From the NCBI RefSeq assembly GCF_022024275.1, contig NZ_CP091804.1, forward strand, positions 930,001-994,000: a stretch of DNA of 64,000 nt, in the 5' to 3' direction. The stretch comes from Sphingopyxis sp. BSN-002. GTDB taxonomy: Bacteria; Pseudomonadota; Alphaproteobacteria; Sphingomonadales; Sphingomonadaceae. This document shows positions 1 through 64,000 of the stretch, one piece after another (position 1 is the stretch's first letter; each line of letters starts with the position of its first letter). The notes under the pieces are model-generated. The model worked only from the letters and a program-made list of their open reading frames with translations. It ran no database searches and was not told where the DNA came from. The position numbers and the translations under genes were made by a program.

Positions 1-50
1 TCGTCGATTTCAACGACCCGAAGGTCGGCTGGGTGACGTCGGCGGGCTAG
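1..50 (+). CDS. 3' end of an unidentified gene (partial)
   Basis: Reading back from the TAG at 48-50 gives an open frame to the window edge, with the C-terminus VDFNDPKVGWVTSAG. The codon choice (G or C mostly in third position) matches the neighbouring genes. Fifteen residues are too few to name a family, so only the presence of a gene end is claimed. Confidence 0.5.
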   Translation, partial: VDFNDPKVGWVTSAG

Positions 51-119
51 CCCTCCGCCAATCTGTCACACGACTCCGCTAACAGGGGCGCGCCATCCCC
101 TGTTCGCAAGGAGTCTCCC

Positions 120-491
120 ATGAGCGAATTGGTACGCGAAATCGTCGAAGTGAACGCCGGCATCGAAGGCGACGAGGAAAACCCGCTGCTGGTCGTCGAT
201 GTCGAGGGGCTTGCCCCCACCGGCGGCTGGACCAGCGTCCGCCTCGAACCCCACACCTATATCGACGCGCCAGACGACGGCTTCCAGGACTTCGACCTCG
301 TCGGCGATCGTCCTCCCCAAATGTCTTCAGAGGGCGCCGCCACCGACGCCCTCACCGAGGTCGAGGCGGGCTACGAAGGTCCGCTCGAGGACTGGTGCAT
401 CGGCGTCCGCGTCCACGCGGTCGACAATATGTTCGAGGAAGAAGTCTTCGGCCCGTGGGACAGCGACGACGAAGAAAGCGAAGCAGCCTAA
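120..491 (+). CDS. Small acidic protein of unknown function
   Basis: This 123-residue protein is strongly acidic, with runs such as EGDEEN near residue 17 and a DSDDEESEAA tail. It has no signal peptide, membrane segment or cysteine motif that I can see, so it is probably a soluble cytoplasmic protein. The start at 120 follows an AAGGAG-type ribosome binding site (caaggagtctccc) at good spacing. It stands alone between the end of an upstream gene and an inverted repeat. I do not recognise the family and propose no function. The coding call rests on codon bias and the ribosome binding site. Confidence 0.75.
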   Translation: MSELVREIVEVNAGIEGDEENPLLVVDVEGLAPTGGWTSVRLEPHTYIDAPDDGFQDFDLVGDRPPQMSSEGAATDALTEVEAGYEGPLEDWCIGVRVHAVDNMFEEEVFGPWDSDDEESEAA

Positions 492-500
492 TCCTGTTAC

Positions 501-576
501 GTCATCCCGGCGAAGGCCGGGATCTCGCCGTAGCCGCATGACGCCAAGGTGAGATTCCGGCCTTCGCCGGAATGAC
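501..576. repeat. Paired inverted intergenic repeat (REP-like)
   Basis: Two arms of about 26 bases face each other: GTCATCCCGGCGAAGGCCGG reading inward at 502 and its near complement ending at 575. Each arm also carries the short CCGGCGAAGGCCGG self-complementary core. Such paired elements recur in sphingomonad intergenic regions. It could fold as one large hairpin at the end of the upstream transcript, but there is no T-run, so a repeat is a better name than a terminator. Confidence 0.75.
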
Positions 577-714
577 GGATGCTTCCCCTGCACTTCGCCG
601 GGCGGCAAAGCCGCTTTGCCGCCCGGCGACATTTTCTGCCCCGCGGCGGTCTGCCGCGAAATTTTAGACACCTTTCCCTTGCCAAGCGCGACATTTTGCA
701 TCATTGGCACCCCC

Positions 715-765
715 ATGCGCGGCAACGCCCTTCTTCTTCTGGGACTTACACGCCCTTGGGCGTGA
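715..765 (+). CDS. Leucine-rich leader peptide of leuA (putative)
   Basis: A 16-codon open frame encodes MRGNALLLLGLTRPWA. Five of the 16 codons are leucine, four of them in a row (730-741), and the frame ends 86 bases before leuA. This is the classic arrangement of an amino-acid-controlled attenuator. The last codons lie in a hairpin, CACGCCC with GGGCGTG (750-765). The 3' half of that hairpin, CCCTTGGGCG (753-762), can instead pair with CGCTCAAGGG (794-803) with one G-U pair, so two exclusive folds exist. The ribosome binding site is weak and I see no U-tract terminator, so the exact mechanism (transcriptional or translational) is open. The assignment is an inference from codon content and position. 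Confidence 0.65.
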   Translation: MRGNALLLLGLTRPWA

Positions 766-851
766 CACTGGCTGCGCGCTAGTCGCGGCCACCCGCTCAA
801 GGGTCCGATCGACGAAGCACCGCAACCGACAGCAGAAGAAGTTTTCCCACC

Positions 852-2516
852 ATGACCATGCTCCGCGACCCCTCGGTCAAGTACAGCGCCTTCCCGCAGG
901 TTCCCTTGACGAACCGCGAATGGCCCGGCCGCGTCACCACCCAGGCGCCGATCTGGCTCTCCACCGACATGCGCGACGGCAACCAGTCGCTGATCGACCC
1001 GATGGATGCCGAGAAAAAGGCGCGCTTCTTCGACCTGCTCGTCAAATGCGGGTTCAAGGAGATCGAGGTCGGATTCCCCAGCGCGGGCGCGACCGAATTC
1101 GACTTCATCTCGGGGCTCGTGAAGAACGGCCGCATCCCCGACGACGTCACGCCGCAGGTGCTGACGCAGAGCCGCGCCGACCTCATCCGCACCAGCTTCG
1201 ACAGCCTCGAAGGCGCGAAAACCGCGATCGTCCACGTCTATAACGCGGTCAGCCCCGCCTGGCGCAAGATCGTCTTCGGCATGGAGATGGACGAGATCAA
1301 GGGCATCGCGATCGAGGGCGCGAAGCAGCTCCGCGACAATGCCGCGCGCCTGCCCGGCACCGACTGGCGCTTCGAATACAGCCCCGAAACCTTCTCGACC
1401 GCCGAGCTCGATTTCAGCATCGCCTGCTGCGAGGCGGTGATGGATATTCTCCAGCCGACGACCGACAAGCCGATCATCCTCAACCTGCCCGCGACGGTCG
1501 AGGCCTCGACGGCGAACATCTACGCCGACCAGATCGAATATTTCTGCAAGAACTTGCCCAATCGCGACCGCGCGATCATCAGCTTGCACACGCACAACGA
1601 CCGCGGCACCGGCGTCGCGGCGGCCGAACTCGGCCTGCTCGCGGGCGCCGACCGCGTCGAGGGCTGCCTATTCGGCAATGGCGAGCGCACCGGCAACACC
1701 TGCCTCGTCACCATCGCGCTCAACATGTACACGCAGGGCGTCGACCCAGAGCTCGACTTCTCGAACATCGACGAGGTCATCCAGACGGTCGAATATTGCA
1801 ACAACCTGCCCGTCCACCCGCGCCACCCCTATGGCGGCGAGCTCGTCTACACCGCCTTTTCGGGCAGCCATCAGGACGCGATCAAGAAAGGCTTCGCCGC
1901 GCGCGAACGCCAGAATGACGAGCGCTGGGAAGTCCCCTATCTGCCCATCGACCCCGCCGACCTCGGCCGCAGCTATGAAGCGGTAATCCGCGTCAACAGC
2001 CAATCGGGCAAGGGCGGCGTCGCATGGGTGCTCGAACAGGACAAGGGCCTGAAACTGCCCAAAAAGATGCAGGCAAGCTTCAGCCATGTCGTGCAGGCGC
2101 TGGCCGACCAGACGAGCCGCGAACTCGGCGCCGAGGATATCTGGCACGCGTTCGAGGGCCAGTATCTGACCACCGAAGCCAAACGCTTCCAGCTCGTCGA
2201 CTGGTCGGAGACGCATTCGGGCGCCGACCGCATCTTCGCCGGCAAGCTCACCATCGACGGCATGCAGCGCAGCGTCAGCGGCCGCGGCAACGGCCTGATG
2301 TCGAGCGTCATCGCGGCCTTGAGCGAAAGCGGCGGCCCGGTGATGGACATCGTCGACTATAGCGAGCACGCGATCGGCCAGGGCAGCAATGTGCAGGCCG
2401 CGGCTTATGTCGAGTGCCGCACCGCGGACGGCAAAAGCCTGTTCGGATGCGGGCTCGATACCGACGTCGCGACAGCCAGCGTGCGGGCGATTTTGTCGGC
2501 AGCGAATGGGGCTTAA
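852..2516 (+). CDS. leuA: 2-isopropylmalate synthase
   Basis: This enzyme condenses acetyl-CoA with 2-oxoisovalerate, the first committed step of leucine synthesis. The 554-residue protein has the DRE-TIM aldolase barrel: the RDGNQ motif at 41-45, and HTHND at 246-250, which supplies two metal-binding histidines. The GNGERTGN loop follows about 25 residues later. A C-terminal regulatory domain of about 120 residues is present (from roughly residue 430). Length and sequence fit the long actinobacterial-type LeuA found in many sphingomonads rather than the shorter enterobacterial type. ATG at 852 is the first good start; MTMLRDPSVKY is a typical N-terminus. A leucine-rich leader peptide upstream suggests attenuation by leucine supply. 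It is a single gene; no leuB, leuC or leuD is nearby. Confidence 0.96.
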   Translation: MTMLRDPSVKYSAFPQVPLTNREWPGRVTTQAPIWLSTDMRDGNQSLIDPMDAEKKARFFDLLVKCGFKEIEVGFPSAGATEFDFISGLVKNGRIPDDVTPQVLTQSRADLIRTSFDSLEGAKTAIVHVYNAVSPAWRKIVFGMEMDEIKGIAIEGAKQLRDNAARLPGTDWRFEYSPETFSTAELDFSIACCEAVMDILQPTTDKPIILNLPATVEASTANIYADQIEYFCKNLPNRDRAIISLHTHNDRGTGVAAAELGLLAGADRVEGCLFGNGERTGNTCLVTIALNMYTQGVDPELDFSNIDEVIQTVEYCNNLPVHPRHPYGGELVYTAFSGSHQDAIKKGFAARERQNDERWEVPYLPIDPADLGRSYEAVIRVNSQSGKGGVAWVLEQDKGLKLPKKMQASFSHVVQALADQTSRELGAEDIWHAFEGQYLTTEAKRFQLVDWSETHSGADRIFAGKLTIDGMQRSVSGRGNGLMSSVIAALSESGGPVMDIVDYSEHAIGQGSNVQAAAYVECRTADGKSLFGCGLDTDVATASVRAILSAANGA

Positions 2517-2524
2517 AGGCTGGG

Positions 2525-2557
2525 CCTTCGACCAATCGCGCAGCGATTGGTCGAAGG
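2525..2557 (+). terminator. Perfect 15-bp hairpin downstream of leuA
   Basis: CCTTCGACCAATCGC pairs perfectly with GCGATTGGTCGAAGG across a three-base loop, starting 8 bases after the leuA stop. There is no T-run after it, so it may stop transcription weakly, protect the 3' end, or simply be a short repeat. Its position at the gene end favours a terminator-like role. Confidence 0.6.
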
Positions 2558-2609
2558 AACGTTAGCCCCGCACGATCCCCGGAACTAACCGGCACATATC
2601 CCCGCCCCC

Positions 2610-2850
2610 GGCAGCCACCACTGGACGCCGCGGCTCCAGCGCGAGTTTCTGGAGGCTTTCGCTACCAACGGGTCGGTGAAGATTTCGGCGGCGAAGGTTT
2701 GCATGTCGCCCGCCGCCGTCTATCAGCCGGACAGCGGCCCGAGGGCGCGGCGCTCCGGATCGGCTGCGCCGCGGCGCTGCTGATCGCGCGCCCGGCGACG
2801 GCTTACTACCCGCAAAACCACGGCCGGATGGCACCCGATCGGCGTCAACC
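2610..2850 (+). pseudogene. Remnant of a small helix-turn-helix protein gene
   Basis: In one frame, bases 2622-2726 read WTPRLQREFLEAFATNGSVK followed by ISAAKVCMSPAAVYQ. This resembles the N-terminus of a small HTH protein family common in sphingomonads (WTPxRQRxFLEALAxxGSV..AA..V.MS..xAY). After codon 2724-2726 the similarity continues in another frame as PEGAALRIGCAAALLIAR (from about 2738), where intact members have a GA-x-FR-x-AW-x-AAL stretch. A frame change and the loss of a few residues between these parts, plus no intact C-terminus, indicate a decayed gene. It lies between the leuA hairpin and the cspA promoter. The family resemblance is from memory and should be treated as tentative. 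Confidence 0.5.
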
Positions 2851-2879
2851 TTGACTTTTCAAGGAAAACCGCCCATATC
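2849..2879 (+). promoter_or_regulatory. Likely cspA promoter
   Basis: TTGACT at 2851-2856 is followed after 17 bases by CATATC at 2874-2879, a fair sigma-70-type pair. The -35 lies within an inverted repeat, CCTTGA-CTTT-TCAAGG (2849-2864). Transcription would start near 2886 and give a 5' leader of about 120 bases before cspA. Long leaders of this kind are typical of cold-shock genes. Confidence 0.5.
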
Positions 2880-3006
2880 CGGGAAGCTAACGTCGCATGC
2901 GACGGAATTTGACGGCCCCTTGGGGCAGACTCTTCCCTTCACACGCTACCAGCTCCGCCGGTGCTTTTGCCGGTGGATTCCCTGTTTTCGTGAAAGGAAA
3001 CACCCC

Positions 3007-3213
3007 ATGCCGATCGGCACCGTAAAATTCTTCAACCAGGACAAGGGCTATGGCTTCATCGAGAATGAAGACGGCTCGGGCGACAGCTTCGTCCACATCA
3101 CCGCGGTCCAGGCCGCGGGCATGGACACGCTCAACAAGGAGCAGCGCGTCTCCTACGAACTCGAAACCGGCAAGAACGGCAAGACTTCGGCAGTCAACCT
3201 CCAGTCGGCCTGA
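3007..3213 (+). CDS. cspA: Cold-shock protein, CspA family
   Basis: This 68-residue single-domain nucleic-acid-binding protein starts [18 protein letters not shown]. Both RNA-binding signatures are present, KGYGFI (RNP1-like) and DSFVHI (RNP2-like), so an RNA chaperone role in the cytoplasm is well supported. An in-frame open stretch extends upstream to 2851, but ATG at 3007 has a GAAAGGAAA ribosome binding site and gives the family's usual N-terminus. The next gene, an IF-1 paralogue, begins two bases after its stop. The pair is thus a translation-linked unit, probably cold-responsive through the long leader. Confidence 0.95.
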
Positions 3214-3215
3214 TC

Positions 3216-3479
3216 TTGGCCAAGGAGGAACTGATGACCTTCGAGGGGCAGATCGACGAGATCCTGCCTGACGGTCGCTTCGGCGTCGTGCTCGAAAACG
3301 GTCATCGGGTCATCGTCTATACGGCGGGCCGGATGCGGCGTTTCCGCATCCGGTCGGTCGTCGGCGACGCTGTGCGCGTCGAGATGACGCCCTATGACCT
3401 CAGCAAGGGCCGCCTCGTCTACCGCGAACGCGGGGGCGGGCCGGTTCCGCCGAGCCAGCGCAAACGGCGCGGGCTCTGA
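3216..3479 (+). CDS. infA: Translation initiation factor IF-1 paralogue
   Basis: The 87-residue product follows the IF-1 S1/OB-fold closely: FEG-x-I at the start, [21 protein letters not shown][15 protein letters not shown]. IF-1 occupies the ribosomal A site during initiation. The TTG start at 3216 gives MAKEEL, the canonical IF-1 N-terminus. The same codons (AAG GAG GAA) also form a strong ribosome binding site for an ATG at 3234, so two forms are possible. The C-terminus is about 15 residues longer than the usual 72-residue IF-1 and basic (SQRKRRGL). A chromosomal copy elsewhere is expected, so this is probably an accessory, cold-linked paralogue rather than the housekeeping gene. Confidence 0.88.
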
Positions 3480-3516
3480 ACGAAGAGAGCCAGCGCAAAC
3501 GGCGCCGGCTCCGAAC
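3452..3516 (+). repeat. Imperfect 30-bp direct repeat at the IF-1 gene end
   Basis: Bases 3452-3481 and 3487-3516 match at 28 of 30 positions (GAGCCAGCGCAAACGGCGC in both). The first copy encodes the basic C-terminal tail and stop of the IF-1 paralogue; the second lies just downstream. It looks like a recent short tandem duplication. Confidence 0.8.
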
Positions 3517-3579
3517 TGCAGGGATCGGCGCATCCGGCGCCGGTCTCCAACAACAAAACACGTAAAATCAAAGATAAAG

Positions 3580-3735
3580 ATGATGACTATGTATACGAAT
3601 ATGAACTCGATTTTTCCCGCTCTGCCCGCGCTGTCGCTGGCCGGCAAGGCCCAGACGGCCAGTCCGTCGCGCCGCCGCCGCCCGACGCTGTCGCGCCGCG
3701 AGCTCCGGCGTATCATCGCCGATATGGTCGACTGA
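3580..3735 (+). CDS. Small arginine-rich protein (51 aa)
   Basis: The frame from ATG 3580 encodes a 51-residue protein with a mildly hydrophobic start (MMTMYTNMNSIFPALPALSL), an RRRR cluster and a helical tail, LSRRELRRIIADMVD. The region just upstream and the first codons are less GC-rich than the surroundings. Three in-frame ATGs (3580, 3583, 3589) make the exact start uncertain. It is short and basic, so a nucleic-acid-binding role is possible but not shown. I do not recognise a named family. It sits between the IF-1 paralogue and another tiny protein. Confidence 0.55.
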   Translation: MMTMYTNMNSIFPALPALSLAGKAQTASPSRRRRPTLSRRELRRIIADMVD

Positions 3736-3762
3736 TCGACCGTAAGCGCCAAGGAAGCAGCC

Positions 3763-3969
3763 ATGTCGGCCACTACCGATTTCTATATCGCACAGGCGGA
3801 CAAGTGCCGGACCGAGGCCGACGCCTCGCCGCTGACGCAGGTCCGCGACCGCAATCTGCGCGCCGCGGCGGCGTGGCAGGCGATGGCCGACAAGCTGCTC
3901 CACAGCGAAAAACTGCGCGCCGACAAGGAACGGCTTGCCGCGATCGCGGCCACCCCCGACGCGGGCTGA
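3763..3969 (+). CDS. Small helical protein of unknown function
   Basis: The 68-residue protein begins MSATTDFYIAQADKCRTEAD and is predicted to be almost entirely helical: AQADKCRTEAD, VRDRNLRAAAAWQAMADKLL, and a charged SEKLRADKERLA stretch. Similar short proteins occur widely in sphingomonads. ATG at 3763 follows AAGGAAGCAGCC, an acceptable ribosome binding site. No signal peptide or metal motif is visible. Function unknown. Confidence 0.7.
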   Translation: MSATTDFYIAQADKCRTEADASPLTQVRDRNLRAAAAWQAMADKLLHSEKLRADKERLAAIAATPDAG

Positions 3970-3977
3970 TCGCCCCG

Positions 3978-4009
3978 ACCATGATATAAAGAATTCTTTA
4001 TATCATGGT
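3978..4009. promoter_or_regulatory. Perfect 32-bp palindrome, likely operator for metE
   Basis: The half-site ACCATGATATAAAGAA is followed directly by its exact reverse complement, so 32 bases form a perfect dyad in an otherwise GC-rich region. Its last base is the first base of the TTGACA -35 element of the metE promoter. The core ATATAAAGAATTCTTTATAT resembles the sites I recall for ArsR-family SahR regulators of methionine genes in proteobacteria. That identity is from memory and unverified. Overlap with the -35 favours repression. Confidence 0.75.
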
Positions 4010-4036
4010 TGACACGGCCGCCGCGCCGCCTATGCT
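4009..4036 (+). promoter_or_regulatory. metE promoter
   Basis: TTGACA (4009-4014) and TATGCT (4031-4036) are separated by 16 bases, close to the sigma-70 consensus. The predicted start near 4043 coincides with the beginning of the cobalamin riboswitch, which supports the call. Confidence 0.75.
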
Positions 4037-4045
4037 GAAGACTGT

Positions 4046-4225
4046 CGAGGTTCTTCGCGCCGTTCGTACGGCACGAAGCTAAGACGGGAAGCCGGTGCGA
4101 AACCGGCGCTGCCCCCGCAACTGTAAGCGGCGAGCGGCGGTCACCATGTGTCACTGGTTCGGCAAGGAACCGGGAAGGCCCGACCGCAGCACTGACCCGC
4201 GAGCCAGGAGACCTGCCTCGTCAGA
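4046..4225 (+). ncRNA. Cobalamin riboswitch (AdoCbl aptamer)
   Basis: The conserved blocks appear in order: GGTTC near 4049, GCTAAGACGGGAAGCCGGTG, the B12 box region CTGCCCCCGCAACTGTAAGC, a peripheral stem ending in GGGAAGGC, and GAGCCAGGAGACCTGCC at 4201-4217. The switch sits between the promoter and metE, the B12-independent methionine synthase. This is the standard logic of shutting off MetE when B12 is available for MetH. A GCGCCCC/GGGGTGC hairpin at 4268-4293 may be part of the expression platform; with no clear U-tract after it, control could be at translation. Confidence 0.95.
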
Positions 4226-4351
4226 TACGTCCTCCGGCGGGGTGTCCGGGCTGGCCGATGCATGGCTGCGCCCCGTCTTGCCTTTTGGGGTGCGGATCAC
4301 CGTGCCGTCGCGTCCGTCCGCCGCCCTTGCCCAACGCAAGGTGCTGAAAAC

Positions 4352-6670
4352 ATGACCGTCGCCGTCGCCACCCTCGGCTTCCCCCGCATCGGCCTTCGCC
4401 GCGAACTCAAGCATGCGCTCGAAAGCTACTGGTCGGGCAAATCGACCCTCGCCGACCTGCAAAGCGCCGCCGCCGGCCTCCGTGCGCTGAACTGGAACCG
4501 CCAGAAAGCGCTCGGCGCCGACATCCTGCCGTCGAACGACTTCTCGCTCTACGACCATGTCCTCGACACCAGCGCGCTGATCGGCGCCGTCCCGCCGCGC
4601 TACGACTGGGCGGGCGAGAGCGTCGACCCCGACCTCTATTTCGCCATGGCCCGCGGCGCGCAGCAGCCCGCCGCCTGCGGGCACGCCCATGGCGGCGACA
4701 CGACGGCGATGGAAATGACCAAATGGTTCGACACCAACTATCATTTCCTCGTCCCCGAACTCGTGGCCGGCCAGAGTTTCCGCATCGCCTCGACCAAGAT
4801 CTTCGACGAATATGAAGAGGCCAAGGCACTGGGTTATCAGACGCGCCCCGCCCTCCTCGGTCCCGTCAGCTATCTGATGCTGGCAAAGGGCAAGGCGGTC
4901 GAGCCGCTCGCCCTGCTGCCCCGGCTCCTCGAGGTCTACGCCGAAATCCTGTCGCGTCTCGCGGCGCTGGGCGCCGACTGGGTACAGATCGACGAACCCT
5001 GCCTTGTCCTCGACCTGACCGATGCGCAGCGCATCGCCTTCGAACGCGCCTATTCCGCGCTCGCCACCCGCGGGCCGAAGCTGATGCTCACCACATACTT
5101 CGGCGGCCTCGGCGACAATCTCGACCTCGTCGCAGAGCTTCCGGTACACGGCCTTCACCTCGACCTCGTCCGCGCCCCCGACCAGCTCGAGCCCGCGCTC
5201 GCGAAGCTCCAGCCGCATGTCCTGCTCTCATTGGGCGTGATCGACGGCCGCAACATTTGGCGCGCCAACCTCCCCGACCTCTACTGGCGCCTCAAGGCGC
5301 TCGCGGCCCAGCGCGACCTCATCCTCGCGCCGTGCTGCTCGCTCCTCCACGTCCCCGTCGACCTCGCGCTCGAAACGTCGCTCGACCCCGAAATCGCCCA
5401 GTGGCTCGCCTTCGCCGTGCAAAAGGTCGAGGAACTCGCCGCACTCGCCAAGGCGCTCAACGAAGGCGAGGACGCGAGCTTCGCTGCCTTCTCCGCCTCG
5501 CGCATCGCCGCGGTCGCGCGCCAGACCTCGCCGAAGATCCACGACCCGGCGGTCACCCAGCGCCTCGCCGCCCTCGACGCTGGCGCCACGAACCGCGCAT
5601 CCCCCTTCGCCGCCCGCCGCGAAGCGCAGCAAGCGCGCCTGAACCTCCCCGCCTACCCCACCACCACCATCGGCAGCTTCCCGCAGACCCCCGAAGTCCG
5701 CAAGGCCCGCGCCGCACACCTCAAGGGCGAGATCGACGACGCGGCCTATGCGCAATATCTCCGCGTCGAAACGCGCGCCGCGGTCAAATGGCAGGAGGAG
5801 ATCGGCCTCGACGTCCTCGTCCACGGCGAGTTCGAGCGCAACGACATGGTGCAATATTTCGGCGAACAGCTCGCCGGCTTCGCCTTCACCCGCGCCGGCT
5901 GGGTGCAAAGCTATGGCTCGCGCTGCGTCCGCCCGCCGATCCTCTACGGCGACGTCTCGCGCCCCGAGGCCATGACGGTCGACTGGTGGCGCTATGCGCA
6001 GGACCAGACCGACAAGCCGATGAAGGGCATGCTCACCGGCCCGGTGACCATCCTCAACTGGTCCTTCGTCCGCGACGACCAGCCGCGTGCGGAAAGCTGC
6101 CGCCAGATCGCGCTTGCGATCCGCGACGAGGTGCAGGACTTGGAGGCCGCCGGCGCCGCGATCATCCAGATCGACGAAGCGGCTTTGCGCGAAGGCCTGC
6201 CGCTCCGCCGCAGCGAATGGCAGGCCTATCTCGACTGGGCGGTCGAAAGCTTCCGCATCGCCGCCAGCGGCGTCCGCGACGACACCCAGATCCACACCCA
6301 TATGTGCTATTCGGAGTTCAACGACATCATCCGCGCGATCGGCGCGATGGACGCCGACGTCATCTCGATCGAGACCGCACGGTCGCAGATGGAGCTGCTC
6401 GACGCCTTCGCCTCCTACGCCTATCCCAACGAGGTCGGCCCCGGCGTCTATGACATCCACTCGCCGCGCATCCCCGCGGAGCGCGAGATGACCGACCTGC
6501 TGACGCTGGCCGCAAAGCATGTCCCCGCAGCGCAGATCTGGGTGAACCCCGATTGCGGGCTCAAGACGCGCAAGTGGGACGAGGTGCGCCCCGCGCTGAT
6601 CGCGATGGTCGCCGCGGCGAAATCGATGCGCGCCCGCGCGCTCGTGAAGGAGGCCTATCTTGCCAAATGA
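4352..6670 (+). CDS. metE: Cobalamin-independent methionine synthase
   Basis: MetE transfers a methyl group from methyltetrahydropteroyl-triglutamate to homocysteine, the last step of methionine synthesis, without B12. The 772-residue length is normal. The N-terminal half starts TVAVATLGFPRIGLRRELK; the catalytic half has YPTTTIGSFPQTPEVR, HTHMCYSEF and NPDCGLKTR, whose histidine and cysteines bind zinc (the last cysteine is about residue 735). An open frame reaches back to 4262, but ATG 4352 gives the family N-terminus and lies beyond the riboswitch. A thioesterase gene overlaps its last 11 bases. Confidence 0.97.
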   Translation: MTVAVATLGFPRIGLRRELKHALESYWSGKSTLADLQSAAAGLRALNWNRQKALGADILPSNDFSLYDHVLDTSALIGAVPPRYDWAGESVDPDLYFAMARGAQQPAACGHAHGGDTTAMEMTKWFDTNYHFLVPELVAGQSFRIASTKIFDEYEEAKALGYQTRPALLGPVSYLMLAKGKAVEPLALLPRLLEVYAEILSRLAALGADWVQIDEPCLVLDLTDAQRIAFERAYSALATRGPKLMLTTYFGGLGDNLDLVAELPVHGLHLDLVRAPDQLEPALAKLQPHVLLSLGVIDGRNIWRANLPDLYWRLKALAAQRDLILAPCCSLLHVPVDLALETSLDPEIAQWLAFAVQKVEELAALAKALNEGEDASFAAFSASRIAAVARQTSPKIHDPAVTQRLAALDAGATNRASPFAARREAQQARLNLPAYPTTTIGSFPQTPEVRKARAAHLKGEIDDAAYAQYLRVETRAAVKWQEEIGLDVLVHGEFERNDMVQYFGEQLAGFAFTRAGWVQSYGSRCVRPPILYGDVSRPEAMTVDWWRYAQDQTDKPMKGMLTGPVTILNWSFVRDDQPRAESCRQIALAIRDEVQDLEAAGAAIIQIDEAALREGLPLRRSEWQAYLDWAVESFRIAASGVRDDTQIHTHMCYSEFNDIIRAIGAMDADVISIETARSQMELLDAFASYAYPNEVGPGVYDIHSPRIPAEREMTDLLTLAAKHVPAAQIWVNPDCGLKTRKWDEVRPALIAMVAAAKSMRARALVKEAYLAK

Positions 6671-7067
6671 TGCCGCGCACAACGCGATGCCGACGGGCCA
6701 GCCCGCCGTCCGCGTCACCGCCATGCCCGCCAACGCCAATGTCTATGGCGATATTTTCGGCGGCTGGCTGATGGCGCAGATGGACCTTGCCGCCTCGTCG
6801 GTCGCGTCGCTCCACGCGCGCGGCCGCGCGGTGACGATCTCGGTGGAGGGCATGTCCTTCCACCGCCCCGTCTTCGTCGGTGACGAGGTCTCGGTCTTCG
6901 GCCGCCTCGTAAAGGTCGGGCGCACCTCGATGCACGTCGAGGTCGAAACCTGGGCACGCGACCGCCATTCCGAGGATAGTCACAAGGTGACGCAGGCGAT
7001 CTTCATCTTTGTCGCCGTCGGTCCCGACCGCAGACCGCGGGCGGTCCCGCCGGCCGCGCCAGGCTAA
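6660..7067 (+). CDS. Acyl-CoA thioesterase, hotdog fold (YciA-like)
   Basis: The 135-residue protein has the YciA/BACH signature: NVYGDIFGGWLMAQMDLAAS, then VTISVEGMSFHRPVFVGDEV and a GRTSMHVEVE strand. These enzymes hydrolyse acyl-CoA esters. The TTG start at 6660 overlaps metE by 11 bases. An AAGGAGG ribosome binding site (6647-6653) inside metE stands at ideal spacing, which favours it over ATG 6687. It is co-transcribed with metE and so presumably under the same B12 control, though no metabolic link to methionine is evident. Confidence 0.88.
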   Translation: MPNDAAHNAMPTGQPAVRVTAMPANANVYGDIFGGWLMAQMDLAASSVASLHARGRAVTISVEGMSFHRPVFVGDEVSVFGRLVKVGRTSMHVEVETWARDRHSEDSHKVTQAIFIFVAVGPDRRPRAVPPAAPG

Positions 7068-7975
7068 ACCGCGCCGATGCCGAGCGGCGCCATCCCGCGC
7101 AGCCGTTCGGCATCGCGTGAGGGCGGTGCGCCGAACGCGCGGCTATATTCGCGGCTGAACTGCGACGCGCTCTCGTACCCAACCGAATAGGCCGTGCGGC
7201 TCGCCTCGGCCCCGCCCGCCAGCAGGCGGCGCGCCGCATGGAGCCGCAAGGTCTTCTGATACTGCAACGGGCTCATCGCGGTCGCCGCCTTGAAATGCCG
7301 GTGGAACGACGCGACGCTCATCCCCGCAATCTCGGCGAGCGCATTGGTGCGGAGCGCCTGATCATAATGCGCCCGGATCCACTCGATCGCCCGCCGCACC
7401 CGCGACAGCCGGCTGTCGTCCTGCGCAATCGCGCAAAGCTGGTGCCCCAGCGGCCCCTGCAGCAGGCGATAGAGAATCTCGCGCTCGCGCATCTGCGCCA
7501 GCATGCCGATGTCGCCCGGCCGGTCGAGCAGCCCGAGCAGCCCCGCCCAGGCGTCGAGCAGGTCGGGAGTCACTTCGGACACTGCAAAGCCTGCCTGATC
7601 GGCCTCGGCGGGTTCGGTGCCGATCGCCTCGGGCGGCATGCTGGCGATCAGGTCGGTCAACACCGCACGGTCGATGCGCAGCGCGACTGCGATATAGGGT
7701 TTGTCGGGGGTCGCCTCGATCACCTTGCCGACGGCGGGCAGGTCGAGCGAGGCGACAAAATAGCTCGACGCGTCGTAGGTGATGACCGTGTCGCCGATGA
7801 CGACGCGCTTCGTCCCCTGCAGGATCAGGCAGGTGACGGGTTCATAGAGCGTAGCGGTGCCGCTCGTCGGTCCGGTCATCCGGCTGATCACGACGCGCGG
7901 GATCGGCGCCTCATAATATTGGGAATCCACGTGCCGCATTACCTGCGACCGGAGCGAGTCGAGCCTGTCCTGCAT
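7064..7975 (-). CDS. AraC-family transcriptional regulator (AraC_N type)
   Basis: From ATG 7975 the protein has 303 residues. The first half (about 20-180) is the cupin-like AraC_N domain (PVTCLILQGTKRVVIGD, SYFVASLDLPAVGKV). The C-terminus carries two HTH motifs: RTNALAEIAGMSVASFHRHF and AYSVGYESASQFSREYSRAFG. It is transcribed away from the SDR gene at 8152 and probably controls it, as regulators of this type commonly sit divergent to an oxidoreductase target. The upstream in-frame extension to 8053 lacks support. It ends convergent with the thioesterase gene, overlapping by four bases. Confidence 0.9.
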   Translation of the reverse strand: MQDRLDSLRSQVMRHVDSQYYEAPIPRVVISRMTGPTSGTATLYEPVTCLILQGTKRVVIGDTVITYDASSYFVASLDLPAVGKVIEATPDKPYIAVALRIDRAVLTDLIASMPPEAIGTEPAEADQAGFAVSEVTPDLLDAWAGLLGLLDRPGDIGMLAQMREREILYRLLQGPLGHQLCAIAQDDSRLSRVRRAIEWIRAHYDQALRTNALAEIAGMSVASFHRHFKAATAMSPLQYQKTLRLHAARRLLAGGAEASRTAYSVGYESASQFSREYSRAFGAPPSRDAERLRGMAPLGIGAV

Positions 7976-8151
7976 GGCACCAACATCGGATGCACGCCCG
8001 CGAAGCGCAAGCTGCGCAACATCAGCGTGGCACGCATTGAGAGAAATAGGCAAGCGAACGCCATGATCGGGCAGCGGAAACGGGCGCAGCGCGCTTATCT
8101 TGTCCGGGTCAGGGCACCCCCTCCTCCGCCCTGCATCCCAAGGAGTTCCTC

Positions 8152-9114
8152 ATGACCCAGTTCAATGCCAAATCGACCACCGACGACGTGCTGGCCGGCG
8201 TCGACCTGTCGGGCAAGCGCTTCCTCGTCACCGGTGTGTCGGCCGGGCTCGGCGTCGAAACCGCGCGCGCGCTCGTCGCCCACGGCGCCGATGTCGTTGG
8301 CGCCGCGCGCGACCTTACCAAGGCCGAAGCCGCGACCGCCGTCGTCCGCGACGCCGCAGCTGCCGCTGGCGGCAGCTTCGAGTTGATCCAGCTCGACCTC
8401 GCCTCGCTCGCCAGCGTCCGCGCCGCCGCCGATGCGCTCGTCGCCGACGGCCGTCCGTTCGACGTCGTCATCACCAATGCCGGCGTGATGGCCGCGCCCT
8501 TCGGCAAGACCGAAGACGGTTTCGAAACCCAGTTCGGCACCAATCACCTCGGCCATTTCACCTTCGTCAATCGCATCGCGTCGCTGATCAGGGACGGCGG
8601 GCGTCTCGTCAGCCTCGCTTCGTCGGGGCATCGCTTCTCGAACGTCGATCTCGAGGATCCCAACTTCGACCGCGGCGATTATGAGCCGTGGGTCGCCTAT
8701 GGCCGCTCGAAGACCGCGAACATCCTCTTCGCGGTCGAATTCGACCGCCGCCACAAGGGCCGCGGCGTCCGCGCCGCCGCGCTTCACCCCGGCGGCATCC
8801 ACACCGAGCTCGGCCGCCACCTCGACGAAGGCGCGCTCGAAGCGCTTGTCGAGCGGATCAACGCCGCCGCCCGCGAAGCCGGCGGCGAAAATTTCGAGTT
8901 CAAGTCGATCCCGCAGGGCGCCGCGACCTCGGTCTGGGCCGCCGCGGTCGCCGATCCGGAAGAAATCGGCGGGCTCTATCTCGAGGATTGCCACGTCGCA
9001 AAGCTCGCCGAGAATGAGGGCCTGCGTGAAGGTGTCCGCGCCTATGCGCTCGACCCCGACAATGCGAAGGCGCTGTGGGCGAAGAGCGAGGAAATGGTCG
9101 GCGAGACCTTCTAA
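8152..9114 (+). CDS. Short-chain dehydrogenase/reductase
   Basis: This 320-residue Rossmann-fold oxidoreductase has TGVSAGLG for cofactor binding near residue 28, NAGVMA, and the YGRSK catalytic pair near residue 183. The length and AGLGVETARAL segment resemble the retinol-dehydrogenase-like SDRs. The residue after the second strand is neutral or basic (AARDL), which suggests NADP(H), but this is weak evidence. ATG 8152 follows AAGGAGTTCCTC. Substrate unknown. The divergent AraC-family gene at 7975 is the likely regulator. Confidence 0.9.
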   Translation: MTQFNAKSTTDDVLAGVDLSGKRFLVTGVSAGLGVETARALVAHGADVVGAARDLTKAEAATAVVRDAAAAAGGSFELIQLDLASLASVRAAADALVADGRPFDVVITNAGVMAAPFGKTEDGFETQFGTNHLGHFTFVNRIASLIRDGGRLVSLASSGHRFSNVDLEDPNFDRGDYEPWVAYGRSKTANILFAVEFDRRHKGRGVRAAALHPGGIHTELGRHLDEGALEALVERINAAAREAGGENFEFKSIPQGAATSVWAAAVADPEEIGGLYLEDCHVAKLAENEGLREGVRAYALDPDNAKALWAKSEEMVGETF

Positions 9115-9139
9115 CCAGACCGGCTTCTCTCTGCCGCCG

Positions 9140-9484
9140 TCAGTCGATCGTCCAGTAATCGGCCTCGCCGCTTGCGGCGCGACCGCGGCGGCAGACGAGT
9201 TGTCCTTCGTGCCACAGTTCGGCCCAGCGGCCGATCGGTTCATGCTCCATCATCTCGATCGCCGCCGCGATATCGTCCGCCGAAAAGGCGACGCGCTTCT
9301 CGAAACCGAACCAGCGATCTTCGTAGCGCAGGACATAGGCGGTGCCCGCCACCGCGGGATCGACCGCGAAGGTGGGGCCGGGTTCCGGCGCAGGTTCCGC
9401 CGCTGCCTCGGTCTCGGCGGGGTGCGGCAGGCAATCGCAGCCGCCGCGCGATGGCTCTTCTTGATGAGGGCTGGGATTCTTCAC
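9140..9484 (-). CDS. Hypothetical protein, sphingomonad type
   Basis: The conserved-looking part is the C-terminal 80 residues: AYVLRYEDRWFGFEKRVAFS, a short helix (DDIAAAIEMMEHEP), WAELWHEGQLVCRRGR, ending ADYWTID. Short proteins with this W-x-ELW-x-x-x-x-VCR...YW pattern are common in sphingomonads and have no known function. The start is uncertain: GTG at 9484 gives 114 residues, and TTG at 9529 gives 129. The N-terminal part is proline- and glutamate-rich and probably disordered. About 250 bases upstream (9485-9737) hold no gene that I can support. Confidence 0.6.
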   Translation of the reverse strand: MKNPSPHQEEPSRGGCDCLPHPAETEAAAEPAPEPGPTFAVDPAVAGTAYVLRYEDRWFGFEKRVAFSADDIAAAIEMMEHEPIGRWAELWHEGQLVCRRGRAASGEADYWTID

Positions 9485-9737
9485 TTGGGTCAGGCCTTCG
9501 ATGGGGGGAAACGAAGGGGCCGCGAGCAAAGGCCGAAAGGCCGTCGCCGCCGCCGGGCGAAATGGATCTGGTCTGCTATGCGTCTCCTCACCGCGAGCGG
9601 CGCCGGCACGCCGACGCTCCCACAGCGCCGATGGCCTTGCAAAAAATCACAGGGATTTCATTCTCATGACACGGCCCGTCGTGTGCCGCCGCTTTCGACC
9701 GGCGACCGCTTCGAATCGACCAACGGCGGCCCGGGGC

Positions 9738-10406
9738 TCAGCCGATCGACAGGAACGCCGTTACCGTCAGCCGCCCGTCTCGCGGGTCGGCGGATAGATT
9801 GGTCGCTGGCCCGACCGCGCCGCTATGCAGGCTCCAGCTGCGATAAAGCAGCGCCCTGTTGTACGCTGCCACGGCCGTGTGCATGCATTCGAACAGCTCA
9901 CTGTCACCCGAAACATAGCCCGCGGGGGGCGGCCCGCCGTGGCGGAGCTGGGTGTCGAGGTGCCGGAAAAAGAGATCGCGCCGTTCCTCGGTCACCGTCT
10001 CGAACCCCGTCGCGCGGTGCCGGAAGAAGGCCGTCCCGTCGCCATTGTCCGGCGCCAGATAATGGACGAGCGCAATCCGGTCGGACCCGAACGCATCGAC
10101 ATGCGGCAGCCGCTGGGGCACCGTCAGCGCGTCGGCGGGAGTCGAGACGATCGAGAAGCTGGCGTCGATCACCTGCACCGGCCCGCTGCGCCCGAAGGCT
10201 TCAGCGGCCGCGGCCGCGATGACCGGCAGCTGCGCCGCCAGATAGGCAGCGGGCAGCGCGGCGCGGACGCCCGGATAATGGTTGCGCGCCGGCTCGAACG
10301 CCGCATCGATCGCAAAGCGGCGCAGCGCGTCGGGATCGGCGGCGAAATCGTCGAGGACGACCAGCGGCTGCGCCTCGGCGCCGATGCTTTCGACGCGGAC
10401 GGTCAT
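9738..10406 (-). CDS. DUF6445-type protein, possible 2OG-Fe(II) dioxygenase fold
   Basis: The 222-residue protein starts MTVRVESIGAEAQPLVVLDD. It has a possible metal-binding pattern, LPHVDAFGSDRIALVHYLAP, then GTAFFRH, and a distal H near FECMHTAVAAYNRALLYRSW. That arrangement recalls 2-oxoglutarate dioxygenases, and the family resembles DUF6445. The start ATG overlaps the stop of the START-domain gene (ATGA, 10403-10406), so the two are translationally coupled in one operon with the GlxA-type regulator. Substrate unknown. Confidence 0.75.
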   Translation of the reverse strand: MTVRVESIGAEAQPLVVLDDFAADPDALRRFAIDAAFEPARNHYPGVRAALPAAYLAAQLPVIAAAAAEAFGRSGPVQVIDASFSIVSTPADALTVPQRLPHVDAFGSDRIALVHYLAPDNGDGTAFFRHRATGFETVTEERRDLFFRHLDTQLRHGGPPPAGYVSGDSELFECMHTAVAAYNRALLYRSWSLHSGAVGPATNLSADPRDGRLTVTAFLSIG

Positions 10407-11011
10407 TCCGCCGGCTGCGCCGCCCACACCTTCGGCCCCTCGACGAACCGGCGCTGCAGGCTTTCAAGCGTCGCCGCATTGCCCTTGGCGAAGAAGCCCG
10501 CGAGCACCCGCCCGCCCTCGCTGTCGGGATATCCTGTCGACGTCAGCCGCACCCGCGTCCCCTCCCCCTCGGGGGTCAGTTCGAAGATGCTCGTGACCTT
10601 CTTATACTCATCGCCATAGGGGAAATCGTCGGGGGTCTTGATCGTCCGGAATACCAGCAGGCGCCCCGGAATGCGCGCGACGAACTGCTGCCAGATCGCA
10701 CCCGGCCCGCCCGCAAGTTCGGTCGGATTGTAACTCGTCTCGAGGATATCGCTCTCCCCCTCGGCCCAGCGCGCCAGCGGCACCGCCCAGGTCGCCCAGC
10801 CCTCGGGCGTCGAGACGGCGGTCCACACCTCGGCGACCGGCGCGGCAACCAGCGCGCTGTGCGTCAACGTCACCGTGCCGTCGGCCTCGGTTCGCGTCGC
10901 AACCTCGACCGGCGGCGGCGCCACGACTTCGGCGGCCGGCTCCTCCGGCACCTCCTGCGCGGCAACCGGCCCCGCAACGAGCAGCGCTGCAATCATCGCC
11001 AGCCCGCGCAT
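10403..11011 (-). CDS. Secreted START/SRPBCC-domain protein
   Basis: The 202-residue protein has a cleavable signal peptide ([19 protein letters not shown]) and a proline/glutamate-rich linker. A START-like hydrophobic-pocket domain follows: LTHSALVAAPVAEVWTAVST, WAEGESDILETSYNP, and ESLQRRF near the end. The family binds lipids or small hydrophobic ligands; here the location is probably periplasmic, which is less usual. ATG 11011 overlaps the upstream regulator stop by one base. The longer frame back to 11134 lies inside the regulator gene and is rejected. Confidence 0.82.
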   Translation of the reverse strand: MRGLAMIAALLVAGPVAAQEVPEEPAAEVVAPPPVEVATRTEADGTVTLTHSALVAAPVAEVWTAVSTPEGWATWAVPLARWAEGESDILETSYNPTELAGGPGAIWQQFVARIPGRLLVFRTIKTPDDFPYGDEYKKVTSIFELTPEGEGTRVRLTSTGYPDSEGGRVLAGFFAKGNAATLESLQRRFVEGPKVWAAQPAE

Positions 11012-12021
11012 CACGCCGCTTCCGCCGCGACCTGCGCCACCTGAAAGCGCTGGCGATATTCGCCCGGCGACAGCCCGGTGATACGGTGGAACAGCTTGCG
11101 GAACGCCGCGGCGTCCTCGTAACCGACGCTCCACGCGATCTGGTCGACCGTCCGTTTGGTGAACTCCAACAGCTCACGCGCCTTGCCGACGCGGATATGC
11201 TGGACATATTCGACCGGAGTCATGCCGGTGGCGGCCTTGAAGCGGCGCTGGAAGGTCCGCTCCTCCATCCCCGCCTCGGCCGCCATCTCAGCGACCGCGA
11301 CCGGCCCGACGCCCTTTGCCTGCAACCAGTGCTGGACCTTCAGCACCGCCTCGTCGCCGTGCGTCAGCTTCGGCGCGAAGCTCGCATAATTCTTCTGCTC
11401 GCGTCCCGACGGGTCGATCAGAAAGAAGCGCGCGGTCTCCATCATCACCGACGGACCCAAAAGCCGCTCGACGATCCGGAGCCCCAGGTCGGTCCACGCC
11501 ATCAGCCCACCCGCGGTGATGATGTCGCCGTCATCGACCACCATCCGGTCGGCTTCCATTCGCACGTCGGGAAAGCGGTCGCGAAATTCTTCGGCGAAGA
11601 ACCAGTGCGTCGTCGCCGGCCGGCCGCTCAGGAGCCCGGTCGCCGCCAGTGCAAAGGCTCCGCCGCAATTCGACGCCAGCGTCGTCCCCTGCGCATGGCG
11701 GTCGAGCAGCCAGCGCGCGTAAGGCGCCGCTTCCTCGGCCTCGAGCAGCTTGTGCAGGCTCCCCGGCGCGATGATGACGCCCGGCGAATTGCCGGCGGCC
11801 TCTTCCGGATGGCTGTCGAAGCAGCGCGCAAAGCCGCCACCGTCCTGCAACCGCCAATGGCTGACGCGGATCGGCTGGCGCCCGTGATCGACCGCGAAAC
11901 GCCCCGCGACATGGAACAGGTCGGTGATTCCGTGGACCATGCCGATCTGGCAGTCGGGATAGAGCATCATCCCCACCTCGACGAGCGCCGGCGGCGCATC
12001 GGGCACCTTCAGTTTCGGCAT
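11011..12021 (-). CDS. GlxA-family transcriptional regulator (DJ-1/PfpI plus AraC HTH)
   Basis: The 336-residue protein starts [18 protein letters not shown]. Residues about 15-190 form a DJ-1/PfpI-like domain with [20 protein letters not shown], the nucleophile-elbow region. The C-terminus is an AraC DNA-binding domain: [20 protein letters not shown] and [21 protein letters not shown]. GlxA-type proteins usually respond to small nitrogen compounds, but the ligand here is unknown. It is first in a three-gene operon with the START and DUF6445 genes, and diverges from the esterase at 12161, either of which may be its target. Confidence 0.9.
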
Positions 12022-12160
12022 GGCGGTTTCCCCAATCACGCGTTTGTCGGAATCGGCCCGCATATTGTCGCGTCCGCCAATGCCGCACAACCCCAAGCCA
12101 GCCTATCTCTCCTTTCACCGGCGGACGACCCGCCTCTCACGAAGCGAAAGGAACCACGAC

Positions 12161-12988
12161 ATGACCACGATCACCACCACCGACGGCACGCACATCTTCT
12201 ACAAGGACTGGGGTCCGAAGGATGGCCAGCCGATCATCTTCTCGCACGGCTGGCCGCTCAGCGCCGACGCGTGGGACGCCCAGATGGTCTTCTTCGCCAA
12301 TAAGGGTTTCCGCACCATCGCCCACGACCGCCGCAGCCACGGCCGCTCGGATCAGGTCTGGGACAACAACAATATGGACCAGTACGCCGACGACCTCGCC
12401 GAACTGATCGAACAGCTCGATCTGAAAGACATCATCCTCGTCGGCCACTCGACCGGCGGCGGCGAAGTCACCCGCTATATCGGCCGCCATGGCACGGACC
12501 GCGTCGCCAAGATCGCGCTGATCGGCGCCGTCCCGCCGCTGATGCTCAAGACCGAAGCCAATCCGATCGGCCTGCCCATCGAAGTCTTCGACGGCATCCG
12601 CAAGGGCACCTTCGACAACCGCCCGCAGTTCTTCAAGGATCTGACCCTCCCCTTCTACGGCTATAACCGCGAAGGCGCCGTGATCAGCGAAGCGGTCCGC
12701 GACGATTTCGTCCGTCAGGGCCTGAACGGCGGCCTCAAGGGCCTGCTCGACAGCATCCGCGCCTTTTCGGAAAGCGACTTCAACGAGGATCTCAAGAAGT
12801 TCGACAAGCCGACCCTCGTCCTCCACGGCGACGACGACCAGATCGTCCCCGTCGACGCCTCGGCCCGCTCAACCGTCAAGATCGTCAAGCAGGCGGTGCT
12901 CAAGATCTACGAAGGCGCCGATCATGGGCTGACCATCACCCATCAGGACCGGTTCAACGCCGACCTTCTCGACTTCATCAACAGCTGA
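12161..12988 (+). CDS. Alpha/beta hydrolase, aryl esterase / non-heme chloroperoxidase type
   Basis: The 275-residue protein has the cofactor-free haloperoxidase/esterase pattern: [18 protein letters not shown] for the oxyanion region, the nucleophile elbow [18 protein letters not shown] for the acid, and GADHGL for the catalytic histidine. This group hydrolyses aryl esters and can show perhydrolase activity in vitro. ATG 12161 follows GAAAGGAACC. A longer frame back to 12020 runs into the divergent regulator's promoter and is not used. It is probably cytoplasmic, as no signal peptide is seen. Confidence 0.92.
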
Positions 12989-12995
12989 TACAAAC

Positions 12996-13021
12996 GAGGC
13001 GCGGGCCCCCAACCGCGCCTC
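12996..13021 (+). terminator. Hairpin between esterase and membrane protein genes
   Basis: GAGGCGCGG pairs with CCGCGCCTC across an eight-base loop, starting 8 bases after the esterase stop; CTCTTGCTT follows. It is probably an intrinsic terminator, though the T content after the stem is modest. Confidence 0.6.
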
Positions 13022-13045
13022 CTCTTGCTTCAAAGGAGACGTGCC

Positions 13046-13540
13046 ATGATCCTCGGTCTCACCATTCCGCAATTCACCACGCTGCATGTCCTGATCAGCT
13101 TCGTCGGCATCATCGCCGGCCTGATCGCCCTCCCCGCCTTCGCGCGCGGCCATATCCTGCCTCGCGCGAATGTGATCTTCCTCTGGTTCACGCTGCTCAC
13201 CAGCCTGACCGGCTTCCTCTTCCCGATCGTCGCCTTCACCCCGGCGCTCGGTACCGGGATCGTCTCGACGCTCGTGCTCGCGATCGCCTTCTGGAGCTGG
13301 TACGGCCGCAAGCTCGCCGGCCGCGCCGCACCGGTCTACGCCGTCACCGCGACGATCGGACTCTGGCTCAACCTGTTCGTGCTGGTCGTCCAGTCCTTCC
13401 TGAAGGTTCCCGCGCTCAACGCGCTCGCACCGACGGGAACCGAGCCCCCATTCGCGGCGGCGCAGGGCGGGCTGCTGATCCTGATGATCGGCCTCGGCTA
13501 TTTCGCCTTCAAGGCAAGCCGCCGCCGCGCGGCCGCCTGA
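13046..13540 (+). CDS. Four-helix inner-membrane protein of unknown function
   Basis: The 164-residue protein has about four or five hydrophobic segments: TLHVLISFVGIIAGLIALPAF, VIFLWFTLLTSLTGFLFPI, IVSTLVLAIAFWSWYG, TIGLWLNLFVLVVQSFL, and a last segment near LLILMIGLGYFAF. A basic tail (SRRRAAA) fits a cytoplasmic C-terminus. ATG 13046 has an AAAGGAG ribosome binding site. No transporter or enzyme motif is visible. It follows the esterase gene but is separated from it by a hairpin. Confidence 0.85.
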   Translation: MILGLTIPQFTTLHVLISFVGIIAGLIALPAFARGHILPRANVIFLWFTLLTSLTGFLFPIVAFTPALGTGIVSTLVLAIAFWSWYGRKLAGRAAPVYAVTATIGLWLNLFVLVVQSFLKVPALNALAPTGTEPPFAAAQGGLLILMIGLGYFAFKASRRRAAA

Positions 13541-13556
13541 ACCGGCTGTTCTCCGT

Positions 13557-13581
13557 AATGGCGGCCCGCGCGGCCGCCATT
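13557..13581 (+). terminator. Perfect 10-bp hairpin after the membrane protein gene
   Basis: AATGGCGGCC and GGCCGCCATT flank a CGCGC loop, 17 bases after the stop at 13540. A potential start codon for the next gene (ATG 13558) lies within the stem, which argues against that start. Confidence 0.65.
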
Positions 13582-13629
13582 ATCATGTCCGATGGACAGA
13601 AAGTCGCCGAACCGCCTAGAAGCCGCTTC

Positions 13630-14520
13630 ATGACCGCACCCACCCGCCCCGATAAAGTCCGCGTCGCCGCCGTCCAATATGGCCTTCGCGGCATCTCCGG
13701 CCCCGAGGAGTTCGAACGGCAGGCCGAATATTTCGTCATCTCTGCCGCCGATTATGGCTGCGACTTCATAACCTTCCCCGAACTCTTCCCGATGCAGCTT
13801 CTCTCGGCGGGCGAACGCCTCGCGGCTGCGGAAGCGATAACCGCGATCGACGCGCTCACCCCGCGTTTCACCGCCTTCATGACCGGCCTCGCGCAGCAAT
13901 ATCGCATCAACATCATCGGCGGCTCGCATCCCGTCCGCATCGACAGCGGCGCGACCCGCAACCGCTGCCATATCTTCCTGCGCGACGGCAGCCTCCATCA
14001 TCGCGACAAGCTTCACCCCACCCCCTCCGAACGCGACGCCTGGGGGATCGAGGGTGGCACCGCGCGCGACGCCGATGTGATCGAGACCGACTGCGGACCC
14101 GTCGGCATCATGATCTGCTACGACAGCGAATTTCCGGAGTTGCCGCGCCGCCTCGTCGATCGGGGCGCCGAAATCCTGTTCGTCCCCTATTGCACCGACG
14201 ACCGCCGCGGGCACCTCCGCGTCCGCTATTGCTGCGCCGCGCGGACGGTCGAGAATCAATGCTATGTCGTGACCGCTGGCGTCACCGGCAATCTGCCGAA
14301 CGTCCACAACATGGACATCCACCACGCCGAAAGCGCGATCCTGACCCCGTCGGACATGCCCTTCGCGCGCGACGGCATCGCCGCCGAAGTCACGCCCAAC
14401 ACCGAAGGCATGGCCATCGCCGACCTCTCGCTCGCCGACCTGCGTCAGGCACGCGCCAATGGCGCCGTCCGAAATCTGGCAGACCGTCGCCACGATCTTT
14501 ATCGCGTCGACTGGAGCTAG
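13630..14520 (+). CDS. Carbon-nitrogen hydrolase (nitrilase superfamily)
   Basis: From ATG 13630 the protein has 296 residues and the full nitrilase catalytic triad: E51 in FPELFP, K127 in RDKLHP and C163 in MICYDSEFPE. The enzyme should hydrolyse or transfer an amide or nitrile; the substrate cannot be read from sequence. The N-terminus RVAAVQYGLRGISGPEEF matches the start of the fold, which supports this start over ATG 13585 or 13558, the latter being in a terminator stem. Close relatives are often found fused to or beside acetyltransferases, but none is here. Confidence 0.9.
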   Translation: MTAPTRPDKVRVAAVQYGLRGISGPEEFERQAEYFVISAADYGCDFITFPELFPMQLLSAGERLAAAEAITAIDALTPRFTAFMTGLAQQYRINIIGGSHPVRIDSGATRNRCHIFLRDGSLHHRDKLHPTPSERDAWGIEGGTARDADVIETDCGPVGIMICYDSEFPELPRRLVDRGAEILFVPYCTDDRRGHLRVRYCCAARTVENQCYVVTAGVTGNLPNVHNMDIHHAESAILTPSDMPFARDGIAAEVTPNTEGMAIADLSLADLRQARANGAVRNLADRRHDLYRVDWS

Positions 14521-14604
14521 CGATAACCCCAGCGCATCGCCTCTTGCGCGACCTTCCCTTTACGTTAAGGTAAGTTTCAAACCGCAACTGGAGAGAGTGA
14601 TTCA

Positions 14605-15576
14605 ATGGCCCTTCCCCCGATCTTCGACCGCCTGCGCCTGCCCGTCATCGGCTCGCCGCTGTTCATCGTGTCGGGGCCCGAACTCGTTATCGCCCAGTGC
14701 AAGGCCGGCGTCGTCGGCAGCTTCCCGGCGCTGAATGCGCGGCCGCAGGCGTTGCTCGACGAATGGCTCCACCAGATCACCGAGGAACTGGCGGCATGGG
14801 ACCGCGACAATCCCGACCGCCTCTCGGCGCCCTATGCGGTCAACCAGATCGTCCATAAATCGAACGACCGGCTCGAACAGGACATCGCGACCTGCGCCAA
14901 GTGGAAGGTGCCGATCACCATCACTTCGCTCGGCGCGCGCGAGGAGCTGAATCAGGCGGTGCATGGCTGGGGCGGCATCACGCTCCACGACGTCATCGAC
15001 GACCGCTTCGCGCGCAAGGCGGTCGAAAAGGGCGCCGACGGCCTGATCCCCGTCGCCGCGGGCGCCGGCGGCCACGCCGGCCGCCAGTCGCCTTTCGCGC
15101 TGATTCAGGAAATCCGCGAATGGTTCGACGGCCCGGTCGCGCTGTCGGGTGCGATCGGCCACGGCCGCTCGATCCTCGCGGCGCAGGCCTGCGGTGCCGA
15201 CCTCGCCTATATCGGCAGCGCCTTCATCGCGACCGCCGAAGCCAATGCCGATCAGGGCTACAAGGACGGCATCGTCGAAGGGCGCGCCGCCGACATCGTC
15301 TATTCGAACCTGTTTACCGGGGTGCACGGCAATTACCTCCGCCAGTCGATCGTTTCGGCGGGCATGGACCCCGACAATCTGCCCGAAGGCGATCTCAAGA
15401 CGATGAATTTCGGTTCGGGCGGCAACACCAAGGTCAAGGCGTGGAAGGACATCTGGGGATCGGGCCAAGGCATCGGCCCCGTCACCGCAGTGCGCCCTGT
15501 CGCCGACTTCGTCGCCGAACTCGAAGCGCAATATATCGCTGCACGCCGCGAGCTTGAGGCCAAGGTCAGACTCTGA
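14605..15576 (+). CDS. Nitronate monooxygenase / NAD(P)H-dependent flavin oxidoreductase
   Basis: The 323-residue TIM-barrel flavoprotein has the class I nitronate monooxygenase pattern: PVIGSPLFIVSGPELVIAQC, the AAGAGGHAGRQSPFA phosphate/flavin loop, and GAIGHGRSILAAQACGADLAYIGSAFI for FMN binding. It oxidises alkyl nitronates, but many family members have other, unknown roles. ATG 14605 follows GGAGAGAGTG. A MerR-like operator candidate lies in its upstream region. It converges with the AHH gene, overlapping by 11 bases. Confidence 0.9.
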   Translation: MALPPIFDRLRLPVIGSPLFIVSGPELVIAQCKAGVVGSFPALNARPQALLDEWLHQITEELAAWDRDNPDRLSAPYAVNQIVHKSNDRLEQDIATCAKWKVPITITSLGAREELNQAVHGWGGITLHDVIDDRFARKAVEKGADGLIPVAAGAGGHAGRQSPFALIQEIREWFDGPVALSGAIGHGRSILAAQACGADLAYIGSAFIATAEANADQGYKDGIVEGRAADIVYSNLFTGVHGNYLRQSIVSAGMDPDNLPEGDLKTMNFGSGGNTKVKAWKDIWGSGQGIGPVTAVRPVADFVAELEAQYIAARRELEAKVRL

Positions 15577-16054
15577 TCATGTCACCGAACAACTGCTCGA
15601 TCGCGTCGTCCAGATAAGGCCGGTCGGCGAACAGCCGCATCGGGTCACGGCGATTGAGCCAGAAGGCGCAGCCATGCCGGTCGGTCAGCGCGCGCCGCGT
15701 CGCATCCTGCAACAGGCGCAGCCGCATCACAGCGGTGCGCCTCGCGGTGCGAAGGTCGGCGGCCGACTGCCCGGCGAAATGGACGCGAATACGCTCGACC
15801 CGCGCGGCGACCACATCATTATAGCCCCGATGCGGACCGCGATGGAGCGCGTGACCCGACCATAAGGCCGTCGCCTCGCACGCCGGAAGCACCAGCCCGT
15901 TGCTGCCGAACTGCTGCAGCAGGAAGCCGTCGGTGCGCAAATGATCGAACATCGCCGCCATCTGGGGCCGATGCAGAAGCGCGAGGGGAATCAGATGATG
16001 GCGCTGAAAACCCGGTTGCGGCGGCGGCGCACGGTGCCAGCCGCGGTGCGTCAT
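15566..16054 (-). CDS. Free-standing AHH-type (HNH-like) nuclease
   Basis: The 162-residue protein carries the AHH nuclease signature: FQRHHLIPLALL (H19-H20), NGLVLP (N52), then HALHRGPHRGYND (H68, H71, H75). AHH is an HNH-superfamily domain predicted to cut nucleic acid. It is best known as the C-terminal warhead of polymorphic toxins, but here it forms the whole protein apart from a helical tail (about 90-162). No secretion domain, repeat region or signal peptide is present. Its ATG overlaps the stop of the upstream gene (ATGA, 16051-16054), so the two are coupled. A longer frame back to 16897 is the shadow of that gene. The biological role is unknown. Confidence 0.8.
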   Translation of the reverse strand: MTHRGWHRAPPPQPGFQRHHLIPLALLHRPQMAAMFDHLRTDGFLLQQFGSNGLVLPACEATALWSGHALHRGPHRGYNDVVAARVERIRVHFAGQSAADLRTARRTAVMRLRLLQDATRRALTDRHGCAFWLNRRDPMRLFADRPYLDDAIEQLFGDMIRV

Positions 16055-16854
16055 CCAAAATCGCTGCCGAACTCGACGACGACGGTCGATGGCGAGGTTC
16101 CGCCCTGCGGCGAGAGCGAGACCCATTCGCCTGCACCCAGCCCGCGCAAGCGCCGCCTCTCGGAAACGGGGCCGTACAGGATGATGTCGAGCGCCAGCCG
16201 CGCGAGCCGCTTGACCATCTCTGCGACGGTCCAGCCGGACGGGATGCGCGCTTCGAGCTCTTGTCCACCGAACATCGCAAGCCCACGCGTACGGACGAAA
16301 GCCCCGTCGCCGGCATCTTGCTGGCGAAACGCCACGAGATGGAGCACCGGCGGCATGCCGCTCTTCAGCATCTCGGCGATCGAGGCACGAAACTGCGGTG
16401 CGTCGGACCACAGCCTTGCCGGCGACCAGAAGACATGGCTCGCATCGAACAGATCGATCAATAGCACCATCGTCTTGAAGAACTCGCGCATCCGCAGCGT
16501 TTGCGACGCCGCATCCTCGCTCGCCTCCGGAAAGAACAGCCAGCAATGACCGCCTTCCCGCCAATCGTCGGGAAGGCTCGCGGCGAGCAGGCTCGTCGAG
16601 GAATCGCGGGGATCGGCGAGGTCGAGGAAGTCGGACGGCGCCCGGCTGGCGAGCAGCGATAACGCCGCGAAATGCACCCGGTAACGCGGCCCGTCGGCCG
16701 AATCCCCACCCACCCGTTGCGGCTGGAGCCCCATATGCCGCAACGCGGTCTCGACCATATCGTCTGTGCGGTCCGCAAGCGCCCGCCCTGCGATCAGGGC
16801 GAAGGGCTCCGATAGCATCGGAAAGATCGGATTGTCGCCATGCCCCACTTGCAC
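16051..16854 (-). CDS. Unknown protein coupled to the AHH nuclease (DUF4261-like?)
   Basis: The 267-residue protein has a central segment LLIDLFDASHVFWSPARLW, then PPVLHLVAFRQQ, RTRGLAMFGGQELEARIP, and a helical end VAEMVKRLARLALDIILYG. This layout resembles DUF4261 proteins as I remember them, but the match is tentative. There is no signal peptide or membrane segment. Starts at GTG 16854 (267 aa) or ATG 16818 (255 aa) are both possible. The four-base overlap with the AHH nuclease implies equal dosage, which would fit a partner, inhibitor or substrate adaptor. None of these is shown. Confidence 0.75.
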   Translation of the reverse strand: MQVGHGDNPIFPMLSEPFALIAGRALADRTDDMVETALRHMGLQPQRVGGDSADGPRYRVHFAALSLLASRAPSDFLDLADPRDSSTSLLAASLPDDWREGGHCWLFFPEASEDAASQTLRMREFFKTMVLLIDLFDASHVFWSPARLWSDAPQFRASIAEMLKSGMPPVLHLVAFRQQDAGDGAFVRTRGLAMFGGQELEARIPSGWTVAEMVKRLARLALDIILYGPVSERRRLRGLGAGEWVSLSPQGGTSPSTVVVEFGSDFG

Positions 16855-16960
16855 GATATCGGCCGCCCCTAGCCCAGGGTTCGCCCTTGCATCGCAAGAC
16901 TTGCCAGAATGTTCAAACGCTTATTCGGGCATTGCGGCAAGTTAACCGCGCCGGACCGGA

Positions 16961-18922
16961 TCAGATTGCGACCTGGCTTCCCAGTTCGACCACGCGGTTG
17001 GTCGGCAACCGGAAATATTCCATCGCGCTTTCCGAGTTGCGCAGCATCCATGCGAACAGCTTTTCGCGCCAGATCGGCATACCGGGCTTGCTCGCCGCAA
17101 TCAGCGTCTGACGCGACAGGAAAAAGCTGGTCTCCAGCATCTTGAACTCGCCGCCGCAGCCGGTGGTGCGCTTCAGCGCTTCGGGAACGTCGACCGGCTG
17201 CATGAAGCCATAGTTCAGGATCAGCCGGTGGAACCCCTGCCCCAGCGCCTCGAGCTGGCAGAGCTTGCTCTCGGGAACGAAGGGCACGTCGGCGATCTTG
17301 ATCGTCAGCAGGATGATCCGTTCGTGCAGCACCTTGTTGTGCTTCAAATTGTGGAGCAGCGCGTGCGGCACGCCGTCCGACGACGAGGTCATGAACACCG
17401 CGGTCCCCGGCACGCGCGTCGCGCTGTTCGCCGCGGACTTCACGAACACCGGAATCGGCATCGCCCCCTCGGCCATTTCCTGCTGCATCAGCTTGCGCCC
17501 GCGCGACCAGGTCGTCAGCATCGTGAAGATGATCAGCCCGATCGCCAGCGGCACCCAGCCGCCGTCGGGCACCTTGATCAAATTCGCGCCGAAATAGGCG
17601 ATGTCGACGACGAAGAAGACCGCCAGGATCGGCAGCGCTTTCCACGCCGGCCAGCGCCACAGCACGAACAGCACGACGCTCATCAGACAGGTGTCGATGA
17701 ACATCGCGCCGGTCACCGCAATACCGTAAGCGGCGGCAAGGTTGCTCGACGATCCGAAGAAGAGGACGAGCAGGATGACCATCACCATCAGCCCCCAGTT
17801 GACCACCGGGATATAGATCTGCCCCTGCGCCGACGCGCTGGTGTGATCGACGCGCAGCCGCGGCATGAAGCCCAGCTGGATCGCCTGCTGGGTCAGCGAG
17901 AAGGCGCCCGAAATCACCGCCTGGCTCGCGATGATCGTCGCGAGGATCGCAAGGATGACGACCGGTACGCGCCAGGTATCGGGCATCATCAGGAAGAAGG
18001 GATCCTGGATCAGCTGCGCGGTCGGCGCGACCTCGGCGGCGAGCACCATCGCGCCCTGCCCCATATAGTTCAGCATCAGCGCCGGCAGCACGAAGCACAT
18101 CCAGCTGAGCCCGATCGGCGCGCGCCCGAAATGCCCCATGTCGGCGTAGAGCGCTTCGGCGCCGGTCACCGCGAGCACCACCGCGCCCAGCGCGATGAAC
18201 GCCGTGAACCCGTCATAATAGAAAAAGCGCAGCGCGTTGACCGGATTGAGCGTGTGCATGACGATCGTCGGATGGTCGAGGATGTGCATCACCCCGAGCA
18301 CCGCGAGCATCGTGAAATAGAGCAGCATGATCGGCCCGAACAGCATGCCGACCTTCGCCGTCCCGCGCGACTGGATCGCGAACAGCCCGATCAGGATCGC
18401 GAGCGCGATCGGCACGATATAGGGCTCGAACCCGCGGCTCACATATTGCAGACCCTCGGTCGCCGACAGCACCGACATCGCCGGCGTGATCATGCTGTCG
18501 CCATAGAAGAGCGCGGTCGCGAACACGCCGAGCAGGACGATCGGCCAGGTCCAGCGCTTGCCCTCCGACTGGCGGCTGATCAGCGCGAGGAGCGCGAGGC
18601 TGCCGCCTTCGCCCTTGTTGTCGGCCTTCATGATCGTCAGCACATATTTGAACGTGACGACCAGCATCATCGACCAGAAGACGAGGCTCAGCACGCCATA
18701 GATGTGCAACCGGTCGGCCTCGATCGAGTGATGGCCTGCGAACGTTTCGCGGAACGCGTAGAGCGGGCTCGTGCCGATATCGCCGAACACGACGCCGACC
18801 GCGCCGACGGCAAGCTTCAGCTTGCTATCGCTATGATGTCCGTGGCCGTAATGGACCGTTTCGGCGGCAGCAGTCGCGGCGGAACCCGCCCCGTTTGCCG
18901 CCTGTTGCGACTCAGCAGTCAT
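16961..18922 (-). CDS. kup: KUP-family potassium uptake protein
   Basis: The 653-residue protein matches Kup throughout: [21 protein letters not shown] near residue 36, [19 protein letters not shown], and [20 protein letters not shown]. About 12 membrane segments occupy residues 35-440, and a soluble C-terminal domain of about 200 residues follows. The protein imports K+ with protons at the inner membrane. An N-terminal histidine- and alanine-rich extension of about 30 residues precedes the first helix. It lies just downstream of ccmI on the same strand, but with 56 bases between and no functional link. Confidence 0.95.
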
Positions 18923-18978
18923 TGCGCGCCTTTAGACGAGCTTGCGCGGCGATAATAGGTTCCAAATCGGGACGCACC

Positions 18979-19629
18979 TTACGGGCCCGCGGGCGCCTCG
19001 GCGGGCAGCTGCGGCCCCATCGCCTGCCGCAGCTGGGCCAGCCGCATTTCGAGGTCGGGCCGCCACGGCGCATCGGCGGGCGAGCGCGCGAGAAGCTGGC
19101 TCCACACGCCCTCGGCACCCTTCAGATCGCCGCTTTGCGCCATCGCAAGCCCCGCGAAAAAGGGCGGCGCCGGATGCGTCGGGTCGCGCTTTGCCGCCTC
19201 GTCGAAGGCCAGCGCGGCGGCGGGCGACATCACGCCGCCGCCGTGCGCGACAAGCGCATTGCCCAGACCGACCCACAGGTCGACATTGTCGGGATATTTC
19301 TCGAGCCCCTTTTCGAGCGTTTTCGACGCCAGCTCGGTCTTGCCCGTCCGCATGAAGCCGTCGGACATCCCGATCCATTGCGCCGCGGGACCAAAGCGGT
19401 CGGCCATGCCCTGCTGCCGGTCCGTGATCGCTTCGCCGAAGCCGTCGGGCTCCGCCGCCTTCGCGACGGGATGACCCGGCAGCGAAGGACTCCCCTGCAA
19501 CGCATAGCCGGCAAGACCGAGCATCACCGCTGCCCCGGCAAGCGGCCGCGAGGCGGCGGGAAGCTTGCCGAGCCAGAAGATGCCGCCGACGGTCAGCAAG
19601 GCGAACAGGAATATCCAGAGCCAGATCAT
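18979..19629 (-). CDS. ccmI: Cytochrome c biogenesis TPR protein CcmI-like
   Basis: The 216-residue protein has two N-terminal membrane segments (MIWLWIFLFALLTVGGIFWL and a second around residues 32-48) and a C-terminal TPR domain (KTLEKGLEKYPDNVDLWVGL, ALAFDEAAKRDPTHP). CcmI-type proteins hold apocytochrome c for the ligation machinery. It is the last gene of the ccm cluster and starts in ATGA overlap with ccmH. It is shorter than the two-domain CcmI of model species, so only the core module is present. The open frame back to 19731 lies within ccmH and is not used. Confidence 0.85.
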   Translation of the reverse strand: MIWLWIFLFALLTVGGIFWLGKLPAASRPLAGAAVMLGLAGYALQGSPSLPGHPVAKAAEPDGFGEAITDRQQGMADRFGPAAQWIGMSDGFMRTGKTELASKTLEKGLEKYPDNVDLWVGLGNALVAHGGGVMSPAAALAFDEAAKRDPTHPAPPFFAGLAMAQSGDLKGAEGVWSQLLARSPADAPWRPDLEMRLAQLRQAMGPQLPAEAPAGP

Positions 19630-20069
19630 GCCCCGCGCTCCCCCCCTCTCTCCTCTTCGCCTTCTCCGCGCCGAAACCGCCCGAACGCCAGCCACCCGCC
19701 GAGCGCGAGGAACAGCAGCGGCCCGAACCACAGCAGCGCGGTCGCAGCGTCAAGCGGCGGATCATAGGTCACCCAGTTGCCATAGCGCGCGACGAGCCAT
19801 TTGCGGATCGCGTCGGGGCTTTCGCCTGCCGCGATCTTCGTGCGCACCTCATTGCGCATATCGCCCGCCAGCGGCGCATCGCTGTCGGCGATCGACTGGC
19901 CCTGACAGACCAGACACCGCAGCGTTTCCATCAACTCCTTGGCCTGCGCCTCCTGAGCGGGATCGCGCAGCTGCTGATAGGCATAGGGCGCGGGGGGCAG
20001 ACGGTCCTGCGCGGCAATCGGCGTCGCGACCAGCGCCATCAGCGCCAGCGGAAGCGCATACGCCCTCAC
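19626..20069 (-). CDS. ccmH: Cytochrome c maturation protein CcmH (CcmL type)
   Basis: The 147-residue thiol protein has a signal peptide (ending PIAAQ), the LRCLVCQGQS motif with C52 and C55, and one C-terminal membrane helix (TALLWFGPLLFLALGGWLAF). It helps reduce the heme-binding cysteines of apocytochrome c in the periplasm. The start is a GTG at 20069 overlapping the ccmG stop (GTGA). Only this start gives a proper signal peptide. The tail is charged (RRGEGEEERGG). Confidence 0.93.
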   Translation of the reverse strand: MRAYALPLALMALVATPIAAQDRLPPAPYAYQQLRDPAQEAQAKELMETLRCLVCQGQSIADSDAPLAGDMRNEVRTKIAAGESPDAIRKWLVARYGNWVTYDPPLDAATALLWFGPLLFLALGGWLAFGRFRRGEGEEERGGERGA

Positions 20070-20596
20070 TTCATCGCCTCCAGCTTGGCGATGATCTCGG
20101 GGACCTGTTCCTGCAGGATCACCCCCTGAATCTGTTCGCGGATGATCCCTTTGCCATCGATCAGGAAGGTTTCGGGAACGCCCGACGACCCGAGCGCGAT
20201 CTGGACGCTGCTCTGCACGTCCGACCCGATCCGGTCGAACGGATTGCCATTCTCGGCCAGGAACTGCGCGACATCCTCGGGCCGGTCGCGGATCGCGATG
20301 CCGTCGATCGGCACGCCCGCGGCCTTCAGTGCCTCGAGTTGCGGCGCCTCGGCGCGGCACGGAATGCACCAGCTCGCGAACACATTGACCAGCCGCGGCT
20401 TTCCGTCGGAAAGCTGGCTGCTTTTCAACCCCTCGACTCCCGCGGTCGCGGGCGGCAGGTCGAACAGCGGCATCGGCTTGTTGATCCATTGCGACTGGAT
20501 CAGCGTCTCGGCGGGCACCGTCAGGCGATAGATGAAGGCGCCGAACAACAGCCCCATGATCGCCAGCGGCACGAACAGGACCCAGCTCCTCTTCAT
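20066..20596 (-). CDS. ccmG: Thiol:disulfide interchange protein CcmG/DsbE
   Basis: The 176-residue membrane-anchored thioredoxin has one N-terminal helix (WVLFVPLAIMGLLFGAFIYR) and the active site WCIPC at 76-80. The cis-proline region SSGVPETFLID is also present. It keeps CcmH and apocytochrome thiols reduced on the periplasmic side. The start at 20596 overlaps the ccmF stop (ATGA). A much longer frame in the same phase upstream, to 21850, is the shadow of ccmF. Confidence 0.95.
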   Translation of the reverse strand: MKRSWVLFVPLAIMGLLFGAFIYRLTVPAETLIQSQWINKPMPLFDLPPATAGVEGLKSSQLSDGKPRLVNVFASWCIPCRAEAPQLEALKAAGVPIDGIAIRDRPEDVAQFLAENGNPFDRIGSDVQSSVQIALGSSGVPETFLIDGKGIIREQIQGVILQEQVPEIIAKLEAMK

Positions 20597-22563
20597 GCGA
20601 AGCGCTCCTGAGACTTGCGCGCGCGCCGCGCGCGCCAGATTTCGATCAACTGCGCTCGTCCCAGCAGCGACAACGCCGCGCCGATCGCGATCAGCGCACC
20701 GCCAAGCCAGATCCACCACACCAGCGGCTTCCACCACAGGCGCAGCTGATAACGGTCGGCCGATGCGCCATCGGCGCTCGGGACCGGTTGCCCGAGCACG
20801 ACATAAAGCTGCCCGCCCGGCCGCGTCAGCAACGCGGCCTCGTTGGTCTCGGTCGGCGCGGTTCCCATCAACCCGGGGAACATGCGCGCCTCGGGATGCA
20901 GCGTGAAGGATGCACCCGACGGCGTCGTCGCGATCAGCGTCCCGCGGATCGCGGTGTAATTGGGGCCTGCGACGGGTTTCACGCCTGCGAATTTCACCGC
21001 GAAATCGTCGACCTTCACCGTCTCGCCCGGCGCTGCGGCAACCAGCCGCTCCTTGATGAAGGCGCTTTCGGCCGCCATCCCTGCAAGCGCGACCGCAACG
21101 CCGAAATGCGCGATCACCATGCCCCATGTGGGCAGCGGCGTACGGCGCAGGTTGCGCTTCCACAGGGGGGCGAGGCTTGCGACGCCAACGATGCCCGCCA
21201 CGGTCATGCCGAGCAGCGGCAGCACGCCGACCTTGCCGCCGAACAGCACCAAGCCGAACAGAACGACCGCCCCCGCGAACACGGCCGCAGGCAGGCGCGA
21301 CCACAGTTTCTTGCCATCGTCCTTGCGCCAGCTCAGCAGCGGTCCCGCGACCATGACGAGGCACAGGATCAACGCGAGCGGTCCCGCGACCTTGTTGTAA
21401 TAGGGCGGACCGACCGAAATCTTCTCGCCCATCGCCTCGGCGACGATCGGATAGAGCGTGCCCAGGAGCACGAGCGCGAGGATCGTCGTGAGCAACAGAT
21501 TGTTGATGACGAGCGAGCCTTCGCGGCTCATCAGCGCGAACTTCTTGCCTTCGGCGACCGCGCCCGCACGCAGCGCGAACAGCGTCAGCGCGCCACCGAT
21601 ATAGAGCGCCATCAGCACGAGCAGGAAAGTCCCGCGCTCGGGATCGACGGCAAAGCTGTGGACGCTCGTCAACAGGCCCGAGCGGACGATGAAGGTGCCG
21701 ACCATCGACATCGAGAAAGCGATCACCGCCAGCATCACCGTCCACGCGCGCAGCGCGTTGCGCGTTGCGGTCACCGCCACCGAATGGAGCAGCGCCGTCC
21801 CCGCGAGCCAGGGGATCAGCGAGACATTCTCGACCGGATCCCAGAACCACCAGCCACCCCAGCCGAGCTCATAATAGGCCCAATAGCTGCCTGCGGTGAT
21901 GCCGAGCGTCAGGAAAATCCAGCTTCCCAGCACCCACGGCCGCATCGCGCGCGCAAAAGCGGGACCGATCTCACGCGTGATCAGCGCCCCGACCGCAAAG
22001 CTGAAAGCGACCGAAATCCCGACATAGCCGACGTAAAGCGTCGGCGGGTGGAAGGCGAGGCCCGGGTCCTGCAGCAGCGGATTGAGCCCCTGCCCGTCGG
22101 GCGGTGCCACCGGCAACCGCTTGAACGGGTTCGACGAGAACAGCAGGAACGCAAAGAAGCCAAGGCTGAGCGCCGCCTGCGCCGCGAGCGTCGCGACCAG
22201 CGTATCCTTGCGCAGCCTTTTCTCGAAGATCGCGACGAGCGCGCCCGAAACGCCGAGGATCGTCAGCCACAGCAGCATCGACCCTTCGTGATTGCCCCAC
22301 GCGCCCGCGACCTTGAACAGCATCGGCTTCAGGCTGTGGCTGTTGCGCGCGACCAGTTCGACCGACATGTCCGAACGGACGAACAAGGTGATCAGCAGGC
22401 CGAAAGCGACGGCGGTGAGCACGCCCTGTGCGACGCTGGCGGGCCGCACCAGTGCGGCGAGATCGTCCTTGCCGGTGCGCACATAAAGGATGCCCGCGAC
22501 CAGCGACAGGCACGCAAGCGCTGCCGCAATCCAGAGCAGGGCCAGACCGAGTTCGGCGATCAT
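20593..22563 (-). CDS. ccmF: Heme lyase subunit CcmF
   Basis: The 656-residue polytopic membrane protein has the tryptophan-rich heme-handling motif GWGGWWFWDPVENVSLIPW, with conserved histidines in flanking loops (GNHEGSMLLW, FHPPTLYVGY). About 14 to 15 membrane helices are expected. CcmF with CcmH and CcmI attaches heme to apocytochrome c. It overlaps ccmE by four bases at its start and ccmG at its end, as part of an unbroken chain. Confidence 0.97.
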   Translation of the reverse strand: MIAELGLALLWIAAALACLSLVAGILYVRTGKDDLAALVRPASVAQGVLTAVAFGLLITLFVRSDMSVELVARNSHSLKPMLFKVAGAWGNHEGSMLLWLTILGVSGALVAIFEKRLRKDTLVATLAAQAALSLGFFAFLLFSSNPFKRLPVAPPDGQGLNPLLQDPGLAFHPPTLYVGYVGISVAFSFAVGALITREIGPAFARAMRPWVLGSWIFLTLGITAGSYWAYYELGWGGWWFWDPVENVSLIPWLAGTALLHSVAVTATRNALRAWTVMLAVIAFSMSMVGTFIVRSGLLTSVHSFAVDPERGTFLLVLMALYIGGALTLFALRAGAVAEGKKFALMSREGSLVINNLLLTTILALVLLGTLYPIVAEAMGEKISVGPPYYNKVAGPLALILCLVMVAGPLLSWRKDDGKKLWSRLPAAVFAGAVVLFGLVLFGGKVGVLPLLGMTVAGIVGVASLAPLWKRNLRRTPLPTWGMVIAHFGVAVALAGMAAESAFIKERLVAAAPGETVKVDDFAVKFAGVKPVAGPNYTAIRGTLIATTPSGASFTLHPEARMFPGLMGTAPTETNEAALLTRPGGQLYVVLGQPVPSADGASADRYQLRLWWKPLVWWIWLGGALIAIGAALSLLGRAQLIEIWRARRARKSQERFA

Positions 22564-22997
22564 GCTTTGGGCGCCACCTTCATATTCTTCGGCATGTCGC
22601 CCATCTGCGGCGGCATATAGCGCTCGTCATGCTTGGCGAGGATGCGGTCCGCAACAAACGTGCCGTCGGCGCGCATCCGGCCGTCGGCGACCATCCCCGA
22701 ATTTTCGGCGAACAGGTCGGGGACGATCCCCTTGAACTGGACCGGGATCGACGCCTTGCCGTCGGTCGCGACGAAGTCGATGGTCAGGCCGTCGGCCTGC
22801 CGCTTGATGCTGCCCGCAGCGACCATGCCGCCCAGCCGCATCGGCTCACCGACAGTCGCTTTGCCGGCGACGACTTCGGCGGGCGTGCGAAAATAGGCAG
22901 CCTCGTCGCGCAGAGCGCTCGCGGCGAGTACGCCGGCTCCGCCGACCCCGCAAAGCGCGATCGCCGCCAGAATCAGTCTTTGATGCTTCGCCTTCAT
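22560..22997 (-). CDS. ccmE: Heme chaperone CcmE
   Basis: The 145-residue protein has one N-terminal membrane anchor and an OB-fold. It ends with the heme-binding site KHDERYMPP, where H123 is the covalent heme ligand and Y127 its partner. CcmE takes heme from CcmC and carries it to CcmF in the periplasm. The start at 22997 overlaps the ccmD stop. The usual H form is present, not the rare cysteine variant. Confidence 0.96.
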   Translation of the reverse strand: MKAKHQRLILAAIALCGVGGAGVLAASALRDEAAYFRTPAEVVAGKATVGEPMRLGGMVAAGSIKRQADGLTIDFVATDGKASIPVQFKGIVPDLFAENSGMVADGRMRADGTFVADRILAKHDERYMPPQMGDMPKNMKVAPKA

Positions 22998-23149
22998 TTG
23001 CGGTCCTTACGCAGCGCGTCGCTGCGCTTCTCGGCCTTCGCCATCGCGCGCCAACTCGTCCACAGGACCGCGCTGGTCAGCAGCGCGGTCAGGATATAGG
23101 CGGCCGCCACATAGGCCCATTGCCCGCTCCCGCTGATCACCCCCGTCAT
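22994..23149 (-). CDS. ccmD: Heme exporter accessory protein CcmD
   Basis: This 51-residue protein begins MTGVISGSGQWAYVAAAYIL. It has one membrane helix (about 11-31) followed by a basic tail, KAEKRSDALRKDRK, the standard CcmD layout. CcmD helps release holo-CcmE from CcmC. The gene starts three bases after the ccmC stop and overlaps ccmE (ATGA). Position and topology make the call firm despite the short length. Confidence 0.92.
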   Translation of the reverse strand: MTGVISGSGQWAYVAAAYILTALLTSAVLWTSWRAMAKAEKRSDALRKDRK

Positions 23150-23152
23150 TTG

Positions 23153-23887
23153 TCAGCTTCCCTCATCGTCGGCGAGCCGCCGCAGCCGCGCCGCGACGCG
23201 GTTGTCGGCGATGATCCGCCGCATTCGCATCAGCACGATGGCGCCGAATAGCAGCGAAAAACCGAGCAGGGTCAAGCCCAAAGGCCACAGCAATGTGCCG
23301 TCGATCGACGAACCGCGCACCGTGATGCTCGGCCCCTGATGCAGGCTGTTCCACCATACGACGCTGCGGTTGATGATCGGAATATTGATCGCGCCGACCA
23401 GCGCATAGATCGCCGCGCCGCGCGACAGCGACCCGCCCTGCCGCTGCCCCTCATCGCCGTTCGTCAGCGCGATGAAGCCCGCGTAGAGGAAGAGGAGGAC
23501 GAGCATCGAGGTCATCCGGCCGTCCCATTCCCACCAGGTACCCCAGGTCGGCTTGCCCCAGATCGATCCGGTCGCGAGGCACAGCGCGGTGAACAGCATC
23601 CCCGGGACCGCGATCGCGCGCGCGGCGATCCCCGAGAGCGGATGCCGCCAGACAAGCTGCACCAGCCCTGCGACGGCAAGGCTCGTCCAGCCGCCCATGC
23701 CGAGCCAGGCCGAGGGCACATGAACATACAGGATGCGGGCGGTCTCGCCCTGCTTCGCCTCGCCCGGAACCATCGTCAGCCCGGCGAAGGCGCCGCCCAG
23801 CACGAGCAGCAATCCGACGCCGAGCAGCCACGGCGTCAGCGGCTTGGCGATCGTCAGAAAGCGGGTCGGATTGGCGTAAGCGTGCAT
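23153..23887 (-). CDS. ccmC: Heme exporter CcmC
   Basis: The 244-residue six-helix membrane protein has the WD motif WGTWWEWDGRMTSML and the flanking histidines (HVPSAW and SLHQGPSI). It presents heme to CcmE on the periplasmic face. It is the first gene of the ccmCDEFGHI chain. The partner ABC genes ccmA and ccmB, often placed before ccmC, are not in the window. A large inverted repeat lies about 115 bases upstream of the start. Confidence 0.96.
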   Translation of the reverse strand: MHAYANPTRFLTIAKPLTPWLLGVGLLLVLGGAFAGLTMVPGEAKQGETARILYVHVPSAWLGMGGWTSLAVAGLVQLVWRHPLSGIAARAIAVPGMLFTALCLATGSIWGKPTWGTWWEWDGRMTSMLVLLFLYAGFIALTNGDEGQRQGGSLSRGAAIYALVGAINIPIINRSVVWWNSLHQGPSITVRGSSIDGTLLWPLGLTLLGFSLLFGAIVLMRMRRIIADNRVAARLRRLADDEGS

Positions 23888-24000
23888 CGGTTCGCGTCGT
23901 CTTTAGGTGAGGCCGATTTATCGGTCCAGTGAATTGCCCGGCGCGACCCGGCGGCGCTTCTGTCGCCCGCCCGGCTCCGAAGGTCAACCCTCGCCCCGTT

Positions 24001-24082
24001 TGTGAACCCCGGCGAAAGCCGGGGCCCAGAATGTTCAGCGCAACGTTTTCGATCTGGGCCCCGGCTTTCGCCGGGGTTCACA
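24001..24082. repeat. Inverted intergenic repeat between ybaN and ccmC
   Basis: TGTGAACCCCGGCGAAAGCC at 24001 is matched by its reverse complement ending at 24082, with the arms extended by GGGGCCCAGA/TCTGGGCCCC and a central loop of about 23 bases. The core resembles the repeat at 501-576 but is a distinct variant. It sits between divergent and convergent functions and probably is a REP-type element that may double as a terminator for ybaN-side or ccm-side transcripts. Confidence 0.75.
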
Positions 24083-24095
24083 TATGCCTGCGGCT

Positions 24096-24449
24096 CTACC
24101 CCTCCGGCCGCGTCCAGATCCAGCTCCCCGTCACCACCGCTGCGATCACCGGCGCCATGACCCATGGCCAGGGCGAGAAGATCGCCGCCAGCACGATGCT
24201 GAAAGCAAAGGCGGCCGTCGCCGCGATCTTGCCCTTGCGGCTGATCGCCCCCTTCTCGCGCCACGCGACGATATGGTGCCCGAAATGCGGATGGTTCAGC
24301 AGCCACGCCTCGAGCCGCGGCGACGAGCGCGCGAAGCAGAAAGCGGCGAGGATGACGAATGGCACCGTCGGCAAAAGCGGCAGGAACGCGCCGATCGCGC
24401 CGAGTCCCAGCGAAGCCCAGCCTGCGACCAGATAGAAATGCCGTTTCAT
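24096..24449 (-). CDS. ybaN: YbaN-family (DUF454) inner-membrane protein
   Basis: The 117-residue protein matches DUF454: GLGAIGAFLPLLPTVPFVILAAFCFARSSPR, then LNHPHFG, W-x-EKGAISRKGK. There are three hydrophobic segments, one at the N-terminus and two after residue 70. Function is unknown in all bacteria. It is a single gene flanked by two intergenic repeats. Confidence 0.9.
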   Translation of the reverse strand: MKRHFYLVAGWASLGLGAIGAFLPLLPTVPFVILAAFCFARSSPRLEAWLLNHPHFGHHIVAWREKGAISRKGKIAATAAFAFSIVLAAIFSPWPWVMAPVIAAVVTGSWIWTRPEG

Positions 24450-24494
24450 CGGGAAGGAGGCTTAGCGGATTTGAACCGCGCTGCCACCCACATC

Positions 24495-24583
24495 CGTTCG
24501 CCCTGAGCTTGTCGAAGGGCCGTTCTTCTTTTCAACGGCCGAAAAGACAAAGACGGTGCTTCGACAAGCTCAGCACGAACGGG
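24495..24583. repeat. Inverted repeat of the GAGCTTGTCGAAG type
   Basis: CCGTTCGCCCTGAGCTTGTC (24495) is matched by GACAAGCTCAGCACGAACGG (ending 24583), with one mismatch region and a loop of about 35 bases. This sequence type is found scattered through proteobacterial intergenic regions. It lies between ybaN and the leucine dehydrogenase gene. Confidence 0.75.
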
Positions 24584-24601
24584 AAATCAAAAGAGTTCCC
24601 C

Positions 24602-25654
24602 TTACCCGCGTCCGATCAGCTTCTGCGCCATCCGGTCGGCCACCGCCGACGCCGGAGTGCCGCTCGCCTTGCTCTCGGCCCAGATCTCGGCCAGCCGGCC
24701 GGGGATCTGGTGAATGCGGCTCTCGACCTCTTCGCGGCTGCCCTGCCCCAGATATTCGAGCGCGACGTTGATGATGCCGCCCGCGTTGATCACATAGTCG
24801 GGGGCATAGACGATGCCGCGGTCGTGCACGCGCTGGCCGTCGGCCGCGGTCGCAAGCTGGTTGTTCGCGCCGCCCGCGATGATCGGCACGCGCAGCTTCT
24901 CGATGCTCCGCTCGGTCAGGATCGCGCCCAGCGCATTGGGGCTCAGCACGTCGGCCTCGACCTCCATGATCGCCGCCGAATCGGCAAGATCGGCGCCCAG
25001 CTCCTCGGCCAGCGCCTTCGCGCGCGCCAGATTGACGTCGGCGAGGGTCAGCTTAGCGCCCTCGGCGGCCAGCCGCCGCGCGACGCCGCCGCCGACGCTG
25101 CCGACACCCTGGATCGCAACGCGCACGCCTGCGGCGCTGTCGGTGCCCAGACCTTCTTTGATTGCCGCCTTGATGCCCAGATACACGCCCAGCGCGGTGA
25201 ACGGCCCCGGATCGCCGCCGGCATCGGCGCCGCTCGCGACGGGCAGCCCGCTGACATGCTTCGTCTGCTTCGAAATCTCGACCATGTCGGCATCGGTGAT
25301 CCCGACATCCTCGGCGGTCACATAGGCGCCGCCCAGCGAATCGACCGCGCGGCCGAACGCTGCGAGCAGTTCGGGCGTCTTGGCGCCATTCTCTTCGGCC
25401 AGGATCACGCCCTTGCCGCCGCCCATCGGCAGGCCTGCCATCGCATTCTTGTAGCTCATGCCGCGCGACAGGCGCAGCGCGTCGGTGATCGCCGCCGCGC
25501 GCTGCGGATAATGCCAGTAACGCACGCCGCCCGCACCGGGGCCGAGGTGGGTCGAGTGGACCGCGATGACCGCGGTCAGCCCGCTGGCGCGATCGCGGAA
25601 CATGTGGACATGCTCATGATCGTCGAAATCGGCGAAATCCCAGACAGCAGACAT
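24602..25654 (-). CDS. Leucine (Glu/Leu/Phe/Val) dehydrogenase
   Basis: The 350-residue NAD-dependent amino acid dehydrogenase has the GGVRYW substrate region and the lysines K69 (SYKNAMAG) and K81 (GGGKGV), where catalytic lysines occur in this family. It also has the dinucleotide-binding loop GVGSVGGG. It reversibly deaminates branched-chain amino acids to 2-oxo acids and ammonia. Leucine dehydrogenase is the closest reading, but valine or phenylalanine specificity cannot be excluded. An ATTACGT-N4-ACGTAAT dyad lies 23 bases upstream of the start and may be its operator. Confidence 0.9.
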   Translation of the reverse strand: MSAVWDFADFDDHEHVHMFRDRASGLTAVIAVHSTHLGPGAGGVRYWHYPQRAAAITDALRLSRGMSYKNAMAGLPMGGGKGVILAEENGAKTPELLAAFGRAVDSLGGAYVTAEDVGITDADMVEISKQTKHVSGLPVASGADAGGDPGPFTALGVYLGIKAAIKEGLGTDSAAGVRVAIQGVGSVGGGVARRLAAEGAKLTLADVNLARAKALAEELGADLADSAAIMEVEADVLSPNALGAILTERSIEKLRVPIIAGGANNQLATAADGQRVHDRGIVYAPDYVINAGGIINVALEYLGQGSREEVESRIHQIPGRLAEIWAESKASGTPASAVADRMAQKLIGRG

Positions 25655-25676
25655 GGCAAGATCCTCACGTTCAAAA

Positions 25677-25694
25677 ATTACGTAAAGACGTAAT
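25677..25694. promoter_or_regulatory. Perfect dyad upstream of the leucine dehydrogenase gene
   Basis: ATTACGT and ACGTAAT flank an AAAG spacer. ACGT-centred dyads of this size are typical of MerR-family regulators; LiuR, which controls branched-chain amino acid breakdown, is a plausible binder given the gene. That link is an inference. Confidence 0.6.
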
Positions 25695-25752
25695 AATGCA
25701 ACAGGGACGATGAGTCACCCCATATCCCGCATATGCGCAACGATAGAGAAAA

Positions 25753-25830
25753 TGGGGCGACCAACGGGGCTCGAACCCGCGACCTCCGGTACCACAAACC
25801 GGCGCTCTAACCAACTGAGCTATGGTCGCC
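25753..25830 (-). tRNA. tRNA-His (GTG)
   Basis: Read on the minus strand, the cloverleaf is complete: D-arm AGCTCAGTTGGTTAGAGC, anticodon loop TTGTGGT with anticodon GTG, T-loop TTCGAGC. The acceptor stem has eight pairs, with an encoded extra G at position -1 facing C73, then an encoded CCA (25755-25753). G-1 is the main identity element of histidine tRNA; some alphaproteobacteria lack it, so its presence is worth noting. Confidence 0.96.
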
Positions 25831-25931
25831 ACACGTCGGGCGAAACCGCCTGCGACAGCGCGCGGCGATAGGCGCGCGCCCCCTTCGCGTCAAGCATTGT
25901 TCGCGCTGCCTTCGCCCACTAAAAGCGCGCC

Positions 25932-26612
25932 ATGGCTGACAACGAACATGTCGACATGGCAACCTCGGGCGCGGATCGCGCGGCCGAGCGGCTCGCCGCC
26001 GTTCCGGGCATCAGGCGCACGCCCTCGCCCAAGCTGCAGCAGTTCATGCTCGCCCGCTTTCTCGACACCGAAACCTGCGCCGGGCTGATGGCATTGATCG
26101 ACGGCGATGCGCGCCCGTCGACGATCGCCGATCCCAACGGCGACGAAGCCTTCCGGACCAGCTCGACCTGCGACCTCGACCACCGCAACCCGGCGGTGAT
26201 CGCGGTGAACAACAGGCTACACGATCTGATGGGCATCCCGCTCGAATATGGCGAACCGCTGCAGGGCCAGCGTTACGACGTGGGCGAGGAATTCAAGGCG
26301 CACACCGACTATTTCGACCCGCACGGTGCCGACTGGGAAACCTATTGCGCGATCCCCGGCCAGCGCAGCTGGACGATGATGATCTACCTCAACGAGCCCG
26401 CCGCAGGCGGCGCAACGCGCTTTCTGTCGACGGGAAAGATGCATCAGCCCGAAACGGGCAAATTGCTCGCGTGGAACAATGTCCGGCCCGACGGCACGGC
26501 GAACCCCGATACGCTCCACCACGGGATGAAGGTCCGCAAGGGACGCAAATATATCATCACGAAATGGTTCCGCGAACGGCCTTGGCCGTGGGCCGAAGGG
26601 GAGCTGGCCTGA
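25932..26612 (+). CDS. Prolyl 4-hydroxylase-like 2OG-Fe(II) oxygenase
   Basis: The 226-residue protein has the iron ligands H124-x-D126 (AHTDYFDP) and a distal histidine at H196 (TLHHGM). Basic residues K206 or K211 (GRKYIITKW) bind the 2-oxoglutarate carboxylate, and the YDVGEEFKAH lead-in is typical of the P4H alpha-subunit family. It probably hydroxylates a protein proline or another small target, which is unknown. ATG 25932 is chosen as the only start with a full N-terminus. It is a single gene next to tRNA-His. Confidence 0.88.
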   Translation: MADNEHVDMATSGADRAAERLAAVPGIRRTPSPKLQQFMLARFLDTETCAGLMALIDGDARPSTIADPNGDEAFRTSSTCDLDHRNPAVIAVNNRLHDLMGIPLEYGEPLQGQRYDVGEEFKAHTDYFDPHGADWETYCAIPGQRSWTMMIYLNEPAAGGATRFLSTGKMHQPETGKLLAWNNVRPDGTANPDTLHHGMKVRKGRKYIITKWFRERPWPWAEGELA

Positions 26613-26631
26613 GGCCAACTCCCCGATAGCA

Positions 26632-27378
26632 TTACCGCACCAGCCGGTACTGGAAGCTCAGCGTCAGCGTGTTCGCAACCTGCCCCGGTTCGACCGGCGT
26701 GGCCTTGCCTGCGGCGTCCATCGCCTGCAGCCGCACCATCGGCATCGGCGGCTGCGGTCCGCCGAAGCTGCCTTCGCCGATCGAAACCAGTTCGGCGCCG
26801 CGATAGCCTGCAAGCCGCGCATAGTCGGCCGCCTTCGCTTCGGCCGCCTTGATCGCGCTGCCCCGTGCGCCGACGAGCTGCGCGTCGGGATCCTTCATCC
26901 CGAACCACGGCCCGTCGACATTGGTGCCGCCCGCCGCGACCAGCGCATCGAGCAGCGGCCCGATATCGTCGATCTTCGACGTCGTCGCGCGAACGCTGTT
27001 CGACACCTGATAGCCGATGAAACGCGGCGGCTGGCCGTTGCCGTTGTTGCTATAGTCATACTGCGGCGACAGGTTGATGCCGCTCGTCTGGATGTCCTCG
27101 GCCTTGATGCCCTTCGCCTTGGCGGCGGCAATCAGCTTGTCCATCGCCGCAGCATTGAGGCGCATCGCCTCGACCGCGGTCGAGGCGGTCGTCGTCACCC
27201 CGGCACCGACGGTCGCCTGATCGGGACGCGAGCGGACTTCCTCGCTCACGCTGAAGGACAGGATGGGCCCCTGCGTCGTAGCTGTCGTCACCGTCGAACC
27301 TCCTTGCTGCGCGATGGCGGGCGTCGCAGCCGCCAGCATCAGGCCGGCAGCCATAGCGGTGAGCATTTGCTTCGTCAT
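26632..27378 (-). CDS. SIMPL-domain (DUF541) periplasmic protein
   Basis: The 248-residue protein has a signal peptide (MLTAMAAGLMLAAATPAIAQ) and a SIMPL domain: SEEVRSRPDQATVGAGVTTT, the KGIKAEDIQTSGINLSPQYD segment, and ARGSAIKAAEAKAADYARLAG. This family (BP26/YggE) forms oligomeric periplasmic channels or stress-protection proteins of unclear function. ATG 27378 follows CAGGAGAATGA, a good ribosome binding site. The longer frame back to 27444 is unsupported. Confidence 0.9.
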   Translation of the reverse strand: MTKQMLTAMAAGLMLAAATPAIAQQGGSTVTTATTQGPILSFSVSEEVRSRPDQATVGAGVTTTASTAVEAMRLNAAAMDKLIAAAKAKGIKAEDIQTSGINLSPQYDYSNNGNGQPPRFIGYQVSNSVRATTSKIDDIGPLLDALVAAGGTNVDGPWFGMKDPDAQLVGARGSAIKAAEAKAADYARLAGYRGAELVSIGEGSFGGPQPPMPMVRLQAMDAAGKATPVEPGQVANTLTLSFQYRLVR

Positions 27379-27512
27379 TTCATTCTCCTGTGAACCGGAG
27401 TTCCGGCCGTTCATGATAGTCACCCCGTAACGCTGACGGAGCAAACCCGTTCCGGCCTTTGCCCTTACAGCGCTTGCATGATGCTGAACGCGCCAGTAGC
27501 GAGCCGTTCATC

Positions 27513-29294
<1,782 letters not shown>

Positions 29295-29369
29295 ATCGCG
29301 CCACAATGCCGCGATCCATCATTGCCTGCATGAACAAGGTACGGCATCCCGGAAGGGGAGAGATGATCG

Positions 29370-29867
29370 ATGACCGATTTTACGGAGGAACCACAGCTTA
29401 AGGGCGTCGGAGGCTGGCTCGGCTTTTTTGTCTTCATTCTCGGTATCGTCTCGCCGGCACGAATGCTGTTTCAGGCGAGCGCCAATATCGCGGAAGTCGA
29501 CGCCGCCGCTCATTTGCTTGGCCCGGGTACCGGAACTTATGTCGCTATCAGCTGGGCGCTGATCATCGTTTCGGTCGCCGGTTCCGTTTTCATGGCTTAC
29601 CGGTTGTTGGCGGTGCATCGCTGGTCGAGCGTCGTTATCGGTGTCATAGGCCTGTGGTGCCTGGCAATTTTGCCGACACTGGTCGACCTGGCCGTCTCCG
29701 CCATCATGTTCCCGAAATTTGCCGGGGCCGCGGTCCCCGAGGCGCTGCTCTCTATCGGGAAATCCTGTATCTCAGCGACTGTCTGGACACTTTACCTGGC
29801 AAAATCGAAACGCGTCGCGAACACCTATGCCAAGGATATCTCTGAAACCCAGCGCATTTTCGGCTGA
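29370..29867 (+). CDS. DUF2569-like membrane protein
   Basis: The 165-residue protein begins with an acidic stretch and LKGVGGWLGFFVFILGIVSP, followed by three more hydrophobic segments. G-GGWL near the N-terminus and four helices fit the DUF2569 family, which has no assigned function. The codons are visibly less GC-biased than those of neighbours (many ATC/GTT/TTT/AAA mixes), which hints at later acquisition or relaxed selection. ATG 29370 is preceded by GGGGAGAGATGATCG. It is convergent with the DUF6456 gene. Confidence 0.75.
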   Translation: MTDFTEEPQLKGVGGWLGFFVFILGIVSPARMLFQASANIAEVDAAAHLLGPGTGTYVAISWALIIVSVAGSVFMAYRLLAVHRWSSVVIGVIGLWCLAILPTLVDLAVSAIMFPKFAGAAVPEALLSIGKSCISATVWTLYLAKSKRVANTYAKDISETQRIFG

Positions 29868-29868
29868 T

Positions 29869-30351
29869 TTACGAGATGCCATAAAACTGCGCCAGCCTGT
29901 CGAGCGCCAGCCCCAGCACCAGCTTTCCAGACCGCGCAGGCCATCGCATCGCCTTCTCGGCGGCGCCAATCGCCTCGCCCGCGCAGACCACTCGCCAGCA
30001 GATATCGGCCAGTCCGGGACCAGTATGATCGACTGCCGCGTGAAAACGCCTGTGCGCATCCATGCGCGCCAGTGACGCATCCGAAGCCCGCGCGCCACCA
30101 CGGCTCCGGGCGGGAGGCGCGGCATCCCAGCGCATCGTCACCCGGGCCGACAGTCCCGCACGCTCATAATCGGCGCGCAGCCGTTCTCCTGCCCGCAGTT
30201 GCGCCTCGGTCAGCATTCCGCGCGATGCCAGCCACGCGATCGGGCTCTCCGCGACATTCACCGTCACGCGCCGCATCACCTGCGGCCCCGCCTTGCCGGG
30301 ATCGAGGCGATCGTCGGGATGGATATGCGTTTCCAGACGGCGTGCGGTCAT
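29869..30351 (-). CDS. DUF6456-domain protein
   Basis: The 160-residue protein has the DUF6456 pattern: SPIAWLASRGMLTEAQLRAG, ERLRADYERAGLSARVTMRWD, and IGAAEKAMRWPARSGKLVLGLALDRLAQFYG at the end. The two C-terminal helices look HTH-like, so a DNA-binding role is possible. ATG 30351 follows AAGGAGAATCG. It diverges from an XRE-type regulator with an 87-base shared control region, so the two may regulate each other or one pathway. Confidence 0.82.
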   Translation of the reverse strand: MTARRLETHIHPDDRLDPGKAGPQVMRRVTVNVAESPIAWLASRGMLTEAQLRAGERLRADYERAGLSARVTMRWDAAPPARSRGGARASDASLARMDAHRRFHAAVDHTGPGLADICWRVVCAGEAIGAAEKAMRWPARSGKLVLGLALDRLAQFYGIS

Positions 30352-30438
30352 GCGATTCTCCTTCGTTGCACGACCGGCTTGACATTGGATTATTTTGTAG
30401 GAAAGAAGAAACCGATTTGGTTATCCGGAGGCTTTGCG

Positions 30439-30999
30439 ATGATCAACAGCATTCGCGCCGTACGCCGCGCCAAGGGCCTGACGCTCGAAGAAGTCGGCCA
30501 GCGCTGCGATCCGCCGACGACGGCGCAGACGATCGGGCGCCTCGAAACCGGCACACGCACGCTCTCGCTCGGCTGGATGAACCGCATCGCGAAGGCGCTC
30601 GGGGTCGAAGCTGCCGAGCTCGTCCAGCTGCCGCAGGATACCCAGCTTACCATTACAGCCCTGCTGAGCGCCGATGGCGCGCAGGCACCGACGCGCGTCG
30701 AACAGGCGCTTACCGCGCGCCCGGGCGAGGATATGGTCGCCATACGCGTCACCTCGTCGATCGGCGATTATCGCGCGGGAGATGAAATCTGGTGCCGCCG
30801 GATCGAAGGTGACTGGACGAACGCGCTCAATCGCGATCTCCTCGTCCCCCGCCCTGCCGGGCGTTTCTTCTTCGCCCGCCTGCTCAACGTCGACGGCGAA
30901 AAACTCCACCTGCTGCCGCTCGGGACGGGCCAGCGCCAGCAGGTCGTCAGCAACCCGCCCTGGGCGGCGGTCGCCGTTCGCCTGATCCGCACGCTTTAG
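30439..30999 (+). CDS. XRE-family regulator with S24-like C-terminal domain
   Basis: The 186-residue protein has an N-terminal Cro/C1-type HTH (SIRAVRRAKGLTLEEVGQRC, TIGRLETGTRTLSLGWMNRI). A C-terminal beta-rich domain (GDYRAGDEIWCRRIEGD, RPAGRFFFARLLNVDGEKL) resembles the S24/LexA fold. I do not see the Ser-Lys pair needed for self-cleavage, so it is probably a plain sensor or dimer domain. ATG 30439 follows a CGGAGG ribosome binding site. TTGACA at 30379 is a candidate -35. The next gene starts at once after its stop, so the two may share a transcript. Confidence 0.85.
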   Translation: MINSIRAVRRAKGLTLEEVGQRCDPPTTAQTIGRLETGTRTLSLGWMNRIAKALGVEAAELVQLPQDTQLTITALLSADGAQAPTRVEQALTARPGEDMVAIRVTSSIGDYRAGDEIWCRRIEGDWTNALNRDLLVPRPAGRFFFARLLNVDGEKLHLLPLGTGQRQQVVSNPPWAAVAVRLIRTL

Positions 31000-32175
31000 G
31001 TGGCTTCGCGAGAACCCCTGCGCGTCCTGTCGATCGCGACGCTGTTCCCCGACGCTGCGCGGCCCAACTTCGGCCTGTTCGTCGAGAAAAGCCTGCGCGC
31101 GCTCGCCGCGCAGCCCGGCGTCGAACTGACGGTCGTCGCGCCCGTCGGCCTTCCCCCCTTCCCGCTCTCGTTGCATCGGCGATATCGCGCGCTCCGCGAC
31201 CTGCCATGGACCGAACAATGGAACGGCCTCACCGTCCTTCGTCCACGCTTTACGCTGATCCCGCGCTATGGCGCGCGCTTCAATCCGGCGCGGGTCGGGC
31301 GCGCGGTGCTGTCGGCCGTTCGAGGAAAGTCGTTCGACATCATCGACGCGCAATTCTTCTACCCCGACGGCCCCGCCGCAATGCGCGTCGCCGATGCACT
31401 GGGCCTCCCCTTTTCCGCAAAGGCACGCGGCGCCGACATCAGCCATTTCGGCCATGATCCGGCAACCAGGCAGCAGGTCATCAAGGCCGGCAATCGCGCC
31501 GCCGGCCTGCTCGCCGTCTCGGATGCGATGCGCAGCGACATGGCAGCGATCGGCATCGACCGAAACAAGATCGCCGTCCATTATACCGGCATCGACACCG
31601 CCCGCTTCCATCCCGGCGATCGCGCTGAAGCGCGTACCGCACTGGGCATGGGGGATGCGCCCGCAATCGCCACCGTCGGCGCACTTATCCCGCGCAAAGG
31701 TCAGGCGCTCGTGATCGAGGCCCTGACGAAGCTTCCCGACGTCCACTACTGGCTGGCGGGTGCCGGGGAAGAGGAAGCCCGCTACCGCGCGCTCGCCGAA
31801 CGGATCGGCGTTGCAGACCGCGTCCATCTTATGGGACCCGTCGCCAACGCCGACCTGCCGCAGCTTTATCGCGCCGCAGATATCGTCGTGATGCCGTCGG
31901 TCAGCGAAGGTCTCGCCAATGCGTGGGTCGAAGCGCTCGCCTGCGGGACACCGATCGTGATCAGCGACGCCGGCGGCGCAGCTGAACTCGTCATCTCGCC
32001 GATTGCCGGCCGCATCGTCGAGCGAACACCCGATGCAATAGCGGCCGCAATACAGTCCGTTCTCGCGACCCGAGGAACGCAGACGGAGGCTGCAGCCACG
32101 CTTGGCGGCCGCTTCGACTGGGACCGCAACGGCCGCGAGCTGGCGGAGCATCTCCGCCGCTGCGCGGGCCGCTAA
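31000..32175 (+). CDS. Glycosyltransferase family 4 protein
   Basis: The 391-residue protein has a GT-B fold: VLSIATLFPDAARPNFGLFV at the N-terminus, a linker near 190-200, and the nucleotide-sugar-binding end GALIPRKGQALVIEAL, DIVVMPSVSEGLANAWVEALACG (the E-x7-E type motif). It should transfer a sugar from a nucleotide donor, most likely into an exported polysaccharide or glycolipid. No other polysaccharide genes are near, so the acceptor is unknown. The GTG start at 31000 directly abuts the upstream TAG. It converges with secF, three bases apart. Confidence 0.88.
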   Translation: MASREPLRVLSIATLFPDAARPNFGLFVEKSLRALAAQPGVELTVVAPVGLPPFPLSLHRRYRALRDLPWTEQWNGLTVLRPRFTLIPRYGARFNPARVGRAVLSAVRGKSFDIIDAQFFYPDGPAAMRVADALGLPFSAKARGADISHFGHDPATRQQVIKAGNRAAGLLAVSDAMRSDMAAIGIDRNKIAVHYTGIDTARFHPGDRAEARTALGMGDAPAIATVGALIPRKGQALVIEALTKLPDVHYWLAGAGEEEARYRALAERIGVADRVHLMGPVANADLPQLYRAADIVVMPSVSEGLANAWVEALACGTPIVISDAGGAAELVISPIAGRIVERTPDAIAAAIQSVLATRGTQTEAAATLGGRFDWDRNGRELAEHLRRCAGR

Positions 32176-32178
32176 CCG

Positions 32179-33159
32179 TCACACGACCGCGCCGTCGTCC
32201 TTGCGCTGGATGCGCTCGGCACCTTCGCTCGCGGCGCTGGTGCGCGGTACGAAGCTGTGCGGGCCGACCTTCAGCCAGACCAGCACCGGCGTCGACATCA
32301 GGATCGACGAATAGGTACCGACGAACACGCCGAACAGCATGGCTGCCGTAAAGCCGAAGATGACATCGGGGCCGAAGATCAGCAACATGCCCAGCGCAAG
32401 CATCACCGATACGCTGGTCATCACGGTACGCGACAGCGTCTCGTTGATGCTGAGGTTCAGTAGCGGAACGATCTCCATCTTGCGATATTTCTTCAGATTT
32501 TCGCGGACGCGGTCATACACGACGATCGTGTCGTTCAGCGAATAGCCGACGATGGTCAAAAGCGCGGCGATGCTGTTCAGGTCGAACTGCAACTGGGTCA
32601 CGGCAAAAAAGCCGAAGGTCAGCGCTACTTCGTGGAACAGGCGTCCGAGCGCGCCGACGCCGAACTGCCATTCGAAGCGGATCCAGATATAGATCGAGAT
32701 GCCGAGCATCGCGAGCGCCAAGCTCAGGGCGCCGGTGCTGATCAACTCGCCGGACACCTTGCCCGACACCGTTTCGACCGACCCGGTATGTGCGGTCGGG
32801 AAGGCCTTCTGGATGCCCGCGACCAGCTGCTTGCCGGCGCGATCCGCGACGGTCTTGTCGCCTTCGGGCAGCGCGGTACGGATCGACACCGCCTTGTCCG
32901 ATCCGAACTGCTGGATCGTCGGTTCGCCGAGCCCGATATGGCTGACCTTTTCGCGGATCTCGTCGATCGGCGGCATGGCCTGCGGGAATTCGACGCGGAC
33001 CGACTGGCCGCCGACGAAGTCGACGCCGAGGTTCAGCCCCTTCACCGCAACGAGCGCGATCGAGATCGCGACGAGGATAAAGCTCATTGCCGAAGCGAGC
33101 TTGCGCCACTTCAGAAAATCGATGTTCGTGTCGTCGGGGACGAGTTTCAGCAAACGCAT
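32179..33159 (-). CDS. secF: Protein-export membrane protein SecF
   Basis: The 326-residue SecF has six membrane helices, GLNLGVDFVGGQSVRVEFPQ after the first helix, and the conserved LSINETLSRTVMTSVSVMLALG region. With SecD it uses proton flow to pull secreted proteins through SecYEG. The gene follows secD by 15 bases. Confidence 0.97.
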   Translation of the reverse strand: MRLLKLVPDDTNIDFLKWRKLASAMSFILVAISIALVAVKGLNLGVDFVGGQSVRVEFPQAMPPIDEIREKVSHIGLGEPTIQQFGSDKAVSIRTALPEGDKTVADRAGKQLVAGIQKAFPTAHTGSVETVSGKVSGELISTGALSLALAMLGISIYIWIRFEWQFGVGALGRLFHEVALTFGFFAVTQLQFDLNSIAALLTIVGYSLNDTIVVYDRVRENLKKYRKMEIVPLLNLSINETLSRTVMTSVSVMLALGMLLIFGPDVIFGFTAAMLFGVFVGTYSSILMSTPVLVWLKVGPHSFVPRTSAASEGAERIQRKDDGAVV

Positions 33160-33174
33160 GATGTCGCCCTTTCC

Positions 33175-34788
33175 TTAAATGTTGATCGTCGTCGGGCGCG
33201 TCTTGTGCAGCCAGCGGGCGGCGAACAGGCGCGTGACGGTAACGGCGGTGAAAACGCTGGTAACGATGCCGATGGTCAGAACCACCGCAAAGCCCTTGAT
33301 CGGGCCCGAGCCGAACCAGAACATCAGCAAGGCCGCGATCACGTTGGTGACGTTGGCGTCGAAAATCGCGCGGCTAGCCTCGGAATAACCGAGTTCGACG
33401 GCCTGGAAGACACGTCGTCCGCGCTTGAGTTCTTCGCGTATGCGTTCGTTGATCAGCACGTTGGCGTCGACGGCCGCACCGACCGTAAGCACGAAGCCCG
33501 CGATGCCGGGAAGCGTCAGCGTCGCGTTGAACGCCGCCATGATCGCGATGATCAGGAAGATGTTGAAGAACAGCGCGACGTTCGCATAGATGCCGAAGCG
33601 GCCATAGACGAGAACCATCAGCGTCAGCACCGCGACGGTCGCGACGATCCCGGCGATGATGCCCTTGCGGATCGAGTCGGCGCCCAGTTCGGGGGTCACC
33701 GTGCGCTCCTCGACCACGGTCATCTTGACGGGCAGAGCACCCGAGCGCAGCGAAATCGCCAGATTGTTCGCGCTCGCGACCGAGAAGCTTCCCGAAATCT
33801 GCGCGCTACCGCCCAGAATGGGTTCGTTGATCGACGGCGCCGACAGAACCTTGCCATCAAGGACCATCGCAAAGCGCTTGCCGACATTCTGTGCCGTGAC
33901 CTTCGCAAAAGTCGCCGAGCCACCCGAATCGAAACGGATGTTGACGACCGGCTGGCCCGACTGGCCATCATAGCCCTGCTTGGCGTCGAGCAGCTGCTCG
34001 CCGCTGATCATCACCTGGCGGCGCAGCACCTCGAACGGCGCGCTGCCATTGGCGCCTTCGGCGTAGGGGACGATCTCGCTGCCCACCGGCGCGCGGCCCG
34101 CGGCCGCCTCGTTCGGATCGGCGTTCGGGTCGACCATGCGGAATTCGAGGCGGGCGGTCTTGCCGATCAGGTCCTTCAGCTGCTGCGGATCCTGAAGACC
34201 CGGCACCTGTACCACGATCCGGTCGTCGCCCTGACGGATGATCGTCGGCTCGCGGGTACCGAGCGCGTTGACGCGCTTGTCGATGATCTCGCGCGCCGTA
34301 TCCATGGCGCCCGCGATGGCCTGTTTCTGACCGGCTGCGGTCGGCGTCATCACGATGCGCGTCGTATCGACGACATCGATCGTCCAGTCGCGCTGCCCGG
34401 TCAGCCCGGCGCCCTGCGTTTCGCTGAACAACCGTTCGCGCGCCGCGTCGAGCTGTGCCTGATCGCGGACGAGGAAGCTGATCTTGCCCCCGGCCGTCGA
34501 AAGCTCGCCGATCGCGATATCGTCATCGGGACCGCGCTCGCCGCGCATTGCGGCACGCACCGTCTTTTCCATGTTCGCCAGCTGCGTCTTCTGCAGGTCG
34601 TCGATGTCGGCCTCGAGCAGCAGATGGCTGCCGCCCGCAAGGTCGAGGCCCAGATTGACCTTGATCTGCGCGATGCCCGGCAGCTTGTCGAACGTCTTGG
34701 ACGGGAGGAAGCTGGGAATGGCGAAAAGGATGCCGAGCAGCAGGATAATGCTGATGCCGATGGTCTTCCAGCGCGGGAAATCTAGCAT
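33175..34788 (-). CDS. secD: Protein-export membrane protein SecD
   Basis: The 537-residue protein has one N-terminal helix, the large P1 periplasmic domain, and five C-terminal helices with LGADSIRKGIIAGIVATVAV and ANVLINERIREELKRGRRVF. The LGLDLAGGSHLLLEAD motif after the first helix is typical. Order yajC-secD-secF on one strand is the standard translocase auxiliary operon. Length is normal for alphaproteobacteria, a little shorter than the E. coli protein. Confidence 0.97.
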   Translation of the reverse strand: MLDFPRWKTIGISIILLLGILFAIPSFLPSKTFDKLPGIAQIKVNLGLDLAGGSHLLLEADIDDLQKTQLANMEKTVRAAMRGERGPDDDIAIGELSTAGGKISFLVRDQAQLDAARERLFSETQGAGLTGQRDWTIDVVDTTRIVMTPTAAGQKQAIAGAMDTAREIIDKRVNALGTREPTIIRQGDDRIVVQVPGLQDPQQLKDLIGKTARLEFRMVDPNADPNEAAAGRAPVGSEIVPYAEGANGSAPFEVLRRQVMISGEQLLDAKQGYDGQSGQPVVNIRFDSGGSATFAKVTAQNVGKRFAMVLDGKVLSAPSINEPILGGSAQISGSFSVASANNLAISLRSGALPVKMTVVEERTVTPELGADSIRKGIIAGIVATVAVLTLMVLVYGRFGIYANVALFFNIFLIIAIMAAFNATLTLPGIAGFVLTVGAAVDANVLINERIREELKRGRRVFQAVELGYSEASRAIFDANVTNVIAALLMFWFGSGPIKGFAVVLTIGIVTSVFTAVTVTRLFAARWLHKTRPTTINI

Positions 34789-34838
34789 GATAGGTTCCGG
34801 TCAGTCTGGCGGCGCCGCCGATGTGCAGCGCCGGCGCG

Positions 34839-35168
34839 TCAGTCGTTCGCGGGCTTGGTGCCGGGCTCGAGCACGTCGGCGAGGGTCGACTTCACGACCT
34901 TGATCTTCACGCCCTGTGCGATCTCGACATCGGCGAAATCATCGTCGACGCGGGTCACCTTGCCTACGATACCGCCGCCGGTCACGACCTGGTCGCGCGG
35001 CTTCACTGCGGCGATCTTGGCCCGGTGCTCCTTGGCGCGCTGCTGCTGCGGACGGATCAGGAAGAGCCAGAAAACGACGAAGATCAGCAGATAGGGCACC
35101 AGCATGATGAAACCGGCGGCCCCGCCCCCGGAACCAGCCGCCTGGGTCAGAAGCAGATTGGTCGACAT
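34839..35168 (-). CDS. yajC: Sec translocase accessory protein YajC
   Basis: The 109-residue protein has a single helix (GFIMLVPYLLIFVVFWLFLI) followed by RPQQQRAKEHRAKIAAVKPRDQVVTGGGIVGKV, the YajC hallmark. It associates with SecDF at the inner membrane. It is the first gene of the operon, 50 bases before secD. The 253 bases upstream to tRNA-Pro hold no gene that I can support and presumably contain its promoter. Confidence 0.96.
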   Translation of the reverse strand: MSTNLLLTQAAGSGGGAAGFIMLVPYLLIFVVFWLFLIRPQQQRAKEHRAKIAAVKPRDQVVTGGGIVGKVTRVDDDFADVEIAQGVKIKVVKSTLADVLEPGTKPAND

Positions 35169-35421
35169 GAATGAAAGACTTTCTCGTTGCAGCTTCGGTC
35201 ATTCCCGATCGGAAAGCCGAGCAAATATGGCGCGGCGCCTATCACGCAGGGGCGTGGCGCGCAACCGTCGCTGCAACCCTCCCCCGCGGCAAGCGACGGC
35301 CGAAATGGGGTGCCGGACGGCGCGGTCAAGGGCCGGCGCAGAGATTGCATCGCCATGCCCATCGCCGCTTGCATCGCCAGCCAAGCCGCGCTAGGGGCCT
35401 CGCCTGCCCGAAAGGGCCGGT

Positions 35422-35498
35422 CGGGACGTAGCGCAGCCTGGTAGCGCATCACACTGGGGGTGTGGGGGTCGGAGGTTCGAATCCTCTCGTCCCGACCA
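35422..35498 (+). tRNA. tRNA-Pro (GGG)
   Basis: A full cloverleaf: acceptor CGGGACG/CGTCCCG, D-arm GCGCAGCCTGGTAGCGC, anticodon loop CTGGGGG with anticodon GGG, T-loop TTCGAAT, discriminator A and encoded CCA (35496-35498). C1-G72 is the usual bacterial tRNA-Pro feature. Confidence 0.97.
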
Positions 35499-35542
35499 AT
35501 TTCAACCGCGGGTTCGCGGTTCGTACCGGAAGCGAGGGCGCG

Positions 35543-36283
35543 ATGCAGGCAAGCGTGCTGATCGTCATAGCCGCTTTCCTCACCTCCATTCTCTCGGGCA
35601 TTTTCGGCATGGCCGGCGGCATCGTCTTCATGGGCGTGCTGACATGGCTGTTGCCGGCGGCCCTCGCCCTAGCGCTCCACGGCGTCATCCAGTTCGCATC
35701 GAACCTCTGGCGTTTCCTGCTGCATCGGCGCCACGTTGTCTGGCCGGTACTGGTCTGGTTTGCAGTCGGCTCGGCGGCATCGCTCGGCCTTTTCTCGCTG
35801 ATCGTTTTCGCGCCGACCAAATTCCTCGTCTTCCTGGGCCTTGGCCTGACCCCGATCCTCGTCTGGCTTCCCGAACGCTGGATCCGCCTCGACGCGGCCA
35901 AACCCCTGCACGCGCTGGGCGGGGGCTTTGTCTCGAACGGCGTCTCGCTCATCTCCGGCGTGTCGGGCCCGGTCAGCGACCTGCTGTTCGTCAACACCGG
36001 CCTCAACCGCCATCAGGTCGTCGCGACCAAGGCAGTGATGCAGGCGATGGGCCACGCCTCGAAGATTCTTGTCTATGGCGGCCTGCTGCTGAGCCCCGCC
36101 GCGCGTGAAGCCATCGCGCTCCCGGCGACGCTGATCGCCATTGCGGCCTCGATGGCCGGCATCACGGTCGGCGGCTATATTCTCGACCGGATCAGCGACG
36201 CGCAGTTCCGCACCATGCGCCGCTGGCTCGTCACCCTCGTCGGCCTGACGTTTCTGGTCCAGGCGGCGCTGCTCGTCCTGTGA
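35543..36283 (+). CDS. TSUP-family (TauE/SafE-like) membrane permease
   Basis: The 246-residue protein has about seven to eight helices and the two inverted halves typical of TauE/SafE: SILSGIFGMAGGIVFMGVLT early and SGVSGPVSDLLFVNTGLNRH later. Members move sulfur-containing organics or sulfite, but substrate is not predictable. ATG 35543 follows GAAGCGAGGG. Starting at 35462 would begin inside tRNA-Pro and is rejected. It is followed by a bidirectional terminator. Confidence 0.88.
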   Translation: MQASVLIVIAAFLTSILSGIFGMAGGIVFMGVLTWLLPAALALALHGVIQFASNLWRFLLHRRHVVWPVLVWFAVGSAASLGLFSLIVFAPTKFLVFLGLGLTPILVWLPERWIRLDAAKPLHALGGGFVSNGVSLISGVSGPVSDLLFVNTGLNRHQVVATKAVMQAMGHASKILVYGGLLLSPAAREAIALPATLIAIAASMAGITVGGYILDRISDAQFRTMRRWLVTLVGLTFLVQAALLVL

Positions 36284-36306
36284 TCCCCGGCACGCGGCCG
36301 GGGATC
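36282..36306. terminator. Bidirectional terminator between convergent genes
   Basis: GATCCCCGGC and GCCGGGGATC form a perfect 10-pair stem with an ACGCG loop between the stops of the TSUP and EF-hand genes, starting at the last base of the TSUP stop. Confidence 0.75.
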
Positions 36307-36319
36307 ATCGCTTTCCTTG

Positions 36320-36673
36320 TCAGTTCGCGTCCGAAGGTCCCTCCTGGGGTGCATCCGGCGCGCTGTCCTGCGGCGGGGCCGACGCGCGCGCCTTGCGCAT
36401 CGCTTCGAGTTCGCCCTTGTCGATGAAGCCGTCGCCATTGGCGTCGAGATGCTTGAAGAAGATATCGATCTTCTCGGGTGCCGCGAGCGACGGATCGCCC
36501 TGCCGCTGCGCCCGCATCTCCGCCATCTTGGTGACCTCGGCCTTGTCGAGCTTGCCGTCGCCGTTGGTGTCGATCATCGCAAACATCCGCCCGCCGTCCT
36601 GGGGCGGCTGAGCCGAAGCCAGCACCGGAGCGGCCAGGGCGGCCGAAACCGCGACCATCATCAATTTCTTCAT
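36320..36673 (-). CDS. Secreted EF-hand protein
   Basis: The 117-residue protein has a signal peptide (ending VLASAQ) and two EF-hand calcium loops, DTNGDGKLDKAE and DANGDGFIDKGE, with canonical acidic positions 1, 3, 5 and 12. The tail is proline- and aspartate-rich. It is probably a periplasmic calcium-binding protein; no partner is identified. The terminator at 36282 serves its 3' end too. Confidence 0.9.
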   Translation of the reverse strand: MKKLMMVAVSAALAAPVLASAQPPQDGGRMFAMIDTNGDGKLDKAEVTKMAEMRAQRQGDPSLAAPEKIDIFFKHLDANGDGFIDKGELEAMRKARASAPPQDSAPDAPQEGPSDAN

Positions 36674-36771
36674 TTCATGTCCTTTTGTTCATCCCGGCGA
36701 ACGCGCCGTACGGCCCCGCGCGGACATGGCGGCGCGGATGTCGCAAAACTATGGCAGCCGCACTCGGTTCG

Positions 36772-37749
36772 TCACGGACGAAGCACGACCTTTCCGATTA
36801 CCTCGCGCCGTTCGAGCATCGCGAACGCCTCGCGCCAGTCGGCAAGATCAAGCGCGGCATGCACATGCGGCCGGATCCGGCCTTCCGCCGCCAGCGCGTC
36901 GATCGCCGCGACATTCTCCGCGCCGCGGTCCGGGAAACGGCGCCCATATTCGCCGGCGCGCACGCCGACCACCGAGAATCCCTTGATCAGCGGCATATTG
37001 ACCGACACTTTGGGAATCCGGCCCGAAGCAAATCCGATCACGAGCAGACGTCCGCCGAAGGCGATACAACGCGTCGATTCATCGAACACGTCGCCGCCCA
37101 CGGGGTCGAAAATCACGTCGGCGCCCTTTCCGCCGGTCAGCGCCTTCACTTCCTCGCGAAAGCCCGGTTCGGCCGCGATCACCGCATCGGGGCCATAGAA
37201 CTTCACGATCGCATCGCGCTTCGCCGCGCTGCTCGCCGCAGCGATCACCTTCGCGCCGAGTGCTTTCGCCAGATCGACCGTCGCCAATCCGACGCCCCCT
37301 GCCGCGCCATGAACCAGCAACGTCTCGCCTGCCTCGATCTTCCCGCAGCGGACGAGCGCGACATAGGCAGTGAGATACGCGACCGGATAGGCCGCGGCCT
37401 CTTCCCAACCCAGCGCGTCAGGCTTGGGCCGGAGCGCGCCGGCGGGAACCAGCGTATATTCGGCCATCGCTCCAAACCGGTTGCCGCCGACGACCGCATC
37501 GCCCGCGCGCCAGCCGGCAACGCCCTCACCCACCGCATCGACCTCGCCGGCGAACTCCAACCCCGACACAAAAGGCAGGTCGGGCTTCAACTGATAGCCG
37601 CCTCCGGTCATCAGCAGGTCCGGAAAATTGACCGCCGCCGCACGCACACGGACGCGCACTTCGCCCGGCCCCGGCTCGGGCACCGGAAGGTCAACAACCG
37701 CCGCACCGGCATGATCGGGCAACAACGCACGCACCTGCAAAGCCCGCAT
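36772..37749 (-). CDS. NADPH:quinone oxidoreductase (MDR superfamily)
   Basis: From ATG 37749 the protein has 325 residues with the quinone-reductase pattern: NFPDLLMTGGGYQLKPDLPF, GLEFAGEV, and the nucleotide loop VHGAAGGVGLATVDLA. The cysteine/histidine zinc ligands of alcohol dehydrogenases are absent, as usual for this branch. It likely reduces quinones or enoyl compounds with NADPH. A TTGTAGGAAAG element lies just upstream (37760-37770), the same 11 bases as before the XRE gene. Confidence 0.92.
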   Translation of the reverse strand: MRALQVRALLPDHAGAAVVDLPVPEPGPGEVRVRVRAAAVNFPDLLMTGGGYQLKPDLPFVSGLEFAGEVDAVGEGVAGWRAGDAVVGGNRFGAMAEYTLVPAGALRPKPDALGWEEAAAYPVAYLTAYVALVRCGKIEAGETLLVHGAAGGVGLATVDLAKALGAKVIAAASSAAKRDAIVKFYGPDAVIAAEPGFREEVKALTGGKGADVIFDPVGGDVFDESTRCIAFGGRLLVIGFASGRIPKVSVNMPLIKGFSVVGVRAGEYGRRFPDRGAENVAAIDALAAEGRIRPHVHAALDLADWREAFAMLERREVIGKVVLRP

Positions 37750-37821
37750 CAAGAAAAGCCTTTCCTACAATGTACCTATATGGTTCGTTATTATTATTGC
37801 AATAACCGGAAGGAGCGAATC

Positions 37822-38391
37822 ATGCCAAGACCAGATCCTTCGATCAACGACGCCGACGCGTTGATCGATGCCGTCATCGACCGCGAAGGCCGATATGTAA
37901 ACCACCCCGCCGACCGCGGCGGCCCCACCTGCTGGGGAATCACCGAAGCGGTCGCACGCGCGCAAGGGTTTGACGGCTGCATGCGCGACCTGCCGCGCGC
38001 CGAGGCGGCCGCTATCTATCGCCGTCTCTATTGGCTGCGCCCCGGCTTCGACAAGGTTGCCCTTCGCGCGCCGAAGATCGCGGGCGAGTTGTTCGATACC
38101 GGCGTCAACATGGGCACCGGCACCGCCGCCGGCTTCCTCCAGCGCGCGCTCAACGCGCTCAACCGTGCCGCACGCGACTATCCCGACATTGCCGTCGATC
38201 GCGAGATCGGCCCGCGCACATTATCGGCGCTCGACGGCTTCCTGAAAGCCCGCGGCAAGAGCGGCGAAATCGTGCTCCTCCGGGCGATGGAAGCGCTGCA
38301 GGGCGAACGTTACATCGCGCTCGCCGAACGCCGTCCGAGCCAGGAGGCCTTTCTCTATGGCTGGCTCGCCAATCGCATCGGCCCGGACTGA
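37822..38391 (+). CDS. Glycoside hydrolase family 108 endolysin
   Basis: The 189-residue muramidase has the GH108 catalytic region REGRYVNHPADRGGPTCWGI, with E22 as the probable catalytic acid. A C-terminal peptidoglycan-binding part includes VDREIGPRTLSAL. Such enzymes are phage endolysins, also called secretion activator proteins. No signal peptide is present, so export would need the holin encoded next. ATG 37822 has GAAGGAGCG upstream. The promoter region (37753-37821) is notably AT-rich for this genome. Confidence 0.88.
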   Translation: MPRPDPSINDADALIDAVIDREGRYVNHPADRGGPTCWGITEAVARAQGFDGCMRDLPRAEAAAIYRRLYWLRPGFDKVALRAPKIAGELFDTGVNMGTGTAAGFLQRALNALNRAARDYPDIAVDREIGPRTLSALDGFLKARGKSGEIVLLRAMEALQGERYIALAERRPSQEAFLYGWLANRIGPD

Positions 38392-38452
38392 CGCGGCAGC
38401 TGCCGCCTCGAGGCTGAACTTCACTGAACTTTGACGACAAAGGAACACCGGA

Positions 38453-38866
38453 ATGAGCATCATCGAAGGCCTGATCGGCCCCGTCGCCAAGCTGATCGAC
38501 AAGATCATCCCCGACCCCGAAGCACGCGACCGCGCGAAACTTGAGCTGCTGAAGCTCGAGGGCAGTCAGGAAATGGAAGCGATCAAGACGCGAATGACTG
38601 CGATCGTTGCCGAAGCCAACAGCGCCGACCCCTGGACCAGCCGCGCGCGGCCGAGCTTCCTCTATGTCATGTATGCGCTGTTGCTCTGGGCGATCCCGAT
38701 GGGTCTGATCGCCGCCGCACGGCCCGATATGGCGAAGGGCATCGCCGAAGGGATGAACGCCTATCTCGCGGGCATTCCCGAGCCGCTCTATGCGCTCTTC
38801 GGGACGGGCTATCTGGGGTACACCGCGGCACGGGCGTGGGGGAAGGCGAAAGGGGTCGAGGGCTAA
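38453..38866 (+). CDS. Holin-like protein (3TM family)
   Basis: The 137-residue protein starts with an amphipathic part (IIEGLIGPVAKLIDKIIPDP), a charged helix and WTSRARPSFLYVMYALLLWAIP. Two hydrophobic segments are clear (about 70-88 and 105-125), and the layout resembles phage holins of the 3TM family. Holins release endolysin to the cell wall. It follows the GH108 gene by 61 bases. No phage structural genes are present, so this is an orphan lysis cassette. It overlaps the convergent START gene by four bases. Confidence 0.75.
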   Translation: MSIIEGLIGPVAKLIDKIIPDPEARDRAKLELLKLEGSQEMEAIKTRMTAIVAEANSADPWTSRARPSFLYVMYALLLWAIPMGLIAAARPDMAKGIAEGMNAYLAGIPEPLYALFGTGYLGYTAARAWGKAKGVEG

Positions 38867-39335
38867 ACCTCAACCACCCCGGCCAGGTTCGCGAGCGAGC
38901 TATTCAGCCCCTCGACATGGTCCTTCGCCGAAATACCCGGCGGCACGTGATGCGCATCGATCGTGACCAGCGTGCCGCCGCTCTGCCGCGACAGATACCA
39001 GTGCATTTCCATCGTCCCCGAAAAGCGCGGATCGTCGGATTCGAATTCGACCTGCCACACCACCAGCCGCCCGTCGTCGAGCGTCGGAATATAGACTTCC
39101 ACGACGTCACTGTCGTCGTCGCTCTTGGTCTCGACATCGGCGTCGTCGAAAGTCAGCCGCATCAAAAAGCCGCCGCCCGCGCGCAGGTCGACATGCTCGA
39201 ACGTCCCCGTCGCTCCCTCGGGCGGCAACCATTGCGCGAGCGTCGCCGCGCTCGTGAACGCGGCAAAGACATCGACCAGGGGCGCGGCGATCAGCCGCTC
39301 GGCATGATCGATGCGCCGCGTCTTCTTGGTCGGTT

Positions 39336-39339
<4 letters not shown>
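38863..39339 (-). CDS. AHSA1-type SRPBCC protein
   Basis: The 158-residue protein has the Activator-of-Hsp90-like START fold: [31 protein letters not shown], then [12 protein letters not shown] and the C-terminal helix [20 protein letters not shown]. Such proteins bind hydrophobic ligands; many are of unknown role. The start ATG overlaps the alaS stop (ATGA), so it is translated with alaS, a common but unexplained neighbour pairing. Confidence 0.88.
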
Positions 39340-41978
<2,639 letters not shown>

Positions 41979-42041
41979 GCGCGCGATCTAGTGCGGCACG
42001 CCACGTTTCTCAAGCATTTCGAACGGGAATACCGAGGCGGG

Positions 42042-42779
42042 TCATCGTGCGCACAGCCCGTCGAGTTCTTCGTCGGTCAGGCCCTGCTGGTCGACAAGCG
42101 CCTGCGCGATATACTGCACGTCATATTGCGAGATTCGATACTCGTTTTCGCGGACCCGCTGGAGGAGGATGCCTCCGCAGGTGCCCGCGATGCCGGGATG
42201 ATCGTCCCAGACCGAAAAATAGACATAGGCGCCGGGATAGGCGGCCCAGTCGGGATTGTTGATCCACCGGACGAATTTCGGCGTCAGCGCGCCGTTGGTT
42301 CCCGTCCGGTTTCTGACCACGTCATTGTGCAGCGATGTCCATTGCGCGTCGGTGATTTCGATGATCGGATCCATCATCGCAATCCCCGCCTTGTCGCCGC
42401 GGTCGAGCCGGTCGAGAAAGCGCGTGGCATATACTGTCGCATTGCTCGTTTCGGCCGTGCTGGCGACCCAGTCGGCAGGAACCGGCTTGTAGGGGTCGGT
42501 AGCCGGGTTGAAACAAAAGAATACCTGCTGGAATTTCTCGATCACCATGAGGTTGCGTGCTGTGTCGACGCGGCTATCGAAATTGTGGCGGCCGAACCGG
42601 ACGCTCTGGCTGCCGCAACGCTTTTCCGCGGCGACCTTGATGCGGTCGACGATGGTGGTCATCTCGCCCGAATCGAACGTCGTCACCGATGCGGTATAAC
42701 GGTTGCCCACCGTCGCCTCGATCCGGATGTCCGGCGCGGTCGGTGCTGCCAGTAACAACGCAAGAGCCAAGGCTGCCAT
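42042..42779 (-). CDS. Secreted protein of unknown function (DUF4019-like C-terminus)
   Basis: From ATG 42779 the protein has 245 residues with a signal peptide (MAALALALLLAAPTAPD). The first part carries paired cysteines (RCGSQSVRFG and FFCFNPATD). The second half, YATRFLDRLDRGDKAGIAMM through CGGILLQRVRENEYRISQYD, looks like a DUF4019 domain, but distantly. The function is unknown. It lies downstream of a second secreted protein of similar build (42873-43463), so the two may be ancient relatives. Confidence 0.75.
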   Translation of the reverse strand: MAALALALLLAAPTAPDIRIEATVGNRYTASVTTFDSGEMTTIVDRIKVAAEKRCGSQSVRFGRHNFDSRVDTARNLMVIEKFQQVFFCFNPATDPYKPVPADWVASTAETSNATVYATRFLDRLDRGDKAGIAMMDPIIEITDAQWTSLHNDVVRNRTGTNGALTPKFVRWINNPDWAAYPGAYVYFSVWDDHPGIAGTCGGILLQRVRENEYRISQYDVQYIAQALVDQQGLTDEELDGLCAR

Positions 42780-42872
42780 GTTGATCTTTCCCCACAGGTC
42801 GTGCCGCCCCCCGGCGACGCGGGCCGTTGTGCGCAGCGCTGCCCCGCCGCGCAAGCCCAATTTTCCGGCCGG

Positions 42873-43463
42873 TCAAAAGGCGGTCGCGATCCCTTTTCCC
42901 AGATAGCAGGGCAGCTGGCGCAAGACGTCGGCCTTGGGCACGCCGTCCTCCATCAGTTCGGGCGGCACCTCGGACGTGTCGATCCGCACCACGGTAAAGG
43001 GGTCGCCCGGCTTGGCCCGATGAACGGCGACATATCCGCAATCCATCGTCCCATCCTTGCGGTCACCGCGAAAATCGAAGGCCGCATAGAGGCCGGGCGG
43101 CTGCCCCGCCGGATCGAGATACCAGCTGAGGCGGAGGATGCGAATCTGGCCGTCGGCCCACAGGGTCGGGCGCTTGCGCTGATTCATTTCCCACTCGAGC
43201 CGCGGGTTCGATGCCTGGAACGACAGGCGCAGCATGGCGTAGGCGGCCGCAAAGTCGCGTTTCGCCAGAGCCATGGTGTAACTTGCAAAGCGGTCGACCG
43301 CGCCTTCCTCGTCGGCCGGCGCGGGACTGAAGCTGACGCCCTCCGGTACGACGACATCGCGCTCGACCTCGGGCGCGACGGTCGGCGGCGCTGCGATTGC
43401 GGCCGGAACGCCCATCAGCAGGATCGCGACCGCCAATGTGGCACGCGTCCGGTCAATAGCCAT
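42873..43463 (-). CDS. Secreted protein, DUF4019-like
   Basis: The 196-residue protein has a signal peptide (ATLAVAILLMGVPAAIAAP) and a domain with FASYTMALAKRDFAAAYAML, LRLSWYLDPAGQPPGLYAAF and DCGYVAVHR. The helix-plus-sheet order resembles DUF4019, tentatively. Start ATG 43463 overlaps the end of the GST gene by 11 bases. It is thus in one run with the agmatinase-like, GST and second secreted gene, though no shared pathway is obvious. Confidence 0.75.
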   Translation of the reverse strand: MAIDRTRATLAVAILLMGVPAAIAAPPTVAPEVERDVVVPEGVSFSPAPADEEGAVDRFASYTMALAKRDFAAAYAMLRLSFQASNPRLEWEMNQRKRPTLWADGQIRILRLSWYLDPAGQPPGLYAAFDFRGDRKDGTMDCGYVAVHRAKPGDPFTVVRIDTSEVPPELMEDGVPKADVLRQLPCYLGKGIATAF

Positions 43464-44079
43464 AATAGGCGCCGCCCTTTTCGCGAGCGCGTCGCCAAGC
43501 GGGCCGGTCGTGGCAGCGGTTCACGAAATCTGCGAGCTTCGGATAGCGCGGCGCCATGCCCTGCATGATCGCGATCTCGGCCGGAAAGCTCAGCATGATG
43601 TCGGCGGCCGACAGGCTGTCGCCGATGAAGTGCCCGTTCGGGCCGACACGGCTTTCCATATAGGCGAAATGCGAATCGAGCTGTTGCGCGATACGTGGCT
43701 CGATCACCGCCGCCGCCTCGCCGATCCGCGCGGTGTAGAGGCGAAGCAGGATCGGCGTCATGGCGGAACCTTCGGCAAAGTGCAGCCATTCGAGATGGCT
43801 GATATGCTCGTCGGTACCGCGCGGAGGGACGAGGTCGCCGCCGCCATGCCGTTCGCACAGATATTCGGTAATCGCACCCGATTCGGTGATCACGCGGCCA
43901 TTATCCTCGATCACCGGAGATTTTCCGAGCGGGTGTATGGCAAGCAGTTCAGGCGGCGCGAGGTTGGTGACGGGATCTCGGTCATAATATTTGACCTCGT
44001 ATGGCGCTCCGATCTCTTCGAGCAGCCAAAGGATGCGCTGCGAGCGGCTGTTGTTGAGGTGATGGACGATCAGGGTCAT
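43453..44079 (-). CDS. Glutathione S-transferase
   Basis: The 208-residue protein has a thioredoxin-like N-terminal domain (IVHHLNNSRSQRILWLLEEI, GKSPVIEDNGRVITESGAI with the cis-Pro and ES glutathione contacts) and an all-helical C-terminal domain with GDSLSAADIMLSFP. It conjugates or reduces using glutathione; substrate unknown. Its start overlaps the agmatinase-family gene stop (ATGA). Confidence 0.93.
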   Translation of the reverse strand: MTLIVHHLNNSRSQRILWLLEEIGAPYEVKYYDRDPVTNLAPPELLAIHPLGKSPVIEDNGRVITESGAITEYLCERHGGGDLVPPRGTDEHISHLEWLHFAEGSAMTPILLRLYTARIGEAAAVIEPRIAQQLDSHFAYMESRVGPNGHFIGDSLSAADIMLSFPAEIAIMQGMAPRYPKLADFVNRCHDRPAWRRAREKGGAYYGY

Positions 44080-44912
44080 CGCGTGTCTCCTTGAGGGGCC
44101 GGATTATAAATGCCGTTGCGGTCGATCAGCGCCGCAAGTTCACGCACCAGCTTGGCGCCGAGAATCGCGGTGACATCCCCGATATCCCGGCCGGGATGAT
44201 GCTCGACGATGTCGGCGCCGACGATCGGCGCGGTTTGCTTGTGCAACACCGCGAGTACCTCCCGAACCGTCAGCCCGCCTGGCTCGGGATGCGCGACGCC
44301 CGGCGCTGCGGAGGGGTCGAGCCCGTCGAGGTCGATCGAAATATAGAGTGGGCCATCGAGCACCGGCACCGCATCCGGGGAGAAGCCGGTCATCGGGATA
44401 ACCTCCACCCCGAAGCGCGCGGCCTGTGCGCGGCAATGACCGTTGAGCGTGCGGATGCCGACCTGCACGAGCCGCTTTGCGTGTCCGGCTTCGCAGATCC
44501 GCGCGAAAGGTGAGGCGTGGCTACGCGGATTTCCGCCGAAATCATCATAGAGATCGGGATGGGCGTCGAAGTGAAGGATTGTCACCGCGCCATGACAGGT
44601 CGCCGCAGCCTCGACGAGTGGAAAGGTCACGGCATGATCGCCGCCGAGCGCCAGCGGGACCTCGCCATCTTCGTGCAACATTGCGACATGGCGCCGGATC
44701 GCCGCATCGTCGCGCGGAGTGTCTTCGACAAGCGGTAAATCGCCGTCATCGGCAAATGCAATATCGACACCTATCTCGGGTCCGAGCTCACTTGCCAGAT
44801 TTCCGCGGTCGCTGTGCAGAGCCGCTCGGATAGCGGCCGGCCCTGCGGCAGCCCCGCGCTCAAAGCTGCTGTTTATGTCGGTAGGCAGGCCGAAAAGGCG
44901 GATCGCGGGCAT
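44076..44912 (-). CDS. Agmatinase/arginase-family ureohydrolase
   Basis: From ATG 44912 the protein has 278 residues and all manganese ligand motifs: GGDHAVT, DAHPDLYD and SIDLDGLDPS. The family cleaves guanidino groups to release urea from agmatine, arginine, formiminoglutamate or guanidino acids; the substrate here is not fixed by motifs. The extension to 45020 is rejected because it lacks the conserved start MPAIRLFGLPTD. Upstream bases 44913-45103 hold no gene. Confidence 0.88.
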   Translation of the reverse strand: MPAIRLFGLPTDINSSFERGAAAGPAAIRAALHSDRGNLASELGPEIGVDIAFADDGDLPLVEDTPRDDAAIRRHVAMLHEDGEVPLALGGDHAVTFPLVEAAATCHGAVTILHFDAHPDLYDDFGGNPRSHASPFARICEAGHAKRLVQVGIRTLNGHCRAQAARFGVEVIPMTGFSPDAVPVLDGPLYISIDLDGLDPSAAPGVAHPEPGGLTVREVLAVLHKQTAPIVGADIVEHHPGRDIGDVTAILGAKLVRELAALIDRNGIYNPAPQGDTR

Positions 44913-45047
44913 GCGCCGCTTGTAGCCGCTGTCAGGTCCCGCGCAAGGAACAACGGAACGAGGTTCAACGGCGGGCGGGCCGACCTGCAGGAGAGGGACA
45001 TATGCAGATTGCAGCCGCAAGGAAGCTGCCGGGCCCGCCGCCGTCGG

Positions 45048-45080
45048 CCGGCCGGTCCACAGGAGAGGGAAACCGGCCGG
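45048..45080 (-). terminator. Hairpin downstream of recA
   Basis: CCGGCCGGT and ACCGGCCGG form a perfect nine-pair stem with a 15-base loop, beginning 24 bases after the recA stop on the minus strand. No strong T-run follows, so it is a moderate terminator call. Confidence 0.45.
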
Positions 45081-45103
45081 ATGGCGTATTCATGCCGGGG
45101 CGT

Positions 45104-46186
45104 TCAGATGTTGCCGTCGTCTCCGTCATCGTCGGGACCGGCCATCATCTCTTCGGCCACCGCGTCGGTACGACCGCGAATGGCCGCTTCCAGCCGTTCG
45201 CGAAGTTCGGGATTCTCGGTCAGGAAGGTCTTCGCATTTTCGCGCCCCTGCCCGATGCGGATCGAGTCATAGCTGAACCACGCGCCCGATTTCTCGACGA
45301 GCCCGGCCTTGACGCCGATATCGAGGATTTCGCCGATCTTCGAAATGCCCTGCCCGTACATGATGTCGAACTCGACCTGCTTGAACGGTGGCGCGACCTT
45401 GTTCTTCACGACCTTGACCCGGGTCGTGTTGCCGACGATCTCGTCGCCATTCTTGATCTGGCCGGTACGACGGATATCGAGACGGACCGACGCATAGAAT
45501 TTGAGTGCGTTGCCGCCGGTCGTGGTTTCGGGATTGCCGTACATCACGCCGATCTTCATGCGCAGCTGGTTGATGAAGATCACCATGCAGCGCGAGCGGC
45601 TGATCGAGCCGGTGAGCTTGCGCAGCGACTGCGACATCAGGCGTGCCTGCAGGCCGACATGGCTGTCGCCCATCTCGCCCTCGATTTCGGCGCGCGGAAC
45701 GAGCGCGGCCACCGAGTCGACGACGAGCACGTCGATCGCGTTCGAGCGCACGAGCGTGTCGACGATTTCGAGCGCCTGCTCGCCGGTGTCGGGCTGCGAC
45801 ACGATCAGTTCGTCGATATTGACGCCGAGCTTGCGGGCGTAGACGGGGTCGAGCGCATGTTCGGCGTCGACGAAGGCGACGGTGCCGCCGGTCTTTTGCG
45901 CTTCGGCGAGCGTGTGCAAAGCCAGCGTAGTTTTGCCCGAGCTTTCGGGACCATAGATTTCGATGACGCGGCCGCGCGGCAAACCGCCGACACCGAGCGC
46001 GATGTCGAGACCGAGCGAACCGGTCGAGATCGCCTCCACCTGCATCGCTTCCTTCGAGCCCAGCTTCATTACCGAGCCCTTGCCGAACGCGCGATCGATC
46101 TGCGCGAGCGCGGCGTCGAGCGCCTTCTGCCTATCCGTTCCGTTCACTGATTTCCCCGATTCGACGAGTGACAATTGTCCGGCCAT
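45104..46186 (-). CDS. recA: Recombinase RecA
   Basis: The 360-residue RecA has Walker [14 protein letters not shown], the DNA-binding loops ([22 protein letters not shown]), and a typical acidic end ([10 protein letters not shown]). It pairs DNA strands in recombinational repair and triggers LexA self-cleavage. The start at 46186 gives [11 protein letters not shown], about 20 residues before the fold. An SOS box lies 77 to 91 bases upstream. Confidence 0.99.
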
Positions 46187-46262
46187 GACCGTCCCTTTCC
46201 AGCTCTAGAGCGACAGCAGAAGCATCGCAATGTCAGAGCTGTGTACGTTATTTGTTCTACGT

Positions 46263-46277
46263 GAACAAGTAGGGAAC
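46263..46277 (-). promoter_or_regulatory. LexA (SOS) box of recA
   Basis: GAAC-AAGTAGG-GAAC at 46263-46277 is an exact match to the alphaproteobacterial LexA direct-repeat consensus (GTTC-N7-GTTC on the recA strand). Another GTTC stands nearby at 46254. LexA bound here would block recA until DNA damage. Confidence 0.88.
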
Positions 46278-46308
46278 AAAAGAAATTTCGACCGGCGCAA
46301 GAAGCCCG

Positions 46309-46662
46309 CTATTCCGCCAAAAATCCGTTGAGCGTCGCTTCGATCTCGCTGAGCCGGAACGGCTTGGTCACCAGCATCCTGTGCGCATGCACGGCGGGAA
46401 TCACGTCACCCCCGCCCGAGGTGAACGCGAAGGGGATGTTTCGCTCGGCCAAGGCATCCGCGATCGGCCAACCTTTCTCGTCGCCGAGATTGATGTCGAT
46501 CAGCGCGGCGTCGACCGGCCCGGACCTGATGATTGCCAGCGCCTCCTCGTTCGTCGTCGCTTGCGCCGGCTCCGGCAACCCGAGAGCGTCGAACATGTCG
46601 ACCAGCATCATCCCGATCAGCACGTCATCCTCGACGAGCAGGATGCGGCGCCCCTCAGCCAT
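46309..46662 (-). CDS. Single-domain response regulator
   Basis: The 117-residue receiver has the acidic pocket EDD at 11-13, phospho-acceptor D56 (ALIDINLGD), and K in VTKPFRLSE. There is no output domain. The start ATG 46662 overlaps the cckA end by eight bases, so it is translated with cckA. It may take phosphate from the CckA relay or act as a phosphate sink. Confidence 0.9.
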   Translation of the reverse strand: MAEGRRILLVEDDVLIGMMLVDMFDALGLPEPAQATTNEEALAIIRSGPVDAALIDINLGDEKGWPIADALAERNIPFAFTSGGGDVIPAVHAHRMLVTKPFRLSEIEATLNGFLAE

Positions 46663-49102
46663 TGGCGGCCCCGCGATGCGCCGCATTATCCAGCGCTGCC
46701 GACACCGCCTCGGTCAGCTGCGCGACCGAGAAGGGCTTGGGCAGAAACGCGACATCATCGATATTGATCGACTGGCGGAGTTGCTCCTCGGCATAGCCGG
46801 ACATGAAAAGCACGGGCAGTGCCGGCCGCTTGGCACGCATTGCGCGCACCATCGCCGGGCCGTCCATTGTCGGCATCACGACATCGCTGACGATCAGATC
46901 GATCCTGTCCATTGCAGCAAAGCGCTCCAATCCTTCCTCTCCCTGCGAAGCGGTCACGACGCTATAACCCGCACGGGTCAGTGCTCGTTCCGCAACGGCC
47001 CGAACCATATCCTCATCTTCGACCAATAGGATCGTTCCGGTACCCCACTGGCTCTTCTTGGGCTTTGCCGGCGGTACGGTAACCGCCGGAGCGCCGCCCT
47101 CTGCGCGATGGACCGGCAGATAGATGGTAAAGCTCGTTTCGCCCGGCCTGCTGTCGGCGAAGATAAAGCCGGCGGATTGCTTGATGATACCATAGACGGT
47201 CGAGAGGCCGAGCCCGGTCCCCTTCCCCACATCCTTGGTCGTGAAAAAGGGCTCGAAAATCTTGGGCAGGACATCCGCAGGGATGCCGGTCCCCGTGTCG
47301 CTTACCTTGAGCGCACTGTAATCGGCGGGTGGCATGAACTCGTTGCCCATCTGACGGACGTCGGCGGCCGAGACGGGGTAGGTTTCGATCGTCAGCGTGC
47401 CGTTGCCCGACATCGCGTCGCGCGCGTTGACCGCCAGATTGATGATCACCTGTTCGAGCTGACCCGGATCCGCGCGTACCGCGCCAAGGCCGCGACCATG
47501 GTGAACGGAAAGCTGGACGGTGTCGCCGATCAGGCGCTTCAGCAAATGCGACACCTCCGAAATAACGTCCGGGAGTTGCAAGATCTGCGGTCGCAACGTC
47601 TGCTGGCGCGAGAAGGCAAGCAACTGCCGCGTAAGGCTGGCAGCGCGATTGGCATTGCTGCGAATTTGCTGGATATCGTCATAGTCGCTGTCGCCGGGCG
47701 TATGACGCATCAGCATCAGGTCGCAGGCGCCGAGCACGGCGGTCAGTATGTTGTTGAAGTCGTGCGCAACACCGCCCGCGAGCTGGCCGACCGCCTGCAT
47801 CTTCGATGCCTGCGCGACCTGTCGCTTGAGACGCGATTCTTCGCTCGAATCCTTCAGGCTGAGCAGCACCGCCGCCTCGCCCAGTCCGCGCACCCCGACG
47901 ACGCGCATCGAGACCGGCTCGTCACTCTGCCCCACGAGGCGTATCGACAGGTCGCCCCCCACCTGCTGCCCGCTGCTGTGTCGACGGATCATGTCGGCAA
48001 GCGGGCTTTTGTCCTCGCCGACGACAAGGTCGCCCGGATAGCGCGGCTGCTTGCCCTCCCCGACACCCGCAGCCCGGAGGAAGGCCCGGTTCATATAGAG
48101 AAAGCGGCCATCGCGGTCGACGAGGGCAAGCCCGAAGGGAAGAAGGGACAACAGCGTCTCGACATAGGTCTGGGCGGTACCGCGATCTGCCGGCCCCATT
48201 TCCTCGTCGAGCATCGCCAGCAACACCGGGCCATTGGTATCGGCCGGCGTCAATGGAACCTGAATCATGCGGACGGGCGTCGCGCGGTCGCCCTCGCGGG
48301 CGAAATAGAGCGACCCGGCATCGTCGAGCCGGAGCATCGGCGCGACGTCGCGGCCCGCATAATGCGCCTGATCACTTTCGTTCAGCGCGCGGAGGAGGAA
48401 TGCCTTGTTTGCGGTGCGGAGCCGACCCTCGGAGCTGACCAGTGCTGCCATCACGCCAGCGTTTCCCAACGTGCGGCCTGCGGGCCCGTCAAGGTGGCGG
48501 ACAATTTCGGTTGCCAGATCGAGCCGTTCGAGCGCGGAGAAGCGCCAGACGAGATAATCTTCGGCCTGGCCCGTACGCGTCACCTGCGCGCGGAGCTGAA
48601 GCGGCCCGACCGCGATATCGTCGGCCACACCTTCGCCGTCGCGCCACGCGCCGCGACCCGCATTCTTGAGCAGTTCGGCACCGCGCCCGTCGAGCGGCAA
48701 CCCGGGAGGCGTCACGAAGCCGCCCATCCAGGTGGCGAACAGGTCGTTTGCGCAAACGAGACGGCCGGCGCGATCGGTCACCGCGATCGCAACATCGTCA
48801 TGGTTTACGGCTTGCCGAAGCATGGTCCAGTCGGGGGTAACGGCCTCACCGGCCGAAGCACCGGGAAACAGGCGCCTCGCCAGCACCGCACCGCCAACGG
48901 CAATCGCCAGCCCGGCGAGAAAGCCGGCGGCCAGCACCCCGCTGCGCGTCGCCCAGAACAGCAGGGCAACGGACAGCAGCGCGAGGCCGCCGACGATCGC
49001 GAAATCAAGGCGCGAAACAATCGCGCGCGCGGAAAGCGGCCCCGCGGCGCCCGCCCCCCTGCTGAAATCAGTCTCAGCGGAAGGCAGGCTTTGCGCGGTC
49101 AA
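46655..49102 (-). CDS. cckA: Hybrid histidine kinase CckA
   Basis: The 815-residue protein has two N-terminal membrane helices (about 28-75) and PAS-type domains (about 95-420). A HisKA domain follows with GGVAHDFNNILTAVLGACDL, then a HATPase with NLAVNARDAM and GTGLGLSTVYGI, and a C-terminal receiver (LLVEDEDMVRAVAERAL, DLIVSDVVMPTMDG, LPKPFS). This is the CckA architecture; CckA passes phosphate through its receiver to ChpT and on to CtrA. The receiver-only gene overlaps its end. Confidence 0.92.
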   Translation of the reverse strand: MTAQSLPSAETDFSRGAGAAGPLSARAIVSRLDFAIVGGLALLSVALLFWATRSGVLAAGFLAGLAIAVGGAVLARRLFPGASAGEAVTPDWTMLRQAVNHDDVAIAVTDRAGRLVCANDLFATWMGGFVTPPGLPLDGRGAELLKNAGRGAWRDGEGVADDIAVGPLQLRAQVTRTGQAEDYLVWRFSALERLDLATEIVRHLDGPAGRTLGNAGVMAALVSSEGRLRTANKAFLLRALNESDQAHYAGRDVAPMLRLDDAGSLYFAREGDRATPVRMIQVPLTPADTNGPVLLAMLDEEMGPADRGTAQTYVETLLSLLPFGLALVDRDGRFLYMNRAFLRAAGVGEGKQPRYPGDLVVGEDKSPLADMIRRHSSGQQVGGDLSIRLVGQSDEPVSMRVVGVRGLGEAAVLLSLKDSSEESRLKRQVAQASKMQAVGQLAGGVAHDFNNILTAVLGACDLMLMRHTPGDSDYDDIQQIRSNANRAASLTRQLLAFSRQQTLRPQILQLPDVISEVSHLLKRLIGDTVQLSVHHGRGLGAVRADPGQLEQVIINLAVNARDAMSGNGTLTIETYPVSAADVRQMGNEFMPPADYSALKVSDTGTGIPADVLPKIFEPFFTTKDVGKGTGLGLSTVYGIIKQSAGFIFADSRPGETSFTIYLPVHRAEGGAPAVTVPPAKPKKSQWGTGTILLVEDEDMVRAVAERALTRAGYSVVTASQGEEGLERFAAMDRIDLIVSDVVMPTMDGPAMVRAMRAKRPALPVLFMSGYAEEQLRQSINIDDVAFLPKPFSVAQLTEAVSAALDNAAHRGAANG

Positions 49103-49125
49103 TGACAGACTTTCCTATTGGCGCA

Positions 49126-51189
49126 TCACCAGATGCGAACACGATCCTTGGGCGCCAGATAGAGCTTCTGGCCTTCCTTGATGCTGTACGCCTTATACCA
49201 AGGATCGAGGTTGCGCGAGACCCAAGACCGCTGGATCGACGGCGAATGCGGATCGGTCGTGATGCGCTGCGAAAGATTCTGCTCGCGATAGTTGCGGCGC
49301 CATACCTGCGCCCAGCCGAGGAAGAAGCGCTGGTCGCCGGTAAGGCCGTCGATCACCGGGGCGGGCTTGCCCCCGAGCGACTTCTTGTAAGCGTCATAGG
49401 CAATATTGAGGCCCGCCAGGTCGCCGATATTCTCGCCAAGCGTGAAGGTCCCGTCGAGATGTTCGCCGGGAAGTATCTCGTAGGCGTCATATTGCGCGAC
49501 CAGCGCCTTGCCGGCTGCCTCGAATGCAGCGACGTCTTCGGGCGTCCACCATTCGGCAAGCTTGCCGGTCTCGTCATATTTCGACCCCTGGTCGTCGAAA
49601 TGATGGCTGATTTCGTGGCCGATGACGGCACCGATACCACCGTAATTGATCGCGGCGTCAGCTTTCGGATCGAAGAAAGGCGGCTGCAGGATCGCGGCGG
49701 GGAAGACGATCTCGTTCATTCCGAAATTGGCGTAGGCGTTGACTTCCATCGGAGTCATTCCCCACTCCCAGCGGCGGATCGGTCCGCCGAGACGGCTGAT
49801 ATTGTCGTCATGGGCAAACTGGTTCGCGCGAAGTGCGTTGCCGAACAGGTCGTCGGCCTTGATCTCGAGCTTGCTGTAGTCCTTCCAGCGGTCGGGGTAG
49901 CCGATCTTGGTCGTGAAATTGGCGAGCTTCTTCTTTGCCTTCACCTTCGTCTGCGGCTGCATCCACGTCAGGTTGCCGATGCGCGTATCGAGGGCCGCAA
50001 GGACGTTCTTCACGAGGACGTCCATCGCCGCCTTGGTTTCGGGCGGGAAGTATTTCGCGACATAGTCCTGACCGACGGCTTCACCCATATTGTTGGTGGT
50101 GAAATCGACCGCGCGCTTCCAGCGCTCCTGCATCTGCGGCGTGCCTGACAGCGCGGTGCTGTAGAAGGAGAAAGCCTCCTGCGCGACGGCGTCGGGCAGC
50201 ACGCCCGAGAAGCCATCGAGGCTGCGAACGGTGAGCACGTCGCGGATCACGTCGATCGGCGCATCGGCAATAAGCTTGGCCTCGCCGGTAAAGGCGCTGG
50301 GCTGCGAAACGAGGATCGAATCCTCGTTGACGCCGAGACCGCGAATGAAGGTCGTCCAGTCGAAACCCGGAGCGGCCTTTGTCAGGTCCGCGATCGTCAT
50401 CTTGTTATAGACCTTGGTCGCGTCGCTGCTGTCGTTCTTGTCCCAGTGGACCTGGGCGATCTGCTTTTCGAAGTCGTAGATCGCCTTGGCACGCACGGCG
50501 GCATTCTGTTCGCCGGCAAGCGTCAGGACGTTTTCCAGATGCTTGAGGTAGGCGGCCTGCAGCTTTGCGTTCCGGTCGCCATCCTTCAAATAGAAGTCGC
50601 GATCGGGCATGCCAAGGCCGCCCTGGAACATCGTGTAGATGTAAACATCGGGGTTCTTGTCGTCCTGGCCGACATAGCCCCCGAAGAAATGCTGGACGCC
50701 GTTGCGATCCCCTTCGGCAAGCAGCTTGGCGAGCCCGGCCTTGTCGACTGCACGGATCTTTCCGAGCCACGGCTGGATCGGCGCAAGGCCCTTCGCTTCG
50801 ACCGTGGCCGAGTCGAGATAGGACGCATAGGCGCGACCGATCATGCTGTCCGGATCGCCCTTTGCGACGTCGAGAATTTCGCGCGTCCGCTTTTGCGACA
50901 GATCGGCGAGCGCGGTGAACATGCCATAGTTCGACTTGTCGGCGGGAATCACCGTGTTCTTTGCCCAGGTGCCGTTCGCGAAGGTGTAGAAGTCGTCGCC
51001 CGGCTGGACGCTCTTGTCCATGCCCGAAAGGTCGAAGCCGAAATCGCCGATTTCAGGCTTGTCTGCCGTGGCGGCCGGTGCAGCCGTCGTCGCTGCCTTG
51101 TCCTTGGCGAAAGAAGGTGCCGAGCCCAGCAATACGGCGCCCAGCGCCGCGGTCGCCAGCAGGCGCGAAGAGAGTTTCCGACGAGTCAT
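49126..51189 (-). CDS. M13-family (neprilysin-like) zinc metallopeptidase
   Basis: From ATG 51189 the protein has 687 residues with a signal peptide (LLATAALGAVLLGSAPSFAK). The zinc site HEISHHFDDQG and the third ligand in GENIGDLAGL are present. The NAYANFGMNEIVFPAAILQPPF substrate-binding stretch fits family M13. It cleaves oligopeptides in the periplasm or outside the cell. The ORF extends to 51546 but the extra N-terminal part is a shadow of the DUF2062 gene. Confidence 0.93.
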   Translation of the reverse strand: MTRRKLSSRLLATAALGAVLLGSAPSFAKDKAATTAAPAATADKPEIGDFGFDLSGMDKSVQPGDDFYTFANGTWAKNTVIPADKSNYGMFTALADLSQKRTREILDVAKGDPDSMIGRAYASYLDSATVEAKGLAPIQPWLGKIRAVDKAGLAKLLAEGDRNGVQHFFGGYVGQDDKNPDVYIYTMFQGGLGMPDRDFYLKDGDRNAKLQAAYLKHLENVLTLAGEQNAAVRAKAIYDFEKQIAQVHWDKNDSSDATKVYNKMTIADLTKAAPGFDWTTFIRGLGVNEDSILVSQPSAFTGEAKLIADAPIDVIRDVLTVRSLDGFSGVLPDAVAQEAFSFYSTALSGTPQMQERWKRAVDFTTNNMGEAVGQDYVAKYFPPETKAAMDVLVKNVLAALDTRIGNLTWMQPQTKVKAKKKLANFTTKIGYPDRWKDYSKLEIKADDLFGNALRANQFAHDDNISRLGGPIRRWEWGMTPMEVNAYANFGMNEIVFPAAILQPPFFDPKADAAINYGGIGAVIGHEISHHFDDQGSKYDETGKLAEWWTPEDVAAFEAAGKALVAQYDAYEILPGEHLDGTFTLGENIGDLAGLNIAYDAYKKSLGGKPAPVIDGLTGDQRFFLGWAQVWRRNYREQNLSQRITTDPHSPSIQRSWVSRNLDPWYKAYSIKEGQKLYLAPKDRVRIW

Positions 51190-51286
51190 GATATTCCCCA
51201 GATGAAACATGTGAAAACGTGCCCGCGGGCCTTGCCCGCAAGCGGATCTTGCGATGGAGACAGCTATAAACTCGCCGGTTGGCGGT

Positions 51287-51910
51287 TCAACCGGCCTGGG
51301 CGTCGCTCGTCGATGCCTCAAGTCGTTGGTCGCGCGCCCGGCGGATCTTGCGCCGCCAGCGCAGGCGAATCCAGTTGTCCCAGATGATCGAGGCAAGGAT
51401 ATAGCCAACGACTGCCGAGACGACCGAGATGACAAAAAGTCCGGCAAGTCCTCCGAGCAGCGCAGGACCGACATTGGCCGAAACCCAGTTCCACCACTCG
51501 CCGAGCGAGGCCCCCTCGTCATAGAGGATGTAAAGGTCCGCGACATGCGTGTGCAGTCCGAACAGAGTGTTGCCGAGCCACACCGACGCCGCGAGGATCA
51601 GCGGCGTCGTCAGCGGGTTCGACAGGAACGTCATCGCCGCACCTATGGGAATATTGGCGCGAAACGGGAGCGCGAGCAGCGCGACACCGAGAATCTGGAC
51701 GCCCGGGATCAGGAAGAAGATGCCGACGAACAACCCGAGCGCAGTGCCGCGGCGAACGGAAGTACGTGTGAAACGCCACAGATGGCTGTGCGCGACGCGG
51801 TGCGCGAAGGGTTTGACGAAGCGGCTTTCCAGCAATTCCTCGCGCGTCGGCGAGTTCTTGCGGATCCAGTTCATCACGACCGCCTTGTCCTTTGGCTTCC
51901 CTCCGCTCAT
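51287..51910 (-). CDS. DUF2062 membrane protein
   Basis: The 207-residue protein matches DUF2062: [40 protein letters not shown], and a last helix [21 protein letters not shown]. It has about three or four helices, a charged N-terminus and a basic C-terminus. Function unknown. It overlaps the smpB stop (ATGA), so the two are co-translated. Confidence 0.9.
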
Positions 51911-52392
51911 CCGCGGTCCTTCATCAGCCGTTCCTTGTCGCGCTTCCAGTCGCGTTCCTTGATCGACTCTCTCTTGTCGTGCGCCTTCTTGCCTTTCGCG
52001 AGTGCGAGTTCGACCTTCGCGCGGCCACGGCTGTTGAAATAGACCGACAATGGGACGAGCGTCATTCCCTGACGCATCACGCCGGCGTGAAGCTTGTTGA
52101 TCTCGCGACCGTTGAGCAGCAGCTTCCTCGGGCGGCGCGGTTCGTGGTTGAAGCGGTTGCCGTGACTGAACTCCGGGATATTGGCGTTGATCAGCCAGAC
52201 CTCGCCGCCGGTTACCTCGGCATAGCTTTCCGCGATTGTGCCCTCGCCAAAGCGAAGCGACTTCACCTCGGTTCCCTGCAGCGCGATCCCGGCCTCGAAC
52301 ACCTGTTCGATGGCGTAGTCGAAGCGCGCGCGCCGGTTCTCGGCGACGACCTTCTTCTTGTCGAATTCTGCGGCGGACTGCGGACGGGCCAT
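51907..52392 (-). CDS. smpB: SsrA-binding protein SmpB
   Basis: The 161-residue SmpB has the OB-fold core [40 protein letters not shown], and the basic tail [20 protein letters not shown], which acts in the ribosome. It pairs with tmRNA to rescue stalled ribosomes. The start at 52392 gives the canonical MARPQS beginning; the long upstream frame is a shadow of dapA. dapA ends five bases upstream. Confidence 0.97.
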
Positions 52393-52396
52393 TGAA

Positions 52397-53278
52397 TTAA
52401 ACCTGGATAACTCCCGCCGCGACCAGCGCGGCATCGACGGCCCTGCGCGATGCCTCGGACGCCGGAATGATAGGTAGGCGCACTTCGGGCGAAAACCAGT
52501 CGTGGACGCGGGACAGCGCATATTTTGCGGGACCGGGCGACGCGTCGGAGAACATCGCCTTGTGCAGGGCGAACAGCCGGTCGTGCAAGGCAAGGGCTCC
52601 GGTCCAGTCGCTCGACGCGCAGGCCGCAGCGAAGTCGGCGCAGAGGCGCGGCGCGACGTTGGCGGTGACCGAAATGCAGCCGACGCCGCCGAGAACGGCG
52701 TGTGGCAGCCAAAGATCGTCATTTCCGCTGAGCTGGCAGAAATCCGCCCCGGCACCTGCGCGGTGCATCGTCACGCGCGCGAGATCTCCGCTGGCGTCCT
52801 TCGTCGCAACGACGCTCGAAATCTCGGCGAGCTTGCACATCGTCTCCGCGCTGATGTCGGCGACGGTGCGGCCGGGGACGTTATAGACCACGATCGGCAG
52901 ATCGCACGCGTCGGCAAGCGCCTTGAAATGCGCGAGCATGCCGTCCTGCGTCGGCCGGTTGTAATAGGGCGCGACGATCAGCGCCGCCGTCGCCCCTGCC
53001 TGCTGCGCATAACGCATGTGACGGATTGCGGTCGCGGTGTCGTTCGACCCGCAACCCGCGATCACGGGCACGCGGCCTGCCGCGGTCTCGATACAGGTGT
53101 CGATAACCTGATAATGCTCGTCGAAGCTCAGCGTCGGGCTCTCGCCGGTGGTGCCGCACGGCACGAGCGCGCCCGTTCCCTGATCGATCTGCCATTCGAC
53201 GAGCCGTTTGAACGCCGGAGCGTCGAACGCACCGTCGCGAAATGGCGTCACCAAGGCGGGAATCGACCCCGAAAACAT
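52397..53278 (-). CDS. dapA: 4-hydroxy-tetrahydrodipicolinate synthase
   Basis: The 293-residue aldolase-type barrel has [13 protein letters not shown] at the start, the [10 protein letters not shown] substrate loop, YNVPGRT with the catalytic tyrosine, and VATKDASGD with the Schiff-base lysine. It condenses pyruvate with aspartate semialdehyde in lysine and diaminopimelate synthesis. dapA-smpB adjacency is common in alphaproteobacteria. It diverges from the lytic transglycosylase gene. Confidence 0.97.
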
Positions 53279-53378
53279 GCTCTGCTCCTTTACAAGGACT
53301 CCATGCGGCCGATAGGACGAGCCGACGCGCCCGCTATTGGACGCCTATTCAGCGCCCCGCAAGGAGTTTGGCACTAAT

Positions 53379-55406
53379 ATGCCCGGCATGATTTCGCTGC
53401 CCCGTATTTCCCGCCTCGCGCTCGCGCTGGCGCTCGCTATCCCCACGACCGCCCATGCCAGCGAACTTACCCCCGAACAGATGGCCTGGTACCGTGCCCA
53501 GATGGGGCTCGCCGCTTCGTCGGGGGCTCCGCCGTCGACAAACTCGGTGGGCGACGCGGTGATGGAATGGCGTCGGCTGACCGCGACGAACACCGCCTCG
53601 TTCGACCAGCTTTCGCGCTTCCTGATGGCGAACCGCGACTGGCCCGACGCCGACAAGTTGCGCGTACGCGCCGAAAAGTCGATCTCGCTCGACAGCTACG
53701 ACCCGCAGCGCACCCTCGCCTTTTTCCAGGCCTATCCCCCGCGCACGCCGAGCGGCGAACTGCGTTATGCGCTGGCGCTCAATGCGACGGGGCGGCGCGA
53801 CGACGCCAATGCAGCCGTCCGGCGCGCGTGGACCGGCGGCACGCTCGACGATTACGAGACCAGTCGCGTCCTGACTTTTTTTCCCGGCGCACTGACTGCG
53901 GCCGATCATGACGCGCGAATGGACCGCCTGCTGTGGCTTGGCGCCACCGGCGCGGCAGCGCGGCAGATCGCCTATGTCTCGCCTGACAAGCGTGCGGTGT
54001 TCGCCGCGCGTCTGGCGATGCGTAGCGGCACGGTGGACGCCGCGCTGCAAGCCTCTGCGGTCGAGAGCATGAACCCTTCGCTGGTCCGTACCGATGCAGG
54101 CTATATCGCCGACAAGGCGACATGGCTGCGCAAGGGCAACCGGACCGGCGAAGCGCGCGCGCTGCTCGCCGCGCCACGGTCGCTTGCCAAGGCGCCGACC
54201 GATCCCGAAGAATGGCTCGAAACGCTGCTCACCAACGCCCGCGCAGCCGATGCCGCGGGCGACAAGATGACCGCGTACAACATCGCCAAGCAGCTCGACG
54301 ACAGCTTCGTACCGGGCGTGGTCATCCGCGAAGCGCCGCTCAGCGTTCGCGACGACTACACCTCGCTTGCTTGGCTCGCCGGGCAACTTGCGTACAAGAG
54401 CGTCGGAAAGCCCGCCGAAGCGGTTCGCCTCTTCCGCCTCTATGGCGAGGCCGCGCGCTCGGCGCAGACGCGTACGAAGGGCTTCTACTGGGCGGGGCGG
54501 GCGGCGCTCGCAGCAGGCGATCGCGACGCAGCCAACGCGCATTTTGCCGATGCGGCACAGCATTACGACCAATATTATGGCCAGCTTTCGCTCGAACGGC
54601 TCGGCCGGCCCCAGCCCAAGCCGCTGCCGAACCCGACGATCCAGGTCAGCAATGACCAGAAGCGCGCTTTCGAGGACGACCGACTCGTCCGCGCCTCGCG
54701 CGCGCTTGGCGAGATCGGCGCGTGGCGCGAGCAGTCGCTGTTCCTGCGCGCGATCGCGCAGCGGGCCACCTCGCCTGCAGACCATGTTCTCGCAGGACAG
54801 CTCGCGTCGGCAATCGGCCGCCCGGACCTCGGCGTCATGATCGGTCGCAGCGCGCAGGCAAACAGCCTCGATGCTGTCGAAGTCGCGGGCTTCCCGACCG
54901 TCCGCGTCCCGGCCGGCCATGAAAGCAACTGGACTTTCATCCACGCCATAACGCGGCAGGAAAGCCAGTTCGACCGGCAAGCGGTGAGCCACGCCGGCGC
55001 CCGGGGCATGATGCAGCTGATGCCGGGAACGGCGCGCGAGGTCGCGGGCAAGCTCGGCCTCAGCTATGACGCAGGTTCGCTGACCGCGGATACCAACTAT
55101 AACCTGACGCTCGGCTCGACCTATTTCCAGCAGATGCTGAGCTATTTCGGCGGCAGCTATCCGCTTGCGGTCGCAGCCTACAACGCCGGCCCGGGCAATG
55201 TGAACAAGTGGCTGCGCGCCAACGGCGATCCGCGTTCGGGGACCATCGACATGGTCGACTGGATCGAGGCAATCCCGATCTTCGAGACACGCAACTATGT
55301 GCAGCGCGTGCTCGAAAATGCCGTCGTCTACGACACGCTTCGCGAGGGACGAACGCTGCCGCAGGCGCCGCTGAGCTTCTACCTCGGCAAGCGCACGCCG
55401 GGGTAA
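53379..55406 (+). CDS. Soluble lytic murein transglycosylase (Slt-like)
   Basis: From ATG 53379 the protein has 675 residues. It has a signal peptide (SRLALALALAIPTTAHAS), a long alpha-superhelical region, and a C-terminal SLT domain with the catalytic glutamate in ITRQESQFDRQAVSHAGARG. MMQLMPGTAREVAGKLG and AAYNAGPGNVNKW follow. It cuts peptidoglycan to 1,6-anhydro-muropeptides in the periplasm. AAGGAG at 53361 supports this start. It is followed six bases later by greB. Confidence 0.94.
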   Translation: MPGMISLPRISRLALALALAIPTTAHASELTPEQMAWYRAQMGLAASSGAPPSTNSVGDAVMEWRRLTATNTASFDQLSRFLMANRDWPDADKLRVRAEKSISLDSYDPQRTLAFFQAYPPRTPSGELRYALALNATGRRDDANAAVRRAWTGGTLDDYETSRVLTFFPGALTAADHDARMDRLLWLGATGAAARQIAYVSPDKRAVFAARLAMRSGTVDAALQASAVESMNPSLVRTDAGYIADKATWLRKGNRTGEARALLAAPRSLAKAPTDPEEWLETLLTNARAADAAGDKMTAYNIAKQLDDSFVPGVVIREAPLSVRDDYTSLAWLAGQLAYKSVGKPAEAVRLFRLYGEAARSAQTRTKGFYWAGRAALAAGDRDAANAHFADAAQHYDQYYGQLSLERLGRPQPKPLPNPTIQVSNDQKRAFEDDRLVRASRALGEIGAWREQSLFLRAIAQRATSPADHVLAGQLASAIGRPDLGVMIGRSAQANSLDAVEVAGFPTVRVPAGHESNWTFIHAITRQESQFDRQAVSHAGARGMMQLMPGTAREVAGKLGLSYDAGSLTADTNYNLTLGSTYFQQMLSYFGGSYPLAVAAYNAGPGNVNKWLRANGDPRSGTIDMVDWIEAIPIFETRNYVQRVLENAVVYDTLREGRTLPQAPLSFYLGKRTPG

Positions 55407-55412
55407 CGCCCG

Positions 55413-55895
55413 GTGGCGGGGGACAAGACCAACATCATTAGCCCCGCGGGCTTCGCTGCGCTGCGCGCCGAATATCAGCAGTTGCTCGGCGACGAGCGCC
55501 CAAAGCTGGTCGAGGTGATCAGCTGGGCGGCGGGCAACGGCGACCGCAGCGAGAATGGCGACTATATCTATGGCCGCAAGCGCCTCCGCGAAATCGACCG
55601 GCGGCTTGGCTTTCTGGCGCGGCGGATGAAGGCCGCCCGCGTCGTCGATCCGGCCGAACAGCCTGACAAGAGCCGCATATGGTTCGGCGCGACCGTCGAA
55701 CTGGCCGACGACGACGATGCCCGCCGCGTGATCACGCTTGTCGGCGACGATGAGGCGGAAGCCAGCGAAGGCCGGATCGGCTGGAACAGCCCGCTCGCGC
55801 GCGCCCTGCGCGGGGCCGGGGTCGGAGATCTGCGCACCGTGCAGTTGCCCGCGGGCCCGAAGGAATGGGAAGTGATGGCGATCAGCTACCCCTGA
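55413..55895 (+). CDS. greB: Transcription elongation factor GreB
   Basis: The 160-residue protein has the GreA/B coiled coil (LRAEYQQLLGDERPKLVEVI, DRSENGDYIYGRKRLREIDR with the acidic tip) and a C-terminal FKBP-like domain. YIYGRKRLREIDRR points to GreB rather than GreA. It rescues backtracked RNA polymerase by stimulating transcript cleavage. The GTG start at 55413 is near the transglycosylase stop, so they may be co-transcribed. No AUG alternative keeps the coiled coil. Confidence 0.92.
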   Translation: MAGDKTNIISPAGFAALRAEYQQLLGDERPKLVEVISWAAGNGDRSENGDYIYGRKRLREIDRRLGFLARRMKAARVVDPAEQPDKSRIWFGATVELADDDDARRVITLVGDDEAEASEGRIGWNSPLARALRGAGVGDLRTVQLPAGPKEWEVMAISYP

Positions 55896-56053
55896 TCGTC
55901 ACGCACCGGGCGCCGCGGTCGGATCGCGCCGGCTCTTCCGAAGCGGGGAAGGCCGTGCGGGCCAAAGCGAGCGTAATTTCTTCTGTGAGCGCGATCATAA
56001 ACAATGGCATGAAGGCTGCCTAAAACCGGCACATCGACCGATCGGAGGGACAT

Positions 56054-56704
56054 ATGCGGACTTTGGCTTTGGTGGCATTGCTACTGGCATCAGGAGCGGC
56101 ACAGGCGATGCAGCGCCCCGAGGTTCCGGTGATGAGCGACGACGAGATCAACGCGACGCTCGGGGCAGGCGAAGAAATCGAAAACCGCGTCGACGGCGAC
56201 CTCAACGGCGATGGCGACATCGACACAGCGTGGATCGTTCGCGGCGAGGATAAGCGGTTCCTGCACGTCCAGTTTGCCGCGCGCGGTGAATTCGACCTGT
56301 ATCATGAGCCCGCAGGCAACGCCGAACTCGACCCCTATCCGCTTGGCCCCGCCGAGATGACGATCACAAAGGGCGTGCTGGTGGTGAAGGATCTGACCGG
56401 CGGCACCACCGCGGTGTCGGCGACCTATCGCTTTCGCGGCGAGAAGGCCAAGCCGAAGATGCGGCTGATCGGGCTCGACGCGACGCTTTACAGTCGGACC
56501 TACGCCCATGACGGCGCAGAGATGAGCTGGAACCTGCTCACCGGCGACGTGATCGCGACGAAGATGAAACTCGTCGGCAGCGGCGAGAATGCCAATTACG
56601 ACAAGTCGGCGGTCAAGCGCTTCAAGCGTCCGGTCAAAATTGCCTATATGGAGGACACGCCCAGCGCCGAGGATACGCTCGACCTCGCGATGAAGGGCAA
56701 GTGA
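56054..56704 (+). CDS. Secreted protein with a calcium-loop-like repeat
   Basis: The 216-residue protein has a signal peptide (LALVALLLASGAAQAM) and DGDLNGDGDIDTAWIV, a loop that resembles FG-GAP or dockerin-type calcium sites. Several beta strands follow (MTITKGVLVVKDLTGG, MRLIGLDATLYSRTYAHDGA). No enzyme motif is visible. ATG 56054 follows CGGAGGGACAT. Function unknown; probably periplasmic. The 158 bases upstream show no gene. Confidence 0.8.
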   Translation: MRTLALVALLLASGAAQAMQRPEVPVMSDDEINATLGAGEEIENRVDGDLNGDGDIDTAWIVRGEDKRFLHVQFAARGEFDLYHEPAGNAELDPYPLGPAEMTITKGVLVVKDLTGGTTAVSATYRFRGEKAKPKMRLIGLDATLYSRTYAHDGAEMSWNLLTGDVIATKMKLVGSGENANYDKSAVKRFKRPVKIAYMEDTPSAEDTLDLAMKGK

Positions 56705-56713
56705 CCGCGCCGC

Positions 56714-56869
56714 TTACTGGTTGAGCAGCGCGGGTATGATCCAGATGGCCGACAGCACGATAATCACCGCAAGCAGCGAAATCGCGAGGACATAGCGCAC
56801 GCCCTGCCCCTTCACGCCGCTGCTGGCTTCGGTTTCGGTCACTTCGACATGGTCATCGACGACTTGCAT
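56714..56869 (-). CDS. Small membrane protein (51 aa)
   Basis: From ATG 56869 the frame encodes MQVVDDHVEVTETEASSGVK, followed by one strong membrane helix, YVLAISLLAVIIVLSAIWII, and a short ALLNQ end. AAGGAGACGAACC precedes the start. The larger frame back to 57001 would run into the RNase P RNA and is rejected. Function unknown; a single-pass inner-membrane protein. Confidence 0.75.
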   Translation of the reverse strand: MQVVDDHVEVTETEASSGVKGQGVRYVLAISLLAVIIVLSAIWIIPALLNQ

Positions 56870-56944
56870 GGTTCGTCTCCTTATCGGGTCCGCATAATAC
56901 GCGGGCCTGCCGCACGCGGTTCCCGCGCGCCGAATGGGGAGAGT

Positions 56945-57327
56945 GAGCCAGAGGGTCTGTAAGCCGGGTTCTGTCCACCCCTTTCGGGGATAGGCGATCA
57001 TTCCTCTAGGCGTGCGGTTACCCGAACGCTCAAGCAGTCAACCCGGACGGCGGGGCCGGAACCAGCCCTGGTTTCCCGTGCCATCCCTATTCGACCTTGC
57101 TCCCGGTGGGGTTTGCCGTGCCGCGTCCGTTACCGTCCGCGCGGTGCGCTCTTACCGCACCCTTTCACCTTTCGCCGGGCCGAAGCCTTTGGCGGTCTGC
57201 TCTCTGTGGCACTTTCCCTGACTCCGGCTTCCCGGAGCCGCCGGACGTTATCCGGCACCGTGGTTTCCATGGAGCCCGGACTTTCCTCCCCCGCTTGCGC
57301 GGCGGCGATCGCCCGACCCTCTGGCTG
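56945..57327 (-). ncRNA. rnpB: RNase P RNA (class A)
   Basis: On the minus strand, the conserved 5' element GAGGAAAGTCCGGGCTCC lies at 57288-57271 and the 3' element ACAGAACCCGGCTTACAGAC near 56957-56976. The ends pair as P1 (CAGCCAGAGGGTC with GACCCTCTGGCTC). TATAAT at 57333-57338 is an apt -10 box a few bases before the 5' end. It is the catalytic RNA that trims tRNA 5' ends. End coordinates are accurate to a few bases only. Confidence 0.95.
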
Positions 57328-57362
57328 GAGGCATTATAGGCGTTGCCGCCGGCTTTGACGAG

Positions 57363-58052
57363 TCAATTGCCCTCGGGCTGCGGCAGCAGCAGCGCGAGCA
57401 GGATCGCGCGGCATTCGCCGTCGATCGTGCCGTCGATCAGTTCGGTGCGAAAGCGGCGCTGGAAGGCGACGGTGGCTGCAAAACCGTCGGTCACGTCATA
57501 GCCGAAACGTTCGAGCGCGAGCAGGAAGCCCGCATCGGTCCACAGCGGGTCGGTCAGCTTTTTCGTCGGTCGCGGGAGCGCAAGGCGACGGCGGGCCAGT
57601 TCTTCCCAGGGAAAGAGTTCGCCCGGGTCCTGCTTGCGCGTCGGGGCGATGTCCGAATGGCCGACGACATTGCCGCGCGTGATCGCATGGCGATCCTTGA
57701 TCATGTGGACGAGACGGACCACCGAACCGACCTGCGGGTCAGGAAAGGGCACATAGCCCCATTCATGCCCCGGATTGACGATCTCGATCCCGACGCTCGC
57801 CGAATTGATGTCGCTTACCCCGCGCCAGTGCGATTTTCCCGCGTGCCAGGCGCGCTTGTCCTCGGGTACCATATGGGTGATCTGGCCGTCCTCGCTGACG
57901 ACATAGTGCGCCGATACCTTCGCCTCGGGATCGGCAAGCCGATCAATGGCTTCGGCACCGGTCTTCATACCGGTATAATGGAGGACGATCATCGATACGG
58001 GCAACGAACGCTCGTCGAAATTGGGAGACCAGCGTTCGATAAAATCGCTCAT
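57363..58052 (-). CDS. N-acetylmuramoyl-L-alanine amidase (AmpD/AmiD type)
   Basis: The 229-residue protein has an amidase_2 domain with zinc ligands in VLHYTGMKTG, AWHAGKSHW and GHSDIAPTRKQDPGELFPW. A C-terminal peptidoglycan-binding region includes ERFGYDVTDGFAATVAFQRRF. It removes the peptide from muropeptides. There is no signal peptide, so AmpD-like recycling in the cytoplasm is more likely than AmiD-type lipoprotein action, though the binding domain is AmiD-like. Confidence 0.9.
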   Translation of the reverse strand: MSDFIERWSPNFDERSLPVSMIVLHYTGMKTGAEAIDRLADPEAKVSAHYVVSEDGQITHMVPEDKRAWHAGKSHWRGVSDINSASVGIEIVNPGHEWGYVPFPDPQVGSVVRLVHMIKDRHAITRGNVVGHSDIAPTRKQDPGELFPWEELARRRLALPRPTKKLTDPLWTDAGFLLALERFGYDVTDGFAATVAFQRRFRTELIDGTIDGECRAILLALLLPQPEGN

Positions 58053-58120
58053 GCGCCCGGAAAGCCCCGTCCTGTTCCTGCCTTAGCGTCGATTGCGCCA
58101 GCGGGGCGCAAAAAGCAAGG

Positions 58121-58993
58121 TCAGGCGGCGATGGAGCGCGTCGGATCCGGTCGACGGACCTGCTGGTCGGCGGGTTCGTACAAGCCGCGCAGTCGCGGGC
58201 TTGCGACGAACTGGTCGGTCTGCCCGAGCACTGTCTCGCCCGCGCCGAGCACGAGGAAACTTTGCGGCGCAGCCATCGCGCGGAGTTTCGCGAACGCCTT
58301 TTGCCGCATCGGCAACGAGAAATAGAGCAACAGGTTACGGCAGAAGATAAGATCGGCGGCCGATGCGAGAGGCGGGCGGTCGGTGAGCATGTTCTGGACC
58401 GAGAAATCGATCCGGCGACGAAGGTCTGCCTTGGCCAGCCAGCCGCCCTCGGTCTGGTCGAACCAGCGCACCATGCGTTGTACGGGAAGCCCGCGCTGGA
58501 TTTCGAACTGCGTGTAGAGCCCGACGCGCGCGCGGCTGATCGCGTGATAGCTGACGTCGGTTCCGACGATGTCGATCTGCCACCCCGCCCATTTGGCTTC
58601 CTGCTCGGCGAGCAGCATCGCGAGCGAATAGGCTTCCTGCCCCGTCGACACACCGCAATGCCATACAGTCAGCCGCCGCGTCCGCGCGTTGATCTGGCGG
58701 ATATGTTCCAGCGCGGTATTGGCAATATCGTCGAACACGCTGTGTTCGCGATAGAAAAACGTCTCGTTGTTGAGCATCGCATCGACCGTATCATCGAGCA
58801 ACTGGCGGCTGTTCGACGTGACCAGCGCTGCGACAAGCGCGTCGAGGTCGGCGATGCCGTGACGCTGCATCACGGGCTTCAGCGACATTTCGATCCGCCA
58901 GATGCGGTTCGGAGACAGCGTCTGGCCGGTGCGCGATTCGAGCACGCCCATCAGAACGCGATAGGCAGATTCGCTCGCGCTCCCGCCCATCAT
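58121..58993 (-). CDS. cheR: Chemotaxis protein methyltransferase CheR
   Basis: The 290-residue protein has the all-helical N-terminal domain (about 5-80; LNNETFFYREHSVFDDI) and the SAM-binding domain (VWHCGVSTGQEAYSLAM, IVGTDVSYHAISRARVGLYT, ADLIFCRNLLLYFS). It methylates receptor glutamates to adapt the chemotaxis signal. Its start overlaps the cheB stop (ATGA). It is the last gene of the che run. Confidence 0.95.
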   Translation of the reverse strand: MMGGSASESAYRVLMGVLESRTGQTLSPNRIWRIEMSLKPVMQRHGIADLDALVAALVTSNSRQLLDDTVDAMLNNETFFYREHSVFDDIANTALEHIRQINARTRRLTVWHCGVSTGQEAYSLAMLLAEQEAKWAGWQIDIVGTDVSYHAISRARVGLYTQFEIQRGLPVQRMVRWFDQTEGGWLAKADLRRRIDFSVQNMLTDRPPLASAADLIFCRNLLLYFSLPMRQKAFAKLRAMAAPQSFLVLGAGETVLGQTDQFVASPRLRGLYEPADQQVRRPDPTRSIAA

Positions 58994-60102
58994 GGCCGGA
59001 CGCGTCCGTGTATATAGCTGCCAAGCATCAGCGCGATCGCGTCGGGGTTGAGCGTCGCGGTCGCAAGCCCTGCCTTGGCTACAGCGCCCGGCATCCCCCA
59101 GATCACGCAGCTTTCGGGCGCCTGCGCGAAGATCGTGCCGCCTGCGGCCTTGAGTTTTCCCGCGCCGTTCGCGCCGTCGCGGCCCATGCCGCTGAGCACG
59201 ACGGCAACTGCCCCCGCCCCATAGGTTTCGGCGACCGAGGCAAGCATCGGATCGGCCGACGGGCAGCAGCCATTATCGACCGGGCGACGGTCGAGCGCGA
59301 TTTCGCGGTGCCTGCCGATGCCGACAACCGTCAGATGCGCATCACCGGGCGCGAGATAGATATGGTTCGGCTCGACCTTCATTGCCGCAGCAGCGACGCG
59401 GACGGTGCGCTTGGTCATCGTCGCAATCTGCTTTGCATAGAATTCCATGAACGCGTCTGGCAGGTGTTGGGTGAGCAGGATCGGCGCGGTAACCCGCGGG
59501 TCGAGGTGCGTGATAAAGCTGGTAAAGGCGGGAATGCCGCCGGTGGACGCCGCCACTGCGATGCATTCGAGCGTTTGCGCGGTATCGACCGCGACCGGAG
59601 CGGGCGGAACCGGCGGCCGATAGGCGATGCGGCCAACGGCGGGGATTTCGCGCTGCTGACCCAGCGACAGGATGCGCTCGGTCAATATTTCGGCAAAGCG
59701 GCCCGAAAAACTGCCCCGGCCCGGCTTTGCGAGCGTGTCGCTGGCGCCGAGCGCGAGCGCCTCGATTGCCGCAGGTCCGCCCTCGATGCAGTTCGACGAA
59801 AGGATCAGGACGCGCGCGTGCGCCGCACGGTTCAATATGTGCGGCAGCGCATCGATGCCGTTCATCCCCGGCATTTCGACGTCGAGCACGACGACGTCGA
59901 TCGGCTCGCTCGCCAACACCGCAAGCGCCTCGTTCGCCGAGGCAACCGATGCGCAAACCTGGAGCCCTGCCGTCTGGTCGACGATGCGTTCCAGAATGCT
60001 GCGAACGACGAGGCTGTCGTCGACCAGCATCACGCGGACGTTGCGGCCCTCCGGCAGATCGACCCCGGCCGGGTCGGAAATCAGGGATTGGGAGTGCGCC
60101 AC
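58990..60102 (-). CDS. cheB: Protein-glutamate methylesterase CheB
   Basis: The 370-residue protein has an N-terminal receiver (VMLVDDSLVVRSILERI; VVVLDVEMPGMNGIDALPHI) and a methylesterase domain with the catalytic ASTGGIPAF serine, TQHLPDAFMEFYAKQ, and LSGMGRDGANG. It removes methyl groups from receptors when phosphorylated by CheA. The gene is 10 bases after cheY. Confidence 0.96.
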   Translation of the reverse strand: MAHSQSLISDPAGVDLPEGRNVRVMLVDDSLVVRSILERIVDQTAGLQVCASVASANEALAVLASEPIDVVVLDVEMPGMNGIDALPHILNRAAHARVLILSSNCIEGGPAAIEALALGASDTLAKPGRGSFSGRFAEILTERILSLGQQREIPAVGRIAYRPPVPPAPVAVDTAQTLECIAVAASTGGIPAFTSFITHLDPRVTAPILLTQHLPDAFMEFYAKQIATMTKRTVRVAAAAMKVEPNHIYLAPGDAHLTVVGIGRHREIALDRRPVDNGCCPSADPMLASVAETYGAGAVAVVLSGMGRDGANGAGKLKAAGGTIFAQAPESCVIWGMPGAVAKAGLATATLNPDAIALMLGSYIHGRVRP

Positions 60103-60112
60103 CGGAACCGCC

Positions 60113-60487
60113 TCAAGCGACGCCGACGAGCTGCAGCTTTCCTTCGAGCGTTTCGCGGTCGAACGGCTTCATCACATATTCGTCGGCGCCCGCCTCGATC
60201 GCGGCACGGATATGATCGATGCTGTTCTCGGTCGTGCAGAAAACGACGCGCGGGCGCTCGTCAAAGCCGAAGTCGAGGTCATTGAAGGCGGTGAGGAATT
60301 CCATCCCGCTCATCACCGGCATGTTCCAGTCGAGCAGGATCACGTCGGGCCGGTTCGCACGGCAAAAGGTCAGCGCCTCCTGCCCGTCCGCCGCTTCTTC
60401 GACAGAAAATTCCATGGACTCAAGTATATGACGCGCAACCTTGCGAATCACTTTGCTATCATCGACGACCAGACAAGATTTAGACAT
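60113..60487 (-). CDS. cheY: Chemotaxis response regulator CheY
   Basis: The 124-residue receiver has the acidic pair in LVVDDSKVIRKVAR, phospho-acceptor in VILLDWNMPVMSGMEFL, and K in YVMKPFDRETLEGKL. It is a single-domain receiver between cheW and cheB. The DWNMP sequence is typical of CheY-like proteins that act at the flagellar motor. Confidence 0.92.
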   Translation of the reverse strand: MSKSCLVVDDSKVIRKVARHILESMEFSVEEAADGQEALTFCRANRPDVILLDWNMPVMSGMEFLTAFNDLDFGFDERPRVVFCTTENSIDHIRAAIEAGADEYVMKPFDRETLEGKLQLVGVA

Positions 60488-60559
60488 TTGTGCCTCCGAC
60501 CCCCGGGGTTGCCGCCATGCTAGGGCGAAGGGGTGTGCAGGTTGTTAATACGGCGGGCA

Positions 60560-60997
60560 TCACGCGGCCTTAAGCGCAGGCAAGGTGATGAAATGCGACG
60601 GATCGACAACGAGGAGCGACTGCCCCTCATGCTCGATCATGGCCTCGGCAACGCGCGCCCAGCCGGGAAGCAGCTTCCCGGTGATCCGCGTCTCGGGCGC
60701 ATCGATGAAACAGACGTCCTCGATCTCGTCGGCAAGCAACGCATAGCCATGCTCGGCGACATCGACGACGACGACGCGCTGGCCCGGAGCGACGGGCACG
60801 GCGGGCAGGCCCACGACGACGTGCGGGTCGATCAGCGTGAACACCCGGCTGCGCAAGGCAAAGAGCCCCGAAACATGGGGTGGCGCGGCGGGCACCTCGA
60901 CCGGCGTGCCCACGGTGACGACCGAATTGATCGAACGAGAACGAAGCGCGACCCGCGTGTCGGCGATACGCGCGACGAGGTAAAGCTTGTCCATCAT
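60560..60997 (-). CDS. cheW: Chemotaxis coupling protein CheW
   Basis: The 145-residue CheW domain spans almost the whole protein: DKLYLVARIADTRVALRSRS, GLFALRSRVFTLIDPHVVVG, QRVVVVDVAEHGYALLADEI. It links receptors to CheA. ATG 60997 overlaps the cheA stop (ATGA). The longer frame back to 61165 is a shadow of cheA. Confidence 0.92.
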   Translation of the reverse strand: MMDKLYLVARIADTRVALRSRSINSVVTVGTPVEVPAAPPHVSGLFALRSRVFTLIDPHVVVGLPAVPVAPGQRVVVVDVAEHGYALLADEIEDVCFIDAPETRITGKLLPGWARVAEAMIEHEGQSLLVVDPSHFITLPALKAA

Positions 60998-63381
60998 GAG
61001 CGGGCTCCTCCGACGCGGCGGCGGAGCGCCTCGAGCAGCGCGCCGCGATCGTAGCGATAAACCGTGTCGTCGTCGGCGTTCGTCGCGGCGGCCGAATTGC
61101 GCAGGCGGATCACCGGCACCTCGCCGTCTCCGTGCGCGCACGTCCCGCCCTCTTCGGTCAGGCAAAGCAACACGTCGGCGGCTTCGTCCGAACCTTCGGT
61201 CACCACGCGATAGCCCGCATTCTGCAGGATCGGCGTAAGGAAATTGCTGCCCCAGCCGTCATGATCGTCGGCGAGGCGGCAAACCGGCTGGCGCTCCGGC
61301 AAGCCCGCGGTGGCGCCCGAATATTGTTCCATCAGCCAGAAGGGGTCGATCAGTTCGACCGGCTCGCCGCTGACGAGGACGACGCCCGCAATCAGACCCG
61401 GTGCCACGGCGGGCTGGACGAGTTCGGGCAGGCGAACGATGTCGATAACCGCGTCGATCGGATAGCAAAGCACCGACAGTCCGTCGTGGAGACGGAGCAG
61501 CTTCAGCGTGCCTTGATCGCCGGGCAACGCAGCCGCATGAACCGGGAAAATGTCTTCGCCAATCTGCGCCTGGATCCGGCCGGCGCTCTCGAAGAGCGCG
61601 AGCGACGGAACTTCCTCGACACGCTCGATCACCGACAGGCGGACGCCGCGCACGCGGCCGTTCGTATCGCGGAAAAGGAGAAGCTGGGCGGCGTTGCGCT
61701 CGGCGGCGGCGGCGGCTTCGGCCTCGACCGCCTGATCCATCTGGCGGCCGGCCTCCGATGCATCGATCGCGGCGGCGGCAAGGATGCCCTGCACATCGAG
61801 CAACAGGACCGGGCGGCCGTTGTCGGGCAGCGTGGTTCCCGCATAGAGCCCCGTCGCCATGATCATCGGCGCGGCGGGCTTGATCACCAATTCCTCATGA
61901 TCGTGGATCGCCGCGACGCTGAGCGCGTAACTCTGTCCCTGCCCCGGCCGGACAAGAACCAGCGCGCGGTCCTCGACGTCGTCGCGGTGGTCGCGCGCGC
62001 GGCCGAGGATGGCTTCGAGACGCAGCAACGGAAACTGTTCGCCGCGCACGGTGACGAGTTCGCCGCCGCCGACGCGTTCGACGCGTACGGTGTCGCTCGT
62101 CTCGAGCAGGATTTCGCGGACCGAGCCGCGCGGAATGGCAAAATACTGGCCCGCTGCGCGGACCATCAGGCCCGAGATGATCGTCAGCGTCATCGGCACG
62201 CGGAGCACAACCGACAGCCCTCGGCCCTCGTCGTTGCGGAGCTCGACGATCCCGCCGATCTTTTCGACATTCGCCTTGACGATATCCATGCCGACGCCGC
62301 GGCCCGAAATCGCGGTGATCTTTGCCGCGGTCGAAAAGCCGGGGCGGAAGATGAGCTCAAGCTTTTCACGCGGGGTCAGCGTACGCGCGTCGGCGGCCGA
62401 CAGGATCCGAGAGGCCATCGCCTTGGCGACGATCGCATCGGGCGACAGGCCGCGGCCGTCGTCGCGGACCTCGATCTCGATCTGGTTGCCCGACTGGCGC
62501 GCCGAGACGGCAATCGTCGCGGTGACGTCCTTTCCAGCCGCGACACGGTCGTTCAGCCCCTCGATGCCATGGTCGATCGCATTGCGCACGATGTGGATCA
62601 ACGGATCGCGGATATTCTCCATCATTTCGCGATCGAGTTCGACCTCGCCGCCGCTGGTCGCGAAACGGATCTTCTTGCCGAGATCCTGCGCGAGGTCGCG
62701 GACGATGCGCGGGAGCGGAGAGAACAGCTTGTCGATCCGTTGCATGCGCATCTGGCTGACCGACTGGCGCATCCCGGCAATCGAGTCCGACAGCCGGTCG
62801 AATGAGGCTATGAGCGAGGGGGCCGCCCCCGAATCGCGCAGCATCCGGGCGAATTCGTTGCGGGCGAGAACGATGTCGGTCACACCCGTCATCACGCTGT
62901 CGAGCAGCGGCAGCGGCACGCGGATCGACCGCCACCCCTGAAGATCGGCCGTCAGGTCATCTTCGCGGCGGAGCTGGATCTCTCCGGTTTCGGCAGGCAC
63001 CTCCGGGGCATCGCCGCCCACGGAAAGCGCTGAAATGACGTCGGTGTCGTCGCCAGCCGGTTCCGAGCCCTTCTTGCCCAATATCGCACAGAGCTGCGAC
63101 AGGCGGTCGACGATGGCGAGCACGCCGGTGACCAGCGCGGCGTTCGCGGGGCGATTGCCGCGGCGGACCTGATCGAGCGCGTCTTCGGCGGCGTGCGACA
63201 GCGCCGTGACACGCGGCAACGAAAGGAAACCCGAGCTGCCCTTAATCGTGTGGACAAGGCGAAAAATCGCGTCGAGTTGCGCGCGATCGGAGGGGTCAGC
63301 CTCCCACGCGACGAGCGCCCCGCCAGCCTCGGCGAGGATTTCCGCCGTTTCGGCAAGGAAATCGTTCAGCAGATCGTCCAT
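60994..63381 (-). CDS. cheA: Chemotaxis histidine kinase CheA with extra C-terminal domains
   Basis: From ATG 63381 the protein has 795 residues. The Hpt domain carries H44 in LVHTIKGSSGFLSLPRVTAL. The HATPase has IVRNAIDHGIEGLNDR, RDDGRGLS and ISGRGVGMDIVKANVE. A CheW-like P5 domain follows (about 390-540), then a second region of CheW-like character (about 560-685; LLLFRDTNGRVRGVRLSVIE, GEPVELIDPFWLMEQY). At the end is a receiver-like segment (about 690-795; FLTPILQNAGYRVVTEGSDE) that lacks the phospho-acceptor aspartate and the conserved lysine. There is no obvious P2 CheY-binding domain. Standard CheA ends at P5, so this is an extended variant. Confidence 0.93.
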   Translation of the reverse strand: MDDLLNDFLAETAEILAEAGGALVAWEADPSDRAQLDAIFRLVHTIKGSSGFLSLPRVTALSHAAEDALDQVRRGNRPANAALVTGVLAIVDRLSQLCAILGKKGSEPAGDDTDVISALSVGGDAPEVPAETGEIQLRREDDLTADLQGWRSIRVPLPLLDSVMTGVTDIVLARNEFARMLRDSGAAPSLIASFDRLSDSIAGMRQSVSQMRMQRIDKLFSPLPRIVRDLAQDLGKKIRFATSGGEVELDREMMENIRDPLIHIVRNAIDHGIEGLNDRVAAGKDVTATIAVSARQSGNQIEIEVRDDGRGLSPDAIVAKAMASRILSAADARTLTPREKLELIFRPGFSTAAKITAISGRGVGMDIVKANVEKIGGIVELRNDEGRGLSVVLRVPMTLTIISGLMVRAAGQYFAIPRGSVREILLETSDTVRVERVGGGELVTVRGEQFPLLRLEAILGRARDHRDDVEDRALVLVRPGQGQSYALSVAAIHDHEELVIKPAAPMIMATGLYAGTTLPDNGRPVLLLDVQGILAAAAIDASEAGRQMDQAVEAEAAAAAERNAAQLLLFRDTNGRVRGVRLSVIERVEEVPSLALFESAGRIQAQIGEDIFPVHAAALPGDQGTLKLLRLHDGLSVLCYPIDAVIDIVRLPELVQPAVAPGLIAGVVLVSGEPVELIDPFWLMEQYSGATAGLPERQPVCRLADDHDGWGSNFLTPILQNAGYRVVTEGSDEAADVLLCLTEEGGTCAHGDGEVPVIRLRNSAAATNADDDTVYRYDRGALLEALRRRVGGARS

Positions 63382-63493
63382 CGAAGTACCGGTGCGCCCC
63401 AAAATTCGAGGCACCACCATGGCCGACAATGGTTAATGGAGGGTTTGTATTTGGGAGAATCCGCAAGATTCCACCACGAAAATGCGCTGCGGA

Positions 63494-64000
63494 TCAGCGG
63501 CCCTTGAGCACGGCCCCGACCAGCAGCGAGGTCGGCGTTTCGCGTGCCAGCATGACGGTGCCGCCATTCTGCCTCGCCACGGCCTGCACCAGCACCGCGG
63601 GCGCAGTCCGCGAGGTCATCGCCGTCGCGCCTTCGCCCTCTGCCAGGATGCGCTCGACGTCGCCATCGAGGAAGATACGCTCGGCCTCGACATGCAGGGC
63701 GATCTCGATCCCCTCTCCCTGCTTCTCGCAGCCGATATCGAGCCGCCCGCCGCGCACCAGCGCGTCGACAAGAAGCAGCGCGAGGTTGAGGATGATCTTC
63801 ACGGCAGGCTTGGGCAGCGGATCGGCGCCGATCATCCAGTTGAGGTCGATCGCCCGGTCGCCGATGATTCCCTGTATCGCAGACTTCGCCTCGTCGGCAG
63901 GGACGAGCTCTCCGAAGCCGCCCGCCGATCCGAAGGCGAGGCGGAAAAATTTGAGCTTGTTCGCCGAGGTCCGGGCACTTTGTTCGAGCAGATCGATGCA
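63494..64000 (-). CDS. chpT: Histidine phosphotransferase ChpT (partial)
   Basis: The frame is open from the window edge for 168 residues and ends at the TGA at 63494-63496. LLEQSARTSANKLKFFRLAF is typical of the ChpT/HPTransfase fold: a helix-bundle phospho-dimer region, with the phospho-accepting histidine lying further upstream, outside the window. A degenerate ATPase-like domain follows (LNWMIGADPLPKPAVKIILN). ChpT passes phosphate from CckA to CtrA and CpdR. The gene stands 112 bases before cheA on the same strand. The N-terminus is cut off, so start and phospho-site are not visible. Confidence 0.85.
   Translation of the reverse strand, partial: CIDLLEQSARTSANKLKFFRLAFGSAGGFGELVPADEAKSAIQGIIGDRAIDLNWMIGADPLPKPAVKIILNLALLLVDALVRGGRLDIGCEKQGEGIEIALHVEAERIFLDGDVERILAEGEGATAMTSRTAPAVLVQAVARQNGGTVMLARETPTSLLVGAVLKGR

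Follow-up and report, generated by a model that had tools for sequence, protein, structure and literature searches.

A leucine-codon leader upstream of leuA in Sphingomonadaceae and its predicted pairing with the leuA Shine-Dalgarno region

Known amino-acid attenuators act for the most part on transcription, the classical leader-peptide examples being the leu and trp attenuators of E. coli. These share with the element described here a short open-reading frame containing control codons, mutually exclusive hairpins, and a stalled ribosome as the sensor. Attenuation at the level of translation is known from the erm resistance genes, in which a ribosome stalled on the leader frees a sequestered downstream ribosome-binding site, as is also proposed below; in erm the signal is an antibiotic, whereas here the sensing codons themselves would form the sequestering strand. 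The amino-acid leader families of Rfam, such as Leu_leader, belong to the same function class, and the Rfam matches to positions 1–3000 of the window (the whole 64,000-nucleotide stretch of DNA that was analysed) include no leader family at E values up to 5. The closest precedent, itself a prediction, is the LEU element described in 2005 by Seliverstov et al. upstream of leuA in Actinobacteria, which combines a leader ORF containing a run of leucine codons with a base stem between this codon run and the leuA Shine-Dalgarno box, the same pairing as is predicted here, and has alternative structures inside the base stem as well as a proposed pseudoknot (PMC1262725). Its authors favour a regulatory protein as the ligand and cite mutations of the Streptomyces leuA leader, which had some effect but one not consistent with classical attenuation (PMC1262725). 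Searches of an open-access library gave no recognisable account of such a leader in sphingomonads or other Alphaproteobacteria, and priority is uncertain, as subscription papers, including the 2004 survey of proteobacterial attenuators cited in PMC1262725, lay outside the search. Passages of PMC4833913, PMC4117421, PMC4046766 and PMC2965389 do not mention alphaproteobacterial leuA leaders, and PMC4046766 notes a leuA leader in Corynebacterium.

The original prediction for this locus was a 16-codon frame with five leucine codons, four of them consecutive, ending 86 bases before leuA, and direct reading of the window confirmed it (Table 1), the leader ending at 765 and leuA starting at 852. Among 435 ATG frames of 8–40 codons in the window, the leader ORF is the only one with at least five leucines in six codons, which makes a chance origin unlikely; conservation in relatives is the stronger argument. 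The fold of positions 715–880 is not unusually stable (z −1.66, with 8 of 200 shuffles equal or better), and stability of the whole leader was dropped as evidence because it is weak. The product of the downstream gene scores 776.6 bits against TIGR00970 (cut-off 697.4) and is 97% identical, over the best segment, to LeuA of Sphingopyxis sp. H115. A consensus scan of positions 480–900 found no promoter. TTGCCA, as in the weak candidate listed in Table 1, has its start at −36 relative to the leader ATG in 31 of 180 loci, and TGGACA lies at −35 to −39 in 43 of 180; if the candidate is used, the leader mRNA would have almost no 5′ UTR. The GC-rich hairpin within the loop of helix H2 has six of its pairs present in the centroid fold, and in relatives this loop varies in both length and content. 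Other repeats flank the locus. Positions 500–577 form an inverted repeat with 35-nt arms that are 86% complementary, and its core, CCGGCGAAGGCCGG, occurs five times in the window with one mismatch allowed, against 0.19 expected. A perfect 17-nt inverted repeat at 595–629, followed by CATTTTCTGC and located upstream of the leader, is possibly the terminator of the preceding gene, and a perfect 15-nt inverted repeat without a clear T run lies just past leuA at 2525–2557.

Table 1. Positions of the leuA leader elements and neighbouring features in the window
Feature	Position	Strand	Basis
Possible promoter, weak: TTGCCA at 679, 17 nt, CATTGG at 702	679..707	+	positional recurrence
Leader ORF, ATG at 715, stop TGA at 763–765, product MRGNALLLLGLTRPWA followed by stop	715..765	+	read directly; equivalent in 81/81 loci, 185 distinct regions
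Four consecutive Leu codons (CTT CTT CTT CTG), also predicted anti-Shine-Dalgarno strand of helix H0	730..741	+	MFE pairing, coupling tests
GGA (Gly) codon, CGA (Arg) in the other 184/185 distinct leaders	742..744	+	
Last Leu codon, CTT	745..747	+	CTT 177, CTA 8 of 185 leaders
Local hairpin H1, spanning the last codons of the leader ORF	749..764	+	P about 0.50 in window
5′ arm of long-range helix H2, CCCTTGGGCG	753..762	+	98.6% of cells paired (A2), 99.0% (A1)
GC-rich hairpin within the H2 loop (770–776 with 784–790)	770..790	+	sequence reading
3′ arm of H2, CGCTCAAGGG	794..803	+	covariation, arm variants
leuA Shine-Dalgarno region, GCAGAAGAAGTT, predicted 3′ strand of H0	830..841	+	MFE pairing
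leuA, long-form 2-isopropylmalate synthase, presumed regulated gene	852..2516	+	TIGR00970 match

The family of the window was taken as Sphingomonadaceae from its named relatives, and a first locus set was formed from the best 80 leuA relatives plus the window's own locus. An equivalent leader ORF precedes leuA in all 81, in line with the conservation among sphingomonads that had been expected for a genuine leader. Random variation of the leucine codons among related species had been regarded as evidence against the idea; the length of the leucine run does vary, so this objection applies to the run and not to its end. A survey of 119 genomes of the family with the pattern CGACTTAYNCGCCCYTNGG, allowing at most one mismatch, gave matches at 106 places in 102 genomes and in 76 of 89 genera, compared to eight places for the reversed pattern. 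In 101 of the 102 matching genomes, the core lies just upstream of leuA, and this holds over two distantly related forms of the gene. Fetching 96 of the matches placed the leuA start 68–144 nt past the leader stop in 95 (67 long-form, 28 short-form), the exception being L232, which has no leuA downstream. The remaining six matching genomes are covered by core-bearing leuA loci (L001, L094, L096, L098, L104 and L106). Four genomes (G418, G434, G478 and G483) have a second match, each with one mismatch. Three of the 28 short forms (L224, L233 and L241) pass the TIGR00973 cut-off and the rest are named by their DTTLRDGEQ start only.

The 17 family genomes without a pattern match were followed individually. 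Long leuA is present in three of them (E up to 1e-50), each preceded by a diverged leader that an RNA model built from the aligned leaders recovers at E 8.3e-6 or better. Of the other 14 together with the L232 genome, seven of 15 gave a match to short LeuA that falls under the curated cut-off and eight of 15 gave none at E up to 1e-30, while the same short LeuA model, as a positive control, matched in 14 of 14 genomes. Inspection by eye of four of those seven (L317, L318, L319 and L321) revealed no leader before the short leuA. These counts indicate that the element accompanies leuA of either form but that not every short leuA has a leader; the eight family genomes in which no leuA was detected also lack the element. 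Within this one family the same leader stands ahead of long-form leuA in 157 distinct regions and ahead of short-form leuA in 28 distinct regions, including L224, L225, L233 and L241. It seems that the leuA gene was replaced beneath a conserved leader, or that the leader moved. One locus (L049) combines a typical sphingomonad leuA with the leader core on a contig whose title is Arthrobacter sp. TPD3018, and the record may be mislabelled.

The predicted structure adds a feature that the original prediction missed and that is new here, as the four consecutive leucine codons are predicted to pair with the leuA Shine-Dalgarno region. In the minimum free energy (MFE) fold of the window, positions 730–737 pair with 841–834 and 739–741 with 832–830, and the 12 bases of the site region make 10.4 expected pairs with 730–747, or 0.87 per base. 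Several relatives show the same type of fold with other letters. Matching was measured as the duplex energy of a leader tract with its own ribosome-site region compared to the sites of other species. In a first set of 76 distinct loci, the cognate energy was −16.3 versus −14.4, with 0 of 5000 permutations as low, and in 78 representatives selected to differ by more than 40% in linker and site it was −17.06 versus −14.08 (sd 0.32), with 0 of 10,000 as low; since the leaders are related by descent, such permutation figures overstate independence and are to be taken as strong, not literal, evidence that the leucine tract and ribosome site are matched species by species. A control segment upstream of the leader showed no matching (−15.49 versus −15.39; 1184 of 3000 as low), and both leuA forms did (0 of 5000 for 63 long-form loci, 11 of 5000 for 15 short-form loci). 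Across the 78 loci, tract-site pairing peaks at −14 to −10 of leuA, at 0.42–0.48 compared to 0.21–0.30 in chimeras, and no canonical Shine-Dalgarno tetramer was found in 33 of the 78. Compared to synonymous versions of the same leader, native codons had a mean z of −0.39 on their own site and +0.29 on foreign sites (p = 2.8e-7). This codon-fit effect is small, a median of 34% of synonymous versions being as good and 14 of 78 leaders falling in the best tenth, and the window's own leader pairs no better than its synonymous versions (z +0.8).

The alternative hairpins of the original prediction can both form, the arms of H2 making 10 pairs, one of them G-U. H1 and H2 use a common arm and are hence mutually exclusive. 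In the model ensemble for the window, the two are about equal (0.50 and 0.48–0.49), whereas the mean probabilities in free RNA over 78 loci are 0.86 for H2 and 0.07 for H1, so the even balance of the window is not general. Covariation was scored in two alignments, A2 with 77 divergent sequences cut at the best complement of the H2 5′ arm, and A1 with 40 sequences cut at leuA and made without regard to pairing. On A2, 98.6% of 768 H2 cells are paired and 46 are double-change cells compared to 15.0 in shuffles, a result that alone leans towards H2 because the cut was chosen by complementarity; sliding the partner by 1–3 columns lowers pairing to 22–63%. Repetition on A1, free of that choice, gave 99.0% of 400 cells paired and 17 double-change cells against 3.8 (0 of 500 shuffles), although the double changes sit in two pairs only, a number that 289 of 500 shuffles equal or exceed. 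In 116 of 185 cases the locus's own downstream region contains a fully Watson-Crick 7-nt partner, compared to 0 of 185 when the region comes from a locus of a different arm type and 11 of 925 after shuffling. The arm variant CCCTTAG pairs with CTAAGGG in 71 of 79 cases, CCCTTGG goes with CCAAGGG or its G-U forms, and the rare variants CCCTTAA and CCCCTAG go with TTAAGGG (2/2) and CTAGGGG (1/1). Judged from these alignments, H2 clearly covaries, while H1 covaries more weakly and with thin support. On A2, 92.2% of 462 H1 cells are paired, with 28 double-change cells against 3.4 in shuffles, but these come from two pairs (366 of 500 shuffles reach two) and mainly from one, between the wobble base of the Thr/Ile codon and a base beyond the arm (GC 21, AU 19, GU 13, CG 4, unpaired 20), and sliding H1 by three columns leaves 22. 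Alternative pairing across relatives, also part of the original prediction, thus has clear compensatory changes for one helix and weaker ones for the other.

These features can be combined into a mechanism, and we consider that the element is probably a leucine-sensing translational attenuator of leuA whose control codons double as the anti-Shine-Dalgarno sequence. By default, H0 would form between the leucine codons and the leuA Shine-Dalgarno region, enclosing H2 or H1, and leuA would be poorly translated. With plentiful leucyl-tRNA, the leader would be translated quickly and the same closed fold would follow. A shortage of charged leucyl-tRNA would stall a ribosome on the leucine codons, where it would cover the anti-Shine-Dalgarno strand, and a ribosome stalled at the last CTT would also cover the start of the arm shared by H1 and H2; with that strand covered, the leuA site would be free and leuA translated. 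The leader ORF, the long-range helix, the tract-site matching and the position before leuA are supported by the sequence comparisons. From the anatomy, covariation and folding models, we infer translation of the leader, stalling, the direction and size of the response, and translation as the main level of control.

Switching was modelled by masking the ribosome footprint and recomputing the unpaired probability of the leuA site, using thermodynamic folds that do not include co-transcriptional folding. In silico, the default fold sequesters the downstream leuA ribosome site. Modelled accessibility for long leuA (157 loci) was 0.36 free, 0.53–0.56 with a ribosome stalled on leucine and 0.38 with a ribosome at the stop, and for short leuA (28 loci) 0.35, 0.40–0.47 and 0.35, respectively. 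With the ribosome stalled one leucine codon before the arginine, accessibility rose in 139 of 157 long-form and 25 of 28 short-form loci. A ribosome placed at the stop gave values slightly above free RNA in 101 of 157 and 14 of 28, and short-form loci gained only weakly from a stall at the last CTT (17 of 28). The stall gain was 0.137 in 78 cognates compared to 0.057 in 468 chimeras carrying a foreign site, and at 58 of 77 sites the cognate gain exceeded that of the chimeras (p = 2.5e-7). No conserved new partner stands out for the 3′ arm freed during the stall, its modelled mean pairing probability being 0.22 with upstream sequence, 0.28 with the linker and 0.13 with the site or leuA.

The same leader and the same stalling could instead act on transcription, with Rho or an atypical terminator ending transcripts between leader and leuA unless a stalled ribosome alters the fold, and the Shine-Dalgarno pairing being secondary or feeding polarity. 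Mutually exclusive H1 and H2 are what a transcription attenuator would have, and a terminator-like site precedes leuA in 16 of 185 loci, in some of them formed by the local hairpin and T-rich sequence after it. However, such a site was not found in the other 169, which sets these leaders apart from the E. coli leu and trp attenuators, a run of five T between leader stop and leuA occurs in only six of 185, and the search of positions 715–851 in the window found neither such a run nor an intrinsic terminator, as anticipated by the original prediction, which had noted the lack of a classic U-tract. An intrinsic terminator between leader and leuA was therefore rejected as a general feature. A switch in transcription would also leave unexplained why tract-site matching is highest at −14 to −10 of leuA, and we regard it as unlikely. 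The modelled opening by a leucine stall, the rarity of terminators, and the pairing of the leucine codons with the leuA ribosome-binding site favour translational attenuation, the level of control that had been suspected from the start.

The leader peptide itself is most constrained at its end. Across the 185 distinct regions, the number of leucines ranges from two to seven, with four or five in 153 and just two in six, while the end is nearly fixed as Leu (180/185), Arg encoded by CGA, and Leu encoded by CTT or CTA, followed by Thr/Ile/Met, Arg (CGC) and Pro. The parser demanded CTT or CTA as the last leucine codon and the core pattern itself served to find the later loci, so these counts lean towards the core. 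When loci were chosen by leuA alone, 97 of 97 had CTT as the last leucine codon and 96 of 97 had CGA as the arginine codon before it; in a mechanical set of 36 long non-overlapping ORFs of the window, CTT makes up 15% of leucine codons and CGA 11% of arginine codons. The window's own genome is the sole one of the 185 in which CGA is changed. Perhaps CGA is a slow codon ahead of the sensing leucine, its placement before CTT presumably meaning inosine wobble in the P site ahead of a leucine codon.

This constraint raises the alternative that the conserved LRL[TI]RP end is itself the stall signal, through a CGA codon ahead of CTT or a proline next to the stop, in which case stalling would not simply measure leucyl-tRNA and the RNA switch would be otherwise unchanged. 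The codon bias and the leaders with only two leucines agree with this reading, as do other leuA loci of the order and class, where a leucine-rich leader ORF was found by an amino-acid rule in 53 of 66 and the arginine before leucine is CGA in 32 of 34. Yet 19 of those 53 leaders have Gly-Leu instead, as does the window with its GGA, most leaders keep four or five leucines, and the conserved block also sits beside and in H1. We consider a stall signal of this kind improbable.

Tract-site matching extends beyond the family. With the core defined at codon level, as CGACTT or GGCCTTA in the leucine frame, and four plasmid loci added, matching was present in 26 loci whose core lies no more than 190 nt from leuA (0 of 5000) and fell short of significance in 18 loci with a more distant core (881 of 5000). 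Some of the far cores may belong to a second, upstream leader. Apparent tandem leucine-rich leaders, one far from and one near leuA, are present in three loci of the class (L129, L137 and L147). In three loci of other Proteobacteria (L168, L193 and L202), a leucine leader is followed by what appears by eye to be a GC-rich hairpin and a T run, a classical layout in contrast to that of the window. A search with the RNA model, which was built from A2, took no account of gene positions and gave matches in 21 of 192 genomes of the class (E ≤ 0.01), and all 20 matches examined have a leuA-type ORF 52–167 nt downstream of the core. For the 17 outside the family, this ORF passes the TIGR00973 cut-off for 2-isopropylmalate synthase, and the other three are leuA loci of the family already in the set. 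There was no sign of a multi-gene regulon, since 95 of 96 fetched pattern matches and all 20 examined model matches precede leuA.

Four actinobacterial loci (L082–L085) were compared to these leaders. The stem between leucine run and Shine-Dalgarno region is clear in L085, partial in L084 and absent from the MFE folds of L082 and L083; the folding programs used here predict no pseudoknots, such as the one proposed for the LEU element. The CGACTT core is absent from all four, and the sphingomonad RNA model gave no match in them at E up to 1. A common origin thus has no sequence support, and the LEU element is placed as working alike rather than as belonging to the same family. It also suggests a further alternative, in which a regulatory protein binds the element, as proposed for that analogue (PMC1262725), and the ORF is incidental. 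Such a site would account for the very high nucleotide conservation of the block, but not for a leucine frame that retains its start and stop throughout the parsed loci even where the stop has shifted (RP-stop or RPWA-stop), nor for the more variable leucine tract still being matched to its own ribosome site, and we give this explanation very little weight. That the arrangement is chance or a relic with no regulatory role, for which nothing speaks beyond the modest overall fold stability, is scarcely credible given its conservation, the covariation of H2, the tract-site matching and the leuA-linked distribution.

A broader history can be offered tentatively, and we hold it to be possible rather than probable. 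The Alphaproteobacteria might share an old common leuA leader in which the sensing leucine codons are the anti-Shine-Dalgarno strand and the CGA-CTT pair sharpens sensing, with leuA exchanged beneath it between distant forms and the same design arising separately in Actinobacteria. If this is true, the sensor and the lock would be one stretch of RNA. It appears that the target gene is locked by the same codons that would measure leucine. Our searches met this compact design in print solely as an actinobacterial prediction that did not settle how it acts. Most sampled genomes of a large family have the element before leuA, in either form of the gene, and it can be recognised in other families of the class. 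It provides a testable annotation for many genomes, and Sphingopyxis would be a tractable system in which to address the question of ribosome stalling.
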